64,000 nt of DNA from Aurantimonas coralicida DSM 14790 (GTDB lineage: Bacteria; Pseudomonadota; Alphaproteobacteria; Rhizobiales; Rhizobiaceae), in assembly GCF_000421645.1 (NCBI RefSeq), contig NZ_ATXK01000003.1, positions 310,001 through 374,000 of the forward strand. Direction: 5' to 3'. Positions 1 through 64,000 of the stretch are shown here, piece after piece; positions within the stretch are counted from its first letter, which is position 1, and each line of letters starts with the position of its first letter. Both the position numbers and the translations under genes were made by a program. A model generated the notes under the pieces. It did no database searches and had not been told where the DNA came from. It was given only the letters and a program-made list of their open reading frames with translations.

Positions 1-1
1 G

Positions 2-145
2 GGCCAGCGCGTTACCGGCCGCCTCGACGTCCTCGACGAGTCGGTGCATCTGGAGATCGACCTGCCGAGCTTCCTCGCCGCCATCGCCGAGAAGCTGAAG
101 GGCCGCCTGCGCAAGGAAGGCCAGGTCCTGCTCGAAAAGAAGTAG
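2..145 (+). CDS. Polyhydroxyalkanoic acid system family protein, C-terminal fragment
   Basis: Only the last 47 codons are in the window; the frame is open from base 2 and ends with TAG at 143-145. The visible part reads as a beta-type stretch (VTGRLDVLDESVHLEIDLP), then a helix (FLAAIAEKLKGRL) and a basic tail ending LLEKK. That end (DLP..L..IA.K.KG......LLEKK) matches my knowledge of the small PHA-granule or polyhydroxyalkanoate system family (PF09650), about 90-100 residues long. The family is linked to polyester granule formation by context but its biochemistry is not settled. Family assignment is by eye from half the protein. Confidence 0.6.
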   Translation, partial: GQRVTGRLDVLDESVHLEIDLPSFLAAIAEKLKGRLRKEGQVLLEKK

Positions 146-176
146 GAGCGGCTCCCGGGCCGCTTCCTTCCGAAGC

Positions 177-656
177 CTATTTCAGGACGCCCGTCAGGGT
201 CGCCTTCTCGGCCTTGACCGTGCCGCCGTTGCGGCCCGATTCGATGGCCAGTATGCGGCCGAGGCCGGGCACCTGCGAGCCGACGCGTACGCGCCAGAGT
301 TCGCCCGGCGAGGCCAGATGCGCCTCGGCCTGGAAAACCATGATGATCTGGAAATCCTCGGGCTTCAGCGGCACCGCCCGCACCACGGTCGACACCGGCA
401 TGGCGTCGACGCCGGGCGCATCGCCCTTGTCGGTCGATCCGGTCTCGATCGGATCGATCGCGTCGTCGCGCATCGCCGATAAGAGCAGTCGGTCGAAATA
501 GCCCGGGTCCAGCGACGAGATGGCGTTGACGCCACCGAAGAAGAGGATGGACAGCGCAAAGAGTGTGCCGCCGAGGAACCCGATCCGGTCGGAACTGGAT
601 TCGTCCGCAGCTTTCCTGCGACCGGCGTCGGAAGATGGGGAACCTGACGCGGACAA
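177..656 (-). CDS. Hypothetical protein with one N-terminal transmembrane helix
   Basis: 159 residues. A polar, Ser/Lys-rich cytoplasmic N-terminus (1-23) is followed by one hydrophobic helix (about 24-48, IGFLGGTLFALSILFFGGV), then an acidic linker (65-85) and a C-terminal part that looks like a small beta domain. It ends with a Gly-rich strand pair (SQVPGLGRILAIESGRNGGT). This suggests a type II membrane protein with a periplasmic C-terminus. It points toward the PHA gene end and is divergent from the PilZ gene. I do not recognise a family, and no catalytic motif is visible. Confidence 0.6.
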   Translation of the reverse strand: MSASGSPSSDAGRRKAADESSSDRIGFLGGTLFALSILFFGGVNAISSLDPGYFDRLLLSAMRDDAIDPIETGSTDKGDAPGVDAMPVSTVVRAVPLKPEDFQIIMVFQAEAHLASPGELWRVRVGSQVPGLGRILAIESGRNGGTVKAEKATLTGVLK

Positions 657-826
657 GGCGACCTCGACGAAGGCTGGATTTCAGGGAGCCAGCCGCCGGA
701 ACTGGTCCGGAGCTGGATTGCCCATCCAACATCGCATCGAACGGTTAATGCTTTCTGCGCCGCCGGTGCGGCGGGCTCAGGCAGCGCCTTCAGGATTTGT
801 TCGGCTTGTGCAGGCTATCATCGGGC

Positions 827-1168
827 ATGGCCGGACCCCCGAATCCCGACAGTCACGAAAGCCGGATGGCGTCGCGCCGCCGCACGCGCCTGCGCCCGGT
901 CAAGCTCGTCACGGTTGCCGGGCGCTTCATCGAGGACGGAACGGCCATCGACGTGTCGGAGACTGGGTGCCGCATCCGGCGGTTCGGCACCGGCCGGGTT
1001 CCCGGGCGGCTGGCGGTCTATGACGAGGCGGACAACAGCTTCCGCCTTGCGCTGGTGATCTGGTCGCGGGGGCCGGAGATCGGCGTGCGCTTCGTCGGCA
1101 CGCCGCGCGCCGGCACGCGGGCCGACGTCCACCGCCTGACCGGACGCTTCTACGCCGTCACCGGATGA
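827..1168 (+). CDS. PilZ-domain protein (putative c-di-GMP-binding)
   Basis: 113 residues from the ATG at 827. The RRRTRLRPVK motif near the N-terminus fits the RxxxR element of PilZ domains, and the later DVSETGCRIRRFGTG fits the D/NxSxxG element; these two motifs contact c-di-GMP. The rest (LALVIWSRGPEIGVRF) is a typical PilZ beta-barrel end. Small single-domain PilZ proteins act as c-di-GMP receptors controlling motility or surface polymers, consistent with the flagellar cluster that starts about 15 bases downstream on the other strand. A TTG 30 bases upstream or an ATG at 866 are alternative starts; none has a strong Shine-Dalgarno sequence. Confidence 0.75.
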   Translation: MAGPPNPDSHESRMASRRRTRLRPVKLVTVAGRFIEDGTAIDVSETGCRIRRFGTGRVPGRLAVYDEADNSFRLALVIWSRGPEIGVRFVGTPRAGTRADVHRLTGRFYAVTG

Positions 1169-1181
1169 CGGCGCCGGGTGT

Positions 1182-1643
1182 TTACCCCGGCCGTCCGTTG
1201 CGGATGTCGTCCTTGGCGATGTAGTCGAACTGGTCGACCAGGATCTCCTTGACGAGTTCCTCGCTGTAGCGGGCGTTCACGGCGTCGCGAATCCCGTCGG
1301 TCAGCGAACTGAGGTCGAACCGCGTCGGCTCGTCGAAGTCGAAGCCGTCGGTCGTGTAGAGCCGGCGGAAGGCCTCGTCGAGGATGAACGGGTCCGGCGG
1401 CACCTTGAGCTGGGCCACCGTCTTGCCGTCGATCGTGTAGACGAAGCGCGCCAGGATATAGCCCCGGATCGCCGAATCCTTGATCATCGGGATCGTGATG
1501 TTCTCGGTCTTGCGGTAGTCGAGCCCTTCGAAATAGTCCGGCTCCGCCACCTCGCTCGGGGCGGAGTTGATCGACGCCATGACGTAGCTCGATCCGAGCG
1601 TCACGGCACAAACCCACAGACCGACCGCGAGGAGCTTGATCAC
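1182..1643 (-). CDS. Flagellar-cluster hypothetical membrane-anchored protein
   Basis: 153 residues: an N-terminal hydrophobic segment (2-22) that is either an uncleaved signal or a signal peptide, then a soluble domain with strand-like repeats (ILARFVYTIDGKTV) and a helical C-terminal part (DGIRDAVNARYSEELVKEIL). The length and the 'VYTIDG...' plus 'IRDAVN' pattern are reminiscent of FliL-like basal-body proteins, but similarity is too weak to assert. It is the last gene of the minus-strand flagellar cluster and overlaps the upstream flgN-like gene by 4 bases (ATGA). That overlap argues for translational coupling and a role in flagellar assembly or motor function. Confidence 0.65.
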   Translation of the reverse strand: MIKLLAVGLWVCAVTLGSSYVMASINSAPSEVAEPDYFEGLDYRKTENITIPMIKDSAIRGYILARFVYTIDGKTVAQLKVPPDPFILDEAFRRLYTTDGFDFDEPTRFDLSSLTDGIRDAVNARYSEELVKEILVDQFDYIAKDDIRNGRPG

Positions 1644-2005
1644 CGTACGGCTGCCCGGCGGCCCATCTGGGCGCTATAGGTGCCGTCGGATTCTGCTTCG
1701 GTCATGGAGCGCGAGATCATCTCCGAGACTTCGTGGCTGGCCGTGACGTGCAGCTCCAGCGTCCGGCGGTTCTGCTCGAGAAGCCCGGCCAGACGCTTCA
1801 GGCGGTCGCCGAATTTCGGCTCGACATCGTCGCGCGCCGGCATGCGGCGGCTGAGGCGGCTGAACTCCAGAAGGCTCTGGTTCTTGCGGGCCGCGATCTC
1901 GCCGAGATCGATCGGCGTACCGCTGGCCAGGGCGCCGGTTTCGGCGGTGAGGACCGCTTCCAGGCGGTCGACGGCTTTGCTGAGGGCGAGGTCCACGATG
2001 TGCAA
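1640..2005 (-). CDS. FlgN-like flagellar export chaperone candidate
   Basis: 121 residues, almost entirely helical, with heptad-like hydrophobic spacing (ALSKAVDRLEAVLTAETGAL...LKRLAGLLEQNRRTLELHVTAS). FlgN chaperones for the hook-filament junction proteins are small helical proteins of this size, and the 'L...N...L..H..A...V..MI' pattern near the end is typical. It sits 3 bases downstream of the rod-binding gene and overlaps the next gene by 4 bases, inside a flagellar operon. Assignment rests on size, helicity and context, since FlgN sequences are poorly conserved. Confidence 0.6.
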   Translation of the reverse strand: MHIVDLALSKAVDRLEAVLTAETGALASGTPIDLGEIAARKNQSLLEFSRLSRRMPARDDVEPKFGDRLKRLAGLLEQNRRTLELHVTASHEVSEMISRSMTEAESDGTYSAQMGRRAAVR

Positions 2006-2008
2006 CTC

Positions 2009-2521
2009 CTATTCTGCGATGTTGTCGCGCATGGCGCCGGCGCGGGCGAGATCCGCCTGCCGCAGCATGCGCTCGAGGCCGCTGGTCGCCGACACGGCGC
2101 CGTTGTCCGAGGCGAGGCTGGTGGTTTCGCGGCTGCGGATCGAATCGGCGATGCCGATGCCGCCGTTCTTGGCCAGCTCGTTGCCGATTTCCTCGGCCAT
2201 CATCGAGCGCCAGACTTCGCCGGCCGTGCCTTCGCCGAAATAGTTCGAGGCTTCGGTCGGCAGCATGGATTCGACGAAATTGCGCAGGACAAAGCCCTCG
2301 AACTGTTCGAGCGGCGAGATCTCCCGGGAGCGGTGCTTGACGAGCGGAACGATGGGGGCGGCGGGGGCGCTGCCACCATCGGGCTTGTTGGTCTTGGCCG
2401 CATCGAGGGCCGCCACGAAGGTCTCGCTGCCGCCATCGGGGCTCTTGCGGGCAGGTGCTGTCCTGGCGCTCGCCGTCTGGGCGGCGGGCAGGATAGCATG
2501 GAGGCTGGCGGTGCTGGTCAT
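2009..2521 (-). CDS. Flagellar rod-binding protein, FlgJ N-terminal domain type
   Basis: 170 residues. After a low-complexity N-terminus (1-65) comes the rod-binding domain (PF10135): EQFEGFVLRNFVESMLP, then GEVWRSMMAEEIGNELAKNGGIGIA. The order of a Phe/Leu helix, a 'W..M..E' helix and the 'A..GGIGIA' turn is the family hallmark. The muramidase domain found in enterobacterial FlgJ is absent, as is usual in alphaproteobacteria. The protein should cap or scaffold rod assembly in the periplasm. It lies between the fliJ-like and flgN-like genes, in the order I know from rhizobial flagellar loci. Confidence 0.8.
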   Translation of the reverse strand: MTSTASLHAILPAAQTASARTAPARKSPDGGSETFVAALDAAKTNKPDGGSAPAAPIVPLVKHRSREISPLEQFEGFVLRNFVESMLPTEASNYFGEGTAGEVWRSMMAEEIGNELAKNGGIGIADSIRSRETTSLASDNGAVSATSGLERMLRQADLARAGAMRDNIAE

Positions 2522-2577
2522 CGGCGGGTTCGCGGTTCAAACACGGGAAGGTTCGAACCGCTTCTACCGGCGCAGGC

Positions 2578-2985
2578 TTATTCGAAGCTGGGGTGACGGC
2601 GGGCCAGATGCCCTTCGACGCTGCTTTCGAGGCTGCGCGTTTCCTCGTCGGCATCGCGGTTGCGACGGGCGTCGTCGCGCACCTTCTCGACACCCTTTTC
2701 GGCGCGGCGCGTCGTGGTGATGCGCTGTTCCGTGGCGCTCTGGTCGGCCAGATTGGCGCTGCGCTTCACCTCGTTGCGGCGCAGATTGCGGACCTTGGCC
2801 TCGATGAACAGGCCGTGCAGCTGCGATTCCGTGCCGAGACTGTCGAGCAGGGCGACGTCGTCCTTGTCGATGGTCTCGCGCTCCTGGCGCAGGTTCGACA
2901 GGCGCCATTCCTCCAGGAGCCGCTTCTGGCCCTGGACCTTGAGGATGCGGTCGAGCCGGCGCACGCGCGATCTGTCGTCGCTCAT
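2578..2985 (-). CDS. FliJ-like flagellar export coiled-coil protein
   Basis: 135 residues, highly charged and predicted to be one long coiled coil (RRLDRILKVQGQKRLLEEWR ... EKGVEKVRDDARR). FliJ proteins are about 140-residue coiled coils that link the FliI ATPase ring to FlhA. Size, charge and position directly after fliR (4-base overlap at 2982-2985) support this. Sequence identity to enterobacterial FliJ is low as far as I can judge, so it is called FliJ-like only. Confidence 0.65.
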   Translation of the reverse strand: MSDDRSRVRRLDRILKVQGQKRLLEEWRLSNLRQERETIDKDDVALLDSLGTESQLHGLFIEAKVRNLRRNEVKRSANLADQSATEQRITTTRRAEKGVEKVRDDARRNRDADEETRSLESSVEGHLARRHPSFE

Positions 2986-3737
2986 CCCACCAGCACCCAG
3001 CGTTCGAAATCCTGCATGAACAGGATGAGGAAATCGCTGATCGTGTAGCCGAGCAGCACGAGGCCGCCGGCGAGAACGAAGGGCAGCGAGATGAAGTAGA
3101 TCGGGATGGTCGGGGTCAGCTTGTTGGCGAGGCCGATCGCGAAATTGACGACGACGCCGTAAAGCACGAACGGGCTGGAAATGCGCAGGCAGAGCAGGAA
3201 GGCCTCGTCGAGATTGTCGGTGATGTTGACGAGGCTGCCGCGGATCGAGAAGCCGGCGGCGGCCGGCATGGCGGAGTAGGACGCGACCAGCGCCCGGGCG
3301 ATCTCGGCATGCAGGTTGAGCACGAAGATCAGCGTCGTCGCGGTCAGCGTGATCAGCGAGGCGACGGCCGGCATCGGATCGCTCTCGTCGATCGGCACGC
3401 CCATCTGCATGCCCATGCCGATGGAATTGGCGATGACATGGCCGGCGAACTGCAGGGCGATCATGAAGCTGCGGCCGAGCAGGCCGATGAACAGCCCGTT
3501 GAGGATCTCGGAGATCATCAGTGCCACCTTGCCGTTGTCGTCGGCCGCTGCGACCAGCGGCTGCAATGTCGGCAGGAGGGCCGGCGACAGGGCCACCGAG
3601 ACGGCGAGGGACAGGAACAGGCGCACCTGCAGCGGCACGCGCGACGACGAGAAGCCCGGCATCAACAGGAGGCAGGAGCCGAAGCGGCAGAAGATCAGGA
3701 ACAGCGAAAAGACGAGCTCCGACAGTTCCACGCTCAT
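2982..3737 (-). CDS. fliR: Flagellar biosynthetic protein FliR
   Basis: 251 residues, the family's normal length. It is a polytopic membrane protein of the type III export gate, with about six hydrophobic segments (for example [21 protein letters not shown] near the N-terminus). Diagnostic patterns are the early '[22 protein letters not shown]', the central '[14 protein letters not shown]' and the C-terminal '[22 protein letters not shown]'. It forms the export gate with FlhA, FlhB, FliP and FliQ. The start overlaps the end of flhA by 4 bases, so the two are coupled. Confidence 0.93.
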
Positions 3738-5824
3738 GAGATCGAACCGAGCGCCCGGATATCGACGCCGCGTGCGATCTCGAGATGCGAGAGCACCGGC
3801 AGGGTGACGAAGATGCGCTCGATCATCATGCGCACATACGGGCGGGCGTCGGGCGCCGCGACCAGCACGAACATCTCGCCCTGGTCCATCTTCTCGCGGA
3901 TCACCTTGGTGGCCTCAGTGGCGAACTGCTCGACGAGGCGCGGGTCGATGTCGAACTCGACGACCTCGCCCTTGGCGTCGCGTTTCAGCGCCTGGTGGAA
4001 GGCGAGGTCCCACTGGTTGCCGAGGCGCAGGACGCCGAGCTGGCCGTTGTGCAGGAGATCGCCGCAGATCTGCTGGGCCATGCGCATGCGCACATGCTCG
4101 ACGATCTGCTCGGACCGGCGCACATGCGGCGCGATCTCGGCGATGGCCTCCAGGATGAGGTTCAGGTTTCGCACCGAGACGCGCTCGGCGAGCAGCAGCT
4201 TCAGCACCGCCTGCAGGCCCGAATAGGACATGTTGGCCGGGATGATCTCGTCGATCAGGCGCTTGTATTCCGGCTCCAGGCGATCGAGCAGGGTGCGCAT
4301 GTCCTTGTAGGACAGGAGCTGCGCCAGGTTGTTGCGGATCGTCTCCGACAGATGGGTGAGGACGATCGACAGCGTGTCGATCGGCTCGAAGCCCTGGCGG
4401 CGCACTTCCGTGGCGAAGGTCTCCGACACCCAGGCGGCGCGCATGCCGAAGGCCGGCTCCTTGGTCAGGTCATGCGGCACGTCGGGCGCGCCGGCGTCGC
4501 CGAGGACGATCATCGACTCGCCGAGCCGCAGCGGCTGGGTGGCGATGGTCGTGCCATGGATCTTGATGGCGTAGGATTTCGGATCGAGCGCCAGATCGTC
4601 GGACAGCTTGATCTCCGGCACGACGAAACCGTAGCGCGCGGCGAAGCGGCGGCGCATCTTCTGGACGCGGTGGGCCATCTCGTCGCGCTGCAGGAGGAGA
4701 TGCGCCGAGGTCTGCTTGCCGAAGACCAGCTCGATCTCGACGATCTTCAGCGATTCCTTGACCGAGTTGCGCTCGGCGTTCTGGGCGACCTGCTTCTCCT
4801 CGGCGACGGTCGCCGCGGCCTGGCGCAGTTCCTCGTTGCGGCGCTTGGGAACAAGATAGGCGATCGACGCCATGATCCCGGCCAGCAGCATGAAGGGAAT
4901 GAAGGGCAGGCCCGGCAGCAGCGCCAGCAGCGCCATCAGGCCGGCGGCGACGGCGAGGGCGCGCGGGTAGAAGCCGAGCTGGCCGAGAACGGCGGTCTGG
5001 GCCGCGCCGCGGGTGCCGCCCTTCGACACCAGAAGGCCGGCGGCCAGCGAGACGATCAGCGCCGGGATCTGCGAGACGAGGCCGTCGCCGACCGACAGCT
5101 TGGTGAACACCTCGGCGGCGCCGGCGGCATCCATGTCGTGGCGTGTGATACCGATGATGATGCCGCCGAAGACGTTGACGGCGGTGATGATCAGGCCGGC
5201 GATGGCGTCGCCGCGCACGAATTTCGAGGCACCGTCCATCGAGCCGAAGAAGGCGCTTTCCTCTTCCAGCTCCTTGCGGCGGGCCTGGGCCTGCTTCTCG
5301 TCGATCAGGCCCGACGACATGTCGGCGTCGATGGCCATCTGCTTGCCGGGGATGGCGTCGAGGGTGAAGCGGGCGCCGACTTCCGCGATACGCGTGGCGC
5401 CCTTGGTGATGACCATGAAGTTCACGACGATCAGGATCACGAAGACCACGATGCCGATGAAGAAGTCGCCGCTCATGACGAATTGCGAAAAGCCGCCGAT
5501 GACGTGACCGGCGGCGTTCACGCCCTGGTGGCCCTCGGACAGGATCACGCGCGTCGTGGCGATGTTCAGCGACAGCCGCAGCATGGTCGCGAGCAGGAGA
5601 ACGGTCGGGAAGGCGGAGAAATCCAGTGGCTTCTGGATCCACAGGGAGACCATGAGGATCAGCACCGACAGGGCGATGGACAGTGCCAGCCCCATGTCGA
5701 TGAGAAAGGCCGGGATCGGAACGAACAGGACGGTGAGGACGAAGACCACGGCAACGGCGAAGCCGATGTCGCGCCCACCCTTGGATTCGACGGAGGCGAT
5801 GGGATTCAGCGTGTCGACGGCCAT
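3734..5824 (-). CDS. flhA: Flagellar biosynthesis protein FlhA
   Basis: 696 residues, standard for FlhA. The N-terminal half carries about eight transmembrane segments. Between them is the FHIPEP signature region ([20 protein letters not shown], about 150-170) followed by '[24 protein letters not shown]', which is nearly invariant in the family. The C-terminal cytoplasmic domain (about 360-696) forms the nonameric ring that docks export substrates and chaperones. It is the first gene of the minus-strand flagellar set seen here. The 159 bases upstream hold only a short GACCC/GGGTC hairpin near 5942 and no clear promoter. Confidence 0.97.
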
Positions 5825-5983
5825 AGGGGGCCCTTCTGCGGCATTGCGTTCCGCCAGACCCCAAAGCTCAGACGGGCTTCATCGCCCATTGCGCCATATC
5901 ATCCGGCGCTTGTTCGTCGCAGACGAAGGTTGCACCGGGCTGACCCCTTCGGGTCGGGAGGCGCGCCCGCAGGCGCGGCCGTC

Positions 5984-7834
5984 CTAGTCTTCCGCTTCGG
6001 CGCGGACCATTTCCAGCTCCAGCCAGTCGTCCTCGGCCTTGGCGAGCGCCGCACGGTCCCTGTCGATCCCGGCGGCCAGCTTGGCGAAGCGGTCCGGGTT
6101 CTCCGTGAACAGGGCAGGATCGGCGATCTCGGCTTCGGCCTTGGCGATCGCCGCTTCCAGCTTGGCGATCTCCTTGGGCAGGTTCTCGAGCGCGAATTTC
6201 TGCTTGAAGGACAGCTTGGACGATCCGCCCTTGCCGGCGCCGGCGCTGGGGGTACCCGACGTGCCGCCGCCGCTCTTGCCGGAGCCGGCTTTCGCGCCGC
6301 CCCTGTCGGACGGCTTGCCGGCGGAGGCCGCGGCCTTGGCTGCGTCGCGGCGCTGGGCGACCATGTCGCTGTAGCCGCCGGCATATTCCAGCCAGTGGCC
6401 GTTGCCGTCGGGCGAGATGACGCTGGTCACGGTGCGGTCGAGGAAGTCGCGGTCGTGGCTGACGAGGAGTACGGTGCCGGGATAATTGGCGATCAGCTCC
6501 TCGAGCAGATCCAGCGTCTCCATGTCGAGATCGTTGGTCGGCTCGTCGAGGACGAGGAAGTTCGCCGGCGTTGCCAGCGTCTTGGCCAAGAGCAGGCGCG
6601 CCCGCTCGCCGCCCGACAGCTTGCCGGCAGGGGTACGGATCTGCTCGGGCGTGAACAGGAAGTCGCGCAGATAGCCGACCACATGGCGCGGCTCGCCATT
6701 GACCATCACCTGATCGCCCCGACCATCGGTGATCGCGTCCTGCACCGAGAGGTCGTCGGCGAGCGCCGCGCGCTTCTGATCGAGGAAGGCGAGGTCGAGA
6801 TTGGTGCCGAGCTTCACCCGGCCGGAATCCGGCTTCAGCTCGCCGATCAGCATCTTCAGGAGCGTCGTCTTGCCGACGCCGTTCGGGCCGACGAAGCCGA
6901 CCCGGTCGCCTCGGGCGATGCGGGTTGAGAAATCGTCGACCAGCGTGCGGCCGTCATAGGCCTTCGACACGTTGAAGGCCTCGATGACCAGCTTGCCGCT
7001 CTCGCGCGTCGCGCTGGCCTCCATCGACACCTGGCCGATAGCGCGGCGGGTGTCGCGGCGCTGCTGGCGCAGATCGTGGAGGGCGCCGAGCCGGCGCATG
7101 TTGCGGGTGCGCCGCGCGCTCACGCCATAGCGCAGCCAGTGCTCCTCGCGCACGATCTTGCGGTCGAGCTTCTGCAGGTCGCGCTCTTCCTCTTCCAGCA
7201 CCTTGTCGCGCCAAGCCTCGAAGGACCCGAAGCCCTGGTCAAGGCGCTTGGCCGCGCCGCGGTCGATCCAGACGGTGGAGCGGGTGACGCGTTCGAGGAA
7301 GCGGCGGTCATGGCTGATCACCACGACGGCGCTCTTCATCTGGCGCACCTCGTCTTCCAGCCATTCGATGGTCGGCAGGTCGAGATGGTTGGTCGGCTCG
7401 TCGAGCAGCACGATATCCGGCTCGGGCGCCAGGGTGCGCGCCAGAGCGGCGCGGCGGGCCTCGCCGCCCGACAGGTGATGCGGCTCCATGTCCTCGGTCA
7501 GGCCCAGCGCGTCGAGGCACATGGTGACCCGGTAGGGATCGTCGGCGGGGCCGAGACCCGAGGCGACATAGGCGCCGACCGTCTTGAAGTCGCCGAAATC
7601 CGGCTCCTGCGGCAGGTAGCGTAGGGTCGTGCCGGGCTTCAGGAAGACTTCGCCGCCGTCGGGCTCGACCTGTCCGGCGGCGATCTTCATCAGGGTCGAC
7701 TTGCCCGAGCCGTTGCGACCGACCAGTGCGATGCGCTCGCCGGGCAGGACGTTCAGCTCGACGCCGGTCAGGAGCGGCGTGCCGCCGAAGGTGAGGCGGA
7801 CGCCATCGAGGCGCAATAGGGGAGGGGGTGCCAT
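5984..7834 (-). CDS. uup: ABC-F family ATPase, Uup-like
   Basis: 616 residues with two ABC cassettes and no membrane segments. The first Walker A is GRNGSGKST (39-47) with signature LSGGEARR; the second is GPNGVGKTT with LSGGERARL. Both Walker B motifs read LDEPTN(H/D)LD, the ABC-F hallmark. After a Gly/Ser/Lys-rich linker (about 525-560) comes a C-terminal coiled coil (LPKEIAKLEAAIAKAEAEI), which distinguishes Uup from EttA. ABC-F proteins act on the ribosome; Uup has also been tied to DNA-structure binding and precise transposon excision. It appears monocistronic. Confidence 0.88.
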   Translation of the reverse strand: MAPPPLLRLDGVRLTFGGTPLLTGVELNVLPGERIALVGRNGSGKSTLMKIAAGQVEPDGGEVFLKPGTTLRYLPQEPDFGDFKTVGAYVASGLGPADDPYRVTMCLDALGLTEDMEPHHLSGGEARRAALARTLAPEPDIVLLDEPTNHLDLPTIEWLEDEVRQMKSAVVVISHDRRFLERVTRSTVWIDRGAAKRLDQGFGSFEAWRDKVLEEEERDLQKLDRKIVREEHWLRYGVSARRTRNMRRLGALHDLRQQRRDTRRAIGQVSMEASATRESGKLVIEAFNVSKAYDGRTLVDDFSTRIARGDRVGFVGPNGVGKTTLLKMLIGELKPDSGRVKLGTNLDLAFLDQKRAALADDLSVQDAITDGRGDQVMVNGEPRHVVGYLRDFLFTPEQIRTPAGKLSGGERARLLLAKTLATPANFLVLDEPTNDLDMETLDLLEELIANYPGTVLLVSHDRDFLDRTVTSVISPDGNGHWLEYAGGYSDMVAQRRDAAKAAASAGKPSDRGGAKAGSGKSGGGTSGTPSAGAGKGGSSKLSFKQKFALENLPKEIAKLEAAIAKAEAEIADPALFTENPDRFAKLAAGIDRDRAALAKAEDDWLELEMVRAEAED

Positions 7835-7917
7835 GGCCGCGTTCTAGCGGGGATGGGCCGGTGGGGGAAGTGGCCTTTCGCCTGTTCGGCGTCAGCTTGT
7901 GGGCGGTGTCCGCCGGC

Positions 7918-10900
7918 CTATTCGGCCGGCGCCACCGTTCCCGCATCCCGGTCTCGGCCGCGCTCGCGTTGCGCGGCTTCCGCCTCGGCGATGTCATGCT
8001 GCAGACGGGCCGACTTTTCGGCGTTCGGCGTCGAGAACCGGCCGAGAATGAGATAGGCGACCGGCGTGACATAAAGCGTCGAGAAGGTCGCAAGGCCGAG
8101 CCCGCCGACGATGACATAGCCGAGCGCCACGCGCGCTTCGGCGCCGGCGCCCGAGGCCAGCACCAGCGGCACGCCGCCGACGACGGTGGCGATCATGGTC
8201 ATCATCACCGGCCGCAGCCGGATCAGCGCCGCCTGCTCCACGGCCTCGCGGACCGACAGACCCTCTTCGCGCAGCTGATTGGCGAATTCGACGATCAGGA
8301 TGCCGTTCTTGGCCATGATCCCGACCAGCAGCACGAGGCCGATCTGGCTGTAGAGATTGAGGCTCATGCCGAAGAAGTCGAGCGCGAAGATCGCGCAGGC
8401 GATGCCCAGCGGTACCGTCGCGATGATGATGAATGCCGAGACGAAGCTCTCGAACTGCGCCGCCAGCACCAGGATGATGATGACGATGGCGAAGCCGAAG
8501 ACGAGGGCGAGGCCGCTATTGGTCTCGTTCAGCGTCGCGGCCTCGGCCAGCGGCACGAGGCGCTGGTCGGCCGGCAGGATCTCCTCGGCGAAGACCTGCA
8601 GATCCGTCCAGCCTTCCTGGATCGAGTAGCTGTCGGGGATCTGCGCCGACAGCGAGACGGCCCGCGAGCGGTTTTCACGGGTCAGGGCCGGGGCAATCGG
8701 CTTTTCCTCGACGCTTGCCACCGTCGACATGGGCACGATCCGCCCGTCGCTCGCCTTCAGGAAGATGTTGCGCATGTCGTCGGGGTCGTTGACCGGATCG
8801 GAGCTGGCGATCAGCCTGATCGGGATCTGCTTGTCCTCGACATAGGTCTGGCCGATCTCGCGGCCGTCGAGCAGCGCCTGCATGGCGGTCGCCAGCCCGT
8901 CGATGTCGATGCCGAGATCGGAGGCTCTGGCCCGGTCGATCACCACCGACAGCTGCGGCTGGGTGGCATCCTCGGACAGTCGCACGTCGCCCCAGCGGCC
9001 GTCCGCCTGCATCGCCGCCAGCAGTTCGTCGGCGCTCTCGGCGAGCTCTTCGAAATTCTGGCCGGCGATGGCGAACTGCAGGCCGCGGCCACCGCCGCGA
9101 ATGCCGAGCGAGTTGGGCTGGATGGCAAAGGCACGCACGCCGGTGATGCGGCGCAGCTTGCCGTTGATCTCGGCAACGATCTCCTGCTGGCTGCGTGCCC
9201 GCACCGCCCAGTCCTTCAGCGACACGACGAGAAAGGCCGAATTGGCCGAGCCGCGGCCGGAGATCGCGAAGACGTTGTCGGCCTCGCCGTTCTCCACATA
9301 CGGAATGACCACGTCTTCCACCCGGCGAAGCTGGGCGTTGGTGTATTCGAGGCTGGCCCCCTGCGGCGCGCTGATGCTCATCAGAACGACGCCGCGATCC
9401 TCGGTCGGCGTCAGCTCCTGCGGCATCTGCAGGAAGGTGAGATAGGCCGCGAAGGAAAAGATGCCGGCGCCGACGACGATCAGCAGCGGGAAGGCGAGGC
9501 TGAAGCGCAGCGAGACGGCGTACATGCCGGCGAGGCGCGCTCCGAACCAGCGCACCGAACGCTGGAACGGGCCGGGCCGACGCTCGGCTTCCCGCGCCTT
9601 GAGGAAATACGCCGCCAGCATCGGGCAAAGGGTGAGGGCGATGAAGGAGGAGATCACCACCGCCATCGCCAGAACGAAGCCGAACTCGCGGAAAAGGCCG
9701 CCGGCCTGGCCGGGCAGGAAGGAGATCGGCACGAAGACCGCCGCCAGCGTCGCCGTGGTCGAGATGACCGCGAAGAACACTTCGCGCGTGCCCAGGACGG
9801 CAGCCGCCTGCGGACGCGCACCCATGTCGCGCTGGCGCACGATGTTTTCGAGAACGATGATCGCGTCGTCGACGACCATGCCGGTGGCCAGCACCAGCGC
9901 CAGGAGCGTCAGAATGTTGATCGAGAAGCCGACGAGATAGATGAAGGCGACGACGCCGATCAGCGCGATTGGCATCGTGACCGCCGGAATGATCGTCGCG
10001 CGGACATTCAGCAGGAACAGGAAGATCACGAAGATCACCACGGCGACCGAGATGCCGAGGGCGATCTCGACCTCGTGGATGGCGCCGTTGATGAAGGTCG
10101 CGTCGTCGCTGGTGACGCGCACGGTGACGCCGTCGGGCAGGGTCTCGTTGAGATTGGCGACCTCGGCGCGGATACCATCGGAAATGTCGAGCGTGCTCGA
10201 CCCGGCCTGGCGCACGACGCCCATGCCGACGCCGGTCTCGCCGTTGCGGCGCAGCTGCGACGCGGCATCATCGGGGCCGAAGCGCACGCTGGCGACATCG
10301 CCCAGCCGGGTGCGCTCGTCGAGGAAGATGGTCTCGAACTCTTCCGGCGAGGTCACGTTGGCGTCGGCCCGCACGATGAGGTCCTGCGAGGGCGAGCCGA
10401 GCGAGCCGGCCGGCACGTCGAGCGCCGCGTTCTGCAAAGCCGTCGAGACGGTGCCGAGCGTCAGGCCACGCGTCGCCAGCTTGTCCGGATCGACGTCGAC
10501 ATAGATGACCTTCTCGCGCTCGCCGTAGATCTGCAGGTCGGCAACGCCCTCGACGGCGGCAAGCTGATCGGCGATCCGGTCCTCGACCAGCGTCGTCAGG
10601 TCCTCGATCGACAGGCCGGGGGCGGTGACCGCCAGGCGCATGATCGCCGAGGCGTCGGCGTCGGCCTTGACGATGCGCGGTTCCTCCGCGCCCTCCGGCA
10701 GGCTGTTGGCGATGCGGCTGACGGCGTTGCGCACGTCGCTCGCGGCGACGTTGAGATCGGTGGTGTCGGTGAATTCGATCGTTACCCGGCTGTCGCCGAA
10801 TTCCGACTTCGACGACACCGAGGCGATGCCCGAAACGCGCGCCACGGCGCTTTCGATCTCGCTGGTGATCTGCCTGTCAACGGTTTCGGGAGACGCGCCG

Positions 10901-11085
10901 GGAAAGTCGATGGACACGCTGATGACCGGGCGGTCGACATTCGGCAGTTCGCGCACTTCGATGGCGCCGAAGGCGGCGAGGCCCGCCACCACGATCAGCA
11001 GGTTGACCACGATGGTCAGCACCGGCCGGCGGATGAACAGGCTGGTGAAGGCAGTGATGCCGTCGGGCTTGGCCGGCGTGCTCAT
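7918..11085 (-). CDS. RND efflux transporter, HAE-1 type inner-membrane pump
   Basis: 1055 residues, the usual AcrB/MexB-class length. TM1 follows 'SLFIRRPVLTIVVNLLIVV', and two large periplasmic loops follow TM1 and TM7. The TM4 proton-relay motif is LATGMVVDDAIIVLENI with its paired Asp residues, and the second-half equivalent reads 'MAKNGILIVEFANQLREEG'. It should export hydrophobic drugs or metabolites by proton antiport together with the fusion protein encoded directly upstream; their stop and start share one base (TGATG). The C-terminus is short and charged. No outer-membrane channel gene is adjacent, so a TolC encoded elsewhere must be used. Substrates cannot be deduced. Confidence 0.93.
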   Translation of the reverse strand: MSTPAKPDGITAFTSLFIRRPVLTIVVNLLIVVAGLAAFGAIEVRELPNVDRPVISVSIDFPGASPETVDRQITSEIESAVARVSGIASVSSKSEFGDSRVTIEFTDTTDLNVAASDVRNAVSRIANSLPEGAEEPRIVKADADASAIMRLAVTAPGLSIEDLTTLVEDRIADQLAAVEGVADLQIYGEREKVIYVDVDPDKLATRGLTLGTVSTALQNAALDVPAGSLGSPSQDLIVRADANVTSPEEFETIFLDERTRLGDVASVRFGPDDAASQLRRNGETGVGMGVVRQAGSSTLDISDGIRAEVANLNETLPDGVTVRVTSDDATFINGAIHEVEIALGISVAVVIFVIFLFLLNVRATIIPAVTMPIALIGVVAFIYLVGFSINILTLLALVLATGMVVDDAIIVLENIVRQRDMGARPQAAAVLGTREVFFAVISTTATLAAVFVPISFLPGQAGGLFREFGFVLAMAVVISSFIALTLCPMLAAYFLKAREAERRPGPFQRSVRWFGARLAGMYAVSLRFSLAFPLLIVVGAGIFSFAAYLTFLQMPQELTPTEDRGVVLMSISAPQGASLEYTNAQLRRVEDVVIPYVENGEADNVFAISGRGSANSAFLVVSLKDWAVRARSQQEIVAEINGKLRRITGVRAFAIQPNSLGIRGGGRGLQFAIAGQNFEELAESADELLAAMQADGRWGDVRLSEDATQPQLSVVIDRARASDLGIDIDGLATAMQALLDGREIGQTYVEDKQIPIRLIASSDPVNDPDDMRNIFLKASDGRIVPMSTVASVEEKPIAPALTRENRSRAVSLSAQIPDSYSIQEGWTDLQVFAEEILPADQRLVPLAEAATLNETNSGLALVFGFAIVIIILVLAAQFESFVSAFIIIATVPLGIACAIFALDFFGMSLNLYSQIGLVLLVGIMAKNGILIVEFANQLREEGLSVREAVEQAALIRLRPVMMTMIATVVGGVPLVLASGAGAEARVALGYVIVGGLGLATFSTLYVTPVAYLILGRFSTPNAEKSARLQHDIAEAEAAQRERGRDRDAGTVAPAE

Positions 11086-12428
11086 CAGCGGGCGGCTCCC
11101 GCGGAAGCCTGTCCGCCGACCTGCGGCTGCTCGGCCGCATTGGCCTGCGCAATGCCGACTAGGCCCTGCGCCGTTGCGCGGTCGTCGCTGCCGGGCTTCG
11201 GCGCGGTGCTGGCGGAGGGGACCGGCGCGGCAGGCGCGGCGCCGTCCGGCGCGGGGGCGTCATTGATGCTTTCGACGGCGCCGCCTTCGCGGACCGACTG
11301 CAGCCCTTCGACGACGACGGAGTCGCCGGCGGCGAGATCGTCCGAGGCGACCAGCACACGGTCGATCGTCCGCTCGACGATCCGCACGGATGCCTTCTGT
11401 GCCTTGCCGTCGACGATCTTCCAGACGATCGGACCGGTACGCTCCCAGACGACAGAAATGGGGTCGACCGACAGGAAGGTCTCGCCTTCCAGCGACAGCG
11501 ACACGCTGAACGACATGCCCGGACGCAGATCGTCGGAGCCGTTCTCGATGCGCGCCTCGGTGCGCAGGGTTCGGCTCGCCTCGTCGAGACGGCTGTCGAT
11601 GGCGGTGATCTCGCCCTCATAGACCGTGTCGGGCCGCGCGGTGGACACCGCCTCGACCGGCGTGCCGATGGCCAGCTGCTGCACGAAGCTTTCCGGCGTG
11701 TAGAAGATGACCTTCAGATGTTCGCGATCGTCCACGGTGGCAATCACCGTATCGGTGGAGACCAGATCGCCGCGATCGACGGCAATGATGCCGACCCGCC
11801 CGGAGATCGGCGCGCGGATGTCGCGCTTGCCAAGCGCGATCTCGGCGGACCGCAGGTCGAGCCTGGCGTTGTCGCGCTCGCGGGTCACGTCGGTGACCTC
11901 GACGGCGCTGAGCGTGTTGGCCCTTTGCAGGCGCTCGAAGCGGGCGACCTTGTCTTCCGCGGCCTCGAGGGCGAGCCGGGCACGATCGACCGCGAGTTCC
12001 TCGCTGGCCCGTTCCAGCCGGACCAGAACCGTGCCTTCCTCCACCATGTCGGCAGACTGGACGACGACTTCCTCGATGATGCCTGCCGTGTTGTCGGGAT
12101 GGACGACCACCGAACGGGCGGCTTCGCCGGTGCCGATGGACCGCATGCGGGTCCGCGTGGAGCCCGTCGTCACCGGGGCGGAAACGACCATCGTCGCACC
12201 ACCGCCGCGGCGACGCCCGCCGGAGCGCTGACCCTGGCCGCTGGCGATCTCCGGGGCGGGTTCGCCGGCTTCCGGGGCGATCCACAGAATGGCCGAGCGC
12301 AGCGGATCGGGCAGAGGCAGATCCGAGGCGAGCAGGGAACGCCCCGCCGACGGGTCGAACTTGATGTAGGCCGCACCCGCGACGGCCAGCACCAGGATCG
12401 TGACGAAGATCTGCTTCAGGAAACCCAT
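11085..12428 (-). CDS. RND efflux periplasmic adaptor (membrane fusion) protein
   Basis: 447 residues: an N-terminal signal anchor (4-22, QIFVTILVLAVAGAAYI), a Gly/Arg-rich stretch (about 68-78), then lipoyl-like (AGIIEEVVVQSADMVEEGTVLVRLE), coiled-coil hairpin (about 150-205) and beta-barrel segments. The returning lipoyl half contains RAPISGRVGIIAVDRGDLV, the classic adaptor signature. An Ala/Pro-rich tail follows residue 395. It bridges the RND pump at 7918 to an outer-membrane channel. The stop overlaps the pump gene start by one base, so the two are co-translated. The 236 bases upstream hold an AT-richer stretch around 12520-12545, a plausible promoter zone, but no clear operator. Confidence 0.9.
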   Translation of the reverse strand: MGFLKQIFVTILVLAVAGAAYIKFDPSAGRSLLASDLPLPDPLRSAILWIAPEAGEPAPEIASGQGQRSGGRRRGGGATMVVSAPVTTGSTRTRMRSIGTGEAARSVVVHPDNTAGIIEEVVVQSADMVEEGTVLVRLERASEELAVDRARLALEAAEDKVARFERLQRANTLSAVEVTDVTRERDNARLDLRSAEIALGKRDIRAPISGRVGIIAVDRGDLVSTDTVIATVDDREHLKVIFYTPESFVQQLAIGTPVEAVSTARPDTVYEGEITAIDSRLDEASRTLRTEARIENGSDDLRPGMSFSVSLSLEGETFLSVDPISVVWERTGPIVWKIVDGKAQKASVRIVERTIDRVLVASDDLAAGDSVVVEGLQSVREGGAVESINDAPAPDGAAPAAPVPSASTAPKPGSDDRATAQGLVGIAQANAAEQPQVGGQASAGAAR

Positions 12429-12611
12429 GGGATCGCTTGTACTCGTAAGGATTGCGCGAGGTCCGGCCGCCTTGGCCGAAGCTGCCAGTATAGGAGAGAT
12501 TTCGGCGGTTTGCGGCTGGATTTGTTACGAACTGTAATTCAGCCGTAACAACGCGATCACAAGCGTGGCACTTCGGCACGGGTGGCCATTCCCGCACCGA
12601 ACCGCCCAACG

Positions 12612-12641
12612 AAAAAGGGCCCGCCTTTCGGCGAGCCCCTT
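12612..12641 (-). terminator. Rho-independent terminator after the PRC-barrel gene
   Basis: On the minus strand this is a 12-pair stem with two G-U pairs and a GAAA tetraloop, followed by a T5 run. It lies about 24 bases after the stop of the gene at 12665 and should also insulate the adaptor gene's promoter region. Confidence 0.9.
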
Positions 12642-12664
12642 CGATGCGTGCAGTCGGATGTCGC

Positions 12665-14263
12665 TTAGTTTGCGACGGCCGGTGCCTCCGACGTCGAGGC
12701 GTCGTTGCCCATCATGCCGCCGTTCTGGATCCGCATGGTCTCGCGGTTGTCGGCGTAGGTGTCGGCGTTGTACTCCGGCGCGTTCTCGAGCTGCTCCTCG
12801 GTGAACTGCGTGTAGAGATACATCGAGCCGTTGGCGTCCTGCATGAACTGCAGGTTGTCCATGGCCACGGCCACCGGCTTCTCGCCAATGCCCAGGAAGC
12901 CACCGACATCGACGATCACGGCGTCGACCGAACCTTCGGCGTTGAGGGCGATGTCACCGATGTCGCCAACGGTGGAGTCATCGGGACCGTAGACGGTCGT
13001 GCCCATCAGGTTGTCAGCGGTCAGCTGAGCCGAGTCGGTGACCGGGGTCATCTGCGAACGCTCGGACGAACCACCGACCGAAGCGGTCGTGTCGTTCTCG
13101 GCGGTGGAGTTCGCCGCCATGCCCGTGCCGGCTGCCGTACCGGTCGCCGTCACGACACCGTCCGTCGCGGCCATGTTGTCGGCCGGCTGCTCGGTGGTCT
13201 CGGCCGCATCGGCAACGCGCTCGGTCGGCTCATCGGTCGGAGCTTCGGCCGTCGGCGTCATCTCGCCTTCGTTCTCGGCCGCCATCTCGGACGGACGCTC
13301 GTCCTCGAAGGAGGAAGCCTGCTCGAGTTCCTCGCGGGTGGCGGAGGCTACGATGCGAACCTCGTCACCGTCGGCGCGGGTCATCTCGAGACGGTCGAAC
13401 GGAACGGCGACGTCCTTCTCGCCGATGCCGAGGAAGCCACCGACGCCCACGACGCCTGCTTCGACCTGGCCGGACGACGAGACGACGAGATCACCGATGT
13501 CGCCGAGGCTTTCCGCGTCCTCACCCGGGCCGGAATAGACCGACGCGCCGATGAGGTTCTCGCTGAGATACTGGTCGGCACCAACGGTGCTCGGATACTC
13601 GCCCTGACCGGCGGCAGCGGTCTCGACCGGCTGGGAAGCCGTCTCCGAGGTCGCGGAACCGGCAGCCATCGTATTGGTCTCCGCGGCATCATCCGCTGCG
13701 ACCGGCGCCGCCGGTGCGGTGGCCGTCTCGGTCTGCGGCGTGGAAGCAGTCCCCGTACCCATGGCGTCGCCGCTCATGCCGGCGTCGGTTGCAGCAGCCT
13801 GCTGCTCGTCCGGCATGGTGAACTCGGGAGCCTGTGCCAGCTGATCGGCACCGGCGCTCAGGACGGCGCGGACATCGTCCTCATCCGTCATGGACCAGGA
13901 GATCTGATCGAACGGAATGGCGACGCGGCGCGATTCGTCGTTCACGGTCGCATCGACGACCGCTGCGACGACCTTGCCGTCACTGCCGACCAGGAAGTTC
14001 TCGATCTCGCCGATCGATTCTGCATCCTCGGCGTCGCTCGCGTAGATGGTCTTGCCGTTCAGCTCCGACGCCAGATACTGGTCGGCGGAGAGATTGCGGA
14101 GATAATTGCCGGACTGGGCGGCCGTGGCGGTCGCGTTGGCATCGGCGGATGCTTCGACCTTGGCCGGGGCCGTGGTCTCTGCGGTCGTGGCGGCGTCCTG
14201 CGCATAGGCACCCGTTGCGATAACGGATGCGAGAGCGGTAGTGGCAAGCAACGTGCGGATCAT
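12665..14263 (-). CDS. Exported protein with three PRC-barrel domains
   Basis: 532 residues from the ATG at 14263, chosen because a strong AGGAGG lies 8 bases upstream and a clear signal peptide (MIRTLLATTALASVIATGAYA) follows. Three PRC-barrel repeats of about 85 residues (starting near 50, 210 and 400) each run from a 'Y.....L.G..VY/IYA' strand through 'ES(I/L)G(E/D)I' to a hydrophobic end. They are separated by Ala/Thr/Glu-rich low-complexity linkers. Repeats two and three share VGGFLGIGEK(D/P)VAV almost exactly, which suggests internal duplication. PRC-barrel proteins occur in photosynthetic reaction centres and RNA processing; the secreted tandem forms of rhizobia are uncharacterised and often stress-induced. 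It neighbours the EcfG regulon, but I found no perfect EcfG promoter in its own leader. Confidence 0.88.
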   Translation of the reverse strand: MIRTLLATTALASVIATGAYAQDAATTAETTAPAKVEASADANATATAAQSGNYLRNLSADQYLASELNGKTIYASDAEDAESIGEIENFLVGSDGKVVAAVVDATVNDESRRVAIPFDQISWSMTDEDDVRAVLSAGADQLAQAPEFTMPDEQQAAATDAGMSGDAMGTGTASTPQTETATAPAAPVAADDAAETNTMAAGSATSETASQPVETAAAGQGEYPSTVGADQYLSENLIGASVYSGPGEDAESLGDIGDLVVSSSGQVEAGVVGVGGFLGIGEKDVAVPFDRLEMTRADGDEVRIVASATREELEQASSFEDERPSEMAAENEGEMTPTAEAPTDEPTERVADAAETTEQPADNMAATDGVVTATGTAAGTGMAANSTAENDTTASVGGSSERSQMTPVTDSAQLTADNLMGTTVYGPDDSTVGDIGDIALNAEGSVDAVIVDVGGFLGIGEKPVAVAMDNLQFMQDANGSMYLYTQFTEEQLENAPEYNADTYADNRETMRIQNGGMMGNDASTSEAPAVAN

Positions 14264-14446
14264 GATAAGACCTCCTGGTCTATTGTTTCCGATAGGCGAC
14301 TGCCGCGCGGCATGGTGTCGTGGAAAACATGTGTCGCGCGGCATCTGGGAGAGGAAGAACTGAGCGGCCGTAAGGTTCCGGTTCTCTTCCTGTTTTTTGC
14401 CATCCAGCGCAGCCGCGCTGCGCCGGATGCATGCTTGTGTCCTGCT

Positions 14447-14611
14447 TCAGGCAAACACCAGAACGCCGAACAGCAGCATGAGCAGCAGGCCCACCAGCAC
14501 GATGAAGATCAGGATCTTCGCGATGCCGGCAGAGGCCCCGGCGACGCCGCGAAAGCCCAGAAGGCTGGCGACGGCGGCGACGATGAGCAGAATGACGATC
14601 CATTCGATCAT
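14447..14611 (-). CDS. DUF1328 family small membrane protein
   Basis: 54 residues: MIEWIVILLIVAAVASLLGF, then a short GVAGASAGIAK loop, then a second helix ILIFIVLVGLLLMLLFGVLV. This is the size and layout of DUF1328 (YtjA-like) proteins: two membrane helices with a small Gly/Ala turn. Function is unknown; members are commonly part of alphaproteobacterial general-stress regulons. An exact EcfG-type promoter lies 57 bases upstream (14668-14692, minus strand), so stress induction is likely. A GGAG sequence precedes the ATG (AGGAGACTCCC before the start). Confidence 0.88.
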   Translation of the reverse strand: MIEWIVILLIVAAVASLLGFRGVAGASAGIAKILIFIVLVGLLLMLLFGVLVFA

Positions 14612-14667
14612 GGGAGTCTCCTAGTGAGGGCGCGGGGGAACCGGCGCCTGGCGTTTGTATGGGGGCG

Positions 14668-14692
14668 AACGCCCCATCGTCCCGGTGGTTCC
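14668..14692 (-). promoter_or_regulatory. EcfG-type promoter for the DUF1328 gene
   Basis: Read on the minus strand, GGAAC (14692-14688), a 16-base spacer and CGTT (14671-14668): an exact match to the -35/-10 consensus of the alphaproteobacterial general-stress sigma factor EcfG. The -10 is 57 bases from the DUF1328 start codon. Confidence 0.85.
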
Positions 14693-14813
14693 GATCGGCA
14701 ACTATCGATGGATGCGATTGGTCGTGTCTGGCGGACGTGGCGATGCTACAGGGGCGGCCTAGTTAGTCGTCCGCTGCCCAGGCTCCCGCAATACGCGTTC
14801 CGGATCACCCCCC

Positions 14814-15728
14814 ATGAAGATTCTCGCTCTCCTCAACCGCGACGGCGGCAGTCTGAAGACAACCGATCTCGGACAACTCACGACATTGATGCAGGACGAG
14901 TTCCGGATGCACGGCCACGAGCTGACCGTGGACGACTGCTCAGGGGACGAGATCGTCGCTGCCATCGGAAAGGCGGCCGAGCGCGAGGATATCGACGTTC
15001 TGCTCGTCGGCGGCGGCGACGGCACGGTCTCGGCGGCGGCCACGGCGCTGGCGAACGGGCGCATTGCTCTGGGCATCCTGCCGGCCGGCACGATGAACCT
15101 CTTCGCCCGCACGCTGCAGATTCCGCTGCCGTTGGATCAGGCGGTGGCCGCGCTCGCATCGGGCGTCATCACCCCGGTCGATATCGCCTCCGTCAACGGC
15201 ACGCCCTTCGTGCATCAATATGCCGTGGGCCTGCATGCCCGCATGGTGCGCATGCGCAAGAAGATCTCCTACGCCTCGCGGCTCGGCAAGATGATGGCGA
15301 CGACCCGCGCCGTGTTCATGGCGCTGCGGCGCTTCCCGGTGGTCGAGCTGGAACTGGAAATCGACGGCGTCATGCAGCGGATCGCCAGCCCGGCGATCGC
15401 CATCTCCAACAATCTCTACGGTGACGGCCATATTCCCTATGCCGACGATCCGAGGGGCGGCGAGCTCGGCATCTATATCTGCATCGACCGCGACCTGCGT
15501 TCGGTCCTGAAGGTCGCCGTGGACATCATGCTGGGAACCTGGCGCCAGAACCGGAGCCTGAAGGTGACCTCCGCGCACGAGGTCCGAATTTTCTACCGGG
15601 GACGCCACCATCGCAACCGTGCGGTCCGGGATGGCGAACTGGTCGATATCGAGCCGGAAATGACCGTGACGCTGACCCCGAAGGGGCTGAACGTCCTCGC
15701 GCCGAGCGACGCGACCTATCTGCGCTGA
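14814..15728 (+). CDS. Diacylglycerol/lipid kinase family protein
   Basis: 304 residues with a DAGK catalytic domain: nucleotide-binding GGGDGT (66-71) and the second motif LPAGTMNLFAR (89-99), where family members usually have LPxGTxNxxAR. A C-terminal beta-sandwich contains the 'NNLYGDG' and 'RDGE' elements of YegS-type lipid kinases. Expected to phosphorylate a lipid (diacylglycerol, phosphatidylglycerol or a sphingoid-type base) at the inner membrane; substrate not deducible. No signal peptide. The 202 bases upstream are shared with the divergent DUF1328 gene and contain that gene's EcfG promoter. A strong terminator follows. Confidence 0.85.
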   Translation: MKILALLNRDGGSLKTTDLGQLTTLMQDEFRMHGHELTVDDCSGDEIVAAIGKAAEREDIDVLLVGGGDGTVSAAATALANGRIALGILPAGTMNLFARTLQIPLPLDQAVAALASGVITPVDIASVNGTPFVHQYAVGLHARMVRMRKKISYASRLGKMMATTRAVFMALRRFPVVELELEIDGVMQRIASPAIAISNNLYGDGHIPYADDPRGGELGIYICIDRDLRSVLKVAVDIMLGTWRQNRSLKVTSAHEVRIFYRGRHHRNRAVRDGELVDIEPEMTVTLTPKGLNVLAPSDATYLR

Positions 15729-15735
15729 CAACGCA

Positions 15736-15766
15736 AGAAGGGGCGCAGCCCGGCTGCACCCCTTCT
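15736..15766. terminator. Bidirectional hairpin terminator
   Basis: Stem AGAAGGGG/CCCCTTCT plus inner GCAGC/GCTGC around a CCG loop, with one C/A mismatch. It sits between the lipid kinase gene (plus strand) and the convergent gene ending at 15810, so it can serve both. Confidence 0.8.
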
Positions 15767-15809
15767 CATATCAAATGTCGTGTCGCTGCGGCTGCGGCGA
15801 TCTTCGGTA

Positions 15810-16178
15810 TCAGACCTTGGACGGTCCGGTATCGTCCGGCGCCTGTGCATCCGAGCGCTCGTCGGGATCGAAGCCGGCGGCGTCGAGCGAGCCGTAGCTG
15901 TGGCCGCCACTCGCCAGCATGTTCAGCGCTTCGTTGACCTGCTCGCGCATCGGATCGAACTCGTCGGCGAGATCGATATTTTCGCGGGTGCCGAGACGCT
16001 GTGCGATCGCGTGCAGACGGGCTTCGCGTTCCTCGATCGGCATCTGGGTGTTGTTAAGCAGGTCGCTGATCTCGTCCTGCGAGATCGGCTGGGCGATGCC
16101 GGGCTGGTCGGCGTCGCCGCCGGGCTCCTGATCGACCGCGATCACTTCACTCTGCGGATGTTCGTTCGGATCGGGCAT
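15810..16178 (-). CDS. Hypothetical acidic soluble protein
   Basis: 122 residues from the ATG at 16178, which follows a good AGGAGAGG. Acidic throughout, with a predicted helical core (SQDEISDLLNNTQMPIEEREARLHAI and REQVNEALNMLA) and a disordered Asp/Pro-rich tail. No signal peptide, membrane segment or catalytic motif. I do not recognise a family. It is the last of several co-directional small genes (15810-17876) downstream of the ecfG locus, so a stress or envelope-maintenance role is possible by context only. Confidence 0.7.
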   Translation of the reverse strand: MPDPNEHPQSEVIAVDQEPGGDADQPGIAQPISQDEISDLLNNTQMPIEEREARLHAIAQRLGTRENIDLADEFDPMREQVNEALNMLASGGHSYGSLDAAGFDPDERSDAQAPDDTGPSKV

Positions 16179-16227
16179 GGCACCTCTCCTTGTGTTGGAC
16201 GTCCATGACGGACGCCGATATGCGAAA

Positions 16228-16488
16228 TTACTGGGCGCTCTCGGCTTCGGGCGCGGCCGTGTCGGAATCCTGCGGCGTTGCGAGTCCGCTGCCGTCCGTC
16301 GTCGGCGCCTCGGCCGGCTTTTCGATGGCCTCGCCTTCGACGGCGACATCCTCATCGGGCATCGTCCATGCGTAGATGCCGAGACCGGCAAAGACCACGG
16401 CGCACAGGGCAAGGCCGGCGACGAGGATCATCAGCACCGGTGCGCCCTTTTCGCCCTGACGGGCGCGATTGGGATCGATATTGGACAT
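16228..16488 (-). CDS. Hypothetical single-pass membrane protein with acidic tail
   Basis: 86 residues: a short basic N-terminus (1-15), one membrane helix (about 17-42, APVLMILVAGLALCAVVFAGLGIYAW) and a periplasmic Glu/Ala/Pro-rich tail that looks disordered. A GGAGG ribosome binding site sits just before the ATG. Unknown family. The topology resembles small envelope stress proteins of rhizobia, but this is an impression, not a match. Confidence 0.65.
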   Translation of the reverse strand: MSNIDPNRARQGEKGAPVLMILVAGLALCAVVFAGLGIYAWTMPDEDVAVEGEAIEKPAEAPTTDGSGLATPQDSDTAAPEAESAQ

Positions 16489-16544
16489 ATGGGTTCCTCC
16501 GGACGACCCCGCTGCGTCTGGGCGGCGGGTGGCGTCGATTGTTG

Positions 16545-16991
16545 TCAGTCGGCGAGAAGCGTCTCGATCCGGTCGATCGGATGATTGGTCAGCGTCTTGG
16601 GCACTTCACCGACGATCCGGTCCTGGACTTCCTTGTGCAGTTCCTGGCGCAGTTCGCCGAGAACCCTCGGGGGAGCGACAAGGACGAGCTTCTCGAAGCG
16701 GTTCTTGTGGGCCATGCGATAGAGGATATCGCTGAGGTCCTTGGCGAACCGGTCTTCGGCGAGCTGATGCCAGTCGGTCTCCGCCACCGACGAGCGATGC
16801 GCCGACCCCTGGTCGCCCATCCGCCCGGGGCGATCGGTACCCTGCTCGCGGTCCGGCGGATTGTCCTGTTCCTCGACGCGGCGAACCGCGAAGTTGCGAA
16901 GCTCGTCGTCGCCCTCGTTGCAGAGGAACAGTGCCTTCTGCCCGTCGGCGACGAGAATCCATGTGTCGTGGTCGATGGTCGGAGCTGTCAT
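16545..16991 (-). CDS. Host attachment family protein (PF10116-like)
   Basis: 148 residues. It opens with a 'TWILVADGQKALFL.NEG' strand-turn-strand, has a central RP-G-R disordered stretch (about 50-65) and then 'FAKDLSDILYRMAHKNRFEKLVLVAPPRVLGELRQEL...V...I..E.PKTLTNHPID.IE..L'. This is the typical layout of proteins annotated as host attachment or AtsE-like, a family related to eRF1/baeRF folds. Despite the name, the biochemical role is unproven. Soluble, with no signal peptide. A GAGGTGCTCCC lies before the ATG. Confidence 0.85.
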   Translation of the reverse strand: MTAPTIDHDTWILVADGQKALFLCNEGDDELRNFAVRRVEEQDNPPDREQGTDRPGRMGDQGSAHRSSVAETDWHQLAEDRFAKDLSDILYRMAHKNRFEKLVLVAPPRVLGELRQELHKEVQDRIVGEVPKTLTNHPIDRIETLLAD

Positions 16992-17067
16992 GGGAGCACC
17001 TCGTTTCGTTCGGGACCGCGATGAGGAGGAGGCTCGGCGCGACCGGGCCGCGGGCGCGCCGAACGTC

Positions 17068-17517
17068 TCAGTGGTAGCGGCCGTCGCGTTTGTAGGCGGC
17101 GATCGCCCGCCACACGCCCCAGCCGCCGGCGGCGACCATGGGCAGGATGAGCAGGCTCTTCTTGCGCTTCACCGTGCCGAGGATCAGCGGCAGGTTGGAG
17201 ACGGCGGCGACACCGGCGATGGACGCGATGTCACGCTGCAGCCGGTCGTCCGCCCGTTTCTTCGGCGGACGCCGGGCGATGATGACCGCGATGTAGGTCA
17301 GGATCACCAGTACCAGGAACACGCCGGCGAAACCGAGTGCGGCCGGAAGCGGGCCGAAGATCTGGGCGAGGTAGACGAACAGCGCCAGAAGCAGCGACAT
17401 CGCCATCCCGAGGGCGAAGACGGCCATCACGACATAGAGCGCGACGACCCGCTTCATCCGCGCGAGGAAGACGCCCGCCTCGCCGGTGATCAGCTTCGTA
17501 ACTAGCTGAGAGAGCAT
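17068..17517 (-). CDS. Phage-holin-family (DUF1469-like) membrane protein
   Basis: 149 residues with two long membrane helices (about 30-53 and 56-82), amphipathic N- and C-terminal regions and a third weak hydrophobic stretch near 125-137. This pattern matches the 'phage holin family / DUF1469' proteins that are normally paired with ElaB/YqjD-type DUF883 proteins, as here: the gene upstream (17520-17876) ends 2 bases before this start. The pair occurs on chromosomes as a stress-induced inner-membrane unit and is not itself evidence of a prophage. Confidence 0.75.
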   Translation of the reverse strand: MLSQLVTKLITGEAGVFLARMKRVVALYVVMAVFALGMAMSLLLALFVYLAQIFGPLPAALGFAGVFLVLVILTYIAVIIARRPPKKRADDRLQRDIASIAGVAAVSNLPLILGTVKRKKSLLILPMVAAGGWGVWRAIAAYKRDGRYH

Positions 17518-17519
17518 GA

Positions 17520-17876
17520 TCAGCGGCGGAAGATGCGCGCGTAGAGATAGCCGGCGGCCGCGGCGATCAGGACGCTCTTGATCGGCTCGGCGCGGACGCG
17601 CTCGCTCAGCTGCTCTTCCAGGTCGGACGCTGCGTCCTGAGCCTGCTGGATGTAGCGCTCGCCGCGCTCACGCACGTCGTCGCGCAGGGCAAACACGTTG
17701 CGGCGGGCATCGTCGGCCTGGTTGGAGGCCAGCGACTTCAGCGCATCGGTCACGCCGGCGAGATCCTTGCGGAGATGATCGATCTGGGTTTCCAAATCCG
17801 CCTTGTCCTCAGCGGTGGAAGCGCCCCCCGGAGTGCCGCCGGACTGGAAATTGTGGGGGGTGGTGTCGGAAACCAT
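17520..17876 (-). CDS. DUF883 (ElaB/YqjD-like) membrane-anchored protein
   Basis: 118 residues from the ATG at 17876, chosen for its GAGG ribosome binding site. A Gly/Thr-rich N-terminus leads into a long amphipathic helix (DLETQIDHLRKDLAGVTDALK ... AQDAASDLEEQLSERVRAEP), then a short C-terminal hydrophobic anchor (SVLIAAAAGYLYARIF) and an RR end. E. coli ElaB/YqjD are C-tail-anchored, stationary-phase proteins that bind ribosomes. It forms an operon with the holin-like gene. A near-consensus EcfG promoter (GGAAC-N16-AGTT) lies at 17954-17978. Confidence 0.78.
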   Translation of the reverse strand: MVSDTTPHNFQSGGTPGGASTAEDKADLETQIDHLRKDLAGVTDALKSLASNQADDARRNVFALRDDVRERGERYIQQAQDAASDLEEQLSERVRAEPIKSVLIAAAAGYLYARIFRR

Positions 17877-17953
17877 GCTGAACCTCATTCGAAATGAAAC
17901 TGACGATCCGGTTGTCTCCTCCATTCAGAGGTGAGCGATCCGGTTCTGACTGA

Positions 17954-17978
17954 AACTGTTTCGAGGGCTTGGGGTTCC
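17954..17978 (-). promoter_or_regulatory. Near-consensus EcfG promoter before the DUF883 gene
   Basis: On the minus strand, GGAAC (17978-17974), a 16-base spacer and AGTT (17957-17954). One base differs from CGTT. It is about 78 bases before the DUF883 start, a reasonable distance. Function is inferred. Confidence 0.45.
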
Positions 17979-17983
17979 CGGTT

Positions 17984-18023
17984 TCGCGAGGGTTTTCTCG
18001 CGATGCAGCGCGGCGCCGCGCTG
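17984..18023. terminator. Two adjacent hairpins downstream of ecfG
   Basis: TCGCGAG/CTCGCGA with a six-base loop (17984-18003) and a perfect 18-base palindrome CAGCGCGGCGCCGCGCTG (18006-18023). They lie 16-55 bases after the ecfG stop. No T-run follows on the minus strand, so termination would be weak or Rho-assisted; mRNA 3'-end protection is an alternative. Confidence 0.5.
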
Positions 18024-18038
18024 TTTGCTGACGTGGCC

Positions 18039-18590
18039 TCAGGCGGCGGGCGCGACGCCGATGATCTGGGAGGAGATGGAGTCCGGCCCGTATTCGCCGT
18101 CACCCTCGATGCCGAGAAGTTCGCCAATGCGGGTCCGGGCCCGCGACACACGGCTCTTGATGGTGCCGACGGCACATTTGCAGATTTCGGCTGCTTCTTC
18201 ATAGGAGAAGCCGGATGCGCCGATCAGGATCAGGGCTTCGCGCTGATCGTCGGGCAGCATGTCGAGCGCCTTGCGGAAATCCTGCAGGTCCAGATGGCCG
18301 TGCTGTTCGGGATGGCCCGCCAGCTGCATGGCGTGGATCCCGTCGACATCCTGAACCTCGCGGCCCTTCTTGCGCATCTGCGTGTAGAACTCGTTGCGCA
18401 GGATGGTGAACAGCCAGGCCTTCAGGTTGGTGCCGGGCTGGAAGGTGTGCTGCTTGTCCCAGGCCTTGACGAGGGTCTCCTGCACGAGGTCGTCGGCACG
18501 GTCGAACGACCCGGCGAGCGACGCCGCGAAAGCACGCAGATTCGGGATGATGGCGATCAGATCGCTGCGGAAATCCGTCTGTTCTGTCAT
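18039..18590 (-). CDS. ecfG: General stress response ECF sigma factor EcfG
   Basis: 183 residues with sigma-2 (FDRADDLVQETLVKAWDKQ...GTNLKAWLFTILRNEFYTQMRKKGREV) and sigma-4 (MLPDDQREALILIGASGFSYEEAAEICKCAVGTIKSRVSRARTRI). The 'CAVGTIKSRVSRAR' recognition helix and the NepR gene 6 bases upstream identify the EcfG (ECF15) group. It directs RNA polymerase to GGAAC-N16-CGTT promoters, of which four exact copies occur within about 7 kb here. In the known partner-switch, NepR holds EcfG until phosphorylated PhyR captures NepR. No perfect EcfG promoter lies before nepR-ecfG itself. Confidence 0.95.
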   Translation of the reverse strand: MTEQTDFRSDLIAIIPNLRAFAASLAGSFDRADDLVQETLVKAWDKQHTFQPGTNLKAWLFTILRNEFYTQMRKKGREVQDVDGIHAMQLAGHPEQHGHLDLQDFRKALDMLPDDQREALILIGASGFSYEEAAEICKCAVGTIKSRVSRARTRIGELLGIEGDGEYGPDSISSQIIGVAPAA

Positions 18591-18596
18591 GGGAGC

Positions 18597-18809
18597 CTAC
18601 TTGCTGCCCGCCTTGGACGACGACTCGGCGGCATCCAGCGCATCCAGCAGCGACAGGAAGCGGTCGGGGACCGGCTCGCTCGCGACATCGTCGTAATAGG
18701 CCTTCAGACGCTTGCCGATGGCGGACTGGACGCCGTTGTCCGACGAGCGCTCAGATCGCTGTGCGTGGGAAGTCTGCATGCTCTCGTCCTTGCTCTTTCG
18801 GTCGTCCAT
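18597..18809 (-). CDS. nepR: Anti-sigma factor NepR
   Basis: 70 residues from the ATG at 18809. An internal ATG at 18779 has a better Shine-Dalgarno sequence (AGGA, 7 bases away) and would give 60 residues, so the start is open. The core IGKRLKAYYDDVASEPVPDRF followed by LSLLDAL is the conserved NepR two-helix motif that binds both EcfG and PhyR; the flanks are polar and disordered, as in the family. It precedes ecfG by 6 bases in the same operon and is divergent from phyR. Confidence 0.93.
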   Translation of the reverse strand: MDDRKSKDESMQTSHAQRSERSSDNGVQSAIGKRLKAYYDDVASEPVPDRFLSLLDALDAAESSSKAGSK

Positions 18810-18928
18810 CACGCGTCTCGAAGCACGGTTACGGCAGTCCCGGAGCGCAGCGCTCTGTTCGAATTCGCGTGTCTGGCGTTCGGCATGGTGTGCATTCGTA
18901 GCTCGCATTGCTTCCAGTCGAGGTCGGA

Positions 18929-18956
18929 ATATAGACGCAGACATCGGCGCCTCAAG
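18929..18956 (-). promoter_or_regulatory. Candidate housekeeping promoter for nepR-ecfG
   Basis: On the minus strand CTTGAG (18956-18951), 16 bases and CTATAT (18934-18929), close to the rhizobial sigma-70 pattern CTTGAC-N17-CTATAT. It is about 120 bases upstream of the nepR start. The rest of the 323-base nepR-phyR gap holds the phyR EcfG promoter and a small GGCAA-TTT-TTGCC inverted repeat near 18961-18973. Confidence 0.4.
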
Positions 18957-19056
18957 TCCAAGGCAATTTTTGCCCTGGAATCCAAGCGCCGAGGTTTCCA
19001 TCCGACTTCAACATCCCATCTGAAAGGGCTGGGAGGCGGATCCGGTTCCCGGTCAC

Positions 19057-19081
19057 GGAACTTTATTTCGACAAGGACGTT
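19057..19081 (+). promoter_or_regulatory. EcfG-type promoter for phyR
   Basis: GGAAC (19057-19061), a 16-base spacer and CGTT (19078-19081), an exact EcfG consensus, with the -10 52 bases before the phyR start codon. It implies positive feedback of the stress response on its own response regulator. Confidence 0.9.
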
Positions 19082-19132
19082 TCCGAGCGCATTGTGAACG
19101 TGTTTGTCTCGATCGAATCGAGGGGTTTTTAT

Positions 19133-19927
19133 ATGTCGATGTCATCCCGCATAGCGCCGCATATTCCGTATCTTCGGCGCTATTCCCGGGCTTTGAGTGG
19201 CTCGCAGGCGAGCGGCGACGCTTACGTGGCTGCGGTTCTGGAAGCGCTGATCGCCGATCCGAGCCTGTTCTCGGACGACCAGACGCCGCGCATCTCGCTC
19301 TACAAGCTGTTTTCCTCCCTTTGGCAGTCCGTCGAAGTGAACATCCGTGAGGATGCGCCGACCTCGGCCTGGGAAGAGAAGGCGTCGCATAATCTGAAGG
19401 CGATCTCGCCGCTGCCGCGGCAGGCGTTCCTGCTCGTCGCCGTCGAGGGCTTCACCTCGGAGGAAGCCGCGACGATCCTGAGCATCGACGAGACGCGCTT
19501 TTCCGAGCTGATCGATCAGGCAAGCACCGATATCGGCCGCCAGGTCTCGACCGAGATCATGATCATCGAGGACGAGCCGTTGATCGCGATGGACATCGAG
19601 CAGATGGTCGAGAGCCTCGGTCATGCGGTGACGGGCATCGCCCGGACCCACAAGGAAGCGATCGAGCTCTTCGACAAGCAGCGGCCCGGCATGGTGCTGG
19701 CGGATATCCAGCTCGCCGACGGCAGCTCGGGCATCGACGCGGTCAACGACATCCTGAACAAGGTGTCGGTGCCGGTGATCTTCATCACCGCCTTCCCGGA
19801 GCGGCTGCTGACGGGCGAGCGCCCGGAGCCGACCTTCCTGGTGACTAAGCCGTTCAATCCCGACATGGTCAAGGCGCTGATCAGCCAGGCGCTGTTCTTC
19901 GAGACCGACAAGAAGGCGGCGGCCTGA
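19133..19927 (+). CDS. phyR: Stress response regulator PhyR
   Basis: 264 residues from the ATG at 19133 (GAGG upstream), matching PhyR length. The N-terminal half (1-135) is sigma-factor-like: IPYLRRYSRALSGSQASGDAYV resembles sigma-2 and LPRQAFLLVAVEGFTSEEAATIL resembles sigma-4. The C-terminal half (142-255) is a receiver domain: acidic pair E146/D147, phosphoacceptor D191 (VLADIQLADG), the FITAFPE switch motif, where the Thr precedes the atypical AFPE of this family, and the VTKPF lysine. Phosphorylation opens the sigma-like domain to sequester NepR and free EcfG. Transcribed from an exact EcfG promoter, divergent from nepR-ecfG. Confidence 0.97.
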   Translation: MSMSSRIAPHIPYLRRYSRALSGSQASGDAYVAAVLEALIADPSLFSDDQTPRISLYKLFSSLWQSVEVNIREDAPTSAWEEKASHNLKAISPLPRQAFLLVAVEGFTSEEAATILSIDETRFSELIDQASTDIGRQVSTEIMIIEDEPLIAMDIEQMVESLGHAVTGIARTHKEAIELFDKQRPGMVLADIQLADGSSGIDAVNDILNKVSVPVIFITAFPERLLTGERPEPTFLVTKPFNPDMVKALISQALFFETDKKAAA

Positions 19928-20164
19928 CGGACGTCGCCTGTTGTCCCCGGCGCGGTGCGTGTCGACCCGTGATCGGCCGGACGCGACCCGCCGGGAGCAC
20001 TTTGCTTGCGGTGCCGCGGTGGCATCGCCCGACACCGGGCGCCGGTCGCCACGGTCCGGACGGGGCAGGGCGTCGTCGAGGACGGGCGGTCGTTTCGCAA
20101 GGCGAGGCGGCAACCCGAATGGTGACGGATGCGCTCCGTTGTATTCGTGTCGATTGAGCATACG

Positions 20165-21148
20165 ATGTTGGTGAACAAGGTCTTGCGGGCATTGGCGAAT
20201 ACGGAGGTGTCCGTCTTCGCCCAGGATTGTGATCTACGCTATGCGTGGGTCTACAATGCCGGCGAGTCCTGGCTTGCTCTGGCGGTCGAGGGCATGGCCG
20301 ATCGCGACATCCTGCCGGCCGGCGCGGCCGAACGCTCCGAAAAGCTCAAGCAGGACGTCATCGACACCCGCAAGCCGGCCCGGTTCGAGCTGTCGACGAT
20401 CAAGGGCGCCTCGGTGCGCTGGTTCGACATCCGCATCGACGTCGACGAGAACGAAGCCGGCGAGGTCTGCGGCATCATCGGCACGTCGGTGGAGATCACC
20501 GAGCAGAAACGCCGCGAAGACACCCTCAAGACGCTGCTGCGCGAGCTGTCGCACCGCTCCAAGAATCTCCTGGCCATCATCCAGAGCCTGGCGAGCCAGA
20601 CCGCGCGGCATTCCGTCACCGTCCCCGAATTCCTCGTCCGCTTCCGCGGCCGTATCCAGTCGCTGGCCTCCTCGCAGGACATCGTCACCGATGCGGACTG
20701 GCGCGGCGCCGACCTAATGAGCCTCGTGCGGATGCAGGTCGAGCGCTATGCGCCGGACGGAATGGACCAGATCGCGGTGGACGCGCTCGACGTCTATCTG
20801 TCGCCGACGGCGTCGCTTCATGTCGGACTCGCGCTGCACGAACTGGCGGTGAATGCGGCCTCCTACGGATCGCTGTCGGTCCCCGGCGGATCCGTCTCGA
20901 TCCGTGCCAGCTTCGACTGGCGTGGCGACGATCAGGTGATCGTCTTCGTCTGGCAGGAGCGCAATGGGCCGCGAGTGCGGCTGGAGCGCGACCCGCGCTT
21001 CGGCACCTCGACGCTCGAGCGCATCGTTCCGAACGCCGTCGGCGGCGAAGCGAGGCTCGAATATCTCCCCGATGGGATCCGCTACACGCTGGTCATTCCA
21101 GCGGCGCAGTACGAGATCACCTCCAACGGCCGGCGCGATTCCGCCTGA
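20165..21148 (+). CDS. HWE-family sensor histidine kinase, probable PhyR-pathway kinase
   Basis: 327 residues from the ATG at 20165; an ATG 36 bases upstream would add 12. No membrane segment, so cytoplasmic. A PAS-like sensor (about 8-115) with FAQDCDLRYAWVYN and the terminal 'IGTSVEITEQKRRE' is followed by the H-box ELSHRSKNLLAIIQSLASQT (phosphoacceptor H130), N-box LHELAVNAASYG and the WxE motif (VWQERNGP) that defines HWE kinases. The invariant G1 box is replaced by a short G-rich turn, as usual in this family. Kinases of this group next to phyR (PhyK/PhyT type) feed the general stress response; soluble forms can also be light- or redox-sensing. The 237 bases upstream contain no EcfG promoter I could find. 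Confidence 0.88.
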   Translation: MLVNKVLRALANTEVSVFAQDCDLRYAWVYNAGESWLALAVEGMADRDILPAGAAERSEKLKQDVIDTRKPARFELSTIKGASVRWFDIRIDVDENEAGEVCGIIGTSVEITEQKRREDTLKTLLRELSHRSKNLLAIIQSLASQTARHSVTVPEFLVRFRGRIQSLASSQDIVTDADWRGADLMSLVRMQVERYAPDGMDQIAVDALDVYLSPTASLHVGLALHELAVNAASYGSLSVPGGSVSIRASFDWRGDDQVIVFVWQERNGPRVRLERDPRFGTSTLERIVPNAVGGEARLEYLPDGIRYTLVIPAAQYEITSNGRRDSA

Positions 21149-21242
21149 CGCCGGTTTCGTAAGCGCGCCGTAACGTAAGCTTCGTGACACGCCCCCGTGA
21201 TCATGTAGTTCCGGAAAAATCGCGATCCGAACCTACCGCTGT

Positions 21243-21267
21243 GGAACCTCTCTGCCGAAGGCCCGTT
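21243..21267 (+). promoter_or_regulatory. EcfG-type promoter before the gene at 21290
   Basis: GGAAC (21243-21247), 16 bases, CGTT (21264-21267). The gene starts 23 bases after the -10, with a clear AGGAGAGG between them, so the 5' leader is very short. Exact consensus match. Confidence 0.88.
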
Positions 21268-21289
21268 GTAGAGCCAAAGGAGAGGTTCG

Positions 21290-21580
21290 ATGGAACACGT
21301 TGCTGCTTTCATGCTGCTGGTCGGATGTTCAGGCGATGCTTCCGTCTGCAAGGAAATTCCAGTTCCCGTCCCCGCATACGAAACCGTTGCCGAATGCCAG
21401 CAGGATCTGGGTCTGCAGATCCGCCTGAGCGGTTCGGAACAGCGCAAGGTCTACGGCGCCTGCAAGGCTGTCGACGAAAAGGTCTTCGAGCAGTCCGCGT
21501 CCATCGACTGGGCGGTCAGCCGGGACGGTCAGCTGCTGATCACCTTCGACGCCGAGCCGCAGATGGTCGCATCGCGCTAA
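21290..21580 (+). CDS. EcfG-controlled small protein of unknown function
   Basis: 96 residues with an AGGAGAGG ribosome binding site. A short hydrophobic start (VAAFMLLVGCSG) could be a degenerate signal or lipoprotein-like segment. The remainder has three Cys (CSG..VCKE, EC, AC) and strands ending in a Lys/Asp-rich region (IDWAVSRDGQLLITFD). I do not recognise a characterised family; similar small Cys-containing proteins occur near stress loci in Hyphomicrobiales, as I recall, but I cannot verify that. The exact EcfG promoter 23 bases upstream makes it a direct stress-regulon member. Confidence 0.8.
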   Translation: MEHVAAFMLLVGCSGDASVCKEIPVPVPAYETVAECQQDLGLQIRLSGSEQRKVYGACKAVDEKVFEQSASIDWAVSRDGQLLITFDAEPQMVASR

Positions 21581-21628
21581 GGATCGTTCGGCCGGATCGG
21601 CCGGGGGATACGATCGTGCACGGGTGAT

Positions 21629-21653
21629 GGAACCAAAACGATAGCGTAGCGTT
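21629..21653 (+). promoter_or_regulatory. EcfG-type promoter before the gene at 21691
   Basis: GGAAC (21629-21633), 16 bases, CGTT (21650-21653), 37 bases from the start codon at 21691. Exact consensus match, the third on this strand within 2.6 kb. Confidence 0.88.
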
Positions 21654-21690
21654 CCGTGGTGGGACGACTGTGTTTGTGAGAGGTGGAAAT

Positions 21691-21975
21691 ATGTTCAAGA
21701 AGCTTTCGATCGCGGCTGTCGCCGCACTGACCCTGGCGGCAGCAGGCTGCACGACCGAAGATCGCTACACGGCAGGCGGTGCGGCGCTCGGCGGCCTCGG
21801 CGGCGCGGCGATCGGAGCGGGCGTGAGCGGCAATGCCGAAGGCGCGCTGATTGGCGGCGCGATCGGTGCGGCCGGTGGCGCCATCGCGGGTAACGTGATT
21901 GGCCGCTCCCAGGAGCGCGAAGGTTACTGCCGCTACTCGGACGGTAACATCTACCGCTGCCCGGACGGCTATTGA
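21691..21975 (+). CDS. Glycine-zipper lipoprotein, EcfG-controlled
   Basis: 94 residues: a lipoprotein signal with lipobox LAAAGC (Cys near residue 18), then a Gly-zipper region (GGAALGGLGGAAIGAGVSGNAEGALIGGAIGAAGGAIAGNVIG) of the kind seen in OsmB/SlyB/17-kDa antigen family outer-membrane lipoproteins, and a polar tail CRYSDGNIYRCPDGY. OsmB-type lipoproteins are stress-induced; this one has an exact EcfG promoter 37 bases upstream. The C-terminal CPDGY recurs at the end of the lipoprotein at 22093. A strong terminator follows. Confidence 0.88.
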   Translation: MFKKLSIAAVAALTLAAAGCTTEDRYTAGGAALGGLGGAAIGAGVSGNAEGALIGGAIGAAGGAIAGNVIGRSQEREGYCRYSDGNIYRCPDGY

Positions 21976-21978
21976 TTA

Positions 21979-22043
21979 CAGCGGGTCTCGCGACCCGCTG
22001 ACGAGAATGACGGTCGTCGAGCTTGCGCTCGGCGGCCGTTTTT
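21979..22043 (+). terminator. Tandem hairpins including a rho-independent terminator
   Basis: First hairpin CAGCGGGTC/GACCCGCTG around TCGC (21979-22000). Second hairpin from ACGG to CCGT with a CGAGC/GCTCG core (22010-22039), followed by TTTT. The second is a canonical intrinsic terminator for the 21691 transcript. Confidence 0.85.
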
Positions 22044-22092
22044 CGTTTGGGTGCACAGACAGCTATTCGCGGATCAGGGGAATCTGGCTCAC

Positions 22093-22407
22093 ATGACGAA
22101 GGATTGCCGACAGGCACCGGGAAAGCGGCGCGCGCCGGCTCTCATTGCGCGCGGAGCCGCAATGGCCGGCCTGCTGCTCGTCTCGGGATGTTCGGGCACG
22201 GGATTGCCGCTGGTCTTCGGCGCGGTGTTCGGACTAGAGGGCGCCGAGGATGCACCCTACCGCGTCGGGCGCCTTCCGCAGGTCGCCGCGGAGCCAGGCG
22301 ACCGGGTCATCGGTCAGGCCGCCAATGCTGCCGGCCAGTGCATCTATGTGCGCGGCAACAGCAATCTGCGGTTCCGCTCTTCCTGCCCGGACGGCTACAG
22401 GCTCTAG
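22093..22407 (+). CDS. Small lipoprotein of unknown function
   Basis: 104 residues from the ATG at 22093. A long basic N-region (TKDCRQAPGKRRAP), a hydrophobic core and the lipobox LLVSGC near residue 30 point to an outer-membrane lipoprotein. The mature part has strands (LPQVAAEPGDRVIGQAANAAGQCIYV) and ends in RSSCPDGYRL, sharing CPDGY with the upstream lipoprotein. No EcfG promoter is visible for it; it lies behind a terminator, so it needs its own promoter, which I cannot place. Its stop is 27 bases from that of the convergent HugZ gene. Confidence 0.7.
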   Translation: MTKDCRQAPGKRRAPALIARGAAMAGLLLVSGCSGTGLPLVFGAVFGLEGAEDAPYRVGRLPQVAAEPGDRVIGQAANAAGQCIYVRGNSNLRFRSSCPDGYRL

Positions 22408-22434
22408 CGCGTTTCCGATCTGCGCCGATCGGGT

Positions 22435-23250
22435 TCAGTCCGATTGGCCGCGAACGAGCGAAACGAACGCGTCGCGATAGCCGTGCGCGGCCGCATCGAG
22501 GCCGAATTCGATCCGCGCCATGCGATCTCCGCGAATGATTTCGAACCCGAAGCGATCCATGGTCGCGATCCGCCATCCGTCTTCCGAAAGCCCGGCCGAC
22601 GCCGCCAGCGTGTCGATGGCGTCGCGGTGGTCGTCGTTCATGTGGTCGCGGGCGCGCATTGCCGTCGCCGCAAGTTCCGGCACAGGCGGGTCGACAAGGT
22701 CACCCCGTTCGAGGGCGAAGGCTCGGGCAAAGCCGCCATTGAGCGAAGCGGTCTCCGGCTCGAGCCGGATCATCCGGAAATCTGCGAAGTCCGCGTAGAG
22801 CGCTGCCTTCGGGTGCCGCGCCAGGAAGCGGTCCCGCAGCCCTGGCCGCTCGGGATCGTCCGCCGCAATGACGCTGGCGGTTGCAAAGATCGTGAGCCGG
22901 GGATGGGCGAGGGGATCGCCCTTGCCGGGGCGCGAAACCAGCAGCGAGCAGCGCCGGTCGGCGTCGAGCGCCGTTGAGTGCAGCGCCAGCGCGGAGACAA
23001 GCAGGAGCGGGCGGCCCTCGAAGTCCGTTGCAACAAGAACCAAGCTCGCGGACGGATGTCCGTCGCTTGGTCGCAGCACCGCCAGCATCCCGTCCCGCGC
23101 GCCGCGCAGCAGTGACCGCGCCAGTTGCCGCGCCGAATCATCCACCGGCTGCAGGACGGATGGCATGGAATCGCCAGCGCGCGGCGCCGGCGCGGCGTCC
23201 CATTCTGCAAAGGCGGCGGGGGTCTCTGGTGGTGCGGTGCGATCGGTCAT
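22435..23250 (-). CDS. HugZ-family heme-utilisation / pyridoxamine-phosphate-oxidase-like protein
   Basis: 271 residues. The N-terminal FMN-binding-like split barrel (about 38-180: ARSLLRGARDGMLAVLRPSDGHPSAS, then strands to 'ARHPKAALYADF.DF...RLE...A.LNGGFARAF') is followed by a DUF2470-type helical domain starting HMNDDHRDAIDTLA (about 205). This two-domain order is that of HugZ heme oxygenases and of related flavin-reductase-like proteins. The heme-coordinating His of HugZ lies in the C-terminal loop, but I cannot confirm it here. Divergent from mrp with 233 bases between; no Fur/Irr box could be identified with confidence. Confidence 0.8.
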   Translation of the reverse strand: MTDRTAPPETPAAFAEWDAAPAPRAGDSMPSVLQPVDDSARQLARSLLRGARDGMLAVLRPSDGHPSASLVLVATDFEGRPLLLVSALALHSTALDADRRCSLLVSRPGKGDPLAHPRLTIFATASVIAADDPERPGLRDRFLARHPKAALYADFADFRMIRLEPETASLNGGFARAFALERGDLVDPPVPELAATAMRARDHMNDDHRDAIDTLAASAGLSEDGWRIATMDRFGFEIIRGDRMARIEFGLDAAAHGYRDAFVSLVRGQSD

Positions 23251-23483
23251 CCCGGCAGACTAGCCCGGCGCGCGGCGATGCGCATCAGGACGGCGGCGTT
23301 GCATTAAGTCCGGGCACCCCGGTTGGATATCGCCGCCGAGGCACGATATCAGCGCAGAAGCATCAAGCACACGAGCACGGGGCCGAGCCGGGGCGAACGC
23401 GCCGGCATCGTCCGCATGGGCCGCTGAATGCCTGGCAAGGCAGAAGCGGATCGGCGGGCGCGGCCAGACCGAAGGAGCCGAGA

Positions 23484-24647
23484 ATGAGCGAAGCGCAGAA
23501 GTCGCGCATCCTGACCATCCTGAAAGCGATGGACGCGCCGGACGGCAAGGGCGACGTCGTTTCGCGCGACATGGTTTCCGACATCTTCATCGCCGACGGC
23601 AAGGCGTTCTTCTCGCTGTCGGTTCCCACGACGGAAGCGGAGCGCTTCGAGCCGTTCTGCCGCAGCATCGAAAGCGCCGTCGCGGGCGTCGACGGGATCA
23701 CCAGCGCACTGGTCGCGCTGACCGCCGAACGCCCCGCCGGCTCGGCGCCCGAGCGGCCGGCGCCGTCAGCCCGTCCGGGGCAGGCGATCCGGCAGGGCGA
23801 GGCACCATCGTCGCCGGCCCCGCAGCGTCAGCCGTCGCAGAAGCCCGGCATCCCCGGCATTGCCCGGATCGTTGCCGTCGCGTCGGGCAAGGGCGGCGTC
23901 GGCAAGTCGACGACCGCAGTCAACCTGGCGCTCGGCTTTGCCGCGGTCGGCATGAAGGTCGGCATTCTCGACGCCGACATCTACGGCCCGTCCATCCCGC
24001 GTCTGCTCAATCTGAAAGGCAAGCCGCGCACCTCCGGCGGCCGCACCATGATCCCGCTCGAGGCCTACGGGCTGAAGGCGATGTCCATGGGCTTCCTCGT
24101 CGACGAGGAGGTGCCAATGATCTGGCGCGGGCCGATGGTGATGTCGGCGCTGACCCAGATGCTGCGCGAAGTGGAATGGGGCGAGCTGGACATTCTGGTC
24201 GTCGACATGCCGCCGGGCACCGGCGACGCGCAGCTCACCATGGCGCAGAATGTGCCGCTGGCCGGGGCGGTCATCGTCTCGACGCCGCAGGACCTGGCCC
24301 TGATCGACGCCCGCAAGGGTCTCGCCATGTTCCAGAAGGTCGATGTTCCCGTGCTCGGCATCGTCGAGAACATGAGCTATTTCATCGCACCCGATACCGG
24401 CCATCGCTACGATATCTTCGGCCACGGCGGCGCCCGCGACGAGGCCGAGCGGCTGGGCGTGCCGTTCCTCGGCGAAGTGCCGATCGAGATGGCGATCCGC
24501 GAGAGCTCGGACAGCGGCCATCCGGTCGTCGCCGGGGATCCGGACGGCCCACATGCCGCCATCTACAAGGACATCGCCGCGCGCACGCTGGCCCGCCTGG
24601 AACTGGGGGCCCATGCGGCGCCGGCTCCCGAGATCGTTTTTGAGTAA
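23484..24647 (+). CDS. mrp: Mrp/NBP35/ApbC-family iron-sulfur cluster carrier ATPase
   Basis: 387 residues from the ATG at 23484 (GGAG 8 bases upstream). The N-terminal 75 residues form a MIP18/DUF59 domain (SRILTILKAMDAPDGKGDVV...MVSDIFIADGKAFFSLSVP); after a Pro/Ala linker comes the deviant Walker A VASGKGGVGKST (about 135-147), then DADIYGPSIPRLL and DMPPGTGD. Mrp proteins carry Fe-S clusters to target apoproteins. The usual CxxC near 'NMSY' is absent: the sequence reads NMSYFIAPDTGHRYDIFG. I recall the same replacement in other Hyphomicrobiales, so it is probably lineage-typical, not damage. Gene likely monocistronic. Confidence 0.9.
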   Translation: MSEAQKSRILTILKAMDAPDGKGDVVSRDMVSDIFIADGKAFFSLSVPTTEAERFEPFCRSIESAVAGVDGITSALVALTAERPAGSAPERPAPSARPGQAIRQGEAPSSPAPQRQPSQKPGIPGIARIVAVASGKGGVGKSTTAVNLALGFAAVGMKVGILDADIYGPSIPRLLNLKGKPRTSGGRTMIPLEAYGLKAMSMGFLVDEEVPMIWRGPMVMSALTQMLREVEWGELDILVVDMPPGTGDAQLTMAQNVPLAGAVIVSTPQDLALIDARKGLAMFQKVDVPVLGIVENMSYFIAPDTGHRYDIFGHGGARDEAERLGVPFLGEVPIEMAIRESSDSGHPVVAGDPDGPHAAIYKDIAARTLARLELGAHAAPAPEIVFE

Positions 24648-24744
24648 CTGGTCAAAAATTGCGCTTGCATGATTTTTGCAAAACTTGTGGGATGCCGGCC
24701 TCAGCGGACTCTCCGTCCGCATCGCTATTCGGGAGATGTCATCC

Positions 24745-26340
24745 ATGAAGTTTGCAACCCGGCTGCTGGCCGCGACCGCGCTGACCATGGCGCTCGGCTC
24801 GGCCGCATCGGCCAAGACGCTCGTCTATTGCTCGGAAGGGTCGCCCGAGGGCTTCGATCCGGCGCTCTACACCGCCGGCACCACCTTCGACGCGGCGTCG
24901 CGCACGGTCTATAACCGCCTCGTCGAGTTCAAGCACGGCTCCACCGAGATCGAGCCGGGCCTCGCCGAATCCTGGGAAGTCTCCGAGGACGGCAAGGAAT
25001 ACACCTTCAAGCTGCGCGCCGACGCGCAGTTCCAGACCACCGACTTCTTCACGCCGACCCGGCCGCTCAACGCCGACGACGTGATCTACTCCTTCGAGCG
25101 TCAGCTGAAGTCCGACAACCCGTGGAACCAGTATGTGACCGGCGCCAGCTGGGAATATGCCAACGGCATGGGCTTCCCGGACCTGATCGAGTCGATCGAG
25201 AAGGTCGACGACCTTACGGTGAAGTTCACGCTGACCCGGCCCGAAGCGCCGTTCCTGGCCGATCTGGCGATGGACTTCGCCTCGATCATGTCGAAGGAAT
25301 ATGCCGACAAGCTGGAAGCTGACGGCAACATGGCCATGCTGAACCAGCAGCCGCTGGGCACCGGCCCGTTCCAGTTCGTCGCCTATCAGCCCGACGCCGT
25401 GATCCGCTATGGCGCGCATCCGGACTACTGGGCCGGCAAGCAGCCGATCGACGACCTGGTCTTCGCCATCACCACCGACGCTTCGGTCCGCGCCCAGAAG
25501 CTGCTGGCCGGCGAATGCCACATCATGCCGTATCCGAACGCCGCCGACGTGGAGTCGATGCAGGCAAACGAGAACCTGACGGTTCTCGAGCAGGAAGGCC
25601 TGAACGTTGCCTATCTCGCCTACAACACCACCCAGGCGCCCTTCGACAAGGTCGAGGTCCGCAAGGCGCTGAACAAGGCGGTCAACAAGCAGGCGATCGT
25701 CGACGCCGTGTTCCAGGGCGCCGCCACCGTCGCCAAGAACCCGATCCCGCCGACGATGTGGTCCTATGACGACAGCATCGAGGACGACACCTACGATCCG
25801 GAAGCTGCCAAGAAGATGCTCGAGGAGGCCGGCGTCACCGACCTCTCCATGAAGCTCTGGGCGATGCCGGTCAGCCGTCCCTACATGCTCAACGCGCGCC
25901 GCGCGGCCGAGCTGATGCAGGCCGATCTGCAGAAGGTCGGGGTGACTTCGGAGATCGTTTCCTACGAGTGGGGCGAGTATCTGGACAAGTCGAAGGCCGC
26001 GGACCGCGACGGTGCGGTGATGCTCGGCTGGACCGGCGACAATGGCGATCCGGACAACTTCCTCGACACGCTGCTCGGCTGCGATGCCGTCGGCGGCAAC
26101 AACCGCGCCCAGTGGTGCAACGAGGAGTTCGATTCGCTGGTCAGCAAGGCCAAGGAAACCTCGGATCAGGCCGAACGCGTCGAGCTCTACAAGCAGGCGC
26201 AGAAGGTCTTCAAGGAAGAGGCGCCCTGGATGACCATCGACCATTCGACGGTGTTCATGCCGATGCAGAAGTCGGTCCAGAACTTCGTTCAGGACCCGCT
26301 CGGCTATCACCGCTTCGACGGCGTCGACATCGCCGAGTAA
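24745..26340 (+). CDS. dppA: Dipeptide/peptide ABC transporter, periplasmic binding protein
   Basis: 531 residues from the ATG at 24745, which has GGGAG 9 bases upstream and opens a perfect signal peptide (cleavage after AASA). SBP family 5: 'YCSEGSPEGFDPALYTAGTTFDAASRTVYNRLVEF...GSTEIEPGLAESWEVSEDGKEYTF' at the mature N-terminus, and 'GWTGDNGDPDNFLDTLLGC' near the C-terminus, the DppA signature. It delivers di-/oligopeptides (possibly heme or ALA) to DppBC. A 10-pair hairpin at 26367-26393 separates it from dppB, typical of binding proteins made in excess. The 97-base gap upstream is AT-rich with a TTGCA-n7-TGCAA inverted repeat. Confidence 0.92.
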   Translation: MKFATRLLAATALTMALGSAASAKTLVYCSEGSPEGFDPALYTAGTTFDAASRTVYNRLVEFKHGSTEIEPGLAESWEVSEDGKEYTFKLRADAQFQTTDFFTPTRPLNADDVIYSFERQLKSDNPWNQYVTGASWEYANGMGFPDLIESIEKVDDLTVKFTLTRPEAPFLADLAMDFASIMSKEYADKLEADGNMAMLNQQPLGTGPFQFVAYQPDAVIRYGAHPDYWAGKQPIDDLVFAITTDASVRAQKLLAGECHIMPYPNAADVESMQANENLTVLEQEGLNVAYLAYNTTQAPFDKVEVRKALNKAVNKQAIVDAVFQGAATVAKNPIPPTMWSYDDSIEDDTYDPEAAKKMLEEAGVTDLSMKLWAMPVSRPYMLNARRAAELMQADLQKVGVTSEIVSYEWGEYLDKSKAADRDGAVMLGWTGDNGDPDNFLDTLLGCDAVGGNNRAQWCNEEFDSLVSKAKETSDQAERVELYKQAQKVFKEEAPWMTIDHSTVFMPMQKSVQNFVQDPLGYHRFDGVDIAE

Positions 26341-26366
26341 CTTCGACGCGACATTGCGAGCATGGA

Positions 26367-26393
26367 ACGGGGCGGCATCGAGCCGCCCCGTTT
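26367..26393 (+). terminator. Hairpin between dppA and dppB
   Basis: Stem ACGGGGCGGC/GCCGCCCCGT with loop ATCGA, ending in TTT. Probably a partial terminator and 3'-stabilising structure that raises dppA over dppBCDF expression. About 160 bases without a gene follow it before dppB, with no other clear signal. Confidence 0.8.
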
Positions 26394-26556
26394 GCGTTGG
26401 GCGTCGGACATCCGTCGCCAGTGCCGTGGCGTAACGCTAAGCGGTTGAAAAGACGCAGAACTCCTGACCTTTGCGGGTTCGCTTTGGTGCCGCGATGGTG
26501 TAGGACGCTGCCGCGAGACCGCTACCGGCCTCACCCGAAACATGCGACAAGCCAAT

Positions 26557-27564
26557 ATGCAGCGCTTTCTTCTCTCTCGACTACTGGTCCTGATCCCGAC
26601 CTTCATCGGTGTCTCGATCGTCGCCTTCGCCTTCATCCGGCTTCTGCCGGGCGATCCCGTGGCGCTGATGGCCGGCGAGCGGGTCATGGACCCCGAGCGC
26701 CACGCGGCGATCATGCAGCAGCTCGGCTACGACCGGCCGCTCTTCGTCCAGTATTTCGATTATCTCTTCGGCCTGTTCCAGGGCGATTTCGGGACCTCTA
26801 TCGTCACCAAGCGCGGCGTGGCCGGCGAGTTCTTCACCCTGTTCCCGGCAACCCTCGAACTGTCCTTCTGCGCCATCGTGATCGCCATCTGCCTCGGCAT
26901 TCCGGCCGGCGTGATCGCGGCGGTGAAGCGGGGATCCTGGTTCGACCAGAGCGTCATGGGCGCGGCGCTCGTCGGCTATTCCATGCCGATCTTCTGGTGG
27001 GGCCTGCTGCTGATCATCTTGTTCTCGGGCACCCTGCAATGGACGCCGGTCTCCGGCCGCATCTCGCTGCTCTACTATTTCCCTGCCGAAACCGGCTTCA
27101 TGCTGATCGATTCGCTGCTGTCGGGTCAAAAGGGCGCCTTCACCTCGGCGCTGTCGCATCTCGTCCTGCCGTCGATCGTCCTTGCGACCATCCCGCTCGC
27201 GGTCATCGCCCGGCAGACCCGGTCGGCCATGCTGGAGGTTCTCGGCGAGGACTATGTCCGCACCGCCCGGGCCAAGGGCCTCGCCCGCAAGCGCGTTGTC
27301 GGCGTTCATGCGCTTCGCAACGCGCTGATCCCGGTCGTCACCACCATCGGCCTGCAGGTCGGCGTGCTCATGGCCGGCGCGATCCTCACCGAGACGATCT
27401 TTTCGTGGCCGGGCATCGGCAAGTGGATGGTCGACAGCGTCTTCCGGCGCGACTACCCGGTCGTCCAGGGCGGCCTGTTGCTGATCGCCATGATGATCAT
27501 GCTCGTCAACCTGATCGTCGATCTCCTGTACGGCGTCATCAATCCCCGCGTTCGGGCGAAGTAG
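26557..27564 (+). CDS. dppB: Dipeptide ABC transporter permease DppB
   Basis: 335 residues from the ATG at 26557 (an in-frame ATG 15 bases earlier is possible). Typical opening MQRFLLSRLLVLIPTFIGVSI, six membrane segments and the EAA loop EDYVRTARAKGLARKRVVGVHALRNALIPVVT, which docks the ATPases. Family: BPD_transp_1, DppB group. It is followed 10 bases later by dppC, which has an AGGAGG. Forms the translocation pore with DppC. Confidence 0.93.
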   Translation: MQRFLLSRLLVLIPTFIGVSIVAFAFIRLLPGDPVALMAGERVMDPERHAAIMQQLGYDRPLFVQYFDYLFGLFQGDFGTSIVTKRGVAGEFFTLFPATLELSFCAIVIAICLGIPAGVIAAVKRGSWFDQSVMGAALVGYSMPIFWWGLLLIILFSGTLQWTPVSGRISLLYYFPAETGFMLIDSLLSGQKGAFTSALSHLVLPSIVLATIPLAVIARQTRSAMLEVLGEDYVRTARAKGLARKRVVGVHALRNALIPVVTTIGLQVGVLMAGAILTETIFSWPGIGKWMVDSVFRRDYPVVQGGLLLIAMMIMLVNLIVDLLYGVINPRVRAK

Positions 27565-27574
27565 GAGGCGAGCG

Positions 27575-28516
27575 ATGAGCCATATCGAAGCCCAGGAAGC
27601 CGCCGAAGGCGTTGGCACCGACATTCCGGACCGCAAGCCGGCCAAGAGCGTGCGCCGGCAGATGCTGGCCGAGTTCTGGTTCTATTTCTCCGAGAACAAG
27701 GGCGCGGTGGTCGGCCTCGTCGTGTTCCTCACGATCGTCTTCATCGCCCTGGCGGCGCCGCTGCTGGCGCCGCATTCGGCGGTGCTGACGAACTCCAACG
27801 CGCAGCTGCTGCCGCCGGCCTGGCAGGAAGGCGGCCAGTGGGCTTATTTCCTCGGCACCGATGCCATCGGCCGGGATATCCTTTCGCGGCTGATCTACGG
27901 CTCGCGCTATTCGCTGTTTATCGGCGTCGTGGTCGTCGTCATCGCGGTGAGTGTCGGCATCGCCGTCGGCCTGATCGCCGGCTATGTCGGCGGCTGGGTC
28001 GACACGGTGATCATGCGGGTGATGGACATCATCCTCGCCTTTCCGTCGCTGCTCCTCGCGCTGGTTCTCGTGGCCGTGCTCGGACCGGGCTTGACCAATG
28101 CGATGATCGCCATCTCGCTTGTCCTGCAGCCGCATTTCGTCCGCCTGACGCGCGCGTCGGTTCTCGCCGAGAAGCAGCGCGAATACGTCACCGCCGCCCG
28201 CGTCGTCGGCGCGGGACCGCTGCGGCTGATGCTGGTGACGATCCTGCCCAATTGTCTCGGACCGCTAATCGTCCAGGCGACTCTGTCCTTCTCCAACGCC
28301 ATTCTCGATGCCGCCGCGCTCGGCTTCCTCGGCATGGGTGCGCAGCCGCCGACGCCCGAATGGGGCACCATGCTGGCCGAGGCGCGCGAGTTCATCCTGC
28401 GCGCCTGGTGGGTGGTAACCTTCCCGGGCCTCGCCATCCTGATCACGGTGCTCGCGATCAACCTCGTCGGCGACGGCCTGCGCGATGCGCTGGACCCGAA
28501 GATGAAGCGAAGCTGA
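27575..28516 (+). CDS. dppC: Dipeptide ABC transporter permease DppC
   Basis: 313 residues, strong AGGAGG before the ATG. An OppC-type N-terminal cytoplasmic region (1-40) precedes TM1, then 'FLGTDAIGRDILSRLIYGSRYSL', the DppC hallmark. EAA loop: KQREYVTAARVVGAGPLRLMLVTILPNCLGPLIV; then 'ALGFLGMGAQPPTPEWGTML'. Lies 5 bases before dppD. Partner of DppB in the membrane. Confidence 0.94.
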   Translation: MSHIEAQEAAEGVGTDIPDRKPAKSVRRQMLAEFWFYFSENKGAVVGLVVFLTIVFIALAAPLLAPHSAVLTNSNAQLLPPAWQEGGQWAYFLGTDAIGRDILSRLIYGSRYSLFIGVVVVVIAVSVGIAVGLIAGYVGGWVDTVIMRVMDIILAFPSLLLALVLVAVLGPGLTNAMIAISLVLQPHFVRLTRASVLAEKQREYVTAARVVGAGPLRLMLVTILPNCLGPLIVQATLSFSNAILDAAALGFLGMGAQPPTPEWGTMLAEAREFILRAWWVVTFPGLAILITVLAINLVGDGLRDALDPKMKRS

Positions 28517-28521
28517 CAGCC

Positions 28522-29592
28522 ATGCCCCTGCTTTCCATCCGCAATCTGTCGGTGACCTTCGACACCGCCTCCGGTCCGTTCAAGGCGGTCGACGGCATCG
28601 ATCTCGTCATCGATTCCGGCGAGGTGCTCGGCATCGTCGGCGAGTCCGGCTCCGGCAAGTCCGTGGCCATGCTCGGCCTGATGGGCCTGCTGCCGCCGTC
28701 GGCCACCGTGACCGCCGACGAGATCTCCTTCGAGGGGCGCGACATGCAGGCGATGTCGGCCCGCGAGCGCCGCAAGATCATCGGCCGCGACATCGCGATG
28801 ATCTTCCAGGAGCCGGTGGCCAGCCTCAATCCGTGCTTCAATGTCGGCTACCAGATCAAGGAAGCGCTGAAGGCGCATACCGAACTGGACCGCAAGGCGC
28901 GGCAGGCGCGGGCCGTCGAACTGCTGCAGCTCGTCGGCATTCCCGAACCCGAGCGGCGGCTGACGGCGTTCCCGCACCAGCTGTCGGGCGGCATGAGTCA
29001 GCGCGTGATGATCGCCATGGCGACCGCCTGCAATCCCAAGCTGCTGATCGCCGACGAGCCGACCACCGCGCTCGACGTCACCATCCAGGCGCAGATCCTC
29101 GATCTTCTGCTCGATCTGCAAAAGCAGCACGGCATGGCGATGATCCTGATCACCCATGACATGGGCGTCATCGCCGAGACCGCCGAGCGGGTGGTGGTGC
29201 AATATGCCGGCCAGCAGGTCGAGCGCCAGCCGGTGGCGACCCTCTTCGACGAGCCGCACCATCCCTATACGGCGGCCCTTCTCTCGGCGATTCCCGAGCG
29301 GGCGACGGGCACACGCCTGCCGACCATTCCGGGCGTCGTGCCGGGGCAGGGCGACCGGCCGGATGGCTGCCTGTTCAATCCGCGCTGCCCCAAGGCCGAC
29401 GATGTCTGCCGCACGGTCGTGCCGCCGCGCCAGCCTCCGGCTCTGGGCGAGGCGCTCTGCCATTATCCCCTGGGCGCCGATCCGCGTGCGCCGGGCGACG
29501 TGCCGGCCGGCTTCGGCCCGGACGGTAGCTTCCAGGAGGGGGCGGGCCGCCCCGCCGATATCGCAACGGATCTGCGGGGAGACGCACGATGA
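28522..29592 (+). CDS. dppD: Dipeptide ABC transporter ATPase DppD
   Basis: 356 residues from the ATG at 28522. Walker [10 protein letters not shown]-loop [11 protein letters not shown], signature LSGGMSQR, Walker [13 protein letters not shown] and H-loop ITHD. The C-terminal OppD/DppD extension has the Cys-rich stretch [15 protein letters not shown] typical of oligopeptide ATPases. Its stop overlaps the dppF start by 4 bases, so translation is coupled. Works as a heterodimer with DppF. Confidence 0.93.
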
Positions 29593-30569
29593 CCGCAATC
29601 GTCACCGCGACCGATCTCAGCCAGTCCTACGAGGTCCGGCGCGGCATGTTCCAGAAGCCGCTCGACCTGCGGGCGGTGAAGGAGGCCAATTTCGTCGTCG
29701 AGGAGGGCGAGACCCTCGCCATCGTCGGCGAGTCCGGCTGCGGCAAGTCCACCCTCGCGCGCATGCTGACGATGATCGAGACCCCGTCCGAGGGCGTGCT
29801 CGACATCGATGGCGTCCGCGTGTCCGGCAAGGACAAGGGCGACGTCAAGAAGCTCCGCTCCACCGTGCAGATCGTGTTCCAGAACCCCTATGGCGCGCTC
29901 AATCCACGCCAGAAGGTCGGAACGATCATCGAGGAGCCGCTGAAGATCAACACCAATTTGTCGTCGGCCGAGCGGCGCAGGAAGGCCGAGGCGGCCCTGG
30001 CCGAGGTGGGGCTGCGGCCGGAGCATTACGCCCGCTATCCGCACATGTTCTCCGGTGGCCAGCGGCAGCGCATCGCGATCGCCCGGGCGATCATCCTGGA
30101 GCCGAAGATCCTCGTCCTCGACGAGCCGGTCTCGGCCCTCGACGTGTCGATCCAGGCGCAGATTCTGAACCTCCTGGCCGATCTGCAGGAGCGGCTCGGC
30201 CTCACCTACATCTTCATCAGCCACGATCTGTCAGTGGTCCGGCATGTCGCGGATCGGGTGATGGTGATGTATCTCGGCCGTCCGGTCGAGATCGCGCCGG
30301 TCGACGCGCTCTACGCCAACCCGCTGCACCCTTATACGCGGGCGCTGCTGTCGGCGACGCCGGCGACGCGGCCGAGCGACCGCGGCGAGCGTATCCGCCT
30401 GTCCGGCGAATTGCCGTCGCCCTTCGACCCGCCGCCGGGCTGTTCGTTCAATCCGCGCTGTCCCTATGCCAACGAGCGCTGCCGCTCCGAGCTGCCGGTG
30501 CTGACCCAGCACGGCGAGACCAAGGTCGCCTGTTTCGCGGTGGACGAAGGCCGGCTTCCGCCGCCCTGA
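29589..30569 (+). CDS. dppF: Dipeptide ABC transporter ATPase DppF
   Basis: 326 residues. Walker A GESGCGKS, Q-loop VFQNPYGALNPRQ, signature FSGGQRQR, Walker B LVLDEPVSALD, H-loop ISHD and the C-terminal GCSFNPRCPYANERC cluster. Second ATPase of the dppABCDF unit and the last gene of the operon; only 48 bases separate its stop from that of the convergent gene at 30618, and I see no intrinsic terminator there. Confidence 0.94.
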   Translation: MTAIVTATDLSQSYEVRRGMFQKPLDLRAVKEANFVVEEGETLAIVGESGCGKSTLARMLTMIETPSEGVLDIDGVRVSGKDKGDVKKLRSTVQIVFQNPYGALNPRQKVGTIIEEPLKINTNLSSAERRRKAEAALAEVGLRPEHYARYPHMFSGGQRQRIAIARAIILEPKILVLDEPVSALDVSIQAQILNLLADLQERLGLTYIFISHDLSVVRHVADRVMVMYLGRPVEIAPVDALYANPLHPYTRALLSATPATRPSDRGERIRLSGELPSPFDPPPGCSFNPRCPYANERCRSELPVLTQHGETKVACFAVDEGRLPPP

Positions 30570-30617
30570 TCGGGCGGGGAACGAAAGGTCCCAAGAAGCT
30601 GCTCCGATAAGGCTGGG

Positions 30618-31502
30618 CTAAGCTGAGGCGGCCAATTCTGTACGCATAGGCGTCCCAGTTGATCTGCTAGGCTTCTCATTTCTGAAAAGATAAGGCGCCT
30701 CGTTCACGATCGATCGGACCATGAACATCAGATCCTGTGCGAAATAAAGGCGCTCCGCCGGGTTCCAGAGGAGATCTGACGGCAGTGTTGCTGAGGCAAC
30801 GAGTACAACGTACTCATCGGTGCCTAGCCTTCGGCGGAGCAAGTCCGGACGGAACACGTAACAACCAATCGGAGCTGCGAGGCCTCCTGCATCCGAATGT
30901 TTCTTGTTTGCCCCGACAGTATGCCTCAGGTGATTGTCGATCAAAACGGTCGCGTCCAATTCATGCTCGGAGCACGCCTCAAGGTACACAGGCTCGTGGC
31001 AGGGGATGTAGAGATTGAAGTTCACCCGGTGGACGTTCAGCTCCACACGTATGCGACAGGTGATCTCTTGGCCGTCATCGTCTTGATATTTGATTTCGTA
31101 GTCGGCGTAGCACCGCCCACGAATATGACTTATCGAAACATCGGCCGTTCGATCATCTTGGGATGAGCGGAAGTTCCGCGACCATCGCTTGAAATCAGGT
31201 GCTGACTCTGGAATCAGCCTGAGTTGGCTCGGGATTACGGAATTTAAGGTCTGTTCGGTTCGCTTCGCGATTGAGAGTGTTCCAGACTGCACCGCCGCGA
31301 TGCAGAGTGTGAATAGTAATATCGGAGCGATTACGCCGGTGAGATGGGCAGCAGCCTGTACCCAGCTTGATCGGTCCCCCTCATACATCGCCACGAAGAA
31401 GAGCGCACCGCAAACTACTGCCAACGCCAGTATGATCAGTCCAATGAGCACCCTAGCCCAATGCGGGATGGTGGCAATCTGGACCTTATTGATCAGTTCC
31501 AT
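30618..31502 (-). CDS. Orphan membrane protein of unknown function, AT-richer than neighbours
   Basis: 294 residues preceded by GAGGTGG at a good distance. Two N-terminal membrane helices (about 15-40 and 50-73) are followed by a soluble domain of about 220 residues with strand-rich patterns (DVSISHIRGRCYADYEIKYQ, ITCRIRVELNVHRVNFNLYI) and several Cys. No motif I recognise; a membrane-anchored sensor or effector is one guess among many. The codon use is visibly less GC-biased than the dpp and cho operons on either side (many codons ending in A or T), suggesting recent acquisition. No integrase, repeat or tRNA lies next to it. Confidence 0.72.
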   Translation of the reverse strand: MELINKVQIATIPHWARVLIGLIILALAVVCGALFFVAMYEGDRSSWVQAAAHLTGVIAPILLFTLCIAAVQSGTLSIAKRTEQTLNSVIPSQLRLIPESAPDFKRWSRNFRSSQDDRTADVSISHIRGRCYADYEIKYQDDDGQEITCRIRVELNVHRVNFNLYIPCHEPVYLEACSEHELDATVLIDNHLRHTVGANKKHSDAGGLAAPIGCYVFRPDLLRRRLGTDEYVVLVASATLPSDLLWNPAERLYFAQDLMFMVRSIVNEAPYLFRNEKPSRSTGTPMRTELAASA

Positions 31503-31618
31503 CGGCCACCTCGAACTCCTCTCGCAGCTTCAGCCCCCGACTATAACCTCTGCCTGGCGATGATGAAACGACGATCCGGGTACGAGAAACAACGCGGTCC
31601 AAGGATCTACACCTTCGA

Positions 31619-32668
31619 TCAGCCGGCCTGATGCCGCTCCAGTGCGTCGACGATGTCCTGCGGGCCGATCTGGCCGAGGATTTCGCCCTTGCGCGCGACC
31701 ACCACGGTGCCCTTGCCGTGGCTGACGGCGGACATGACCTTCTGCAGCGGCGTGCCGGGTTCGGCCATCTGCGCGACATTGGCGGGGCTGGCCTCGCCCG
31801 TGCGGTCGTAGGGCTTCATCACGTCGGCCGCCGTCAGGACGTTGAGCGGGTTCATGTGGGCGACGAAGTCGGCGACATAGTCGTCGGCCGGGCGCAGCAC
31901 GATGTCCTGCGCGGTGCCGACCTGGACAATGCGGCCGCCTTCCATGATCGCGATCCGATTGCCGATCTTGAACGCCTCGTCGAGATCGTGGCTGACGAAA
32001 ATAATGGTCTTCTTCAGCCGCTGCTGGATTTCCAGAAGCTCGTCCTGAAGCCGCGAACGGATCAGCGGATCGAGGGCCGAGAACGGCTCGTCCATCAGGA
32101 GGATCGGGGCGTTGGTGGCGAAGGCGCGGGCAAGGCCCACGCGTTGCTGCATGCCGCCGGACAGTTCGCCGACGCGGCTGTCGACCCAGTCGCCGAGGCC
32201 GACGAGCTCGAGCTGCTCCACAACGCGCTCGCGCCGCTGGCTGCGCGGCACGCCGGAAAACTCCAGACCGAGCCCGACATTGTCGGCCACCGTGCGCCAA
32301 GGCAGCAGGGCGAATTGCTGGAACACCATCGCCACTTCGTGGCGGCGCAGATCCCGCAGCCGCTTGGCACCGCAATCCTTGGGATCGACGATGCCCTTGC
32401 CCGTATCGATCAGCACCTTGCCGCGGGTGATCGGGGCAAGACCGTTGACCGCCCGCAGCAGCGTCGACTTGCCGGAGCCCGACAGGCCCATCAGCACGGC
32501 GATCTCGCCTTCCTGGATGTCGAGGGAGGCATCGGCGACACCGAGGGTCACGCCAGTCTCGTCGCGGATCTCGGCCCGGCTCCTGCCGGCATCGACCAGC
32601 GGCAGCGCCTGCTCGGGATTGCGACCGAAGACGATCGAGACGTTCTGGAAGGATACGATCGGGCTCAT
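31619..32668 (-). CDS. choV: Choline/glycine betaine ABC transporter ATPase
   Basis: 349 residues, ProV/ChoV type: Walker A GLSGSGKS, signature LSGGMQQR, Walker B LLMDEPFSALD, H-loop VSHD. The C-terminal 70 residues (AEPGTPLQKVMSAVSHGKGTVVVARKGEILGQIGPQDIVDAL) look like a single CBS-type half, where osmoregulatory family members usually carry two CBS domains. Overlaps choW by 4 bases. Energises choline or betaine uptake for osmoprotection or catabolism. Confidence 0.9.
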   Translation of the reverse strand: MSPIVSFQNVSIVFGRNPEQALPLVDAGRSRAEIRDETGVTLGVADASLDIQEGEIAVLMGLSGSGKSTLLRAVNGLAPITRGKVLIDTGKGIVDPKDCGAKRLRDLRRHEVAMVFQQFALLPWRTVADNVGLGLEFSGVPRSQRRERVVEQLELVGLGDWVDSRVGELSGGMQQRVGLARAFATNAPILLMDEPFSALDPLIRSRLQDELLEIQQRLKKTIIFVSHDLDEAFKIGNRIAIMEGGRIVQVGTAQDIVLRPADDYVADFVAHMNPLNVLTAADVMKPYDRTGEASPANVAQMAEPGTPLQKVMSAVSHGKGTVVVARKGEILGQIGPQDIVDALERHQAG

Positions 32669-33513
32669 GAACGGCCTTCCTCGTCGATGCGGAAGAAGCG
32701 GTCGAGGATGATCGCCAGGAGCACGATCGCCAGCCCGGCCTCGAAGCCCTGGCCGATATTGATCGTGTTCAGGGCGCGCAGCACCGGCACGCCGAGGCCC
32801 GGTGCGCCGACGAGGGCGGCGATCACCACCATCGATAGGGACAGCATGATGGTCTGGGTCAGCCCGGCCATGATCTGCGGCAGGGCGTAGGGGATCTCGA
32901 TGGTCATCAGGCGCTGCATTGGCGTGGCGCCGAAGGCGTCACCCGCTTCGAGAAGCTGGCGCGGGGTCGAGGCGATGCCGAGGCGCGTCAGCCGGATCGG
33001 CGAGGGCAGGGCGAAGATCACCGTCGCTACGAGGCCCGGCACGAGGCCGAGGCCGAACAGGATCAGCGCCGGGATCAGATAGACGAAGGTCGGGATCGTC
33101 TGCATCAGGTCGAGGATCGGCCGCAGGATGGCGTAGAGCCATTCGCGCCGCGCCGCCGCCACGCCCACCGGTACGCCGATGAGCATGCAGACGGCGGTCG
33201 AGGCCAGCACCAGCGCTAGCGTCTCCGTCGTCTCCTCCCAGAAGCCGAGATTGATTATGAGGAGCAGGCCGGCCACCGTGAAGATGACGATCGGGATGGA
33301 GCGCCGTGCGGCATAGGCGATGGCGGCGAAGACCGCGACGACGATGAGCGGATGCGGCCATTGCAGGATGTACAGGATGGCATCGATGAAGGCGCCCAGC
33401 CCGTCGCGGATCGCGTCGAAGAGGAACGTGAAATTGGCGGTCAGCCAATCGACGAAGGCTTCGGCGTAATCGCCGATGGGGAGCGGGTGATCTACGAGCC
33501 ACTGCACGGGCAA
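32665..33513 (-). CDS. choW: Choline/glycine betaine ABC transporter permease
   Basis: 282 residues from a TTG at 33513, preferred over the GTG two codons later because AAGGA lies 5-7 bases upstream of it. ProW family: 'LQWPHPLIVVAVFAAIAYAARRS', about six membrane segments, and the EAA-like loop 'GDAFGATPMQRLMTIEIPYALPQIMAGLTQTIMLSLSMVV'. The rare start and the hairpins in the 198-base gap before it fit reduced expression relative to choX. Confidence 0.88.
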   Translation of the reverse strand: MPVQWLVDHPLPIGDYAEAFVDWLTANFTFLFDAIRDGLGAFIDAILYILQWPHPLIVVAVFAAIAYAARRSIPIVIFTVAGLLLIINLGFWEETTETLALVLASTAVCMLIGVPVGVAAARREWLYAILRPILDLMQTIPTFVYLIPALILFGLGLVPGLVATVIFALPSPIRLTRLGIASTPRQLLEAGDAFGATPMQRLMTIEIPYALPQIMAGLTQTIMLSLSMVVIAALVGAPGLGVPVLRALNTINIGQGFEAGLAIVLLAIILDRFFRIDEEGRS

Positions 33514-33532
33514 TCGGGTCCTTCAGGGTCGC

Positions 33533-33687
33533 GTCACGGCGGCTGAAGCGCCGTGACGGCAGGATGTTCGGCGCGAGACTGGCCGTTTCGGCCGGACGCC
33601 CGGCATCAGATCGGGCGCCCCGTGCGGGACGCAGTCCGGAACTTGAGCGGCCCGGCCTGCCAATGCCACGGAAGGCCGGCGCCGGCC
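33533..33687 (-). other. Hairpin-rich intercistronic region between choX and choW
   Basis: Holds a perfect 9-pair stem GTCACGGCG/CGCCGTGAC with a 7-base loop (33533-33557) and a 14-base palindrome GGCCGGCGCCGGCC (33674-33687). Neither has a T-run. Likely an mRNA-stabilising or partial-termination element that raises binding-protein levels. Confidence 0.6.
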
Positions 33688-33711
33688 GGCCCTCGTCAGG
33701 TGTTCTGCGGC

Positions 33712-34659
33712 TTACGAGAGGCCGAGATAGGCCTTGACCGCCGGCAGGCCATCTTCGCCGTCCTTGGTCTTCACACCTTCAAGCCAGGTGGCGATCTGGT
33801 CGGGATTGGCCTTCAGCCATTCCTGGGCCGCCGCTTCCGGCTTCTCGCCATCGTCGAGGATCGCGCCCATCACGGCGTTCTCCATCTCCAGCGAGAAGGT
33901 GAGGTCGGACAGCAGCGCGCCGACATTCGGGCACTCTTCGAGATAGCCCTTGCGCACGGTGGTGTGGACCGTGGCGCCGCCGAAGTCGGGGCCAAAGAAA
34001 TCGTCGCCGCCGGCCAGATACTGCAGGTCGAAGTTCTTGTTCATCGGATGCGGCGCCCAGCCGAGGAAGACGATCGGGTCTTCGGAACGGGTGGCGCGGG
34101 CGACCTGGCTGAGCATGCCCTGCTCGGAGGATTCCACGATGTCGAAATCGCCGAGATCGAAGGCGTCCTTCTCGATCATGTCGAGGATCAGGCGGTTGCC
34201 GTCATTGCCCGGCTCGATGCCGTAGATCTTGCCGTCCAGCTGGTCGGAGAACTTGGCGATGTCGGCGAAGCTCTTGAGCCCCTCGTCGAACAGGTACTGC
34301 GGCACCGCCAGCGTGTATTTGGCGCCGGTCAGGTTGGTCTTGACGTCCTCGACCGATCCGTCCTCGAGATAGGGCGCGATGTCGGCCTGCATGGAGGGCA
34401 TCCAGTTGCCGAGGAAGACGTCGATGTCCTCGTTCTTCATGGAGGCGAAGGTGACCGGCACCGACAGGACCTTGGTGTCGGTGTCGTAGCCGAGGCCCTT
34501 GAGGATTTCCGTGGTGACGGCGGTCGTCGCCGTGATGTCCGTCCAGCCGACATCGGAGAAACGGACCGTCGAACAGGACTCCGCTTCCTGGGCGAGCGCC
34601 GGGGTGCCGATGAAAGCGGTGCCGAGCATGGCGGCTGCGAACATTCGGGAAAGCTTCAT
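33712..34659 (-). CDS. choX: Choline/betaine ABC transporter periplasmic binding protein
   Basis: 315 residues with a signal peptide (cleavage after ALA, near residue 23). The aromatic ligand-box positions follow ChoX: 'VGWTDITATTAV', 'LGNWMPSMQ', 'AKYTLAVPQYLF' and 'GWAPHPMNKNFDLQYL', matching the Trp/Trp/Tyr/Trp cage that binds the trimethylammonium group in rhizobial ChoX. Choline is therefore the likeliest ligand, with betaine less so. First gene of choXWV; GGAGACGATTCC lies before the ATG. Confidence 0.9.
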   Translation of the reverse strand: MKLSRMFAAAMLGTAFIGTPALAQEAESCSTVRFSDVGWTDITATTAVTTEILKGLGYDTDTKVLSVPVTFASMKNEDIDVFLGNWMPSMQADIAPYLEDGSVEDVKTNLTGAKYTLAVPQYLFDEGLKSFADIAKFSDQLDGKIYGIEPGNDGNRLILDMIEKDAFDLGDFDIVESSEQGMLSQVARATRSEDPIVFLGWAPHPMNKNFDLQYLAGGDDFFGPDFGGATVHTTVRKGYLEECPNVGALLSDLTFSLEMENAVMGAILDDGEKPEAAAQEWLKANPDQIATWLEGVKTKDGEDGLPAVKAYLGLS

Positions 34660-34985
34660 AGGAATCGTCTCCTGGTCGGCAGGCCGGGGACGCTGGGCAC
34701 GCCCCGCTGCTGCATGAATGTGATGGCGATTGTTATTGCCGCGGTAGCCCGTGAACGCAACAGTTCGCAGGACTTATTGTCGGCTGCGACAGCGCCTTGC
34801 ACGGCCTCGAACAGCCGGGAATTCCGGGCTTTCGCAGTTGGATGCGGGGCCGCCGCCTACACGCCGTTCGGGCATTTTCCGCAATGGCGTGCATGTCTCC
34901 TCGCAGCATCAACTGTGCGAATTTGGCACGGTCCGTAGCAAAATAGTGACAGCGTCTTGCGGCGACTTGGGTTACAGTCTGGATA

Positions 34986-35117
34986 TTGCGGTATTGGACG
35001 GACGGGGACCCCGACTTCATCCTCCCTGTTGACGGGCTCGTTCGACACCACAGCCGCGATACCGATCCGAGTGCGGTGTTCCTCCTCCCAACGCCGCCCA
35101 TCGTGATCATGGAATGA
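34986..35117 (+). CDS. Candidate small protein (43 residues) with its own terminator
   Basis: From a TTG at 34986 the frame reads (L/M)RYWTDGDPDFILPVDGLV, then RHHSRDTDPSAVFLLPTPPIVIME, stop at 35115-35117. The peptide is balanced and protein-like, its third codon positions are mostly G/C, as in nearby genes, and an intrinsic terminator begins at the stop codon itself. There is no strong Shine-Dalgarno sequence and no ATG upstream in frame, so the start is uncertain. The 658 bases between choX and the ligase gene otherwise hold only the terminator and the structured leader noted separately. Unknown function; could instead be the end of a small RNA. Confidence 0.5.
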   Translation: MRYWTDGDPDFILPVDGLVRHHSRDTDPSAVFLLPTPPIVIME

Positions 35118-35148
35118 AGAGCCCGGTGCGCCTGCGCCCGGGCTCTTT
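35117..35148 (+). terminator. Rho-independent terminator of an unassigned transcript
   Basis: Stem AAGAGCCCG/CGGGCTCTT with an imperfect GC-rich inner part, ending in TTT. No known gene lies upstream on this strand for over 4 kb, so it marks the end of a short transcript, presumably that of the small ORF at 34986. Confidence 0.75.
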
Positions 35149-35235
35149 CCGTTTCGGCCTTCCGCCATGCGCCACGGCCAGCCGGCTTCCTGTCCGGCCG
35201 CCGCACCAAGTGCGGCTTATCGCGGGATAGGAAAT

Positions 35236-35296
35236 CCTGACGCGGACAGGCATTGGCATTGGCGCGTCAGGCTGCCTATGGTCGCCTGCGAGGCAG
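35236..35296 (+). promoter_or_regulatory. Structured 5' leader of formate-THF ligase
   Basis: Two consecutive hairpins: CCTGACGCG/CGCGTCAGG with an 18-base loop (35236-35271), then CTGCC/GGCAG (35272-35296), ending 21 bases before the start codon. Could be a riboswitch or a structured leader. I see no clear ZTP (pfl) or THF-II consensus. Confidence 0.35.
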
Positions 35297-35317
35297 ACCA
35301 GACAGGGAGAACCGGGC

Positions 35318-36997
35318 TTGGCCGAGATCAAAACCGACATCGCCATTGCGCGTGCCGCGGCGAAGAAGCCGATCCGCGAGATCGCAGCCAAGCTTGGCAT
35401 CGCGGAAGAGGACATCGTCCCCTACGGCCACGACAAGGCGAAGATCTCCGCCCCGTTCATCAAGTCCCTGCAGGATCGGCCGGACGGCAAGCTGATCCTC
35501 GTCACCGCGATCAATCCGACGCCGGCCGGCGAGGGCAAGACCACCACCACGGTCGGCCTCGGCGACGGCCTCAACCGGATTGGCAAGCGCGCCGCGATCT
35601 GCATCCGCGAAGCCTCGCTCGGCCCCAATTTCGGCATGAAGGGCGGTGCGGCCGGCGGCGGCTATGCGCAGATCGTGCCGATGGAGGACATGAACCTCCA
35701 CTTCACCGGCGATTTCCACGCCATCACCACTGCCCACAATCTCCTGTCGGCGATGATCGACAACCACATCTACTGGGGCAACGCCCTGGAGATCGACACA
35801 CGCCGCGTGACCTGGCGCCGGGTGATGGACATGAACGACCGGGCGCTGCGCGGCATCGTGGCTTCCCTCGGCGGTGTCGCCAACGGGTATCCCCGCGAGA
35901 CCGGCTTCGACATCACCGTCGCCTCCGAGGTCATGGCGATCCTGTGCCTGTCCAAGGACCTCGCCGATCTGGAAAAACGCTTGGGCGCGATCATCGTCGG
36001 CTACCGCCGCGACAAGAGCGCGGTCTATGCGCGCGACCTGAAGGCGGACGGCGCCATAGCGGTCCTTCTCAAGGACGCCATGCAGCCCAACCTCGTCCAG
36101 ACGCTGGAGAACAACCCGGCCTTCGTCCATGGCGGCCCCTTCGCCAACATCGCCCATGGCTGCAATTCGGTGGTCGCCACGACGACGGCGCTGAAACTCG
36201 CCGACTACGTGGTGACCGAAGCCGGCTTCGGCGCCGATCTCGGTGCCGAGAAGTTCTTCGACATCAAGTGCCGCAAGGCCGGGCTGAAGCCGGCCGCGAC
36301 CGTCATCGTCGCCACCGTCCGGGCGCTGAAGATGAATGGCGGCGTCGCCAAGGACGCGCTGGGGACCGAGGACGTCGACGCGGTGACGCGCGGCTGCGCC
36401 AATCTCGGTCGGCATATCGAGAATATCCGCCAGTTCGGCGTGCCCGCCACCGTGGCGATCAACCATTTCGTCACCGACACGGACGCCGAGATCGAGGCCA
36501 TCAAGGCCTATGTCGCGGAGCTCGGGGAGGAGGCGATCGTCTGTCGCCACTGGGCCGATGGCTCGGCCGGTATCGAGGAGCTGGCGCACCGGGTCGTGGC
36601 GCTCGCCGACAGCGGTGCGTCGCAATTCGCGCCGCTCTATCCCGACAAGATGAGCCTGTTCGACAAGATCGAGACCGTGGTCAAGCGCATCTATCGCGGC
36701 GCCGAGGCGACCGCCGACAAGAGCGTGCGCGAGCAGCTCACCGCCTGGGAGGAGGCCGGCTATGGCGACCTGCCGGTCTGCATGGCCAAGACGCAATATT
36801 CCTTCTCCACCGACCCGACCCTGCGCGGCGCCCCGGACGGCCACACCGTCCACATACGCGAAGTGCGCCTGTCCGCCGGGGCCGGCTTCGTCGTCGCCAT
36901 CTGCGGGGAGATCATGACCATGCCTGGCTTGCCGTCGAAACCGGCTGCCGAGACCATCCGTCTGAATGCCGACGGCGAGGTCGAGGGGCTGTTCTGA
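35318..36997 (+). CDS. fhs: Formate-tetrahydrofolate ligase
   Basis: 559 residues, the family length, from a TTG at 35318 with AGGGAGA upstream; no ATG lies nearby in frame. ATP-dependent formation of 10-formyl-THF from formate and THF in the C1 pool. Motifs: P-loop [18 protein letters not shown], '[22 protein letters not shown](I/V)[18 protein letters not shown]' and '[19 protein letters not shown]', with the '[11 protein letters not shown]' region later. Monocistronic as seen. Its leader is structured (35236-35296), which hints at post-transcriptional control. Confidence 0.96.
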
Positions 36998-37156
36998 TCG
37001 CCGAGCGGGACAGGTCGGTCTCGCGATCGTCCGTCACGACAGCGTTGCCGTTCTCCGCATAGGACGGTAGCTCCGCTAGCCGGTGCGCCGGCGGCTCGCC
37101 CTTTGCGCCCGCCCGCACTATTCTCCGGCCGTCCGCAGTCCAGCCATGAGCCTTGC

Positions 37157-38254
37157 ATGTCCGCCATCTCGCTCGCCGCCGTCACCAAACGCTTCGGCGA
37201 GACCGCGGCCGTCGACGACGTCTTCCTCGAGATCCGGGCGGGCGAGTTCGTCGCGCTGCTCGGTGCGTCGGGCTGCGGCAAGACGACCCTGCTTCGCCTG
37301 ATCGCCGGCTTCGACACGCTGTCCGGCGGTGCGATCCGCTTCGACGGGGCTCTGGTGGCCGGCGATGGCCAGCATGTGCCGCCGGAGGACCGCAATGTCG
37401 GTATCGTCTTCCAGTCCTATGCGCTCTGGCCGCATATGAGCGTGGCCGAGAATGTCGGCTATCCGCTGCGGGTGCGGGGCCTGAAGGGAACGGCGCGGGC
37501 CGGAAAGGTCGCCGAGGCTCTGGCGGCGGTCGACCTGACCGGTTTCGAGGCGCGGCGTCCGGCCGATCTGTCCGGCGGGCAGCGTCAGCGTGTGGCGTTG
37601 GCGCGGTGCCTTGCCATGGATCCGGCAGTGGTCCTGCTCGACGAGCCGCTGGCCAATCTCGACGTCAATCTGCGCGCCTCGATGGAAGACACCTTCCGCG
37701 AGTTCCACCAGCGCACCGGCGCGACCATGGTCTATGTCACCCACGATCAGGCCGAGGCGATGGCCATGGCCGACCGGGTGGCGGTGATGGAGGCGGGCCG
37801 GATCCTGCAGGTCGCGGACCCGGTGACGCTGTATGCCGAGCCGGGCTCGCAGCAGGTGGCCCGGTTCGTCGGCAACGGCCAGATCGTCGATGGCCGCATC
37901 CTGCGCGGGCTCGGGCCGGACCGCATCGCCGTCCAGCTGTTCGGCAGCGAGGTGGCGGTGCGGTGCCAGCCGGACGCCATGCCGGCGACCGGCACCACCG
38001 CACGTCTGTGCCTGCGGCCCGAGCATCTTGAGCCGACCGAGGGCGCCGGCTTTGCCGCGACCGTGCGCAAGGCGACCTTCAAGGGCTCGCATGTGATCCT
38101 CGACGTGTCGCCTGAGGCGGCACCCGAGACCGTGCTGCCGGTCTGGGCCCCGCATCTGGCGGCTATCGGCAGCATGATCCGGGTCAGGGCGAAGGATGGC
38201 TGGCTGCTGCCGTCCGGTCACGCCTCTGCGGCGAAGCCGGCACGCGCTGCCTGA
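37157..38254 (+). CDS. ABC transporter ATPase, iron(III)/2-aminoethylphosphonate/polyamine type
   Basis: 365 residues from the ATG at 37157. Walker A GASGCGKTT (36-44), Q-loop VFQSYALWPHM, signature LSGGQRQR, Walker B VLLDEPLANLD, H-loop VTHDQAEAMAMADR, then a TOBE domain (about 265-350). This FbpC/PotA/PhnT type pairs with a fused permease and a class 1-like binding protein, exactly the two genes facing it at 38271-40967. It converges on the permease with 16 bases between stops, so the transporter is split over two opposing transcripts. Substrate: ferric iron or 2-AEP possible. Confidence 0.85.
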   Translation: MSAISLAAVTKRFGETAAVDDVFLEIRAGEFVALLGASGCGKTTLLRLIAGFDTLSGGAIRFDGALVAGDGQHVPPEDRNVGIVFQSYALWPHMSVAENVGYPLRVRGLKGTARAGKVAEALAAVDLTGFEARRPADLSGGQRQRVALARCLAMDPAVVLLDEPLANLDVNLRASMEDTFREFHQRTGATMVYVTHDQAEAMAMADRVAVMEAGRILQVADPVTLYAEPGSQQVARFVGNGQIVDGRILRGLGPDRIAVQLFGSEVAVRCQPDAMPATGTTARLCLRPEHLEPTEGAGFAATVRKATFKGSHVILDVSPEAAPETVLPVWAPHLAAIGSMIRVRAKDGWLLPSGHASAAKPARAA

Positions 38255-38270
38255 ACCGGCGGTCGGCCGC

Positions 38271-39980
38271 TCAGTCGGTCCAGGGCAGGACGCCGCGCGG
38301 CAGGCGCCGCGCAAACAGGGCCGTCACGCCCATGATTGCGACAATGGCCACCACGGTGACCGCCGCCACTGCCGAGGCCAGCACCGTCGCGCCGGAATCG
38401 TCGAGATTGAAGACCACCACGCCGAGCGTCTCGTTGCCGGCCGACCACAACAGCGCCGAGACGGTCAGTTCGTTGAAGCTGGTCATGAAGGTGAGGATCG
38501 CGCCCGCCGCCGCGGCCGGCGCGAGCAGCGGGAAGACCACCGTGTGCAACCGGAACAGATAGCGTGCGCCGGTCATGCGCGCAGCTTCCTCCAATGCCCG
38601 GTCCACCTGCTGCACCGCCCCTACGACGGGGCGCAGCGACAGGGTCAGGAAGCGCGCCAGATAGGCGAAGAAGATGATCCAGATCGTGTTGTAGAGGCTG
38701 ATGCCGAGCACCGGTAGCGGCATGATGAAGATCAGGATCGCGGCAATGCCGAGCACGATGCCGGGCAGGGCGTAGGGCAGTTCCGCCATCATCGCCAGAG
38801 CATCCAGAAGCCGGCTCTTGCGCCACACGACGAAGGCCGCGAAGGGCACGCAGACCGCGACGAGGAATAGCGAGGTCCCGGCCGCGAGGAGGAACGAGTT
38901 GCGGAAGGCGCGCACGGTGGAATCCTGCCGGAACAGCACCTCGGCGTAGTTGGACAAAGTCACCGTCCGGCCGGTCAGGGGCACGCCATAGGCCGTGACC
39001 AGCGAGGTCGCGAGGAGCGCGATCAGCGGCACCACCAGAATGGCGACGATAATCGCCCAGGCGAGCCCCTCGATGGGTCCGCGCCAGCGGCCGAGGGCGT
39101 AGCGCAGGGCCTGAGCGGGGGCGCCGACGGTGCGATAGTCGCGCTTGCCGATGACCAGCGCCTGCACCGCGAAGCCGACGAAGGCGAGGGCGCCGACGAC
39201 GATCGACAGCACCGCGACCTCCGAGATGATCGACGGGCCGAAGCTCGCCAGCCGCTGATAGATCAGGGTCGGCAGAACGGTGTAGCCGGCCGGAATGCCG
39301 AGCAGCGCCGGAATGCCGAAATTGCCGACGGCCGAGACGAAGGCCAAGGCGCCGCCGGCGACCAGCGGCGGGGTCATCATCGGCAGGACGATGGTCGCCA
39401 TGACCCGCAGCCGGCCGGCGCCGCAGGCGCGTGCTGCCTCGATCATCTCGCGCGGCAGGCCGCGCAGGCCGGCGCGCACGGCGAGAAACACCAGCGGCGC
39501 ATGCTGGATGCCGAGCAGCAGGACGATGCCGCCGGGGCTGTAGATCGGGTTGGGCGAGCCGAGCGGCGGGGCGAAGCCGAGCGTGATCAGGAGCGGGCTC
39601 GCCGGTCCGAACAATTGCGCCCAGGACAGCGCCGTCACCTGCGGCGGGATCATCAACGGCAGCAGGAAGCAGAACACCAGCGCCGCCTTGGCGCGGATAT
39701 CGGTGAGGGCGACGATCAGCGCGAAGAGCGTGCCGAGGACGAGCGAAATCGCCGTGCCGAGCGTGGCCGTGACCAGCGAATGCCAGGCCGCCGTCCAAGT
39801 GGAACCGGCGGTGAGCACGGTACGGATATTGGCAAGGTCGGGCGTGCCGCCGGGCGCGAAGGCCTCGACGACGAGCCGCGTGACCGGCAGGACGCTGACG
39901 AGGCCGACGAAAACGACGAGAACGGCGAGAGTGATGCTCTCGCCGTTCCAGCGTCTGGCAATGGAAGTGATGGCGGGCAG
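38271..39980 (-). CDS. Fused two-domain ABC permease (FbpB-like), non-standard start
   Basis: About 569 residues if the CTG at 39980 is used. Two BPD_transp_1 domains in one chain: about 12 membrane helices with EAA loops 'EMIEAARACGAGRLRVMATIVLPMMTP' and 'RALEEAARMTGARYLFRLHTVVFPLLAP', as in FbpB/ThiP. The first in-frame GTG (39818) would delete TM1 (ITLAVLVVFVGLVSVLPVTRL), which is plainly coding, so the real start lies upstream. There the frame has only CTG (39980), ATC (39971) or ATT (39962) before the TGA that ends the binding-protein gene in the same frame. Translation probably depends on re-initiation. A sequencing error is the alternative. Confidence 0.82.
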   Translation of the reverse strand: MPAITSIARRWNGESITLAVLVVFVGLVSVLPVTRLVVEAFAPGGTPDLANIRTVLTAGSTWTAAWHSLVTATLGTAISLVLGTLFALIVALTDIRAKAALVFCFLLPLMIPPQVTALSWAQLFGPASPLLITLGFAPPLGSPNPIYSPGGIVLLLGIQHAPLVFLAVRAGLRGLPREMIEAARACGAGRLRVMATIVLPMMTPPLVAGGALAFVSAVGNFGIPALLGIPAGYTVLPTLIYQRLASFGPSIISEVAVLSIVVGALAFVGFAVQALVIGKRDYRTVGAPAQALRYALGRWRGPIEGLAWAIIVAILVVPLIALLATSLVTAYGVPLTGRTVTLSNYAEVLFRQDSTVRAFRNSFLLAAGTSLFLVAVCVPFAAFVVWRKSRLLDALAMMAELPYALPGIVLGIAAILIFIMPLPVLGISLYNTIWIIFFAYLARFLTLSLRPVVGAVQQVDRALEEAARMTGARYLFRLHTVVFPLLAPAAAAGAILTFMTSFNELTVSALLWSAGNETLGVVVFNLDDSGATVLASAVAAVTVVAIVAIMGVTALFARRLPRGVLPWTD

Positions 39981-39983
39981 AGG

Positions 39984-40967
39984 TCAGCCGCCGAAGAGTT
40001 CGGCGAAGCGCTTCTTGTTCGCCTCCTCGTCGGCGAGCGCCTTGGCCGCATCGAAGGGCATCAGCTTGATCGCGTCGCGGGCCGGGAAGCCGGCAGGCGC
40101 CTCGACGCCGTCGCGGGCCGGCAGGTAGCCCTGGCTCGCCGCCAGCTTCTGGCCGTCCTCGCTGAGGACGAAATCGACGAAGGCCTTGGCGGCCTCCGGG
40201 TTCTGCGCGGTCTTCAGAATCGCGACCGGCTCGGTGACGGCGGAAACGCCTTCCTCGGGGAAGACGAAATTGACCGGCGAACCGTTCGCAGCTTCGCGGA
40301 TCGGCAGGAAGTCGACGATCACGCCGTAGGGCTTCTCGCCGCCGGCCACCGCCTTCAGGACGCCGCCATTGCCGCCGGACGCCGTGGCGCCGTTTTCGGC
40401 GAGCGCCGCGACATAGTCCCAGCCGAGATCGGGGTTCTGGGTAAGCGTCGCCAGATGCACCAGCGCAGCGCCCGAGGTCAGCGGGCTCGGCATGGTCGTC
40501 TGGCCGCTGAGCGCCGGGTCCGCCAGGTCCTTCCAGGAGGACGGCGTGGTCTCGGCGCGGGTGTTGTTGACGATGCCGGTGGTGATCAGCTTGGTCGAAA
40601 AATAGGTCTTGTCGGTGTCGAACAGGCCGTCCGCGAAGCCGGTCGTGTCGGCGTCGGCATGGGGCATCAACCGGTCGTCGCGCTTCAGGCCTTCCATGGT
40701 CACGCTGTCGGCGATGAGCAGCACGTCCGGCTGCGGGTTGCCGGCGGCGAACTCGGCCTGCAGCTTGGCCATGACCTTGGTCGTGCCGTCGCGGACCCAT
40801 TCGACGTCCACGTCGGGATGCTTCGCCTTGAAGGCGTCGACGGTCGCCTGGGCGTCCTCGTTCGGCTGGCTCGTATAGAGCGCCAGCTTGCCGGACTGGG
40901 CGAAGGCCGTGTCGGAGAGGAGAATGGCGGCGAAAGTGGCGGCGGCGAAGCCGAGGCTGCGGATCAT
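39984..40967 (-). CDS. ABC transporter periplasmic binding protein (iron/2-AEP type)
   Basis: 327 residues with a signal peptide (MIRSLGFAAATFAAILLSDTAFA, cleavage near 23). Mature start 'KLALYTSQPNEDAQATVDAFKAKHPDVDVEWVRDGTTKVMAKLQAEFAAGNPQPDVLLIAD' is typical of the FbpA/PhnS-like family. The pattern with 'W..G....A.L.AE...G..Q.DV' fits ferric or phosphonate binders; the Tyr pair of FbpA is not obvious, which leans toward 2-aminoethylphosphonate or another small anion. Its stop is followed, in the same frame, by the permease coding region. Confidence 0.85.
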   Translation of the reverse strand: MIRSLGFAAATFAAILLSDTAFAQSGKLALYTSQPNEDAQATVDAFKAKHPDVDVEWVRDGTTKVMAKLQAEFAAGNPQPDVLLIADSVTMEGLKRDDRLMPHADADTTGFADGLFDTDKTYFSTKLITTGIVNNTRAETTPSSWKDLADPALSGQTTMPSPLTSGAALVHLATLTQNPDLGWDYVAALAENGATASGGNGGVLKAVAGGEKPYGVIVDFLPIREAANGSPVNFVFPEEGVSAVTEPVAILKTAQNPEAAKAFVDFVLSEDGQKLAASQGYLPARDGVEAPAGFPARDAIKLMPFDAAKALADEEANKKRFAELFGG

Positions 40968-41087
40968 GGTGGTCTCCTCAGATCGTGTTCGGGGTTCGCG
41001 GAAAGGTCGGCGCCCACGGGCAGGGCGACTACAGCGCCACCCGTGACAGGAAGATGACGGGCGGTCCAGCGAGCGGTGTTACGGCAA

Positions 41088-42692
41088 TCAGCTGCGGGAA
41101 TCCTCGACGATCATCCGGGCGGCCTTTTCGGCGATCATGATCGTCGGCGAGTTGGTGTTGCCGGAGGTGATGGTCGGCATCACCGAGGCGTCGGCGACCC
41201 GCAGCCCTTCAATGCCGCGCACCCGCAGCCGTTCGTCGACCACGGCGCCGGCATCGCCGTCCGGCCCCATCTTCGCCGTCCCGACCGGATGGAAGATGGT
41301 CGTGCCGAGATCGCCTGCCGCCACCAGCATGTCATCGTCCGACACGACATGGGCACCCGGCTTGTATTCTTCCGGCTTGTAGGGCGCGAGCGGCGACTGG
41401 GCGACGATCCGGCGGGCCCATTTCAGGCTGTCCACCGCGACCTGTCGGTCCTCGTCCGTGGAGAGATAGTTGGGCGAGATGTCCGGCGTGTCCTCGACCA
41501 GAGAGCCGGTCAGGTGGACGCTGCCGCGGCTCGTCGGTCGCAGATTGCAGACGCTGGCAGTGAAGGCGGAGAACGGGTGGAGACCCTTGCCCCAGTCGTC
41601 GAGGGAGAGCGGCTGGAAGTGGAATTCCAGATCCGCGGTCGCCCGGTCCGGGCGCGACTTGACGAAGGCCCCGACCTGGCTCGGCGCCATGGTCATCGGC
41701 CCACGGCGGCGCAGCGCGTAGTCCGCGCCCATCATCGCCCGGCGGAAGAGGTTCTTGTATTCGCTGTTCAGCGTCTTGATGCCGTCGACCCTGTAGATCG
41801 GCCGGATCTGCAGATGGTCCTGCAGATTCTCGCCGACGCCGGGCAGGTGCCGGACCGGGGCGATGCCGTGCGGCCGCAGGCGGTCGGTGTCGCCGATGCC
41901 GGACCGCTCGAGGATCAGCGGCGTGCCGACCGCGCCGGCCGACAGCACGATCTCGCCGGCCGCCTTCGCCTCGAAGGTCTGGCCGTCACGGCGATATTGC
42001 AGCGAGACGGCGCGCCCATCCTTGACCGTGACCCGGTCGATCATCACGCCGGTCACGACCTTCAGGTTCGGCCGGTGCAGGACCGGCTTCAGGAAGCCGC
42101 GTGCTGCGCTCCAGCGTCGCCCGCCCTTCTGGTTGACCTGGAAATAGGCCGAGCCCTCGTTGTCGCCGGTGTTGAAGTCATCGATCTTGGGCACGCCGGC
42201 CGCATGTGCCGCGTCCCGGACCCGGTCGAGGATCTCCCAGCGGATGCGCGGATGCTCGACCCGCCATTCGCCACCCGCGCCGTGAAACTCGCTCGGACCG
42301 TCGGCATGGTCCTCGATCGCCTTGAACAGCGGCAGCACGTCGTCCCAGCCCCAGCCCCGGAGGCCGAGCTGGCGCCAATGGTCGTAGTCCGCCGCCTGGC
42401 CGCGCATGTAGATCATGGCGTTGATCGCGGACGATCCGCCGAGGGTCTTGCCGCGCGGATAGGAGAGGGCCCGCCCGTTCAGCCCGGCCTGGGCCGACGT
42501 CTTGAACATCCAGTCCGAGCGCGGATTGCCGATGGCGAAGAGATAGCCGACCGGGATGTGGAACCAGATCCAGTTGTCCTTGCCGCCCCCCTCCAGAAGC
42601 AACACGCGATTGCGCGGATTGGCGGAGAGCCGGTTGGCGAGGACGCATCCGGCCGAACCGGCCCCGGCGACGATATAGTCGAATTCTTCCAT
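41088..42692 (-). CDS. GMC family FAD-dependent alcohol/choline dehydrogenase-like oxidoreductase
   Basis: 534 residues. FAD-binding GxGxxG at G10-x-G12-x-x-G15 (IVAGAGSAGCVLANRLS), GMC signature 1 'PRGKTLGGSSAINAMIYMRG' and signature 2 'GAVGTPLILERSGIG'. The C-terminal catalytic part is HPVGTAKMG with GNTNSPTIMIAEKAA. Related to choline and polyethylene-glycol dehydrogenases. Although choXWV lies about 6 kb away, it is not in an operon with it and the typical BetA sequence features are not evident, so the substrate is left open. A small AGCCGAA/TTCGGCT hairpin sits at 42704-42720. Confidence 0.87.
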   Translation of the reverse strand: MEEFDYIVAGAGSAGCVLANRLSANPRNRVLLLEGGGKDNWIWFHIPVGYLFAIGNPRSDWMFKTSAQAGLNGRALSYPRGKTLGGSSAINAMIYMRGQAADYDHWRQLGLRGWGWDDVLPLFKAIEDHADGPSEFHGAGGEWRVEHPRIRWEILDRVRDAAHAAGVPKIDDFNTGDNEGSAYFQVNQKGGRRWSAARGFLKPVLHRPNLKVVTGVMIDRVTVKDGRAVSLQYRRDGQTFEAKAAGEIVLSAGAVGTPLILERSGIGDTDRLRPHGIAPVRHLPGVGENLQDHLQIRPIYRVDGIKTLNSEYKNLFRRAMMGADYALRRRGPMTMAPSQVGAFVKSRPDRATADLEFHFQPLSLDDWGKGLHPFSAFTASVCNLRPTSRGSVHLTGSLVEDTPDISPNYLSTDEDRQVAVDSLKWARRIVAQSPLAPYKPEEYKPGAHVVSDDDMLVAAGDLGTTIFHPVGTAKMGPDGDAGAVVDERLRVRGIEGLRVADASVMPTITSGNTNSPTIMIAEKAARMIVEDSRS

Positions 42693-42885
42693 GACCTCGC
42701 TCTAGCCGAAACTTTCGGCTTGGGGAATGTCGGCCGGTGCGGTCGATTGCGCGCAGCCGTTACGGAAGTCGCGCGCTCGCCATCGCGCAAAACCTTCGCG
42801 ATACCGGCCGGATCTGCCTGCTTCTTAAGCACTCATAGAGGGCTTTCCCATTCACTGAGATGACCGAAGAATAGGCCGTAACGCC

Positions 42886-44490
42886 ATGGCGAAGCTTGTC
42901 AGTCTGTTCATCTCCCGTCGCCAGCAGACGATCATCGCGATCGTCGTGGGGAGCTTGATCTTTCTTGTGCTGACCGGCGGGGCCGGTGTGTTCGCGCTGT
43001 ACGAGGCGCGTCAGTCGATGCGGGCCGAGAGCCGCGTGGCGCTGGCGCCCTACGCCCAGATCCGCCGGAATCTCGACTCGACCTTTGCCGAGCTGGAAAA
43101 GCAGGTCACGGCCGCGCCCTGCAGCGCTGAATTCCGGGAACAGCTCCGCCGCGTGGCCTTCCTTCCGGACGGCTTCCACGAGTTCCTCTACGTTGTTGAT
43201 GGCGCGGCGCTTTGCTCGGCCAGCATCGGGGTGTTCGAGACACCCCTGCAGTTCGGCGAGCCGGACATCCGGGTCGGCGCGGAGACCGTCGTCTGGATGC
43301 AGCGCGACCTGTCCTTCTCGGGATTCGAGGGTCTCTTTGGGAGCATCGTCCAGGAAGGCGACTTCGCCATTGTCGTGCGTCAGGACGAAGTGCCGCACGC
43401 GGTCCCGCAATGGATGGAGTTCGAGACCGTTGCAACGGCTTCGAGCGGTCGTCGATGGCACCTCGATGGCGTCGAGGGTGTCTTCGATGCCAACCGCCAG
43501 GCCGCCATCGACGGCACCGCGCCGCTGTCCGGCACCGTTCGCAGCATCGATTGCGGCGACGACGGAATGATCTGCGTGGCCACCCAGGCCTCGCTGACCT
43601 CCCTGCTCGCACGCGTAGCGCCCTATGCCATCGTGGCGCTCCTGTTCTCTGCGCTGCTGTCGGCTGTCCTTGCCATCCAGGCGCGCGCGCTGATCGTCCG
43701 GCGCTGGGCCTTCGATGCACGCTTTCGCCGCTATCTCGACGCAGAGACCGTGGTGTGCGGCTACCAGCCGATCATGGAGCTCGCGACCGGCCGCATCGCC
43801 GGCTGCGAGGTGCTGGCGCGCTGGCGCGACATCGACGACACCATCGTCTATCCGGACCGCTTCATTCCGCTGGTCGAGCGCTACGGCCTGACCCGGCAGT
43901 TCACCCGGATGGTGGTCGAGAAGGCGCACCGCGAACTCTCCGCCGCGATGCCGGCGGGGCTGTTGCTGAAGGTCACGTTCAACGTCTTCCCGCGCGATCT
44001 CGACAGTGCCGTGCTCTGCGACATCTTCGGGCCGTTCCTCGCCGAGCCTGAGCGCTTCCGGGTGATCATCGAACTCGTCGAAAGCGACGCCATCGACATG
44101 GAGACGGCGCCCCGCGAGATCGAGAGGCTGCGCGACACCGGCATCCGCACCTACATCGACGACTTCGGCAGCGGCTATTCGAACATCCAGAACCTGGCGG
44201 CGCTGTCGGTGGACGGGGTCAAGCTGGACCGTGCCTTTGCCATGGCGCCGGCCGACAGCATGATGGCCCGGATGCTGTATCACGCCGTGGAGATGATCCA
44301 TTCCTCCGGCCGGATGATGGTGGTCGAGGGAATCGAGACGGCCGAACGTCTCGAGGAATTACGCGCCTTCCGCCCGGCGATCGACTTCGTGCAGGGCTAC
44401 CACATCTCGCGGCCCCTCGGGATCGAGCCCTTCGCGGGATTCCTTGCCGACGCAAGCCGTCCGGATCAGCTCATCGCGAAGGCCGCATAG
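42886..44490 (+). CDS. EAL-domain c-di-GMP phosphodiesterase with CSS-type periplasmic sensor
   Basis: 534 residues. TM1 (about 14-40) and TM2 (about 242-265) bracket a periplasmic domain with Cys residues at 'APCSAEF', 'ALCSASIG', 'SIDCGD' and 'MICVA', the disulfide-bearing CSS-motif layout whose oxidation state controls activity. The EAL domain reads 'YQPIMELATGRIAGCEVLARW' (EVL variant), 'NVFPRDL', 'IELVESDAID', 'YIDDFGSGYSNIQNL', 'VKLDRAF', 'VVEGIETAERL' and 'FVQGYHISRPL'. The metal and catalytic residues are all present, so it should be an active phosphodiesterase tied to periplasmic redox. Confidence 0.92.
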   Translation: MAKLVSLFISRRQQTIIAIVVGSLIFLVLTGGAGVFALYEARQSMRAESRVALAPYAQIRRNLDSTFAELEKQVTAAPCSAEFREQLRRVAFLPDGFHEFLYVVDGAALCSASIGVFETPLQFGEPDIRVGAETVVWMQRDLSFSGFEGLFGSIVQEGDFAIVVRQDEVPHAVPQWMEFETVATASSGRRWHLDGVEGVFDANRQAAIDGTAPLSGTVRSIDCGDDGMICVATQASLTSLLARVAPYAIVALLFSALLSAVLAIQARALIVRRWAFDARFRRYLDAETVVCGYQPIMELATGRIAGCEVLARWRDIDDTIVYPDRFIPLVERYGLTRQFTRMVVEKAHRELSAAMPAGLLLKVTFNVFPRDLDSAVLCDIFGPFLAEPERFRVIIELVESDAIDMETAPREIERLRDTGIRTYIDDFGSGYSNIQNLAALSVDGVKLDRAFAMAPADSMMARMLYHAVEMIHSSGRMMVVEGIETAERLEELRAFRPAIDFVQGYHISRPLGIEPFAGFLADASRPDQLIAKAA

Positions 44491-44543
44491 GGTTTCGGAA
44501 GATTGCCGGAACCGATCGCGCCGCCGGCTAGCAGCCTTTCCCA

Positions 44544-44571
44544 TTGCCCTTTGGGGCCGGGTCGTCTATCC
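44544..44571 (+). promoter_or_regulatory. Putative trp leader promoter
   Basis: TTGCCC (44544-44549), 16 bases, CTATCC (44566-44571). Only seven bases separate the -10 from the trpL ATG, so transcription should start at or within about a base of that ATG, giving a leaderless mRNA. Confidence 0.6.
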
Positions 44572-44578
44572 GATTCCC

Positions 44579-44623
44579 ATGGACACGATGATCTCTGCAA
44601 AGAACTGGTGGTGGGCTCGCTGA
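44579..44623 (+). CDS. trpL: trp leader peptide
   Basis: 14 residues, MDTMISAKNWWWAR, with three consecutive TGG codons followed by Ala-Arg-stop. The WWWAR ending is that of the rhizobial trpL leader I know from Sinorhizobium meliloti. It precedes trpE(G) with a clear terminator between. Ribosome stalling at the Trp codons when tryptophan is scarce should favour the antiterminator. Confidence 0.9.
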   Translation: MDTMISAKNWWWAR

Positions 44624-44660
44624 TAGCGGCCGGACCATCACGCATGTGATCAGTACCTCA

Positions 44661-44691
44661 AGGCCGCCTCGGATCATCCGGCGGCCTTTTT
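44661..44691 (+). terminator. trp attenuator terminator
   Basis: Stem AGGCCGCC/GGCGGCCT around an 11-base loop, ending in T5 (44687-44691). Lies 37 bases after the trpL stop and 66 before trpE(G). Confidence 0.92.
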
Positions 44692-44757
44692 GCTATGTCG
44701 CCGGGGGTCCGGGCACGAGACCCGCAACGAGCTTGTCGCAAGACCCGGAGAAGATTC

Positions 44758-46947
44758 ATGGTGACCGAACAGACCGAAGACGGACGGGAACGGTATGTGA
44801 CCGCCGGAGGCATCGTCATCACCCGCAGCCGGCAGGCCGTGGCGTATGAGGGCGCGATCGAGCCCTATTTCGACTGGCTCGACACCCGCCGCGGGGCCGT
44901 CCTGTTCTCCAACTACGAATATCCCGGCCGCTACACGCGCCAGGACGTCGCCTTCGTCGATCCGCCGCTGGTCATCTCGTCGGACAGGCGCGACATGCGC
45001 ATCGAGGCGCTGAACCCGCGCGGCCGTGTGCTGCTCGGCTTCATCGACGCGGCGCTGGCCGGCAATGACGACATCGCGAGCCGCACGCGTAGCGACGACA
45101 TCATCGACCTGACCATCGTCGAGCCGACCGCGGCGGTGACCGAGGAAGAGCGTTCGCGCATGCCGAGCGTCTTTTCCGTGCTGCGGACCATCGTGTCGCT
45201 GTTCCGCTCCGAGGAGGGGCGCGAACTCGGCCTCTACGGCGCCTTCGGCTACGATCTCGCCTATCAGTTCGAGCCGGTGCCGGAAGTGCTGGAGCGCGAT
45301 GCCGAGCGCCGCGACCTGGTGCTGTACCTGCCCGACGAGCTGCTCGAGGTCGATCACTATTCGGCCTCGGCATTCCGGACCCGCTACGACTTCGCCATGG
45401 ACGGCGCCTCGACGGAAGGTCTGGAAGGCGGCGGGCCGGATGCGCCCTTCGCGCCCTCGGATCGGATCCCGCCGCGCGGCGACCACAAGCCTGGCGAATA
45501 TGCCGACCTCGTGCGCTCCGCCAAGGAGAAGTTCATGCGCGGCGATCTCTTCGAGGTCGTGCCCGGGCAGGTCTTCTACGAGCGCGCCGAACACCGGCCA
45601 TCGGAAATCTCGCGCCGGCTTAAGGCGGTGAACCCGTCGCCTTACTCGTTCTTCGTCAATCTCGGGTCAAACGAGTTCCTGATCGGCGCGTCGCCGGAGA
45701 TGTTCGTGCGGGTCAACGGTCGCCGGGTCGAGACCTGCCCGATCTCCGGCACGATCAAGCGCGGCGACGACGCCATCGCCGATTCCGAGCAGATCCTGAA
45801 GCTTTTGAACTCCAAGAAGGACGAGTCGGAGCTGACCATGTGTTCCGACGTCGACCGCAACGACAAGAGCCGGGTCTGCGATCCGGGCTCGGTGCGGGTG
45901 ATCGGCCGGCGCCAGATCGAGATGTATTCGCGCCTGATCCATACGGTCGATCACATCGAAGGTCGGCTGCGCGACGGCATGGACGCCTTCGACGCCTTCC
46001 TCTCCCATGCCTGGGCGGTGACCGTGACCGGTGCACCCAAGCTGTGGGCCATGCGCTTCATCGAGAACAACGAGAAGAGCCCGCGCACCTGGTATGGCGG
46101 CGCCGTCGGCATGGTGCATTTCAACGGCGACATGAACACCGGCCTGACCCTGCGCACGATCCGTCTGAAGGACGGCATCGCGGAAGTGCGGGCCGGCGCG
46201 ACGCTGCTCTACGATTCGAACCCCGAGGACGAAGAGGCCGAGACCGAACTGAAGGCCTCGGCGCTGATCGGCGCCATCCGCGAGGCGGGTGCGCCCGATC
46301 CGGCCGCCGCCAAGCGCGATTCCGCCAAGGTGGGGGAGGGGCTGCGCATCCTCCTCGTCGATCACGAGGATTCCTTCGTCCATACGCTGGCGAACTATTT
46401 CCGCCAGACCGGCGCCGAGGTCTCGACGGTCCGCACGCCGGTGCCGGCCGAGATCTTCGAGCGGATCGCACCGGATCTGGTGGTACTGTCGCCGGGACCG
46501 GGCAATCCGTCCGACTTCGATTGCAAGGGCACCATTGCCCGGGCGCGCGAGCACGGCGCGGCGATCTTCGGCGTCTGCCTCGGTCTCCAGGCCCTGGCCG
46601 AAGCCTATGGCGGCACACTGCGGACGCTGCACATGCCGGTGCACGGCAAGCCGTCGCGCATCCGCATTTCCGATCCTGGCATCATCTTCGCCGGCCTGCC
46701 GGCAGAGGTCACCGTCGGGCGCTACCACTCGATCTTCGCCGATCCCGTCCGTCTGCCCAAGGACTTCAACGTGACCGCCGAGACGGAGGACGGCATCGTC
46801 ATGGCCTTCGAGCACCGGACCGAACCGGTCGCGGCCGTGCAGTTTCATCCGGAGAGCATCATGAGCCTGGGCGGCGATGCCGGCATGCGGATGATCGAGA
46901 ACATCGTCGCGGCACTTCCGCGCCGGGCCCGCGAACAGGCGGCCTGA
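44758..46947 (+). CDS. trpE: Anthranilate synthase, fused TrpE-TrpG
   Basis: 729 residues from the ATG at 44758 (GGAGAAG upstream). Component I (about 1-515) carries '[27 protein letters not shown]', '[10 protein letters not shown]' and '[17 protein letters not shown]'. Component II (about 540-729) is a class I glutamine amidotransferase with nucleophile Cys in [15 protein letters not shown] and the His-Glu pair in [12 protein letters not shown]. The fusion, called trpE(G), is typical of rhizobia and a few other alphaproteobacteria. First committed step to tryptophan from chorismate and glutamine. Controlled by the attenuator directly upstream. Confidence 0.97.
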
Positions 46948-46951
46948 CACG

Positions 46952-47875
46952 GTGAGCGGCGGGTCGGAGATGGCGGCGGGTGCTGGTGCCCCGCTGGTGA
47001 AGCGCATTGCCATGGCGTCGGTCGCCGTGGCGGTGATCGTGCTTGCGATCAAATACGCCGCTTACCGGATGACCGGGTCGGTCGCGCTGTTCTCCGACGC
47101 GCTGGAATCCATCGTCAACGTCGTCGCCGGCCTGATCGCGCTCTGGGCGGTCACGCTGAGCTACAAGCCGGCCGACAGCGACCACCCCTTCGGTCACACC
47201 AAGGCGGAATATCTGTCCGCGGTGATCGAGGGCGTGCTGATCGTTCTGGCGGCGCTGCTCATCCTGCGCGAGGCATGGCAGGCCTATCTGGTGCCGCGGG
47301 CGATGGAGGAGCCGCTGATCGGCATCGCCATCAATGCCGCGGCAACGACCATCAATGCCGTCTGGGCGACCTATCTGATCCGCCAGGGCGCCGCCCGGCG
47401 CTCGCCCGCGCTTGCGGCGGACGGGCGCCACATCATGGCGGATGTCGTGACCTCCGTCGGCGTCATCGGCGGCTTGCTGATCGCCACCAGCACCGGCTGG
47501 ACGATCCTCGATCCGCTAATGGCGGCCCTCGTCGCCCTGAATATCCTGCGCGAAGGGTATCTCGTCGTCATGAGCTCGCTGTCCGGGCTGATGGACCGTG
47601 CGATCGACCCGGAGGAGGAGGCCACCGTCCGCGACATCATCTCCTCGCATGCGGATGGAGCGCTCGAAGTTCACGATCTGAAGACACGGCTGGCCGGCCG
47701 GGCGATCTTCATCGAGTTTCACATGGTCGTGCCGGAAACCATGACCGTCGGCATTGCCCATGAAATCTGCGATCGCATCGAGGATGCGCTGCAGGTGGCC
47801 TTCGACGGGGCCCGGGTGTCGATCCATGTCGAGCCGGAAGGCGAGGCCAAGCAGACGGGCGTACCGGTTCTCTGA
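46952..47875 (+). CDS. Cation diffusion facilitator (CDF) metal exporter
   Basis: 307 residues from a GTG at 46952, 4 bases after trpE(G); an ATG at 46970 is an alternative. About six membrane segments: 'ALFSDALESIVNVVAGLIALWAV' gives the TM2 metal site, 'DHPFGHTKAEYLSAVIEG' the family HPFGH motif, and 'ADGRHIMADVVTSVGVI' the TM5 HxxxD. A C-terminal ferredoxin-like cytoplasmic domain (about 215-300) follows. Zinc, iron or manganese export is possible; the TM2 Asp with TM5 His-Asp hints at zinc or iron. Likely co-transcribed with trpE(G), a curious pairing with no clear functional link. Confidence 0.88.
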   Translation: MSGGSEMAAGAGAPLVKRIAMASVAVAVIVLAIKYAAYRMTGSVALFSDALESIVNVVAGLIALWAVTLSYKPADSDHPFGHTKAEYLSAVIEGVLIVLAALLILREAWQAYLVPRAMEEPLIGIAINAAATTINAVWATYLIRQGAARRSPALAADGRHIMADVVTSVGVIGGLLIATSTGWTILDPLMAALVALNILREGYLVVMSSLSGLMDRAIDPEEEATVRDIISSHADGALEVHDLKTRLAGRAIFIEFHMVVPETMTVGIAHEICDRIEDALQVAFDGARVSIHVEPEGEAKQTGVPVL

Positions 47876-48032
47876 CCCCGCCGGCTCGCCAAGGCTCTGA
47901 GACCAGGGGCAGCCCCTTGAAATCAAACGACGATTGCTTGCCATTTCCCGCCGCAGCGGCAATAGCTGGCGGCGGAAGGGACGCTGGAGTCGTGACGGGT
48001 TCGCGGCGCACTGCAACTGGACGGGGATCACC

Positions 48033-49130
48033 ATGGGGGTCGACATCGGCGCGCCGCGCGGCAGGGCCAATCTCGCCGGCCTGAACGGCGTGCAGGCGTT
48101 TCTCATCGCCATCTCCTGGCGCGAGAGGCCGGTGCTTCGCTGGGTCTTCGCCATCGTGGCGATCGGGCTCGCCTTCTGGGTCCGCTACGGGCTGGACGAG
48201 CAATTGCCGGCCGGCTTCCCGTATCTGTCGTTCTTCCCGGCCGTCATCATCACGACCTTCCTCGCCGGCACGGCGCCGGGAGCGCTGGTCGGTCTCCTTG
48301 GCGGCCTGTCGGCCTGGTACTTCTTCATTCCGCCCTTCGATTCCTTCCTGCTCACCGGCGGTTCGCTGCTGGCGCTGGTCTTCTACGTCTTCATCGTGAC
48401 GGTCGACATCGTGCTGATCCACTGGATGCACGTCGCGCTCGACCGGCTGACCGTCGAGAAGGAGGCGACCGCCCGCTACGCAAACGAGCGCGACCTCCTG
48501 TTCCGCGAGCTCCAGCACCGGGTCTCCAACAATCTCGCCGTGGTGTCGGCGCTCTTGAACACCCAGGCGCGCGTGTCCTCCTCCGCCGAGGCGACAGCCG
48601 CCCTGCAGCAGGCCTCCGCCCGCATCGGCCTCGTGTCGAAGATCCAGCGCCAGCTCCACGATCCGAGCCGCCAGAGCCTCGACATGGCGCCCTATCTGGC
48701 GCAGCTCGGGCCGGACCTCCTGGCGGCATCGGGGGTGACCAACGTCACCTATCTGACCGATGTCGCGCCCACCGAGGTGGATGCCGAGACGGCCGTGCCG
48801 CTGGCGCTGATCGTGACCGAACTGATCTCCAACGCGATCGAGCATGGCTGCGCCGACGGCCGGCCGGGCACCATCCGGGTCTCGCTTCGCCGCGAGGACA
48901 TGGCGGGCACTGCGGGCGAGGGCTGGACCCAGCGGCTGCAGGTCGCCGACGACGGGCCCGGCTGGCCGGACGGCTTTTCCATTGCCGCGTCCCGCAATCT
49001 CGGCATGCGCATCGTCGCCTCTCTGACCCAGCAGATCGGCGGACGCTTCGAGACGTCGAACGACGGCGGCGCGGTGGCGACGCTCGTCTTCGAGGCGCGG
49101 CCGGCCTTCGCGCAAGCGCCGGCGGACTGA
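48033..49130 (+). CDS. Membrane sensor histidine kinase, DUF4118 plus HisKA_2
   Basis: 365 residues from the ATG at 48033. An N-terminal DUF4118-like membrane module (about 35-137) with 'SFFPAVIITTFLAGTAPGALVGLLGGLSAWYFFIPP' is typical of the KdpD-type sensor region. The kinase core has the HisKA_2 H-box 'RELQHRVSNNLAVVSALL' (H162), N-box 'LALIVTELISNAIEHG' and G-box 'VADDGPGWPDGF'. No receiver domain and no response regulator next door, so the partner is encoded elsewhere. HisKA_2 and HWE kinases can phosphorylate PhyR-type regulators, but this link is speculative here. A GC-rich inverted repeat lies at about 47947-47976. Confidence 0.87.
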   Translation: MGVDIGAPRGRANLAGLNGVQAFLIAISWRERPVLRWVFAIVAIGLAFWVRYGLDEQLPAGFPYLSFFPAVIITTFLAGTAPGALVGLLGGLSAWYFFIPPFDSFLLTGGSLLALVFYVFIVTVDIVLIHWMHVALDRLTVEKEATARYANERDLLFRELQHRVSNNLAVVSALLNTQARVSSSAEATAALQQASARIGLVSKIQRQLHDPSRQSLDMAPYLAQLGPDLLAASGVTNVTYLTDVAPTEVDAETAVPLALIVTELISNAIEHGCADGRPGTIRVSLRREDMAGTAGEGWTQRLQVADDGPGWPDGFSIAASRNLGMRIVASLTQQIGGRFETSNDGGAVATLVFEARPAFAQAPAD

Positions 49131-49159
49131 GCGGGCGCCCGCGACTGTTGCATTTTCGG

Positions 49160-49187
49160 CTTGCCATCGACGGATTTGCGGCTACTC
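49160..49187 (+). promoter_or_regulatory. Putative leu leader promoter
   Basis: CTTGCC (49160-49165), 16 bases, CTACTC (49182-49187). The leader ATG follows after 8 bases, so the transcript would begin at or near the ATG, mirroring the trp leader promoter 4.6 kb upstream. Confidence 0.55.
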
Positions 49188-49195
49188 TTCGCCGC

Positions 49196-49315
49196 ATGAA
49201 CGCGACGCCATCCACTTTCGGCATGATCGCGGCCCAGAGCCGGGCCGGCGATGCCGCGCGTCCGCTCTCGCTTCTACGCCTTCTCCTTCTTAGCTGCGGC
49301 CGTCGGACCCGTTGA
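49196..49315 (+). CDS. leu leader peptide
   Basis: 39 residues from the ATG at 49196 (an internal ATG at 49223 would give 30). Near the C-terminus it reads PLSLLRLLLLSCGRRTR, that is, seven Leu in nine codons (CTC, CTT, CTA, CTT, CTC, CTT, CTT), then stop at 49313-49315. A Leu-codon cluster directly before leuA is the hallmark of attenuation by leucyl-tRNA availability. No Shine-Dalgarno sequence, consistent with a leaderless start. Confidence 0.82.
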   Translation: MNATPSTFGMIAAQSRAGDAARPLSLLRLLLLSCGRRTR

Positions 49316-49383
49316 CCTGAAGGGGGCGTCCGGCGGTCGAGCCGGCACTGTGGTCCGACCCGGCCCGCGCGCTCAGCCCCTCT
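49302..49383 (+). promoter_or_regulatory. leuA attenuator structures
   Basis: GTCGGACC (49302-49309, within the last leader codons) is perfectly complementary to GGTCCGAC (49352-49359). Competing helices are CCGGC/GCCGG (49330-49345) and AGGGG near 49321 with CCCCT at 49377-49381. This mutually exclusive set fits antiterminator and terminator alternatives. I do not see a canonical T-run, so the block could act on translation or through Rho. The rest of the 347-base gap shows no gene. Confidence 0.55.
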
Positions 49384-49477
49384 CGCTTTACAAGACGGTT
49401 CCAATTGCCGATGACCGGCCAGATGCGCGCGAAGCCGCCGCAGCCGTCATCCGCCCAGCGATCAAGGTGCGAAGACC

Positions 49478-51226
49478 ATGTCCGTTACACCCGCCACCCG
49501 TTCGGCCGCAGACGTCCGGCAGGCGCCGCCCGAAACGGCCGAGCGCCGCGGCACGATGCCGTTGGCCTCCCGCAAGTACCAGCCCTATGGCCAGGTCGAT
49601 CTGCCTGACCGGACATGGCCGTCCAAGACCATCACCGAGCCGCCGATCTGGTGCTCGGTGGACCTGCGCGACGGCAACCAGGCACTGGTCGATCCGATGG
49701 GACAGGACCGCAAGGCCCGGTTCTTCGCGCTCCTGAAGGCGATGAACTTCAAGGAGATCGAGATCGGTTTCCCGTCCGCCTCGCAGACCGATTTCGACTT
49801 CGTGCGCTGGTGCATCGAGGAGGGCGAGACACCTGACGACGTGTCGCTGCAGGTGCTGGTGCAGTGCCGGCCTGAGCTGATCTCGCGCACCTTCGAGTCG
49901 CTGGAGGGGTCGCACCGGCCGATCGTGCATTTCTACAATTCCACCAGCGAATTGCAGCGCCGCGTCGTGTTCCAGAAGGATCGCGCCGGCATTCGCGAGA
50001 TCGCTACTGACGCCGCCAAGATGGTCGTCGACATGGCGGCCAAAGCCGGCGGCGGCTACCGCTTCCAGTATTCGCCGGAAAGCTTCACCGGGACCGAGCT
50101 CGATTTCGCCGTCGAGATCTGCAACGCGGTCGCCGAGATCGTCCAGCCGACGCCGGACAACAAACTGATCCTCAACCTGCCGGCGACGGTCGAGATGTCG
50201 ACGCCGAACATCCATGCCGACCAGATGGAATGGATGTGCCGCAATCTCGACAATCGTGACAGCCTGATTGTTTCGCTGCATCCCCACAACGACCGCGGCA
50301 CCGCGGTCGCGGCGACGGAGCTGGGCCTGATGGCCGGGGCGGACCGGGTCGAGGGCACGCTGTTCGGCAATGGCGAGCGCACCGGCAATGTCGATCTCGT
50401 CACCCTGGCGCTGAACATGTTCACGCAAGGGGTGGATCCGGGTCTCGACGTCTCCGACATCAACCACATCAAGGAAATCTTCGAGTACTGCAACCAGATG
50501 ACGATCCACGAGCGTCATCCCTATGTGGGCGAACTGGTCTACACGGCCTTCTCCGGGTCGCATCAGGACGCGATCAACAAGGGCATGAAGGCCCGCAAGG
50601 TCGCCAACAAGGAATTGTGGGAAGTCCCGTATCTGCCGATCGATCCGAAGGATGTCGGCCGGTCCTACGAGGCGATCATCCGCATCAACTCGCAGTCGGG
50701 CAAGGGCGGCATCGCCTATGTGCTGCAGGCCGATTACGGCCTCAACCTGCCGCGCAACCTGCAGGTGGAGTTCCGCGAGGATATCCAGCACATCACCGAC
50801 GAGGAAGGCCGCGAGCTGCCGGTCAAGCGCATCTACGAGCGCTTCATCGAGCGTTATGTCGAGCAGCCCGACGGCCGCATCCGCTTCGTCGAACACACCA
50901 CCCGGCCGAGCGCGAACGTGAAGGGCGAGCGGATCGTCGAGGCGACCATCCTCGACAATGGCGTGGAGACCACGATCGAGGGGATCGGAACCGGGCCGAT
51001 CGACGGGTTCGTCAACGCCCTCTGCCGCCATCTGGGGCTGGAGTTCTCGGTGTTCGACTATTCGGAACACTCGCTGGGAGCTGGCTCCGATGCGGGCGCC
51101 ATCTGCTACATGGAAGTGCAGCACGAGGGCGGACGGCTGTTCGGCGTCGGCATGAACAAGAACATCGTCACGGCTTCGCTCGAAGCGCTGGTCGCCGCGG
51201 CGAACCGCCTCTTGGCGTCGCGCTGA
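49478..51226 (+). CDS. leuA: 2-isopropylmalate synthase
   Basis: 582 residues from the ATG at 49478; an ATG at 49556 is an alternative. Catalytic HMGL-like domain: 'WCSVDLRDGNQALVDPM' (metal Asp), 'EIGFPSASQTDFDFVRW', 'SLHPHNDRGTAVAATELGLMAGADRVEGTLFGNGERTGNVDLV' (HxH metal ligands and GNGERTGN). C-terminal regulatory domain (about 440-582) binds leucine. This is the longer LeuA type (about 560-600 residues). First committed step of leucine synthesis; under the control of the Leu-rich leader. Confidence 0.97.
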   Translation: MSVTPATRSAADVRQAPPETAERRGTMPLASRKYQPYGQVDLPDRTWPSKTITEPPIWCSVDLRDGNQALVDPMGQDRKARFFALLKAMNFKEIEIGFPSASQTDFDFVRWCIEEGETPDDVSLQVLVQCRPELISRTFESLEGSHRPIVHFYNSTSELQRRVVFQKDRAGIREIATDAAKMVVDMAAKAGGGYRFQYSPESFTGTELDFAVEICNAVAEIVQPTPDNKLILNLPATVEMSTPNIHADQMEWMCRNLDNRDSLIVSLHPHNDRGTAVAATELGLMAGADRVEGTLFGNGERTGNVDLVTLALNMFTQGVDPGLDVSDINHIKEIFEYCNQMTIHERHPYVGELVYTAFSGSHQDAINKGMKARKVANKELWEVPYLPIDPKDVGRSYEAIIRINSQSGKGGIAYVLQADYGLNLPRNLQVEFREDIQHITDEEGRELPVKRIYERFIERYVEQPDGRIRFVEHTTRPSANVKGERIVEATILDNGVETTIEGIGTGPIDGFVNALCRHLGLEFSVFDYSEHSLGAGSDAGAICYMEVQHEGGRLFGVGMNKNIVTASLEALVAAANRLLASR

Positions 51227-52041
51227 TGGGCGACGCCGAAGCACCGCGCCTGTTTGCCACCGAACAGGGCGGCGAAGCCGGCGGCACAGCGCGGCCCGTC
51301 GTGCTGCTGCACGGCTTCGACGGTCGGGCGGCCGTGTGGGAGGCGCTGCAACGGCGCCTCGCCACTCCGCAGCGGCGGATTCTCGCCTTCGACCTGCCGG
51401 GCCATGGCCGGTCGCGGGACTATCCCGGCTTCGGTCCGCCCAAAGTGGCGGCGCGGGCGGTGATCGCCGAGATGGCGGCGCGGGGCATCGCCTCCGCCCA
51501 TTTCGTCGGCCATTCGATGGGCGGCGCCATCGCCTGCCTCGTCAGCCTGTTCGCACCGGACCGCATGGCCTCGCTGACGCTGCTTGCCCCGGGCGGATTT
51601 GGTCCGGAGATCGGCAGCGACCTGATCGCAGCGGTGATGACGGCCGAGGGCGCCGAGGCGGTCCGCACGTCGCTTGGCGCGATGGGCGCCCCGGACTGGC
51701 AGCCGGACAGCGAGACGGCCGCCGCGATCGCCGCCGCCCGCACGCCAGAGGACCGCGCCGCGGTCGCGCAGATGTTCGATCTCCTGTTCACGGCCAGGGA
51801 TGGCGGCGGGGGCGGGACGCAGGGCGTTCTGCCGCTCGAGACCATCGCGGCGAGCGGCGTGCCGATCTCGCTCGTGTGGGGTACGGAGGATCCGGTCACG
51901 CCGTTTGCGCAGGGCGCCGAGGCGCCGCCAGGCTTCGCCGTGACCGCGCTGACCGGACACGGCCACATGCTGATGCTGGAGGCGGAAGACGCCTGCGAGA
52001 GCGCGATTCTGGCGTCGATCGAGCGGGTCGATGGCGCCTGA
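51226..52041 (+). CDS. Alpha/beta hydrolase
   Basis: 271 residues; the ATG overlaps the leuA stop by one base (TGATG), implying coupling. Strand 'RPVVLLHGFDG', oxyanion hole, nucleophile elbow GHSMGG (S97), acid residue in WGTEDPVTP and His in TGHGHMLMLEAED. A Gly-rich stretch (ARDGGGGGTQG) interrupts the cap. Function unknown; enzymes of this type act as esterases, lactonases or dihydrolipoamide-acyltransferase-like hydrolases. No signal peptide. Confidence 0.85.
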   Translation: MGDAEAPRLFATEQGGEAGGTARPVVLLHGFDGRAAVWEALQRRLATPQRRILAFDLPGHGRSRDYPGFGPPKVAARAVIAEMAARGIASAHFVGHSMGGAIACLVSLFAPDRMASLTLLAPGGFGPEIGSDLIAAVMTAEGAEAVRTSLGAMGAPDWQPDSETAAAIAAARTPEDRAAVAQMFDLLFTARDGGGGGTQGVLPLETIAASGVPISLVWGTEDPVTPFAQGAEAPPGFAVTALTGHGHMLMLEAEDACESAILASIERVDGA

Positions 52042-52126
52042 GCCGGAGCGTCACGCAGTTTCTTCCAATCGCGATTCCGAATATGATAAACCCCCAGTTA
52101 ACGAATTGGATTCGAGGCGACGATCG

Positions 52127-52744
52127 ATGGGCGAAGGCAAGGACAATGTCGCGACCCTGATGGGGACGAAGCGACTGGCCGATGCCGTGCGACAGGCCAA
52201 GATCGCTGCTGCGCAGCGCTCGGACGTCGTCGTCGATATCCGCGAGGCCGATCGCGCGCGGCTCGAAATCCTGCAGGAAGAGCTGCAGCCGCTGATCGAC
52301 GAACTGCCGGCGGGCGAGGACATGTTCGACTTCACCCTGTCGGGCGGTGCCCATGCGCGGCTGTGGATCGACGGCACCGCCAACGTCGTCATGGCCCGCG
52401 ACCGGCGCACCTATCGGCTCGTCCGTGAAACGCGCCTCGGCCGGGTGACGCTGGTCGAATCCACCGAAGCGCGGATCATTGCCGATCGGGTGACGGACTA
52501 CGTCGCCGAGCGGATCGTGGAGCGCGACAAGGCTTTCGCGGTCAACGACGAGCTGAACGAGCGGATCGCCAAGCCGGCGCATCCGGTTCGCCGCACCAAC
52601 GAGGCGCCGCTGCGCCAGCCGGAGCCGCAGCGCTCGCGTTCGACCGACTTCGTCATCGCGGCCGTCTGGCTGATGATCGGCGTCGTCGTCGGCGCCGGCC
52701 TGTTGCTGGCGATTTCGTCCTATCTCGGCGTCTCCGTCGGCTGA
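52127..52744 (+). CDS. Conserved hypothetical protein with C-terminal membrane anchor
   Basis: 205 residues from the ATG at 52127 (GAGG 10 bases upstream); an upstream frame extension to 52031 is possible but its sequence is low-quality. The N-terminal 150 residues are soluble and mixed alpha/beta (LQPLIDELPAGEDMFDFTLSGGAHARLWIDGTANVVMARDRRTYRLV), then a basic Pro-rich linker and one C-terminal helix (about 180-200). I recall similar tail-anchored proteins in Hyphomicrobiales without a known role; unrecognised otherwise. Confidence 0.7.
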   Translation: MGEGKDNVATLMGTKRLADAVRQAKIAAAQRSDVVVDIREADRARLEILQEELQPLIDELPAGEDMFDFTLSGGAHARLWIDGTANVVMARDRRTYRLVRETRLGRVTLVESTEARIIADRVTDYVAERIVERDKAFAVNDELNERIAKPAHPVRRTNEAPLRQPEPQRSRSTDFVIAAVWLMIGVVVGAGLLLAISSYLGVSVG

Positions 52745-53695
52745 TCAGGCCGCCGGCCGCGAATCCTCGCGCGAGGTCGTGTTGACGGCGCGCCCGTCGG
52801 TCAGCAGTTCGCGCTGGCGTACCCAGCCGATGCCCGGACGCTCTTCACGGGCGCCGCGTTCGCGCTGGATCAGCGACCATTTTCCCGGCTCGCCGTCGAT
52901 CTCGAACAGATTGTAGCGCGAGGCCGGATGCGAGCTGCCGGGGGCCTGGCTCGCCGACGGCACGCCGACCACAGGCACCATGCCCTGCGGCCCCTTCAGC
53001 CAATGCAGCGTATCGAGATGGGTGTGGCCGTGCAGCACGAGCTCGGCGCCCATCTCGTGGATCACCTTCGAGAAGAACTGCTTGCCGATCAACCGTTTGT
53101 GCCACGCCGTCGAGCCGGAGATCGGCGGATGGTGGATCAGCACCACGCGAAACTGGCCATGCGCGCCGGCGTGCTCGAGCTGCTTGGCCAGCGCCATCGC
53201 CTGGCGCCGGCGGAACGTGCCGGTGGCGAAGAACGGCGCCGTCGCTTCGGCGGTCGAGACGCCGAAGATCGCGACGGGACCACGGACCCGCACATAGGGG
53301 AACGAGTTGCCGATGGCGTTCAGCGGATTGTCGCCAATCATGTACTCGTACCATTCCCGGTAGGACCGCTTCAGCGCGCCGGGGACATAGGCGTCGTGAT
53401 TGCCTGGCACCACGGAGACGTCGTGCGGCTTGCCGAGTTCCTCGAGCCAGATGCGAGCCGCCATGGTCTCGACCTTGGTCGCCAGATTGACGAGGTCGCC
53501 GGTGACGGCGATGTGGTCCGGTGCTTCCTGCTGCAGGTCCTGGATGAGGTTGGCGAGCGTGTCGCCGAACATCACCCTGCGGCGATTGCGATGCCAGTTG
53601 ACGTAGCCGGTCACACGCTTCGACGCGAGTTCGCGGATCGACAATTCAGGCAATGGACCGAGATGGATATCGGAGAGATGGGCAAGACGAAACAT
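52745..53695 (-). CDS. Calcineurin-like metallophosphoesterase
   Basis: 316 residues from the ATG at 53695, which has AGGA 8 bases upstream; an ATG at 53704 would add three residues. All metallophosphatase motifs are present: HLSDIHLG (D9, H11), TGDLVNL, VPGNHDAY, VVLIHHPP and VLHGHTH. Related to cyclic-nucleotide phosphodiesterases and CpdA-like enzymes. Soluble. Divergent from the Nudix gene with 58 bases between, so their promoters overlap. Substrate not deducible. Confidence 0.87.
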   Translation of the reverse strand: MFRLAHLSDIHLGPLPELSIRELASKRVTGYVNWHRNRRRVMFGDTLANLIQDLQQEAPDHIAVTGDLVNLATKVETMAARIWLEELGKPHDVSVVPGNHDAYVPGALKRSYREWYEYMIGDNPLNAIGNSFPYVRVRGPVAIFGVSTAEATAPFFATGTFRRRQAMALAKQLEHAGAHGQFRVVLIHHPPISGSTAWHKRLIGKQFFSKVIHEMGAELVLHGHTHLDTLHWLKGPQGMVPVVGVPSASQAPGSSHPASRYNLFEIDGEPGKWSLIQRERGAREERPGIGWVRQRELLTDGRAVNTTSREDSRPAA

Positions 53696-53753
53696 GCCTG
53701 TCATCCTAGGTGAGGAGAGACGGATTGCTAGGGTTGGCGAACGAAGGACGGCG

Positions 53754-54215
53754 ATGCGTTTCGAGAAACTGATGGTACGCATCCTGCACGGCGTGCATGT
53801 GGTGGCCCGGCCCATGACCCTCGGCGTCCGCGGTTTCGTCTTCGATGACGCGGGGCGGATCTGCCTCGTGCGGCACACCTATGTCTCCGGCTGGTACCTG
53901 CCCGGCGGCGGGGTCGATCCCGGTGAGACGGCGGCCGAGGCGATGACGCGCGAGGTGCGAGAGGAGGCGGGGATCGTGCTTCTGGACGAGCCGGAGCTGG
54001 TCTCGGCCCATTTCAACCGCAATGCCTCCAACCGCGACCACGTGCTGCTCTATCGCTGCGGCGCGTTCCGGCGCGAGGCGAACCACAAGCCGGGCGCCGA
54101 GATCGCCGAGATGGGGTTCTTCGCGCCAGGCGAGCTGCCGGATGGTACCACCAACGCAACCCGGCGCCGTCTCGCCGAACTGGCCGGCGAGACGGCGCGC
54201 GATCCCTATTGGTGA
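53754..54215 (+). CDS. Nudix hydrolase
   Basis: 153 residues from the ATG at 53754 with AAGGA upstream. The Nudix box follows the pattern GGG-x-GET-x7-RE-x2-EE-x-G: GGGVDPGETAAEAM then TREVREEAGI (about 48-71), with all metal-binding Glu residues. Preceded by 'FVFDDAGRICLVRHTYVSGWYLPGG'. Hydrolyses a nucleoside-diphosphate-linked compound, identity unknown. Its 3' end overlaps the convergent reductase gene by 10 bases. Confidence 0.88.
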   Translation: MRFEKLMVRILHGVHVVARPMTLGVRGFVFDDAGRICLVRHTYVSGWYLPGGGVDPGETAAEAMTREVREEAGIVLLDEPELVSAHFNRNASNRDHVLLYRCGAFRREANHKPGAEIAEMGFFAPGELPDGTTNATRRRLAELAGETARDPYW

Positions 54216-55198
54216 ACGGCCAGCCGCTCGCGCCCATGCGGCACGGTGAGATCCTGCTTCGGACCGACGGGGATGATGCCGGTCGGATTGATCGTTGCAT
54301 GGCTGGAATAGTAGTGGCCCTTGATATGGTCGAAATCGACCGTCTCGGCCACACCCGGAACCTGATAGAGTTCAAGCATGTATTTGAAGAGGTTCGGGTA
54401 GTCCCTGATCTGCTGAAGATTGCATTTGAAATGCCCGAAATAGACCGGGTCGAAGCGGATCAGCGTCGTGAACAACCGCCAGTCCGCCTCGGTCGGTGCG
54501 GCGCTGGCGACGAGGTAGCGCTGCTTCGACAGCAACGCCTCGAGCCGGTCGAGCGCATCGAACAACTGTTCGAAGGGCTTCTCGTAAGCCCGCTGCGTCG
54601 TCGCGAAACCGCATTTATAGACGCCGTTGTTGACGTGGTCGTAGACATCCGCGTTGATCGCGTCGATGTCGTCGCGCAGATCGTCGGGTGACAGGTCGAC
54701 CGAGGCGTCGCCATAGGCGTCGAAGCCGCGGTTCAGGATGCGCAGAATTTCCGAGGATTCATTGTTGACGATGGTCCCGGTCTGCTTGTCCCAGAGGACC
54801 GGCACGGTCACCCGCCCGGTGTAGTGCGGGTCGGCTTCGAGGTAGATTTCATAGAGCCGCTTCTTGCCGAAGATCGGATCGGGAATTGCCCCGGGACGGT
54901 CGGAAAAGACCCAGCCTTCCTCGCCCATGTGGTAATCGACCACCGACAGGGAGATGACGTCCTCCAGCTTCTTCAGCTTGCGGGCGATCAGCGTGCGGTG
55001 GGCCCAAGGGCAGGCGAGGGAGACGTAGAGATGGTAGCGGCCGGGCTCGGCCTTGTAGCCGGTCTGGCCGTCCGGGCCGGGCGATCCGTCGGCGGTGATC
55101 CAGTCGCGAAAGCTCGTGGTCGAGCGCTGGAAGCTGCCGCCGGTCGATTTCGTATCGTACCATTTGTCCTGCCACTGGCCGTCTACGAGCAGTCCCAT
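54206..55198 (-). CDS. Glutathionyl-hydroquinone reductase
   Basis: 330 residues, omega-class glutathione transferase-like. The catalytic Cys is C63 in SLACPWAHRTLIARKLK, preceded by 'AEPGRYHLYV'; the C-terminal domain contains 'RLFTTLIRFDPVYFGHFKCNL'. This Cys-Pro-Trp-Ala-His motif defines the YqjG/EcmB/PcpF family, which reduces glutathionyl-hydroquinones. Fits the nearby HxlR/quinone-oxidoreductase pair in a quinone or electrophile defence theme. A GGAGA precedes the ATG. Confidence 0.92.
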   Translation of the reverse strand: MGLLVDGQWQDKWYDTKSTGGSFQRSTTSFRDWITADGSPGPDGQTGYKAEPGRYHLYVSLACPWAHRTLIARKLKKLEDVISLSVVDYHMGEEGWVFSDRPGAIPDPIFGKKRLYEIYLEADPHYTGRVTVPVLWDKQTGTIVNNESSEILRILNRGFDAYGDASVDLSPDDLRDDIDAINADVYDHVNNGVYKCGFATTQRAYEKPFEQLFDALDRLEALLSKQRYLVASAAPTEADWRLFTTLIRFDPVYFGHFKCNLQQIRDYPNLFKYMLELYQVPGVAETVDFDHIKGHYYSSHATINPTGIIPVGPKQDLTVPHGRERLAVHQ

Positions 55199-55369
55199 TG
55201 GCGATCTCCTTCGGTTCGGGTTCGTCAGACTAACCGAAGTGGCCCCGGCGCGTTCCTGTGGCAGCCGCGACGCAGCGTCAACGCTCCGGCACCGATCGGC
55301 CGGAGGGGCCCGGCTGGACCTTGCCGGATCGCAGTGCTAACCGGATTGCCGGACTTGAGGAGTGCTCCG

Positions 55370-55417
55370 ATGATCATCCGCCGACGACGACACAGGATCT
55401 GCGCGCACGCGCACTGA
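55370..55417 (+). CDS. Candidate 15-residue Arg-rich leader ORF
   Basis: MIIRRRRHRICAHAH with the clear Shine-Dalgarno sequence GAGGAG 7 bases before the ATG. Residues 4-7 are four consecutive Arg codons, three of them the rare CGA. It ends 74 bases before the GNAT gene and is in no other annotated gene. Could be a regulatory uORF; also could be chance. The surrounding 293-base gap shows no other feature. Confidence 0.4.
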   Translation: MIIRRRRHRICAHAH

Positions 55418-55491
55418 CCGTCGTCGTTTGCCGGTATCCCGATCAGCCGATGGGAGCCCAGCGAGCGGCGCTGACGCCCGCCCGACCTGGA

Positions 55492-56085
55492 ATGCCCCTC
55501 ATGCTTGCCCTTTCCGACGTCCGGTATCTGCCGGAACATCCTGATCACCATGCCGCCATCGATGCCATTGCCGCAGAGGCGTTCGGCCCCGGTCGCTTCA
55601 CCCGCGCCGCCGAGCGTGTTCGCGAGATGGCCCGCCATGCGCCGGCGCTCTCCTTCGTCGCCGAGCACGGTGGGGCGATCATCGGTTCGGTCCGGCTGAC
55701 CCCGATCGCGATCGGTAACGCGCCGTCGCTGATGCTGGGGCCGCTCGCGGTCCGGCCGGCCTTCAAGAACCGTGGCGTCGGCAAGGCGCTGATGCAGCGC
55801 GCCGCTACGGCTGCCCGCGAGGCCGGCGAGAACTCGATCATCCTCGTCGGCGATCCGCCCTATTACGCGCCGCTCGGCTATCGACCCTTGCCGCGCGGCT
55901 CGGTGATCATGCCGGGCCCCGTCGATCTGGCCCGGCTCCTTGGCCTGGAGCTCGTCGACGGTGCGCTCGGCGGGGTGACGGGACATGTCGGCGCGCGGCG
56001 CCTCTTAGCGCTGTCCGGCAGGCTCGATGAACCACAGGCAAGCGCCGGATTGCGCCGAGCGGCAATCCGTCCTAAAATTCCGTAG
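55492..56085 (+). CDS. GNAT family N-acetyltransferase
   Basis: 197 residues from the ATG at 55492; the ATG at 55501 is equally possible and both have weak GGA sequences. The acetyl-CoA motif A reads LGPLAVRPAFKNRGVGKALMQ (V-x5-R-x2-G-x-G/A), followed by 'VGDPPYYAPLGYRPLPRG', typical of YhbS-type acetyltransferases. Acceptor substrate unknown; the 'GDP.YY.PLGF/YRP' signature is common to predicted small-molecule or peptide acetylases. May be controlled by the upstream Arg-rich small ORF. Confidence 0.85.
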   Translation: MPLMLALSDVRYLPEHPDHHAAIDAIAAEAFGPGRFTRAAERVREMARHAPALSFVAEHGGAIIGSVRLTPIAIGNAPSLMLGPLAVRPAFKNRGVGKALMQRAATAAREAGENSIILVGDPPYYAPLGYRPLPRGSVIMPGPVDLARLLGLELVDGALGGVTGHVGARRLLALSGRLDEPQASAGLRRAAIRPKIP

Positions 56086-56108
56086 GGGAATGCGGAAGGT
56101 TCGACGCA

Positions 56109-56696
56109 ATGCCCGCCATGATCGACATAGTCGCGATATTGGTGACGATCCTGGCACCGCTGGTGCCGGCGATCCTGCTCTACAGGTCCGTCCCGTCCAC
56201 CGGACAGGCGAGTGGCGCGCTGGCCGGCGTGAATTTCAAGCTCGGCGGCGCTGTCGCCGGCTATGTCGTGATCTTCCTCATCGCGATCCTGTTCCTGAAA
56301 CCCATGACGATCAGCTCGCCCCGCTACGAGATCGTCAAGATGCAGGGCACGGTCGAGATCGGCGGCGTCGCCGAGAACGAGCTCGACATGCGATCCTTCC
56401 GGATGAGTATCAGTCCGCGGCAATGGGGACAGGAAGGCACGGTCGGCCCTCAGTTGGTGCGGTGGACGGCGTCGGTTCCCAGGAAGATCAACCCCGACGG
56501 CAAATCCCCCTGGTTTTTCGACTATTTCGTCGTCTCCTACGATGGGCACCAGAGCAAGATGATCCCGGTCAATGGCGGGACCCTGCTGAGCGGGATCGAC
56601 ACGATCGACTACGGCAAGCAGGTCCTCGAGCCCGTGCGCCGGGGAAGAGCATCGGAGATCATCCTCAGCGAAGCGGGAGGCCGCGCGGATGATTGA
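56109..56696 (+). CDS. Hypothetical two-helix membrane protein
   Basis: 195 residues. Two N-terminal membrane helices (about 5-26 and 46-63) are followed by a soluble domain (about 70-195) rich in strands (SPRYEIVKMQGTVEIGGV ... MRSFRMSISPRQWGQEG) and ending acidic. Preceded by GGAAGG at 9 bases or so. Not recognised. Overlaps the next gene by 8 bases, so the two are a unit: an inner-membrane protein plus a secreted one. Confidence 0.65.
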   Translation: MPAMIDIVAILVTILAPLVPAILLYRSVPSTGQASGALAGVNFKLGGAVAGYVVIFLIAILFLKPMTISSPRYEIVKMQGTVEIGGVAENELDMRSFRMSISPRQWGQEGTVGPQLVRWTASVPRKINPDGKSPWFFDYFVVSYDGHQSKMIPVNGGTLLSGIDTIDYGKQVLEPVRRGRASEIILSEAGGRADD

Positions 56697-57102
56697 GACC
56701 AGGACTTCTCGATCAGCGATTGCGCTGTGCCTGGCGCTTCCCGCCCTGGCGATCGCGCTCGCAATGAAACCCGTTCATGCCGGCGGCCTGTTCGGCGATC
56801 TGGTGGCGAGCGAGGCCGCCAATACCGGCGACGACGCATCCCCCAGGGCGCCGAGAAGCCGCGCAGGCAGGGAGAAGGCGCTGGCCGATCAGCTCATCAG
56901 CCTCTGTTCGGAGCCGGACACCTGCATGCAGGCCGTGACGAACGATTCCGGCTACTTCCAGTTCGATGACGTTCCGCCCGGAACCTACACCCTTGAGACC
57001 CTGGGGCCGGACGGGAGCGTTGTCAGCGGAAGCGTCGACGTCGAGGCGGACTCGATGCAAGGGTTGAAGATCGTGACCCCGTCTGCCGCGTCGAAGAGGT
57101 GA
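56689..57102 (+). CDS. Secreted protein with carboxypeptidase-regulatory/CnaB-like domain
   Basis: 137 residues: signal peptide (about 1-31, ending PVHAGG), a disordered Ser/Arg-rich segment, two Cys (CSEPDTC, about 74-80, possible disulfide) and a strand-rich C-terminal part: SGYFQFDDVPPGTYTLETLG, the turn of prealbumin-like/SdrD-B or carboxypeptidase-regulatory folds, normally found in longer surface proteins. Overlaps the upstream gene by 8 bases. Periplasmic or surface role, unknown. Confidence 0.68.
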   Translation: MIETRTSRSAIALCLALPALAIALAMKPVHAGGLFGDLVASEAANTGDDASPRAPRSRAGREKALADQLISLCSEPDTCMQAVTNDSGYFQFDDVPPGTYTLETLGPDGSVVSGSVDVEADSMQGLKIVTPSAASKR

Positions 57103-57294
57103 GAGACCGCGAAACGGGATCGCGGTGATCGCCGAGTGCGTTCGTTTCCCAAGCCGAAGGCGCGATCGGGGATCTGCCAGCGGCGCCATGCTCTGACATG
57201 TCCGCAAACCGCTTCGAGGCAGGCCACCGTCCGACCCGACGATTGCCCGTCGACTGCCTCCCCGCCGCGTGATCCGCGTACCGCCGGCCTCGGT

Positions 57295-57678
57295 TCACGC
57301 AGCCGCGTGTTCGGCGCGCGGTTCCAGCTTCTGCGGTTTGCCGTAGAGGCCGATATTGGCGTCGCCCCACTGCTTCAGCGATCGCAGGATCGGCTCCATG
57401 CTGCGGCCGAGCGGCGTCAGGCTGTATTCGACCTTCGGCGGCACCTGCGCATAGACCTTGCGGTCGATGAGGCCGTCTTCCTCCATCTCCCGCAGCTGGT
57501 TCGTCAGCGTCCGCGGCGTGATGCTGACGAGATGCCGCTTCAGTTCGCCGAACCGCAACGTCCCGTCCAGCAGATGGAACAGGATCACCGACTTCCACTT
57601 GCCGTCGATCAGCCCGATGGCCGCCTCGACGGAGCAGCCGGGCGTGCAGTCGAACCGGGAATGCCGGATCTTCGCCAT
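57295..57678 (-). CDS. HxlR family transcriptional regulator
   Basis: 127 residues from the ATG at 57678 (AAGAAGG upstream). Winged-helix core: 'CSVEAAIGLIDGKWKSVILFHLLDGTLRFGELKRHLVSITPRTLTNQLREMEEDGLIDRKVYAQVPPKVEYSLTPLG', the full HxlR signature. Two N-terminal Cys (C11, C15 in DCTPGC) resemble the redox-sensing Cys of YodB/QorR-type members. Divergent from a quinone-oxidoreductase-like gene; the inverted repeat GTATC-n6-GATAC overlaps its ribosome binding site, so autorepression and control of the neighbour are likely. Confidence 0.93.
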   Translation of the reverse strand: MAKIRHSRFDCTPGCSVEAAIGLIDGKWKSVILFHLLDGTLRFGELKRHLVSITPRTLTNQLREMEEDGLIDRKVYAQVPPKVEYSLTPLGRSMEPILRSLKQWGDANIGLYGKPQKLEPRAEHAAA

Positions 57679-57682
57679 GGTG

Positions 57683-57698
57683 GTATCCTTCTTGATAC
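57683..57698. promoter_or_regulatory. Putative HxlR operator
   Basis: Perfect inverted repeat GTATC-CTTCTT-GATAC, starting five bases upstream of the hxlR-type gene's start codon and containing its Shine-Dalgarno region. It is the only strong dyad in the 105-base divergent intergenic region. Confidence 0.6.
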
Positions 57699-57783
57699 TA
57701 GTGGCGTCATTTGTGCGTATTGCTCTCATGCGAGCATAGGAACATCTTCGGCCCTGTTCAATCGGATGGTGTGACGGAGCAGG

Positions 57784-58797
57784 ATGATGGAAGCGATTGC
57801 GTACAGGAATGCCGGAACGATCGATCGGCCGGACGCGCTGGTCTACGTGGAACTCGACCGCCCCGTTCCGGCCGGCCGCGATCTTCTCGTCGAGGTGCGT
57901 GCGATCTCGGTCAATCCGGTCGACTACAAGATCCGGGCAAATGTCGATCCGGCCGGCGCGTGGAAGGTGCTGGGCTGGGACGCGGTGGGCCGTGTCGTCG
58001 AGGCCGGCGAATCCGTCGAGGGCTTCAAGGTCGGCGACGACGTCTACTATGCCGGATCGCTGGTGCGTCCCGGGGCCAACAGCCAGTTCCATCTCGTCGA
58101 CGAGCGCATCGTCGGACACAAGCCGACCTCGCTCTCCGACGCCGAAGCGGCGGCGCTGCCGCTGACCGCGATCACGGCGTGGGAAATGCTGTTCGACCGG
58201 TTCGACCTGACCCGGCCGGTGCCGGGTTCGGCGAACGCCATCCTGATCATCGGCGGCGCCGGCGGTGTCGCGTCGATCGCCATTCAGCTGGTTCGGGCCC
58301 TGACCGACATGACGGTCATCGCCACGGCCTCGCGTCCCGAAACCCGCGACTGGGTCATGGATCTCGGCGCGCACCACGTCATCGATCACAGCAAGTCGCT
58401 GGCCGACGAGATCAGGGCCCTCGGCATCGGTGCGCCCGGCTTCGTCTTCTCGACCAACGGAACCGCCGACAATCTGGACGCGATCGCCGAGCTGATCGCG
58501 CCGCAGGGACATTTCGGCCTGATCGACGACCCCGAGGCCCTGAATGTCTCGGCGTTCAAGCAGAAATCCGTCTCCACCCACTGGGAGTTCATGTTCACGC
58601 GATCGATGTTCGAGACCGCCGACATGAACGAACAGGGCAAGCTGCTCGACAAGGTCGCCGAGCTGATCGACACCGGCAAGGTCCGCACGACGCTGGGCGA
58701 GGTGATGACGCCGATCAATGCCGAGACCCTGAAGGAAGCACACCGCAAGTCCGAAACCGGCCGGGCCAAGGGCAAGATCGTCCTCGAAGGCTTCTGA
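57784..58797 (+). CDS. Zinc-binding-type (quinone-oxidoreductase-like) alcohol dehydrogenase
   Basis: 337 residues (two ATGs in a row, 57784 and 57787). MDR superfamily: GroES-like N-terminal part 'EVRAISVNPVDYKIRANV', then Rossmann motif 'AILIIGGAGGVASIAIQLVRAL'. The zinc-site Cys of true alcohol dehydrogenases are not evident, so a NAD(P)H:quinone/enone reductase role is likely. It is regulated, by inference, by the divergent HxlR protein, and completes a small electrophile-response module. Confidence 0.9.
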   Translation: MMEAIAYRNAGTIDRPDALVYVELDRPVPAGRDLLVEVRAISVNPVDYKIRANVDPAGAWKVLGWDAVGRVVEAGESVEGFKVGDDVYYAGSLVRPGANSQFHLVDERIVGHKPTSLSDAEAAALPLTAITAWEMLFDRFDLTRPVPGSANAILIIGGAGGVASIAIQLVRALTDMTVIATASRPETRDWVMDLGAHHVIDHSKSLADEIRALGIGAPGFVFSTNGTADNLDAIAELIAPQGHFGLIDDPEALNVSAFKQKSVSTHWEFMFTRSMFETADMNEQGKLLDKVAELIDTGKVRTTLGEVMTPINAETLKEAHRKSETGRAKGKIVLEGF

Positions 58798-58836
58798 CCG
58801 ATTCGATTTAGATCGGCGGTCTCCCCGTCAGCGATC

Positions 58837-58872
58837 GCCCCGACCGGTCGGTTCACGTCTTCCGGTCGGGGC
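58837..58872. terminator. Bidirectional hairpin between convergent genes
   Basis: Perfect 11-pair stem GCCCCGACCGG/CCGGTCGGGGC with a 14-base loop, lying 40 bases after the oxidoreductase stop and 70 bases from the stop of the convergent carboxypeptidase gene. Without a T-run, but strongly stable. Confidence 0.7.
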
Positions 58873-58942
58873 AGATTGGTCCATTACCCACGCGAATGCA
58901 GCGCTCGCACGATCGGGCCGTTCAGTGCACAGCCGGCTTTTG

Positions 58943-60133
58943 TCAGAAGCCGCGTTCGATGGCGGTGAGCAGGCGGAAGCGCAGCTTGCCGCCGCCGTTC
59001 AGCGAGATCACGAACCGCACGTCGCCGTGCCCTGCGGTCCTGGCGAAGCCCGCCAGCGTGCTGACGCCCGAGAAGGTGCCGGTCTTGTAGCGGGAGCCGG
59101 CGCGGGTCTTGCGCAGGAGCTCGGCGTGAGGGGCGAAATGGCCCAGCACGCGGGCAAGGCCGCGCGCCGTGAAGCTATTGTCGCGGCTGATGCCCGAGCC
59201 TTCCACCAGTTGCATCGCGTCGGGTACGTTATGCGCGGCGAAGATCTCGCGCGCGACACGGATCGATTTCTCGAGGCTGACCGGGCCGCCCTCGCGATGC
59301 GCGCCGATCTCCAGAAAGACCTGGTTGGCGATGTAGTTGTTCGAGCCGATCAGCATTTGCCGCAGGATTTCAGCAAGATCGCGCGACTGCTCGTGCACAT
59401 AGACCGGTGTCATCCCGGCGGGGGCCGGCCCGAGCGATATGTCGCCCTCGATACTGCCGCCGGACCGCTCGATGAAGGCGGCAAGCAGCTCGCCGGCATA
59501 GCGGATGCCGATGCTCGGATCTTCCTGGGTCAGGCTGATCCGGCTGCGGCCGTTGGGGCCGCGCGCACGGAACTGGCTGATGGCGAGGGGCGTGATCGGC
59601 GTCTGCTCCTCGGCGGACCGGACCGTCTGGCCGTTGCGACGGGCGTTGATCGTGTTGAAGTTGACGGCGAGGGCCGAATTCAGCGCATCATAGGCTTCGT
59701 CGGTGGCCTCGATCCCCGGAATGCTAAGCTCGGCGGGATAGTAGCTCGCATCGACCACGATGCCGGTGAAGGGCTCCGTGCCGGTTTCCTCGAGGAGCTT
59801 CGGCGCGAGCACGGCGAGTTCCTCGGAGACCAGGAACGGGTCGCCGCCGCCGCGCACATACAGGACCCTGTCGTCGCCGAGATAGAACTGCGTCTTGAAG
59901 CGGTAGTCGCCGCCAAGAACCTCCATCGCCAGCCACGCCGTGACGAGTTTGGCGACCGACGCAGGGACGAAGGGCTTGTCGGCGTTCTGGGCGAGCAGCT
60001 CGTTGCCGTCTTCGTCCAGCACGAACACCAGCCCGGACGGCGCGAGGGACGCGACCCTGTCCTTGACGTCAGCGGCGGTCTGGACTTGCAGCAGAAGCAC
60101 CGCGAAGACCGTGGCAAGCAGGCGAGACCACAT
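58943..60133 (-). CDS. dacB: D-alanyl-D-alanine carboxypeptidase/endopeptidase (peptidase S13)
   Basis: 396 residues with a signal peptide (about 1-20). Penicillin-binding motifs: SVAK (S59-K62) in VPASVAKLVTAW, SNN in LIGSNNYIANQ and KTG in RYKTGTFSGV. 'YVRGGGDPFL' and 'EGSGISRDN' are family hallmarks. Shorter than E. coli PBP4 (about 477), as in many alphaproteobacterial forms, probably lacking one of the two accessory domains. Trims peptidoglycan stem peptides in the periplasm. Likely monocistronic. Confidence 0.93.
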   Translation of the reverse strand: MWSRLLATVFAVLLLQVQTAADVKDRVASLAPSGLVFVLDEDGNELLAQNADKPFVPASVAKLVTAWLAMEVLGGDYRFKTQFYLGDDRVLYVRGGGDPFLVSEELAVLAPKLLEETGTEPFTGIVVDASYYPAELSIPGIEATDEAYDALNSALAVNFNTINARRNGQTVRSAEEQTPITPLAISQFRARGPNGRSRISLTQEDPSIGIRYAGELLAAFIERSGGSIEGDISLGPAPAGMTPVYVHEQSRDLAEILRQMLIGSNNYIANQVFLEIGAHREGGPVSLEKSIRVAREIFAAHNVPDAMQLVEGSGISRDNSFTARGLARVLGHFAPHAELLRKTRAGSRYKTGTFSGVSTLAGFARTAGHGDVRFVISLNGGGKLRFRLLTAIERGF

Positions 60134-60222
60134 GGCGGCTCCAGCATGTTCGGCGTGTCGACGTGTTCCTCACACTAGAGGTGCCGATGCGTTAGGCAAG
60201 GCTCTCGACAGAGGCGCCAGTC

Positions 60223-62304
60223 TTACCGCCCTTCGCGATACCAGGTCGCCGACAGCGCCATGAGCAGCACGGCAAGGCCAAGGAAGCCGGCGAAGAGAGG
60301 CGTGCGGTCGACGCCGCGCAGCACCGTCTCGTCGGTGGTCTTCAGGCCGATCCAGTCGCGACCGTCGGCATTGGCGCGGCCGCTGACCGGCACGACCCGC
60401 AGGAATGATAATTCGCCGTCACCGTCGGCCACCCGGCGCACGCTGCCGCGGGTGGCATCCGAAAGCGGCTGCAGCTTGTCGCCGGTGGAGATGGCTTCGC
60501 GATATTCGCGCGGATTGACCGGACCGACATTGGCCAGCGCCCGCAGATCGTCGTTGGCCGCCTGGAACAGTCCGAGTTCTTCGGTCTCCAGCACGCCTTC
60601 GTAGCGGCCGGCACCCACCTCGTTCAGCGGCAGCGTCACCGCTCCGCCCGATGGCGTCAGGACGGTGGCAGGGCCGGGGGCATCGCCAATGGTCTGGCGC
60701 GTGACGACGAGGTCGGAACCGCGGGCCTCGGCGTCCAGCGCTTCTTCCTCCAGTTCCGGCTCCTTCATCAGCCAATGGGCGAGACGGCGGAACAGGGCGA
60801 CATGCGGACCGCCGCCTTCGAAGCCGCGCGACCACAGCCATTCCTGATCGGACAGGAGAAGCGCGATGCGGCCTTCGCCGACCCGGTCCAGCACCAGGAG
60901 CGGCTTGCCGTCCGGCCCGTCCATCACGGTTTCGCCCTCCGGCTCGCTGACGTCGATCGAGCGGAACCAGCGGCTCCAGTCCGGCGGCTCGCTGGCCGAG
61001 CCGGGCAGGTTGCGCGTCACCGGATGCTTGCGGCCGATCTCCGAGATCTGCGGCCGGAAGGCACTCTGTTCGATGTCGCCCGTGGGCAGGGCCGGCAGGA
61101 TCGATTGCAGCGGCGTGCGGGCGACGCTCTCCTGGCTGGCATATTCCGGGCCGGAGGCGATCAGCATCGCGCCGCCATTCTGCACATACTGGGCGATGTA
61201 GTCGAAATAGAGCGACGGCAGCACGCCGCGCTCCTGATAGCGGTCGAAGATGATCAGGTCGAAATCGTCGATCTTCTCGACGAAGAGCTCGCGCGTCGGG
61301 AAGGCGATGAGCGACAGCTGGTCGATCGGCGTGCCGTCCTGCTTTTCCGGCGGCCGCAGGATGGTGAAATGCACCAGATCGACGGCGGCGTCGGATTTCA
61401 GGAGATTGCGCCAGGTCCGTTCGCCGGCATGGGGTTCGCCCGAGACCAGCAGCACGCGCAGGTTCTCCCGGATACCGTCGACCACCGCGATCGCGCGGTT
61501 ATTGACGGGGGTGATCTCGTTCGGGTCACGGGCGGCAACGAGTTCGAGGATGTTCTTGCCGGCGCGCGGCAGCTGGAAGACGAACTCCCCATCGCCGCCG
61601 GGGCGCACGCTCTCGCGGGAGATCAGGTCGCCATTCAGGAAGACCTGCACCTCGACCGGCCGGTCGGAAGCGGCCGGGCCGTCTTCCAGGACGCGGTAGC
61701 GCAGCCTCTGGTCCTCGTCGACCAGGCCGAAGCGCGGGCTGGTGGTAATCTCGATGCGCCGGTCGAATTCGTCCGGCTGACCGGTGATCAGACCATGCAC
61801 CGGCGCGTCGAAGCCGAGTGCCTGGGCTTCGGCCGGAATGTCGTGGATCTGGCCGTCCGTCACCATGATGGCGCCGGCAACGCGGGCCGGCGCGACATCC
61901 TTGAGCGCGCCGGAGAGAGCGGCGAACAGGGCCGTGGTGGCGCCGTCGGTGGGTGAGGCGCCGGAGCGGGCCTCGACGGTGCGCACTTCGAATTCGGGAT
62001 AGCGGGCAAGGCCCTCCTTCAGCGCCGCTTCCGTAGCGTCGGCCTGGGCGTTGCGCTCGCCTATGGTCTGGCTCTGGCTGCGGTCGACCACGAGGGCGAC
62101 GACGCTCTTCAGCGGATCACGCTCTTCCTGCAGCACCACCGGATTCATGATCGCGAGCAGCAGCGCCGCAATGGCGAGGATGCGCACCAGCGCGCCGCGG
62201 ATGCGCGCAACCACCAGCGCCAGCGCGAGCAGCACCGCCGGGACCGCGAGCAGGGCGATCACCGTCCAGGAAAAGAACGGCGCGAAATCGACCGACCAGT
62301 TCAT
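60223..62304 (-). CDS. Large membrane protein, VWA-/glutamine-amidotransferase-like (BatA-type cluster)
   Basis: 693 residues. Two N-terminal membrane helices (about 10-32 and 38-58) precede a region 'VVALVVDRSQSQTIGERN' that starts like a von Willebrand A domain, then 'VAGAIMVTDGQIHDIP'. The middle reads like a Ig-like/GATase fold ('LRVLLVSGEPHAGERTWRNLLKSDAAVDLVHFTIL...DLIIFDRYQERGVLP...GGAMLIASGPEYAS'), and a C-terminal helix (near 665-685) ends the chain. This matches the rhizobial membrane protein encoded with MoxR, DUF58 and DUF4159 proteins, thought to support metal insertion or envelope assembly. Overlaps the upstream gene by 4 bases. Confidence 0.75.
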   Translation of the reverse strand: MNWSVDFAPFFSWTVIALLAVPAVLLALALVVARIRGALVRILAIAALLLAIMNPVVLQEERDPLKSVVALVVDRSQSQTIGERNAQADATEAALKEGLARYPEFEVRTVEARSGASPTDGATTALFAALSGALKDVAPARVAGAIMVTDGQIHDIPAEAQALGFDAPVHGLITGQPDEFDRRIEITTSPRFGLVDEDQRLRYRVLEDGPAASDRPVEVQVFLNGDLISRESVRPGGDGEFVFQLPRAGKNILELVAARDPNEITPVNNRAIAVVDGIRENLRVLLVSGEPHAGERTWRNLLKSDAAVDLVHFTILRPPEKQDGTPIDQLSLIAFPTRELFVEKIDDFDLIIFDRYQERGVLPSLYFDYIAQYVQNGGAMLIASGPEYASQESVARTPLQSILPALPTGDIEQSAFRPQISEIGRKHPVTRNLPGSASEPPDWSRWFRSIDVSEPEGETVMDGPDGKPLLVLDRVGEGRIALLLSDQEWLWSRGFEGGGPHVALFRRLAHWLMKEPELEEEALDAEARGSDLVVTRQTIGDAPGPATVLTPSGGAVTLPLNEVGAGRYEGVLETEELGLFQAANDDLRALANVGPVNPREYREAISTGDKLQPLSDATRGSVRRVADGDGELSFLRVVPVSGRANADGRDWIGLKTTDETVLRGVDRTPLFAGFLGLAVLLMALSATWYREGR

Positions 62305-64000
62305 TGGCCCAGCCTTTCCAGGAGCGCCGGCACATGCACCTGATCGGCCTTGTAGTTGCCGGTCAGCACGTACATCACGATGTTCACGCCCGCCCTATAG
62401 GCATATTCGCGCTGCGCGGGATCGGCGGAATCCGTCGGGAACAGGAACAGGCCCTGGCTGTCGACCGCCCAGGCGCTGGCGAAATCGTTCGATGTGATCA
62501 TGATCGAGGAGACGCCGTCACCGCCGCGCGCCGGCCGCGCGCCGCCTTCGCCGTCGCGCACCAGCGATTCCACCCAGAGCTGGGAGCCGGTGTGGCGGCC
62601 GGGAAAGTCGTCCAGCATGTAGAAGGCCTTGGTCAGGACGTGGTCGGTCGGCACCGGGTCCAGCGGCGGCACGTCGAGATCGGCGAGGATCTCGCGCAGC
62701 CGGCGCTGTCCTGCCGAGACGTTGCCGCCGGACAGGCCGGAGATCGGATCGTCGGCCACGTCGAACAGCACCGTGCCTCCCTGCTTCATGTAGGCATCCA
62801 TGCGCCCGATTGCGGTTTCGCTCGGCATCGGTGCACTGGCGTCGATCGGCCAGTAGATGATCGGGAAGAAGGCGAGTTCGTCGGTGGCGATGTCGACGCC
62901 CATCGGCTCGCCTGGCTCCAGCGCCGTCTTGGCGGTGATGAATTGCGACAGGCCGGACAGGCCCTGGCGCGAGATCTCGTCGGTCGCTTCGTCGCCGGTC
63001 AGCACATAGGCCAGATGCGTCGTCTCCGTCGCCCGGATCGCCCGTTCGACATCGACGTCGTCGTCCGCTGCCGGCTGACCGGATTGCGTCGGTGCCGGCT
63101 CCTGTGCGCGGGCATCCGGGACCGTGGCGACCAGTCCGATCACCGCAATCGCGAGGATCGAAGGGAGCGCGCCGGCACGGCCGCGCGAAAAGCTGTTGCC
63201 GATGCGGGTCGCCGCACCGTTCAGCCAGAGCAGAGCCAGCGCGTCGAGCGCGAAGAGGACAAGGGCGGCGGCAAACAGCCAGGGCGCCAGATCGACGGCA
63301 TTCTCGCCGCCATAGCCGCGCGCCTCGACCGGCGCACCGAGATCCAGCGCAGGCAGCAGCTGCAATTCGGCGTCGGCCGGCAGGAGGTTGTGGGCGAGAT
63401 AGCCTTCCTCGCTGCCATAGAGGCCCGGCGGGTTTTCGCGTGTCACCGGCTGGTCGCCATTGGCGACGGGCTGCAGCGGCTGGACGTCGGCTCCGGGGCT
63501 GGTAAGGCGGCCCTGACCGTCGAGCACGCGATAGGGCGGCAGGCTGTCGGCGGCGGTGCGGCCTTCGCTGGGGCCGGCACCCGCCCGCGACAGCGTCACG
63601 ATCCGCCGCAGCATTTCCACGAAGGCACCGGAGATCGGCAGGTTCGACCAGGTCGCCTCGGCGGTGACGTGGAAGAGGACGATGGTGCCGGCCCCCACCG
63701 TCTCGGCGGTCACAAGCGGGGTACCGTCGGCAAGGCTCGCCCATGTCCGCTCGGACAAATCCGCCGCCGGCTCGGCGAGGATCTGGCGGGTCACTGTGAC
63801 GTCTTCCGGCACGGCGATCCCGGCAAAGGGTTCGTCGTCGGGCATCGGCGCGATCTTCTGGGGCTCGGACCAAGACATGGCGCCGCCGAGCTGGCGTTCG
63901 CCCGTACGCAGGCGCACCGGCACCAGCGTGTCGTCGCCCGGCGCGGCGGCGAGGCGCGGGCCGGCAAAGCGCAGGAGATAGCCGCCATCCTCGACGAAGC
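62301..64000 (-). CDS. DUF4159/BatA-type membrane protein, 5' end outside window
   Basis: 566 residues are visible; the frame is open to the window edge (64000), so the start is not seen. The visible start (FVEDGGYLLRFAGPRLAA...GDDTLVPVRLRTGERQLGG) belongs to a GATase-like domain. A membrane helix lies around 'LAPWLFAAALVLFALDALALLWL', and the C-terminal 220 residues have the DUF4159 pattern: 'ETTHLAYVLTGDEATDEISRQGLSGLSQFITAKTALEPGEPMGVDIATDELAFFPIIYWPID...GTVLFDVAD'. Partner of the 60223 gene in the MoxR-associated cluster. Confidence 0.78.
   Translation of the reverse strand, partial: FVEDGGYLLRFAGPRLAAAPGDDTLVPVRLRTGERQLGGAMSWSEPQKIAPMPDDEPFAGIAVPEDVTVTRQILAEPAADLSERTWASLADGTPLVTAETVGAGTIVLFHVTAEATWSNLPISGAFVEMLRRIVTLSRAGAGPSEGRTAADSLPPYRVLDGQGRLTSPGADVQPLQPVANGDQPVTRENPPGLYGSEEGYLAHNLLPADAELQLLPALDLGAPVEARGYGGENAVDLAPWLFAAALVLFALDALALLWLNGAATRIGNSFSRGRAGALPSILAIAVIGLVATVPDARAQEPAPTQSGQPAADDDVDVERAIRATETTHLAYVLTGDEATDEISRQGLSGLSQFITAKTALEPGEPMGVDIATDELAFFPIIYWPIDASAPMPSETAIGRMDAYMKQGGTVLFDVADDPISGLSGGNVSAGQRRLREILADLDVPPLDPVPTDHVLTKAFYMLDDFPGRHTGSQLWVESLVRDGEGGARPARGGDGVSSIMITSNDFASAWAVDSQGLFLFPTDSADPAQREYAYRAGVNIVMYVLTGNYKADQVHVPALLERLGQ

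Follow-up and report, generated by a model that had tools for sequence, protein, structure and literature searches.

A probable leaderless leucine attenuator upstream of leuA in Aurantimonas coralicida and related bacteria

The leuA gene of Aurantimonas coralicida DSM 14790 is preceded by a short, leucine-rich ORF that we take, with fair confidence, to be a cis-acting leucine attenuator, leaderless and operated by the translating ribosome. The leader very probably enables ribosomes stalled on it to signal a shortage of leucine, although the stalling logic is carried over from the class of ribosome-mediated attenuators. The analysis covered a stretch of 64,000 nucleotides of this genome, corresponding to G000:C3:310001-374000 and referred to in the following as the window, together with leuA leaders from other genomes. 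Comparison of these leaders strongly supports the input stage, that is, a leaderless-looking start followed by Leu control codons, and likewise a 12-bp helix that spans the leader stop codon. The step by which leuA expression would be lowered appears to differ from that of the trp leader in the same genome. The features are collected in Table 1.

Table 1. Features of the leuA leader region and of the leaders used for comparison (window positions).
Feature	Position	Strand	Remarks
-35-like element CTTGCC	49160..49165	+	TTG at this spacing from the ATG, 69/69 leaders
-10-like element TACTCT	49183..49188	+	one base 3' of the earlier CTACTC (49182-49187)
Predicted transcription start, A of leader ATG	49196	+	-10 spacing 7 nt; 64/69 leaders have C at -1
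Leader ORF MNATPSTFGMIAAQSRAGDAARPLSLLRLLLLSCGRRTR, including stop	49196..49315	+	39 sense codons; ATG 49196, stop 49313-49315; read from sequence
Leu control codons CTC TCG CTT CTA CGC CTT CTC CTT CTT	49265..49291	+	LSLLRLLLL, seven Leu in nine codons
Last Leu codon CUU plus A	49289..49292	+	last Leu codon before arm 1; 68/69 leaders
Arm 1, antiterminator-like helix	49297..49308	+	in last leader codons; 12 bp with arm 2
Arm 2, antiterminator-like helix	49328..49339	+	3' of stop codon; 12 bp with arm 1
Lower helix of competing hairpin, 5' arm	49321..49328	+	in the window 6 bp, 49322-49327
Lower helix, 3' arm	49375..49382	+	covariation, 59/69 rows
Upper hairpin CCGGC(GGTCGA)GCCGG	49330..49345	+	alternative partner for arm 2; sequence and fold
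G-poor tail CUUUACA after lower helix	49386..49392	+	conserved; not a U-tract
Possible third hairpin, 5' of leuA ribosome-binding site	49410..49451	+	49410-49415 with 49446-49451; tentative
leuA Shine-Dalgarno-like AAGGT	49464..49468	+	sequence; alike in many relatives
leuA, 2-isopropylmalate synthase, long type	49478..51226	+	582 aa; downstream gene of leader
trpL MDTMISAKNWWWAR	44579..44623	+	comparison leader, same genome
trp intrinsic terminator with T5	44662..44691	+	comparison, same genome
ilvI leader MTKINILVVGRRTREAV, 17-codon ORF	L112, G000:C1, upstream of ilvI	-	by eye, one genome

The leader ORF and its promoter

The original prediction had described a 39-codon ORF with seven Leu in nine codons ahead of leuA, and this ORF is present. 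The downstream gene is presumably leuA, a name taken from the original prediction and from general knowledge rather than from a family search; its closest named match is leuA of Aurantimonas manganoxydans (99%). For comparison, 79 leuA loci were gathered, 56 of them named and 23 from further genomes. Searching them with a pattern for their conserved core left 69 distinct leaders, one of which is that of the window (L057), besides seven duplicates and three unmatched loci. In the loci that the pattern missed, reading by eye shows Leu-rich leaders for L042 and L079 and a degenerate one for L050, from Azospirillum. Because the 69 sequences are related, counts over them do not represent independent events. 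The distance from the leader stop to the leuA start was 114–269 nt in the 58 rows with an assigned leuA start.

The Leu codons are conserved in the relatives: all 69 leaders carry three to six Leu in their last 14 codons, and the other two frames over the same 42 nt carry 1.4 Leu on average. Where several frames ended in a stop close to the core, the one richest in Leu was taken; in 64 of the 69 leaders a single frame qualified, and the five rejected frames carry one or two Leu. By eye, the N-terminal part of the ORF is variable and its Leu-rich C-terminal part conserved. The 373 Leu codons found in the last 16 codons of the 69 leaders comprise 209 CTT, 105 CTC, 35 CTG, 18 CTA, 5 TTG and 1 TTA. 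CTT thus accounts for 56% of the control Leu codons (209/373) against 17/104 elsewhere in the same ORFs, and for 5.7% of those in leuA itself, where CTG makes up 54.2% (about 1600 nt per gene, n = 2576). CUU and CUC would be decoded by a single tRNA-Leu (GAG). A stop codon follows 24 nt downstream of the last CTT in 63 of the 69 leaders. In PMC1183508, the choice of control codons is argued to serve isoacceptor sensitivity, and the near-invariant CUU-A described here would offer a clean system for isoacceptor-specific sensing.

The A after the last CUU is near-invariant (68/69) although the codon that it opens varies. A programmed +1 frameshift at CUUA toward leuA was considered and rejected, since stops in the +1 frame are dispersed from 25 to more than 1900 nt downstream.

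The promoter spacing given in the original prediction (CTTGCC, 16 bases, CTACTC, 8 bases, ATG) was confirmed in the window sequence, with the one amendment that the alignment favours TACTCT as the register of the -10-like element. The geometry is also that of trpL, as had been claimed, with 36 bases from the start of the -35-like element to the ATG in both leaders (trpL ATG at 44579). When the 69 leaders were aligned on their ATG codons, CTTGC appeared near -36, TAnnnT near -10 and C at -1. A TTG stands at the -35 distance from every one of the 69 leader ATGs, compared with 65 of 1169 control ATGs taken from within 600 nt in the same loci; for CTTG the figures are 62/69 and 17/1169. Rows with a single candidate ATG all had the TTG (35/35). 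The composition of the -10 column (T at -13, 0.55; A at -12, 0.62; T at -8, 0.54) is partly selected, because in rows with several ATGs the leader ATG was picked by its -10 score.

With promoter spacing that fits in 69 of 69 cases, the leu leader looks leaderless, its start being placed at the AUG by that spacing. A start at the AUG leaves no space for a Shine-Dalgarno sequence, and an AUG start without one is a known pattern for leaderless genes. The trpL gene of S. meliloti is described as leaderless (PMC7298713, PMC10117765), and 171 mapped transcription starts coincide with the first base of a start codon (PMC3616915). High-GC DNA yields many chance ORFs, and the leader might in principle be one of these, rich in Leu by accident and part of a normal 5' UTR transcribed from a promoter farther upstream. 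We regard this as extremely unlikely, as it is contradicted by the joint conservation of the Leu codons, the stop distance, the promoter spacing and the covarying helices described below.

Covarying helices around the leader stop codon

Compensatory pairing in the leuA leaders was found in two places, the arm 1:arm 2 helix and the lower helix of a putative competing hairpin. For the former, alignment A1 comprised all 69 rows (64 distinct), and 99.2% of cells were paired. Double changes occurred in 6 of the 12 pairs, a number reached by 3 of 500 shuffles, and the covariation score was attained by none of 500. The result was less extreme when further pair types were counted (34/500). The antiterminator segment folds at -31.4 kcal/mol (z -2.75). 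The helix is thus strongly supported by comparison.

A different pairing had originally been put forward as the switch, namely eight bases of the last leader codons, GTCGGACC (49302-49309), with GGTCCGAC (49352-49359). The pair is indeed perfect in the window, with 42 rather than 43 bases between its halves, but it is not conserved. GTCGGACC occurs in 22 of the 69 rows and its partner only in the window and a close relative (L001), so that the pair is kept in 2/69 rows, and it was rejected as the switch. The conserved 12-bp helix neighbours this pair and flanks the stop codon.

The lower helix was assessed on alignment A2, which holds 59 of the 69 rows (58 distinct). Here 93.7% of cells were paired, with double changes in 5 of 8 pairs (reached by 7/500 shuffles), although this count is somewhat flattering because L018, L046, L069 and L074, among the ten rows outside A2, have short helices or helices elsewhere and were left out. 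No shuffle of 500 attained the covariation score; counting further pair types gave a less extreme result (11/500). The upper helix did not exceed composition chance in the window and reached ≤0.05 in only 16/69 leaders, being clear in some groups; it was therefore rejected as an independently supported element. The downstream hairpin segment, at -32.3 kcal/mol (z -0.32), is no more stable than its shuffles. The same holds for the 93-nt stretch with both structures (z 0.36), in which the fold prefers the antiterminator, and for the whole 284-nt leader (z 0.61).

Taken with the input stage, these helices suggest the following course of events. Transcription would start with the first base of the leader start codon, as the promoter spacing indicates, and the ribosome, with no Shine-Dalgarno sequence to guide it, would therefore load directly on the 5' end of the emerging RNA. 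If Leu-tRNA reading CUU and CUC were scarce, the ribosome would stall in the Leu run and leave arm 1 free to form the 12-bp hairpin with arm 2, a pairing backed by covariation whose timing is presumed. If leucine were plentiful, the ribosome at the stop codon would mask arm 1. Arm 2 would then enter the downstream hairpin, of which the lower helix rests on covariation and the upper part is conjectural, and leuA expression would be lowered.

The output step

How the hairpin would lower leuA expression is the weak step of this scheme. The likeliest output is premature termination of transcription at a hairpin whose tail is degenerate and CUUUACA-like, possibly with the aid of Rho or a Nus factor; we rank this above the Rho-dependent and post-transcriptional alternatives considered below.

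A consensus terminator scan of 49000-49600 found none. Canonical terminator-like sites occurred in 8 of the 69 leu leaders and in 67 of 690 mononucleotide shuffles, which is about chance. The same script and settings found a terminator in 13 of 14 trp leaders (a count that has no shuffle control), and the one missed (L111) still has a T-run. After the lower helix, a run of at least four T within 14 nt was present in only 1 of 59 tails. What is conserved there is a different motif: YYAC[AC] occurs in 44 of the 59 tails, against a mean of 11.7 and a maximum of 21 in 500 shuffles, and TTTACA or TTCACA in 25 of the 59. The statement that the leu leader is built like the trp one consequently stands for the promoter and start and falls for the output (8/69 against 13/14). 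An intrinsic attenuator of the classical sort, no different from that of trp and using the 8-bp pair as its antiterminator, agrees with the perfect pairing in the window, but it is very unlikely given the retention of the pair in two rows only, the lack of a canonical terminator in the window and the chance-level frequency of such sites in the relatives.

The same Leu sensor might instead work through Rho, in that a ribosome leaving the RNA at the stop codon of the leader would uncover a C-rich, G-poor stretch before leuA, access to which would be decided by the competing hairpins. The missing U-tract agrees with this. So does the finding that 51 of 58 leader-to-leuA stretches contain a 78-nt segment with C/G > 1.5, compared with 3 of 58 when the reverse complement is taken; such segments are rarer in other 5' regions (7/23 in the window, leuA among the seven, and 8/34 in the loci). 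On the other hand, the C-rich stretch takes in the 3' arm of the hairpin, which is itself C-rich; the 80 nt that follow the hairpin contain, by themselves, 31.6% C and 28.8% G on average, and the rows compared are related. We consider this output possible but doubtful.

Alternatively, the hairpins might set the decay of the mRNA or the translation of leuA without terminating transcription. The conserved non-U tail would suit such a post-transcriptional output, as would a further hairpin that may lie just 5' of the leuA ribosome-binding site. Against it, pairing of the leuA start with arm 2 averaged -12.96 kcal/mol compared with -13.59 for shuffled sequences, and with the region of the 3' arm -13.52 compared with -12.48 (sd ≈4, 58 rows in both cases). 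A pairing between these arms and the start of leuA was accordingly rejected, there being no gain over shuffles in the 58 rows, and the distance of at least 114 nt between leader stop and leuA start also speaks against this output, which we judge unlikely.

By eye, the paired positions of the third hairpin co-change in Aurantimonadaceae; RNAalifold gave no consensus pairs for it, and single-sequence helices were mostly at chance (≤0.05 in 5 of 48).

Termination at the hairpin remains our preferred output. As a broader and more tentative proposal, to which we give somewhat less than even weight, the leader would exemplify a widespread leaderless Leu attenuator of long-type leuA. It would sense one tRNA-Leu isoacceptor through CUU-A and would turn leuA off with no intrinsic terminator, the step being Rho-dependent, assisted by a factor or one of RNA decay, unlike the trp and ilv leaders with U-tracts in the same genome. 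With this leader it becomes testable, in harmless laboratory alphaproteobacteria, whether transcription can be ended by a hairpin that covaries but has no U-tract.

Related leaders and range among genomes

A further leader of this type was seen upstream of ilvI in the same genome. In MTKINILVVGRRTREAV, read by eye, the ATG lies eight bases after a -10-like element, and a hairpin is followed by T6; the gene behind it is the best match to acetolactate synthase (TIGR00118) in the genome. It is the third leaderless-looking attenuator there and fits a shared start design. The leuA leader lacks the T-run found after the ilvI hairpin. It also differs from trpL, which has Trp codons, and from the 14 trp leaders compared, all of which have a run of at least five T after the hairpin. 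Together, the trp, leu and ilv leaders of one genome suggest a single leaderless start design with differing output designs, and they make testable the question of how leaderless ribosome loading matches the pace of RNA polymerase.

Attenuators of ilvIH and ilvB in alpha-proteobacteria, reportedly described by Vitreschak in 2004, are branched-chain leaders and so share both the class of control and the group of bacteria with the leu leader. The leu attenuator of E. coli and Salmonella has a Shine-Dalgarno start and a canonical terminator. The enterobacterial Leu leader is included among the Rfam 15 families, and the Rfam 15 covariance models gave no match to the window at the gathering score; at E ≤ 10 the only hit was M23, which scored 14.7 bits where the gathering score is 41.2. 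According to PMC1183508, the E. coli and Salmonella attenuator resembles the present leader in having Leu control codons of biased choice before leuA, but these are CUA, compared with mostly CUU and CUC here. The trpL/rnTrpL leader of S. meliloti, as described in PMC7298713 and PMC10117765, is similar to the leader predicted here in having its ORF AUG at the 5' end, in controlling a biosynthetic gene and in belonging to Hyphomicrobiales. We found no alphaproteobacterial leuA leader of such kind in the portions of the literature searched (including PMC1273637, PMC10117765, PMC7298713, PMC3616915, PMC3738593, PMC4842269 and PMC1183508).

The range of the leader was surveyed with R1, a covariance model of the leader core, scoring at most 24 candidates per genome in the order and at most 16 in the class. 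R1 matched at least 7 of 199 genomes of the order and at least 4 of 289 of the class, the genome of the window being in both; absences mean little, because few candidates per genome were scored. One genome of another family (G203) combines a 74% match to LeuA with an R1-matched leader, and a second genome of that family (G033), with a LeuA match of only 25%, has no R1 match among the candidates scored. Model and reading placed Leu leaders upstream of leuA in G506 and G422 (59–61% LeuA), which likewise lie outside the family. In the few cases tested, the leader thus appears to go with the long type of LeuA and not with Hyphomicrobiales as a whole. The lineage-wide design that had been proposed is thus too broad for Hyphomicrobiales, whereas the notion of a common start design agrees with the leaderless-looking ilvI leader.

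An R1 match in G228 (L088) was rejected as a leader, since it lies on contig C700 and leuA on C503. As to gene order, trpE (44695-46944 in the window) and leuA are ≈2.5–3.3 kb apart on one strand in G000–G007, G000 being the genome of the window, and in G014. In G010 the distance is ≈10 kb; in G008 the two genes have opposite strands, and in G009, G011 and G013 they fall on separate contigs. Finally, tandem short ORFs lie ≈340 nt 5' of leuA in G422 (L093), with six and five Leu, and in G228 (L095), with three and four; in both, hairpins follow the ORFs by eye, and a double attenuator is possible.
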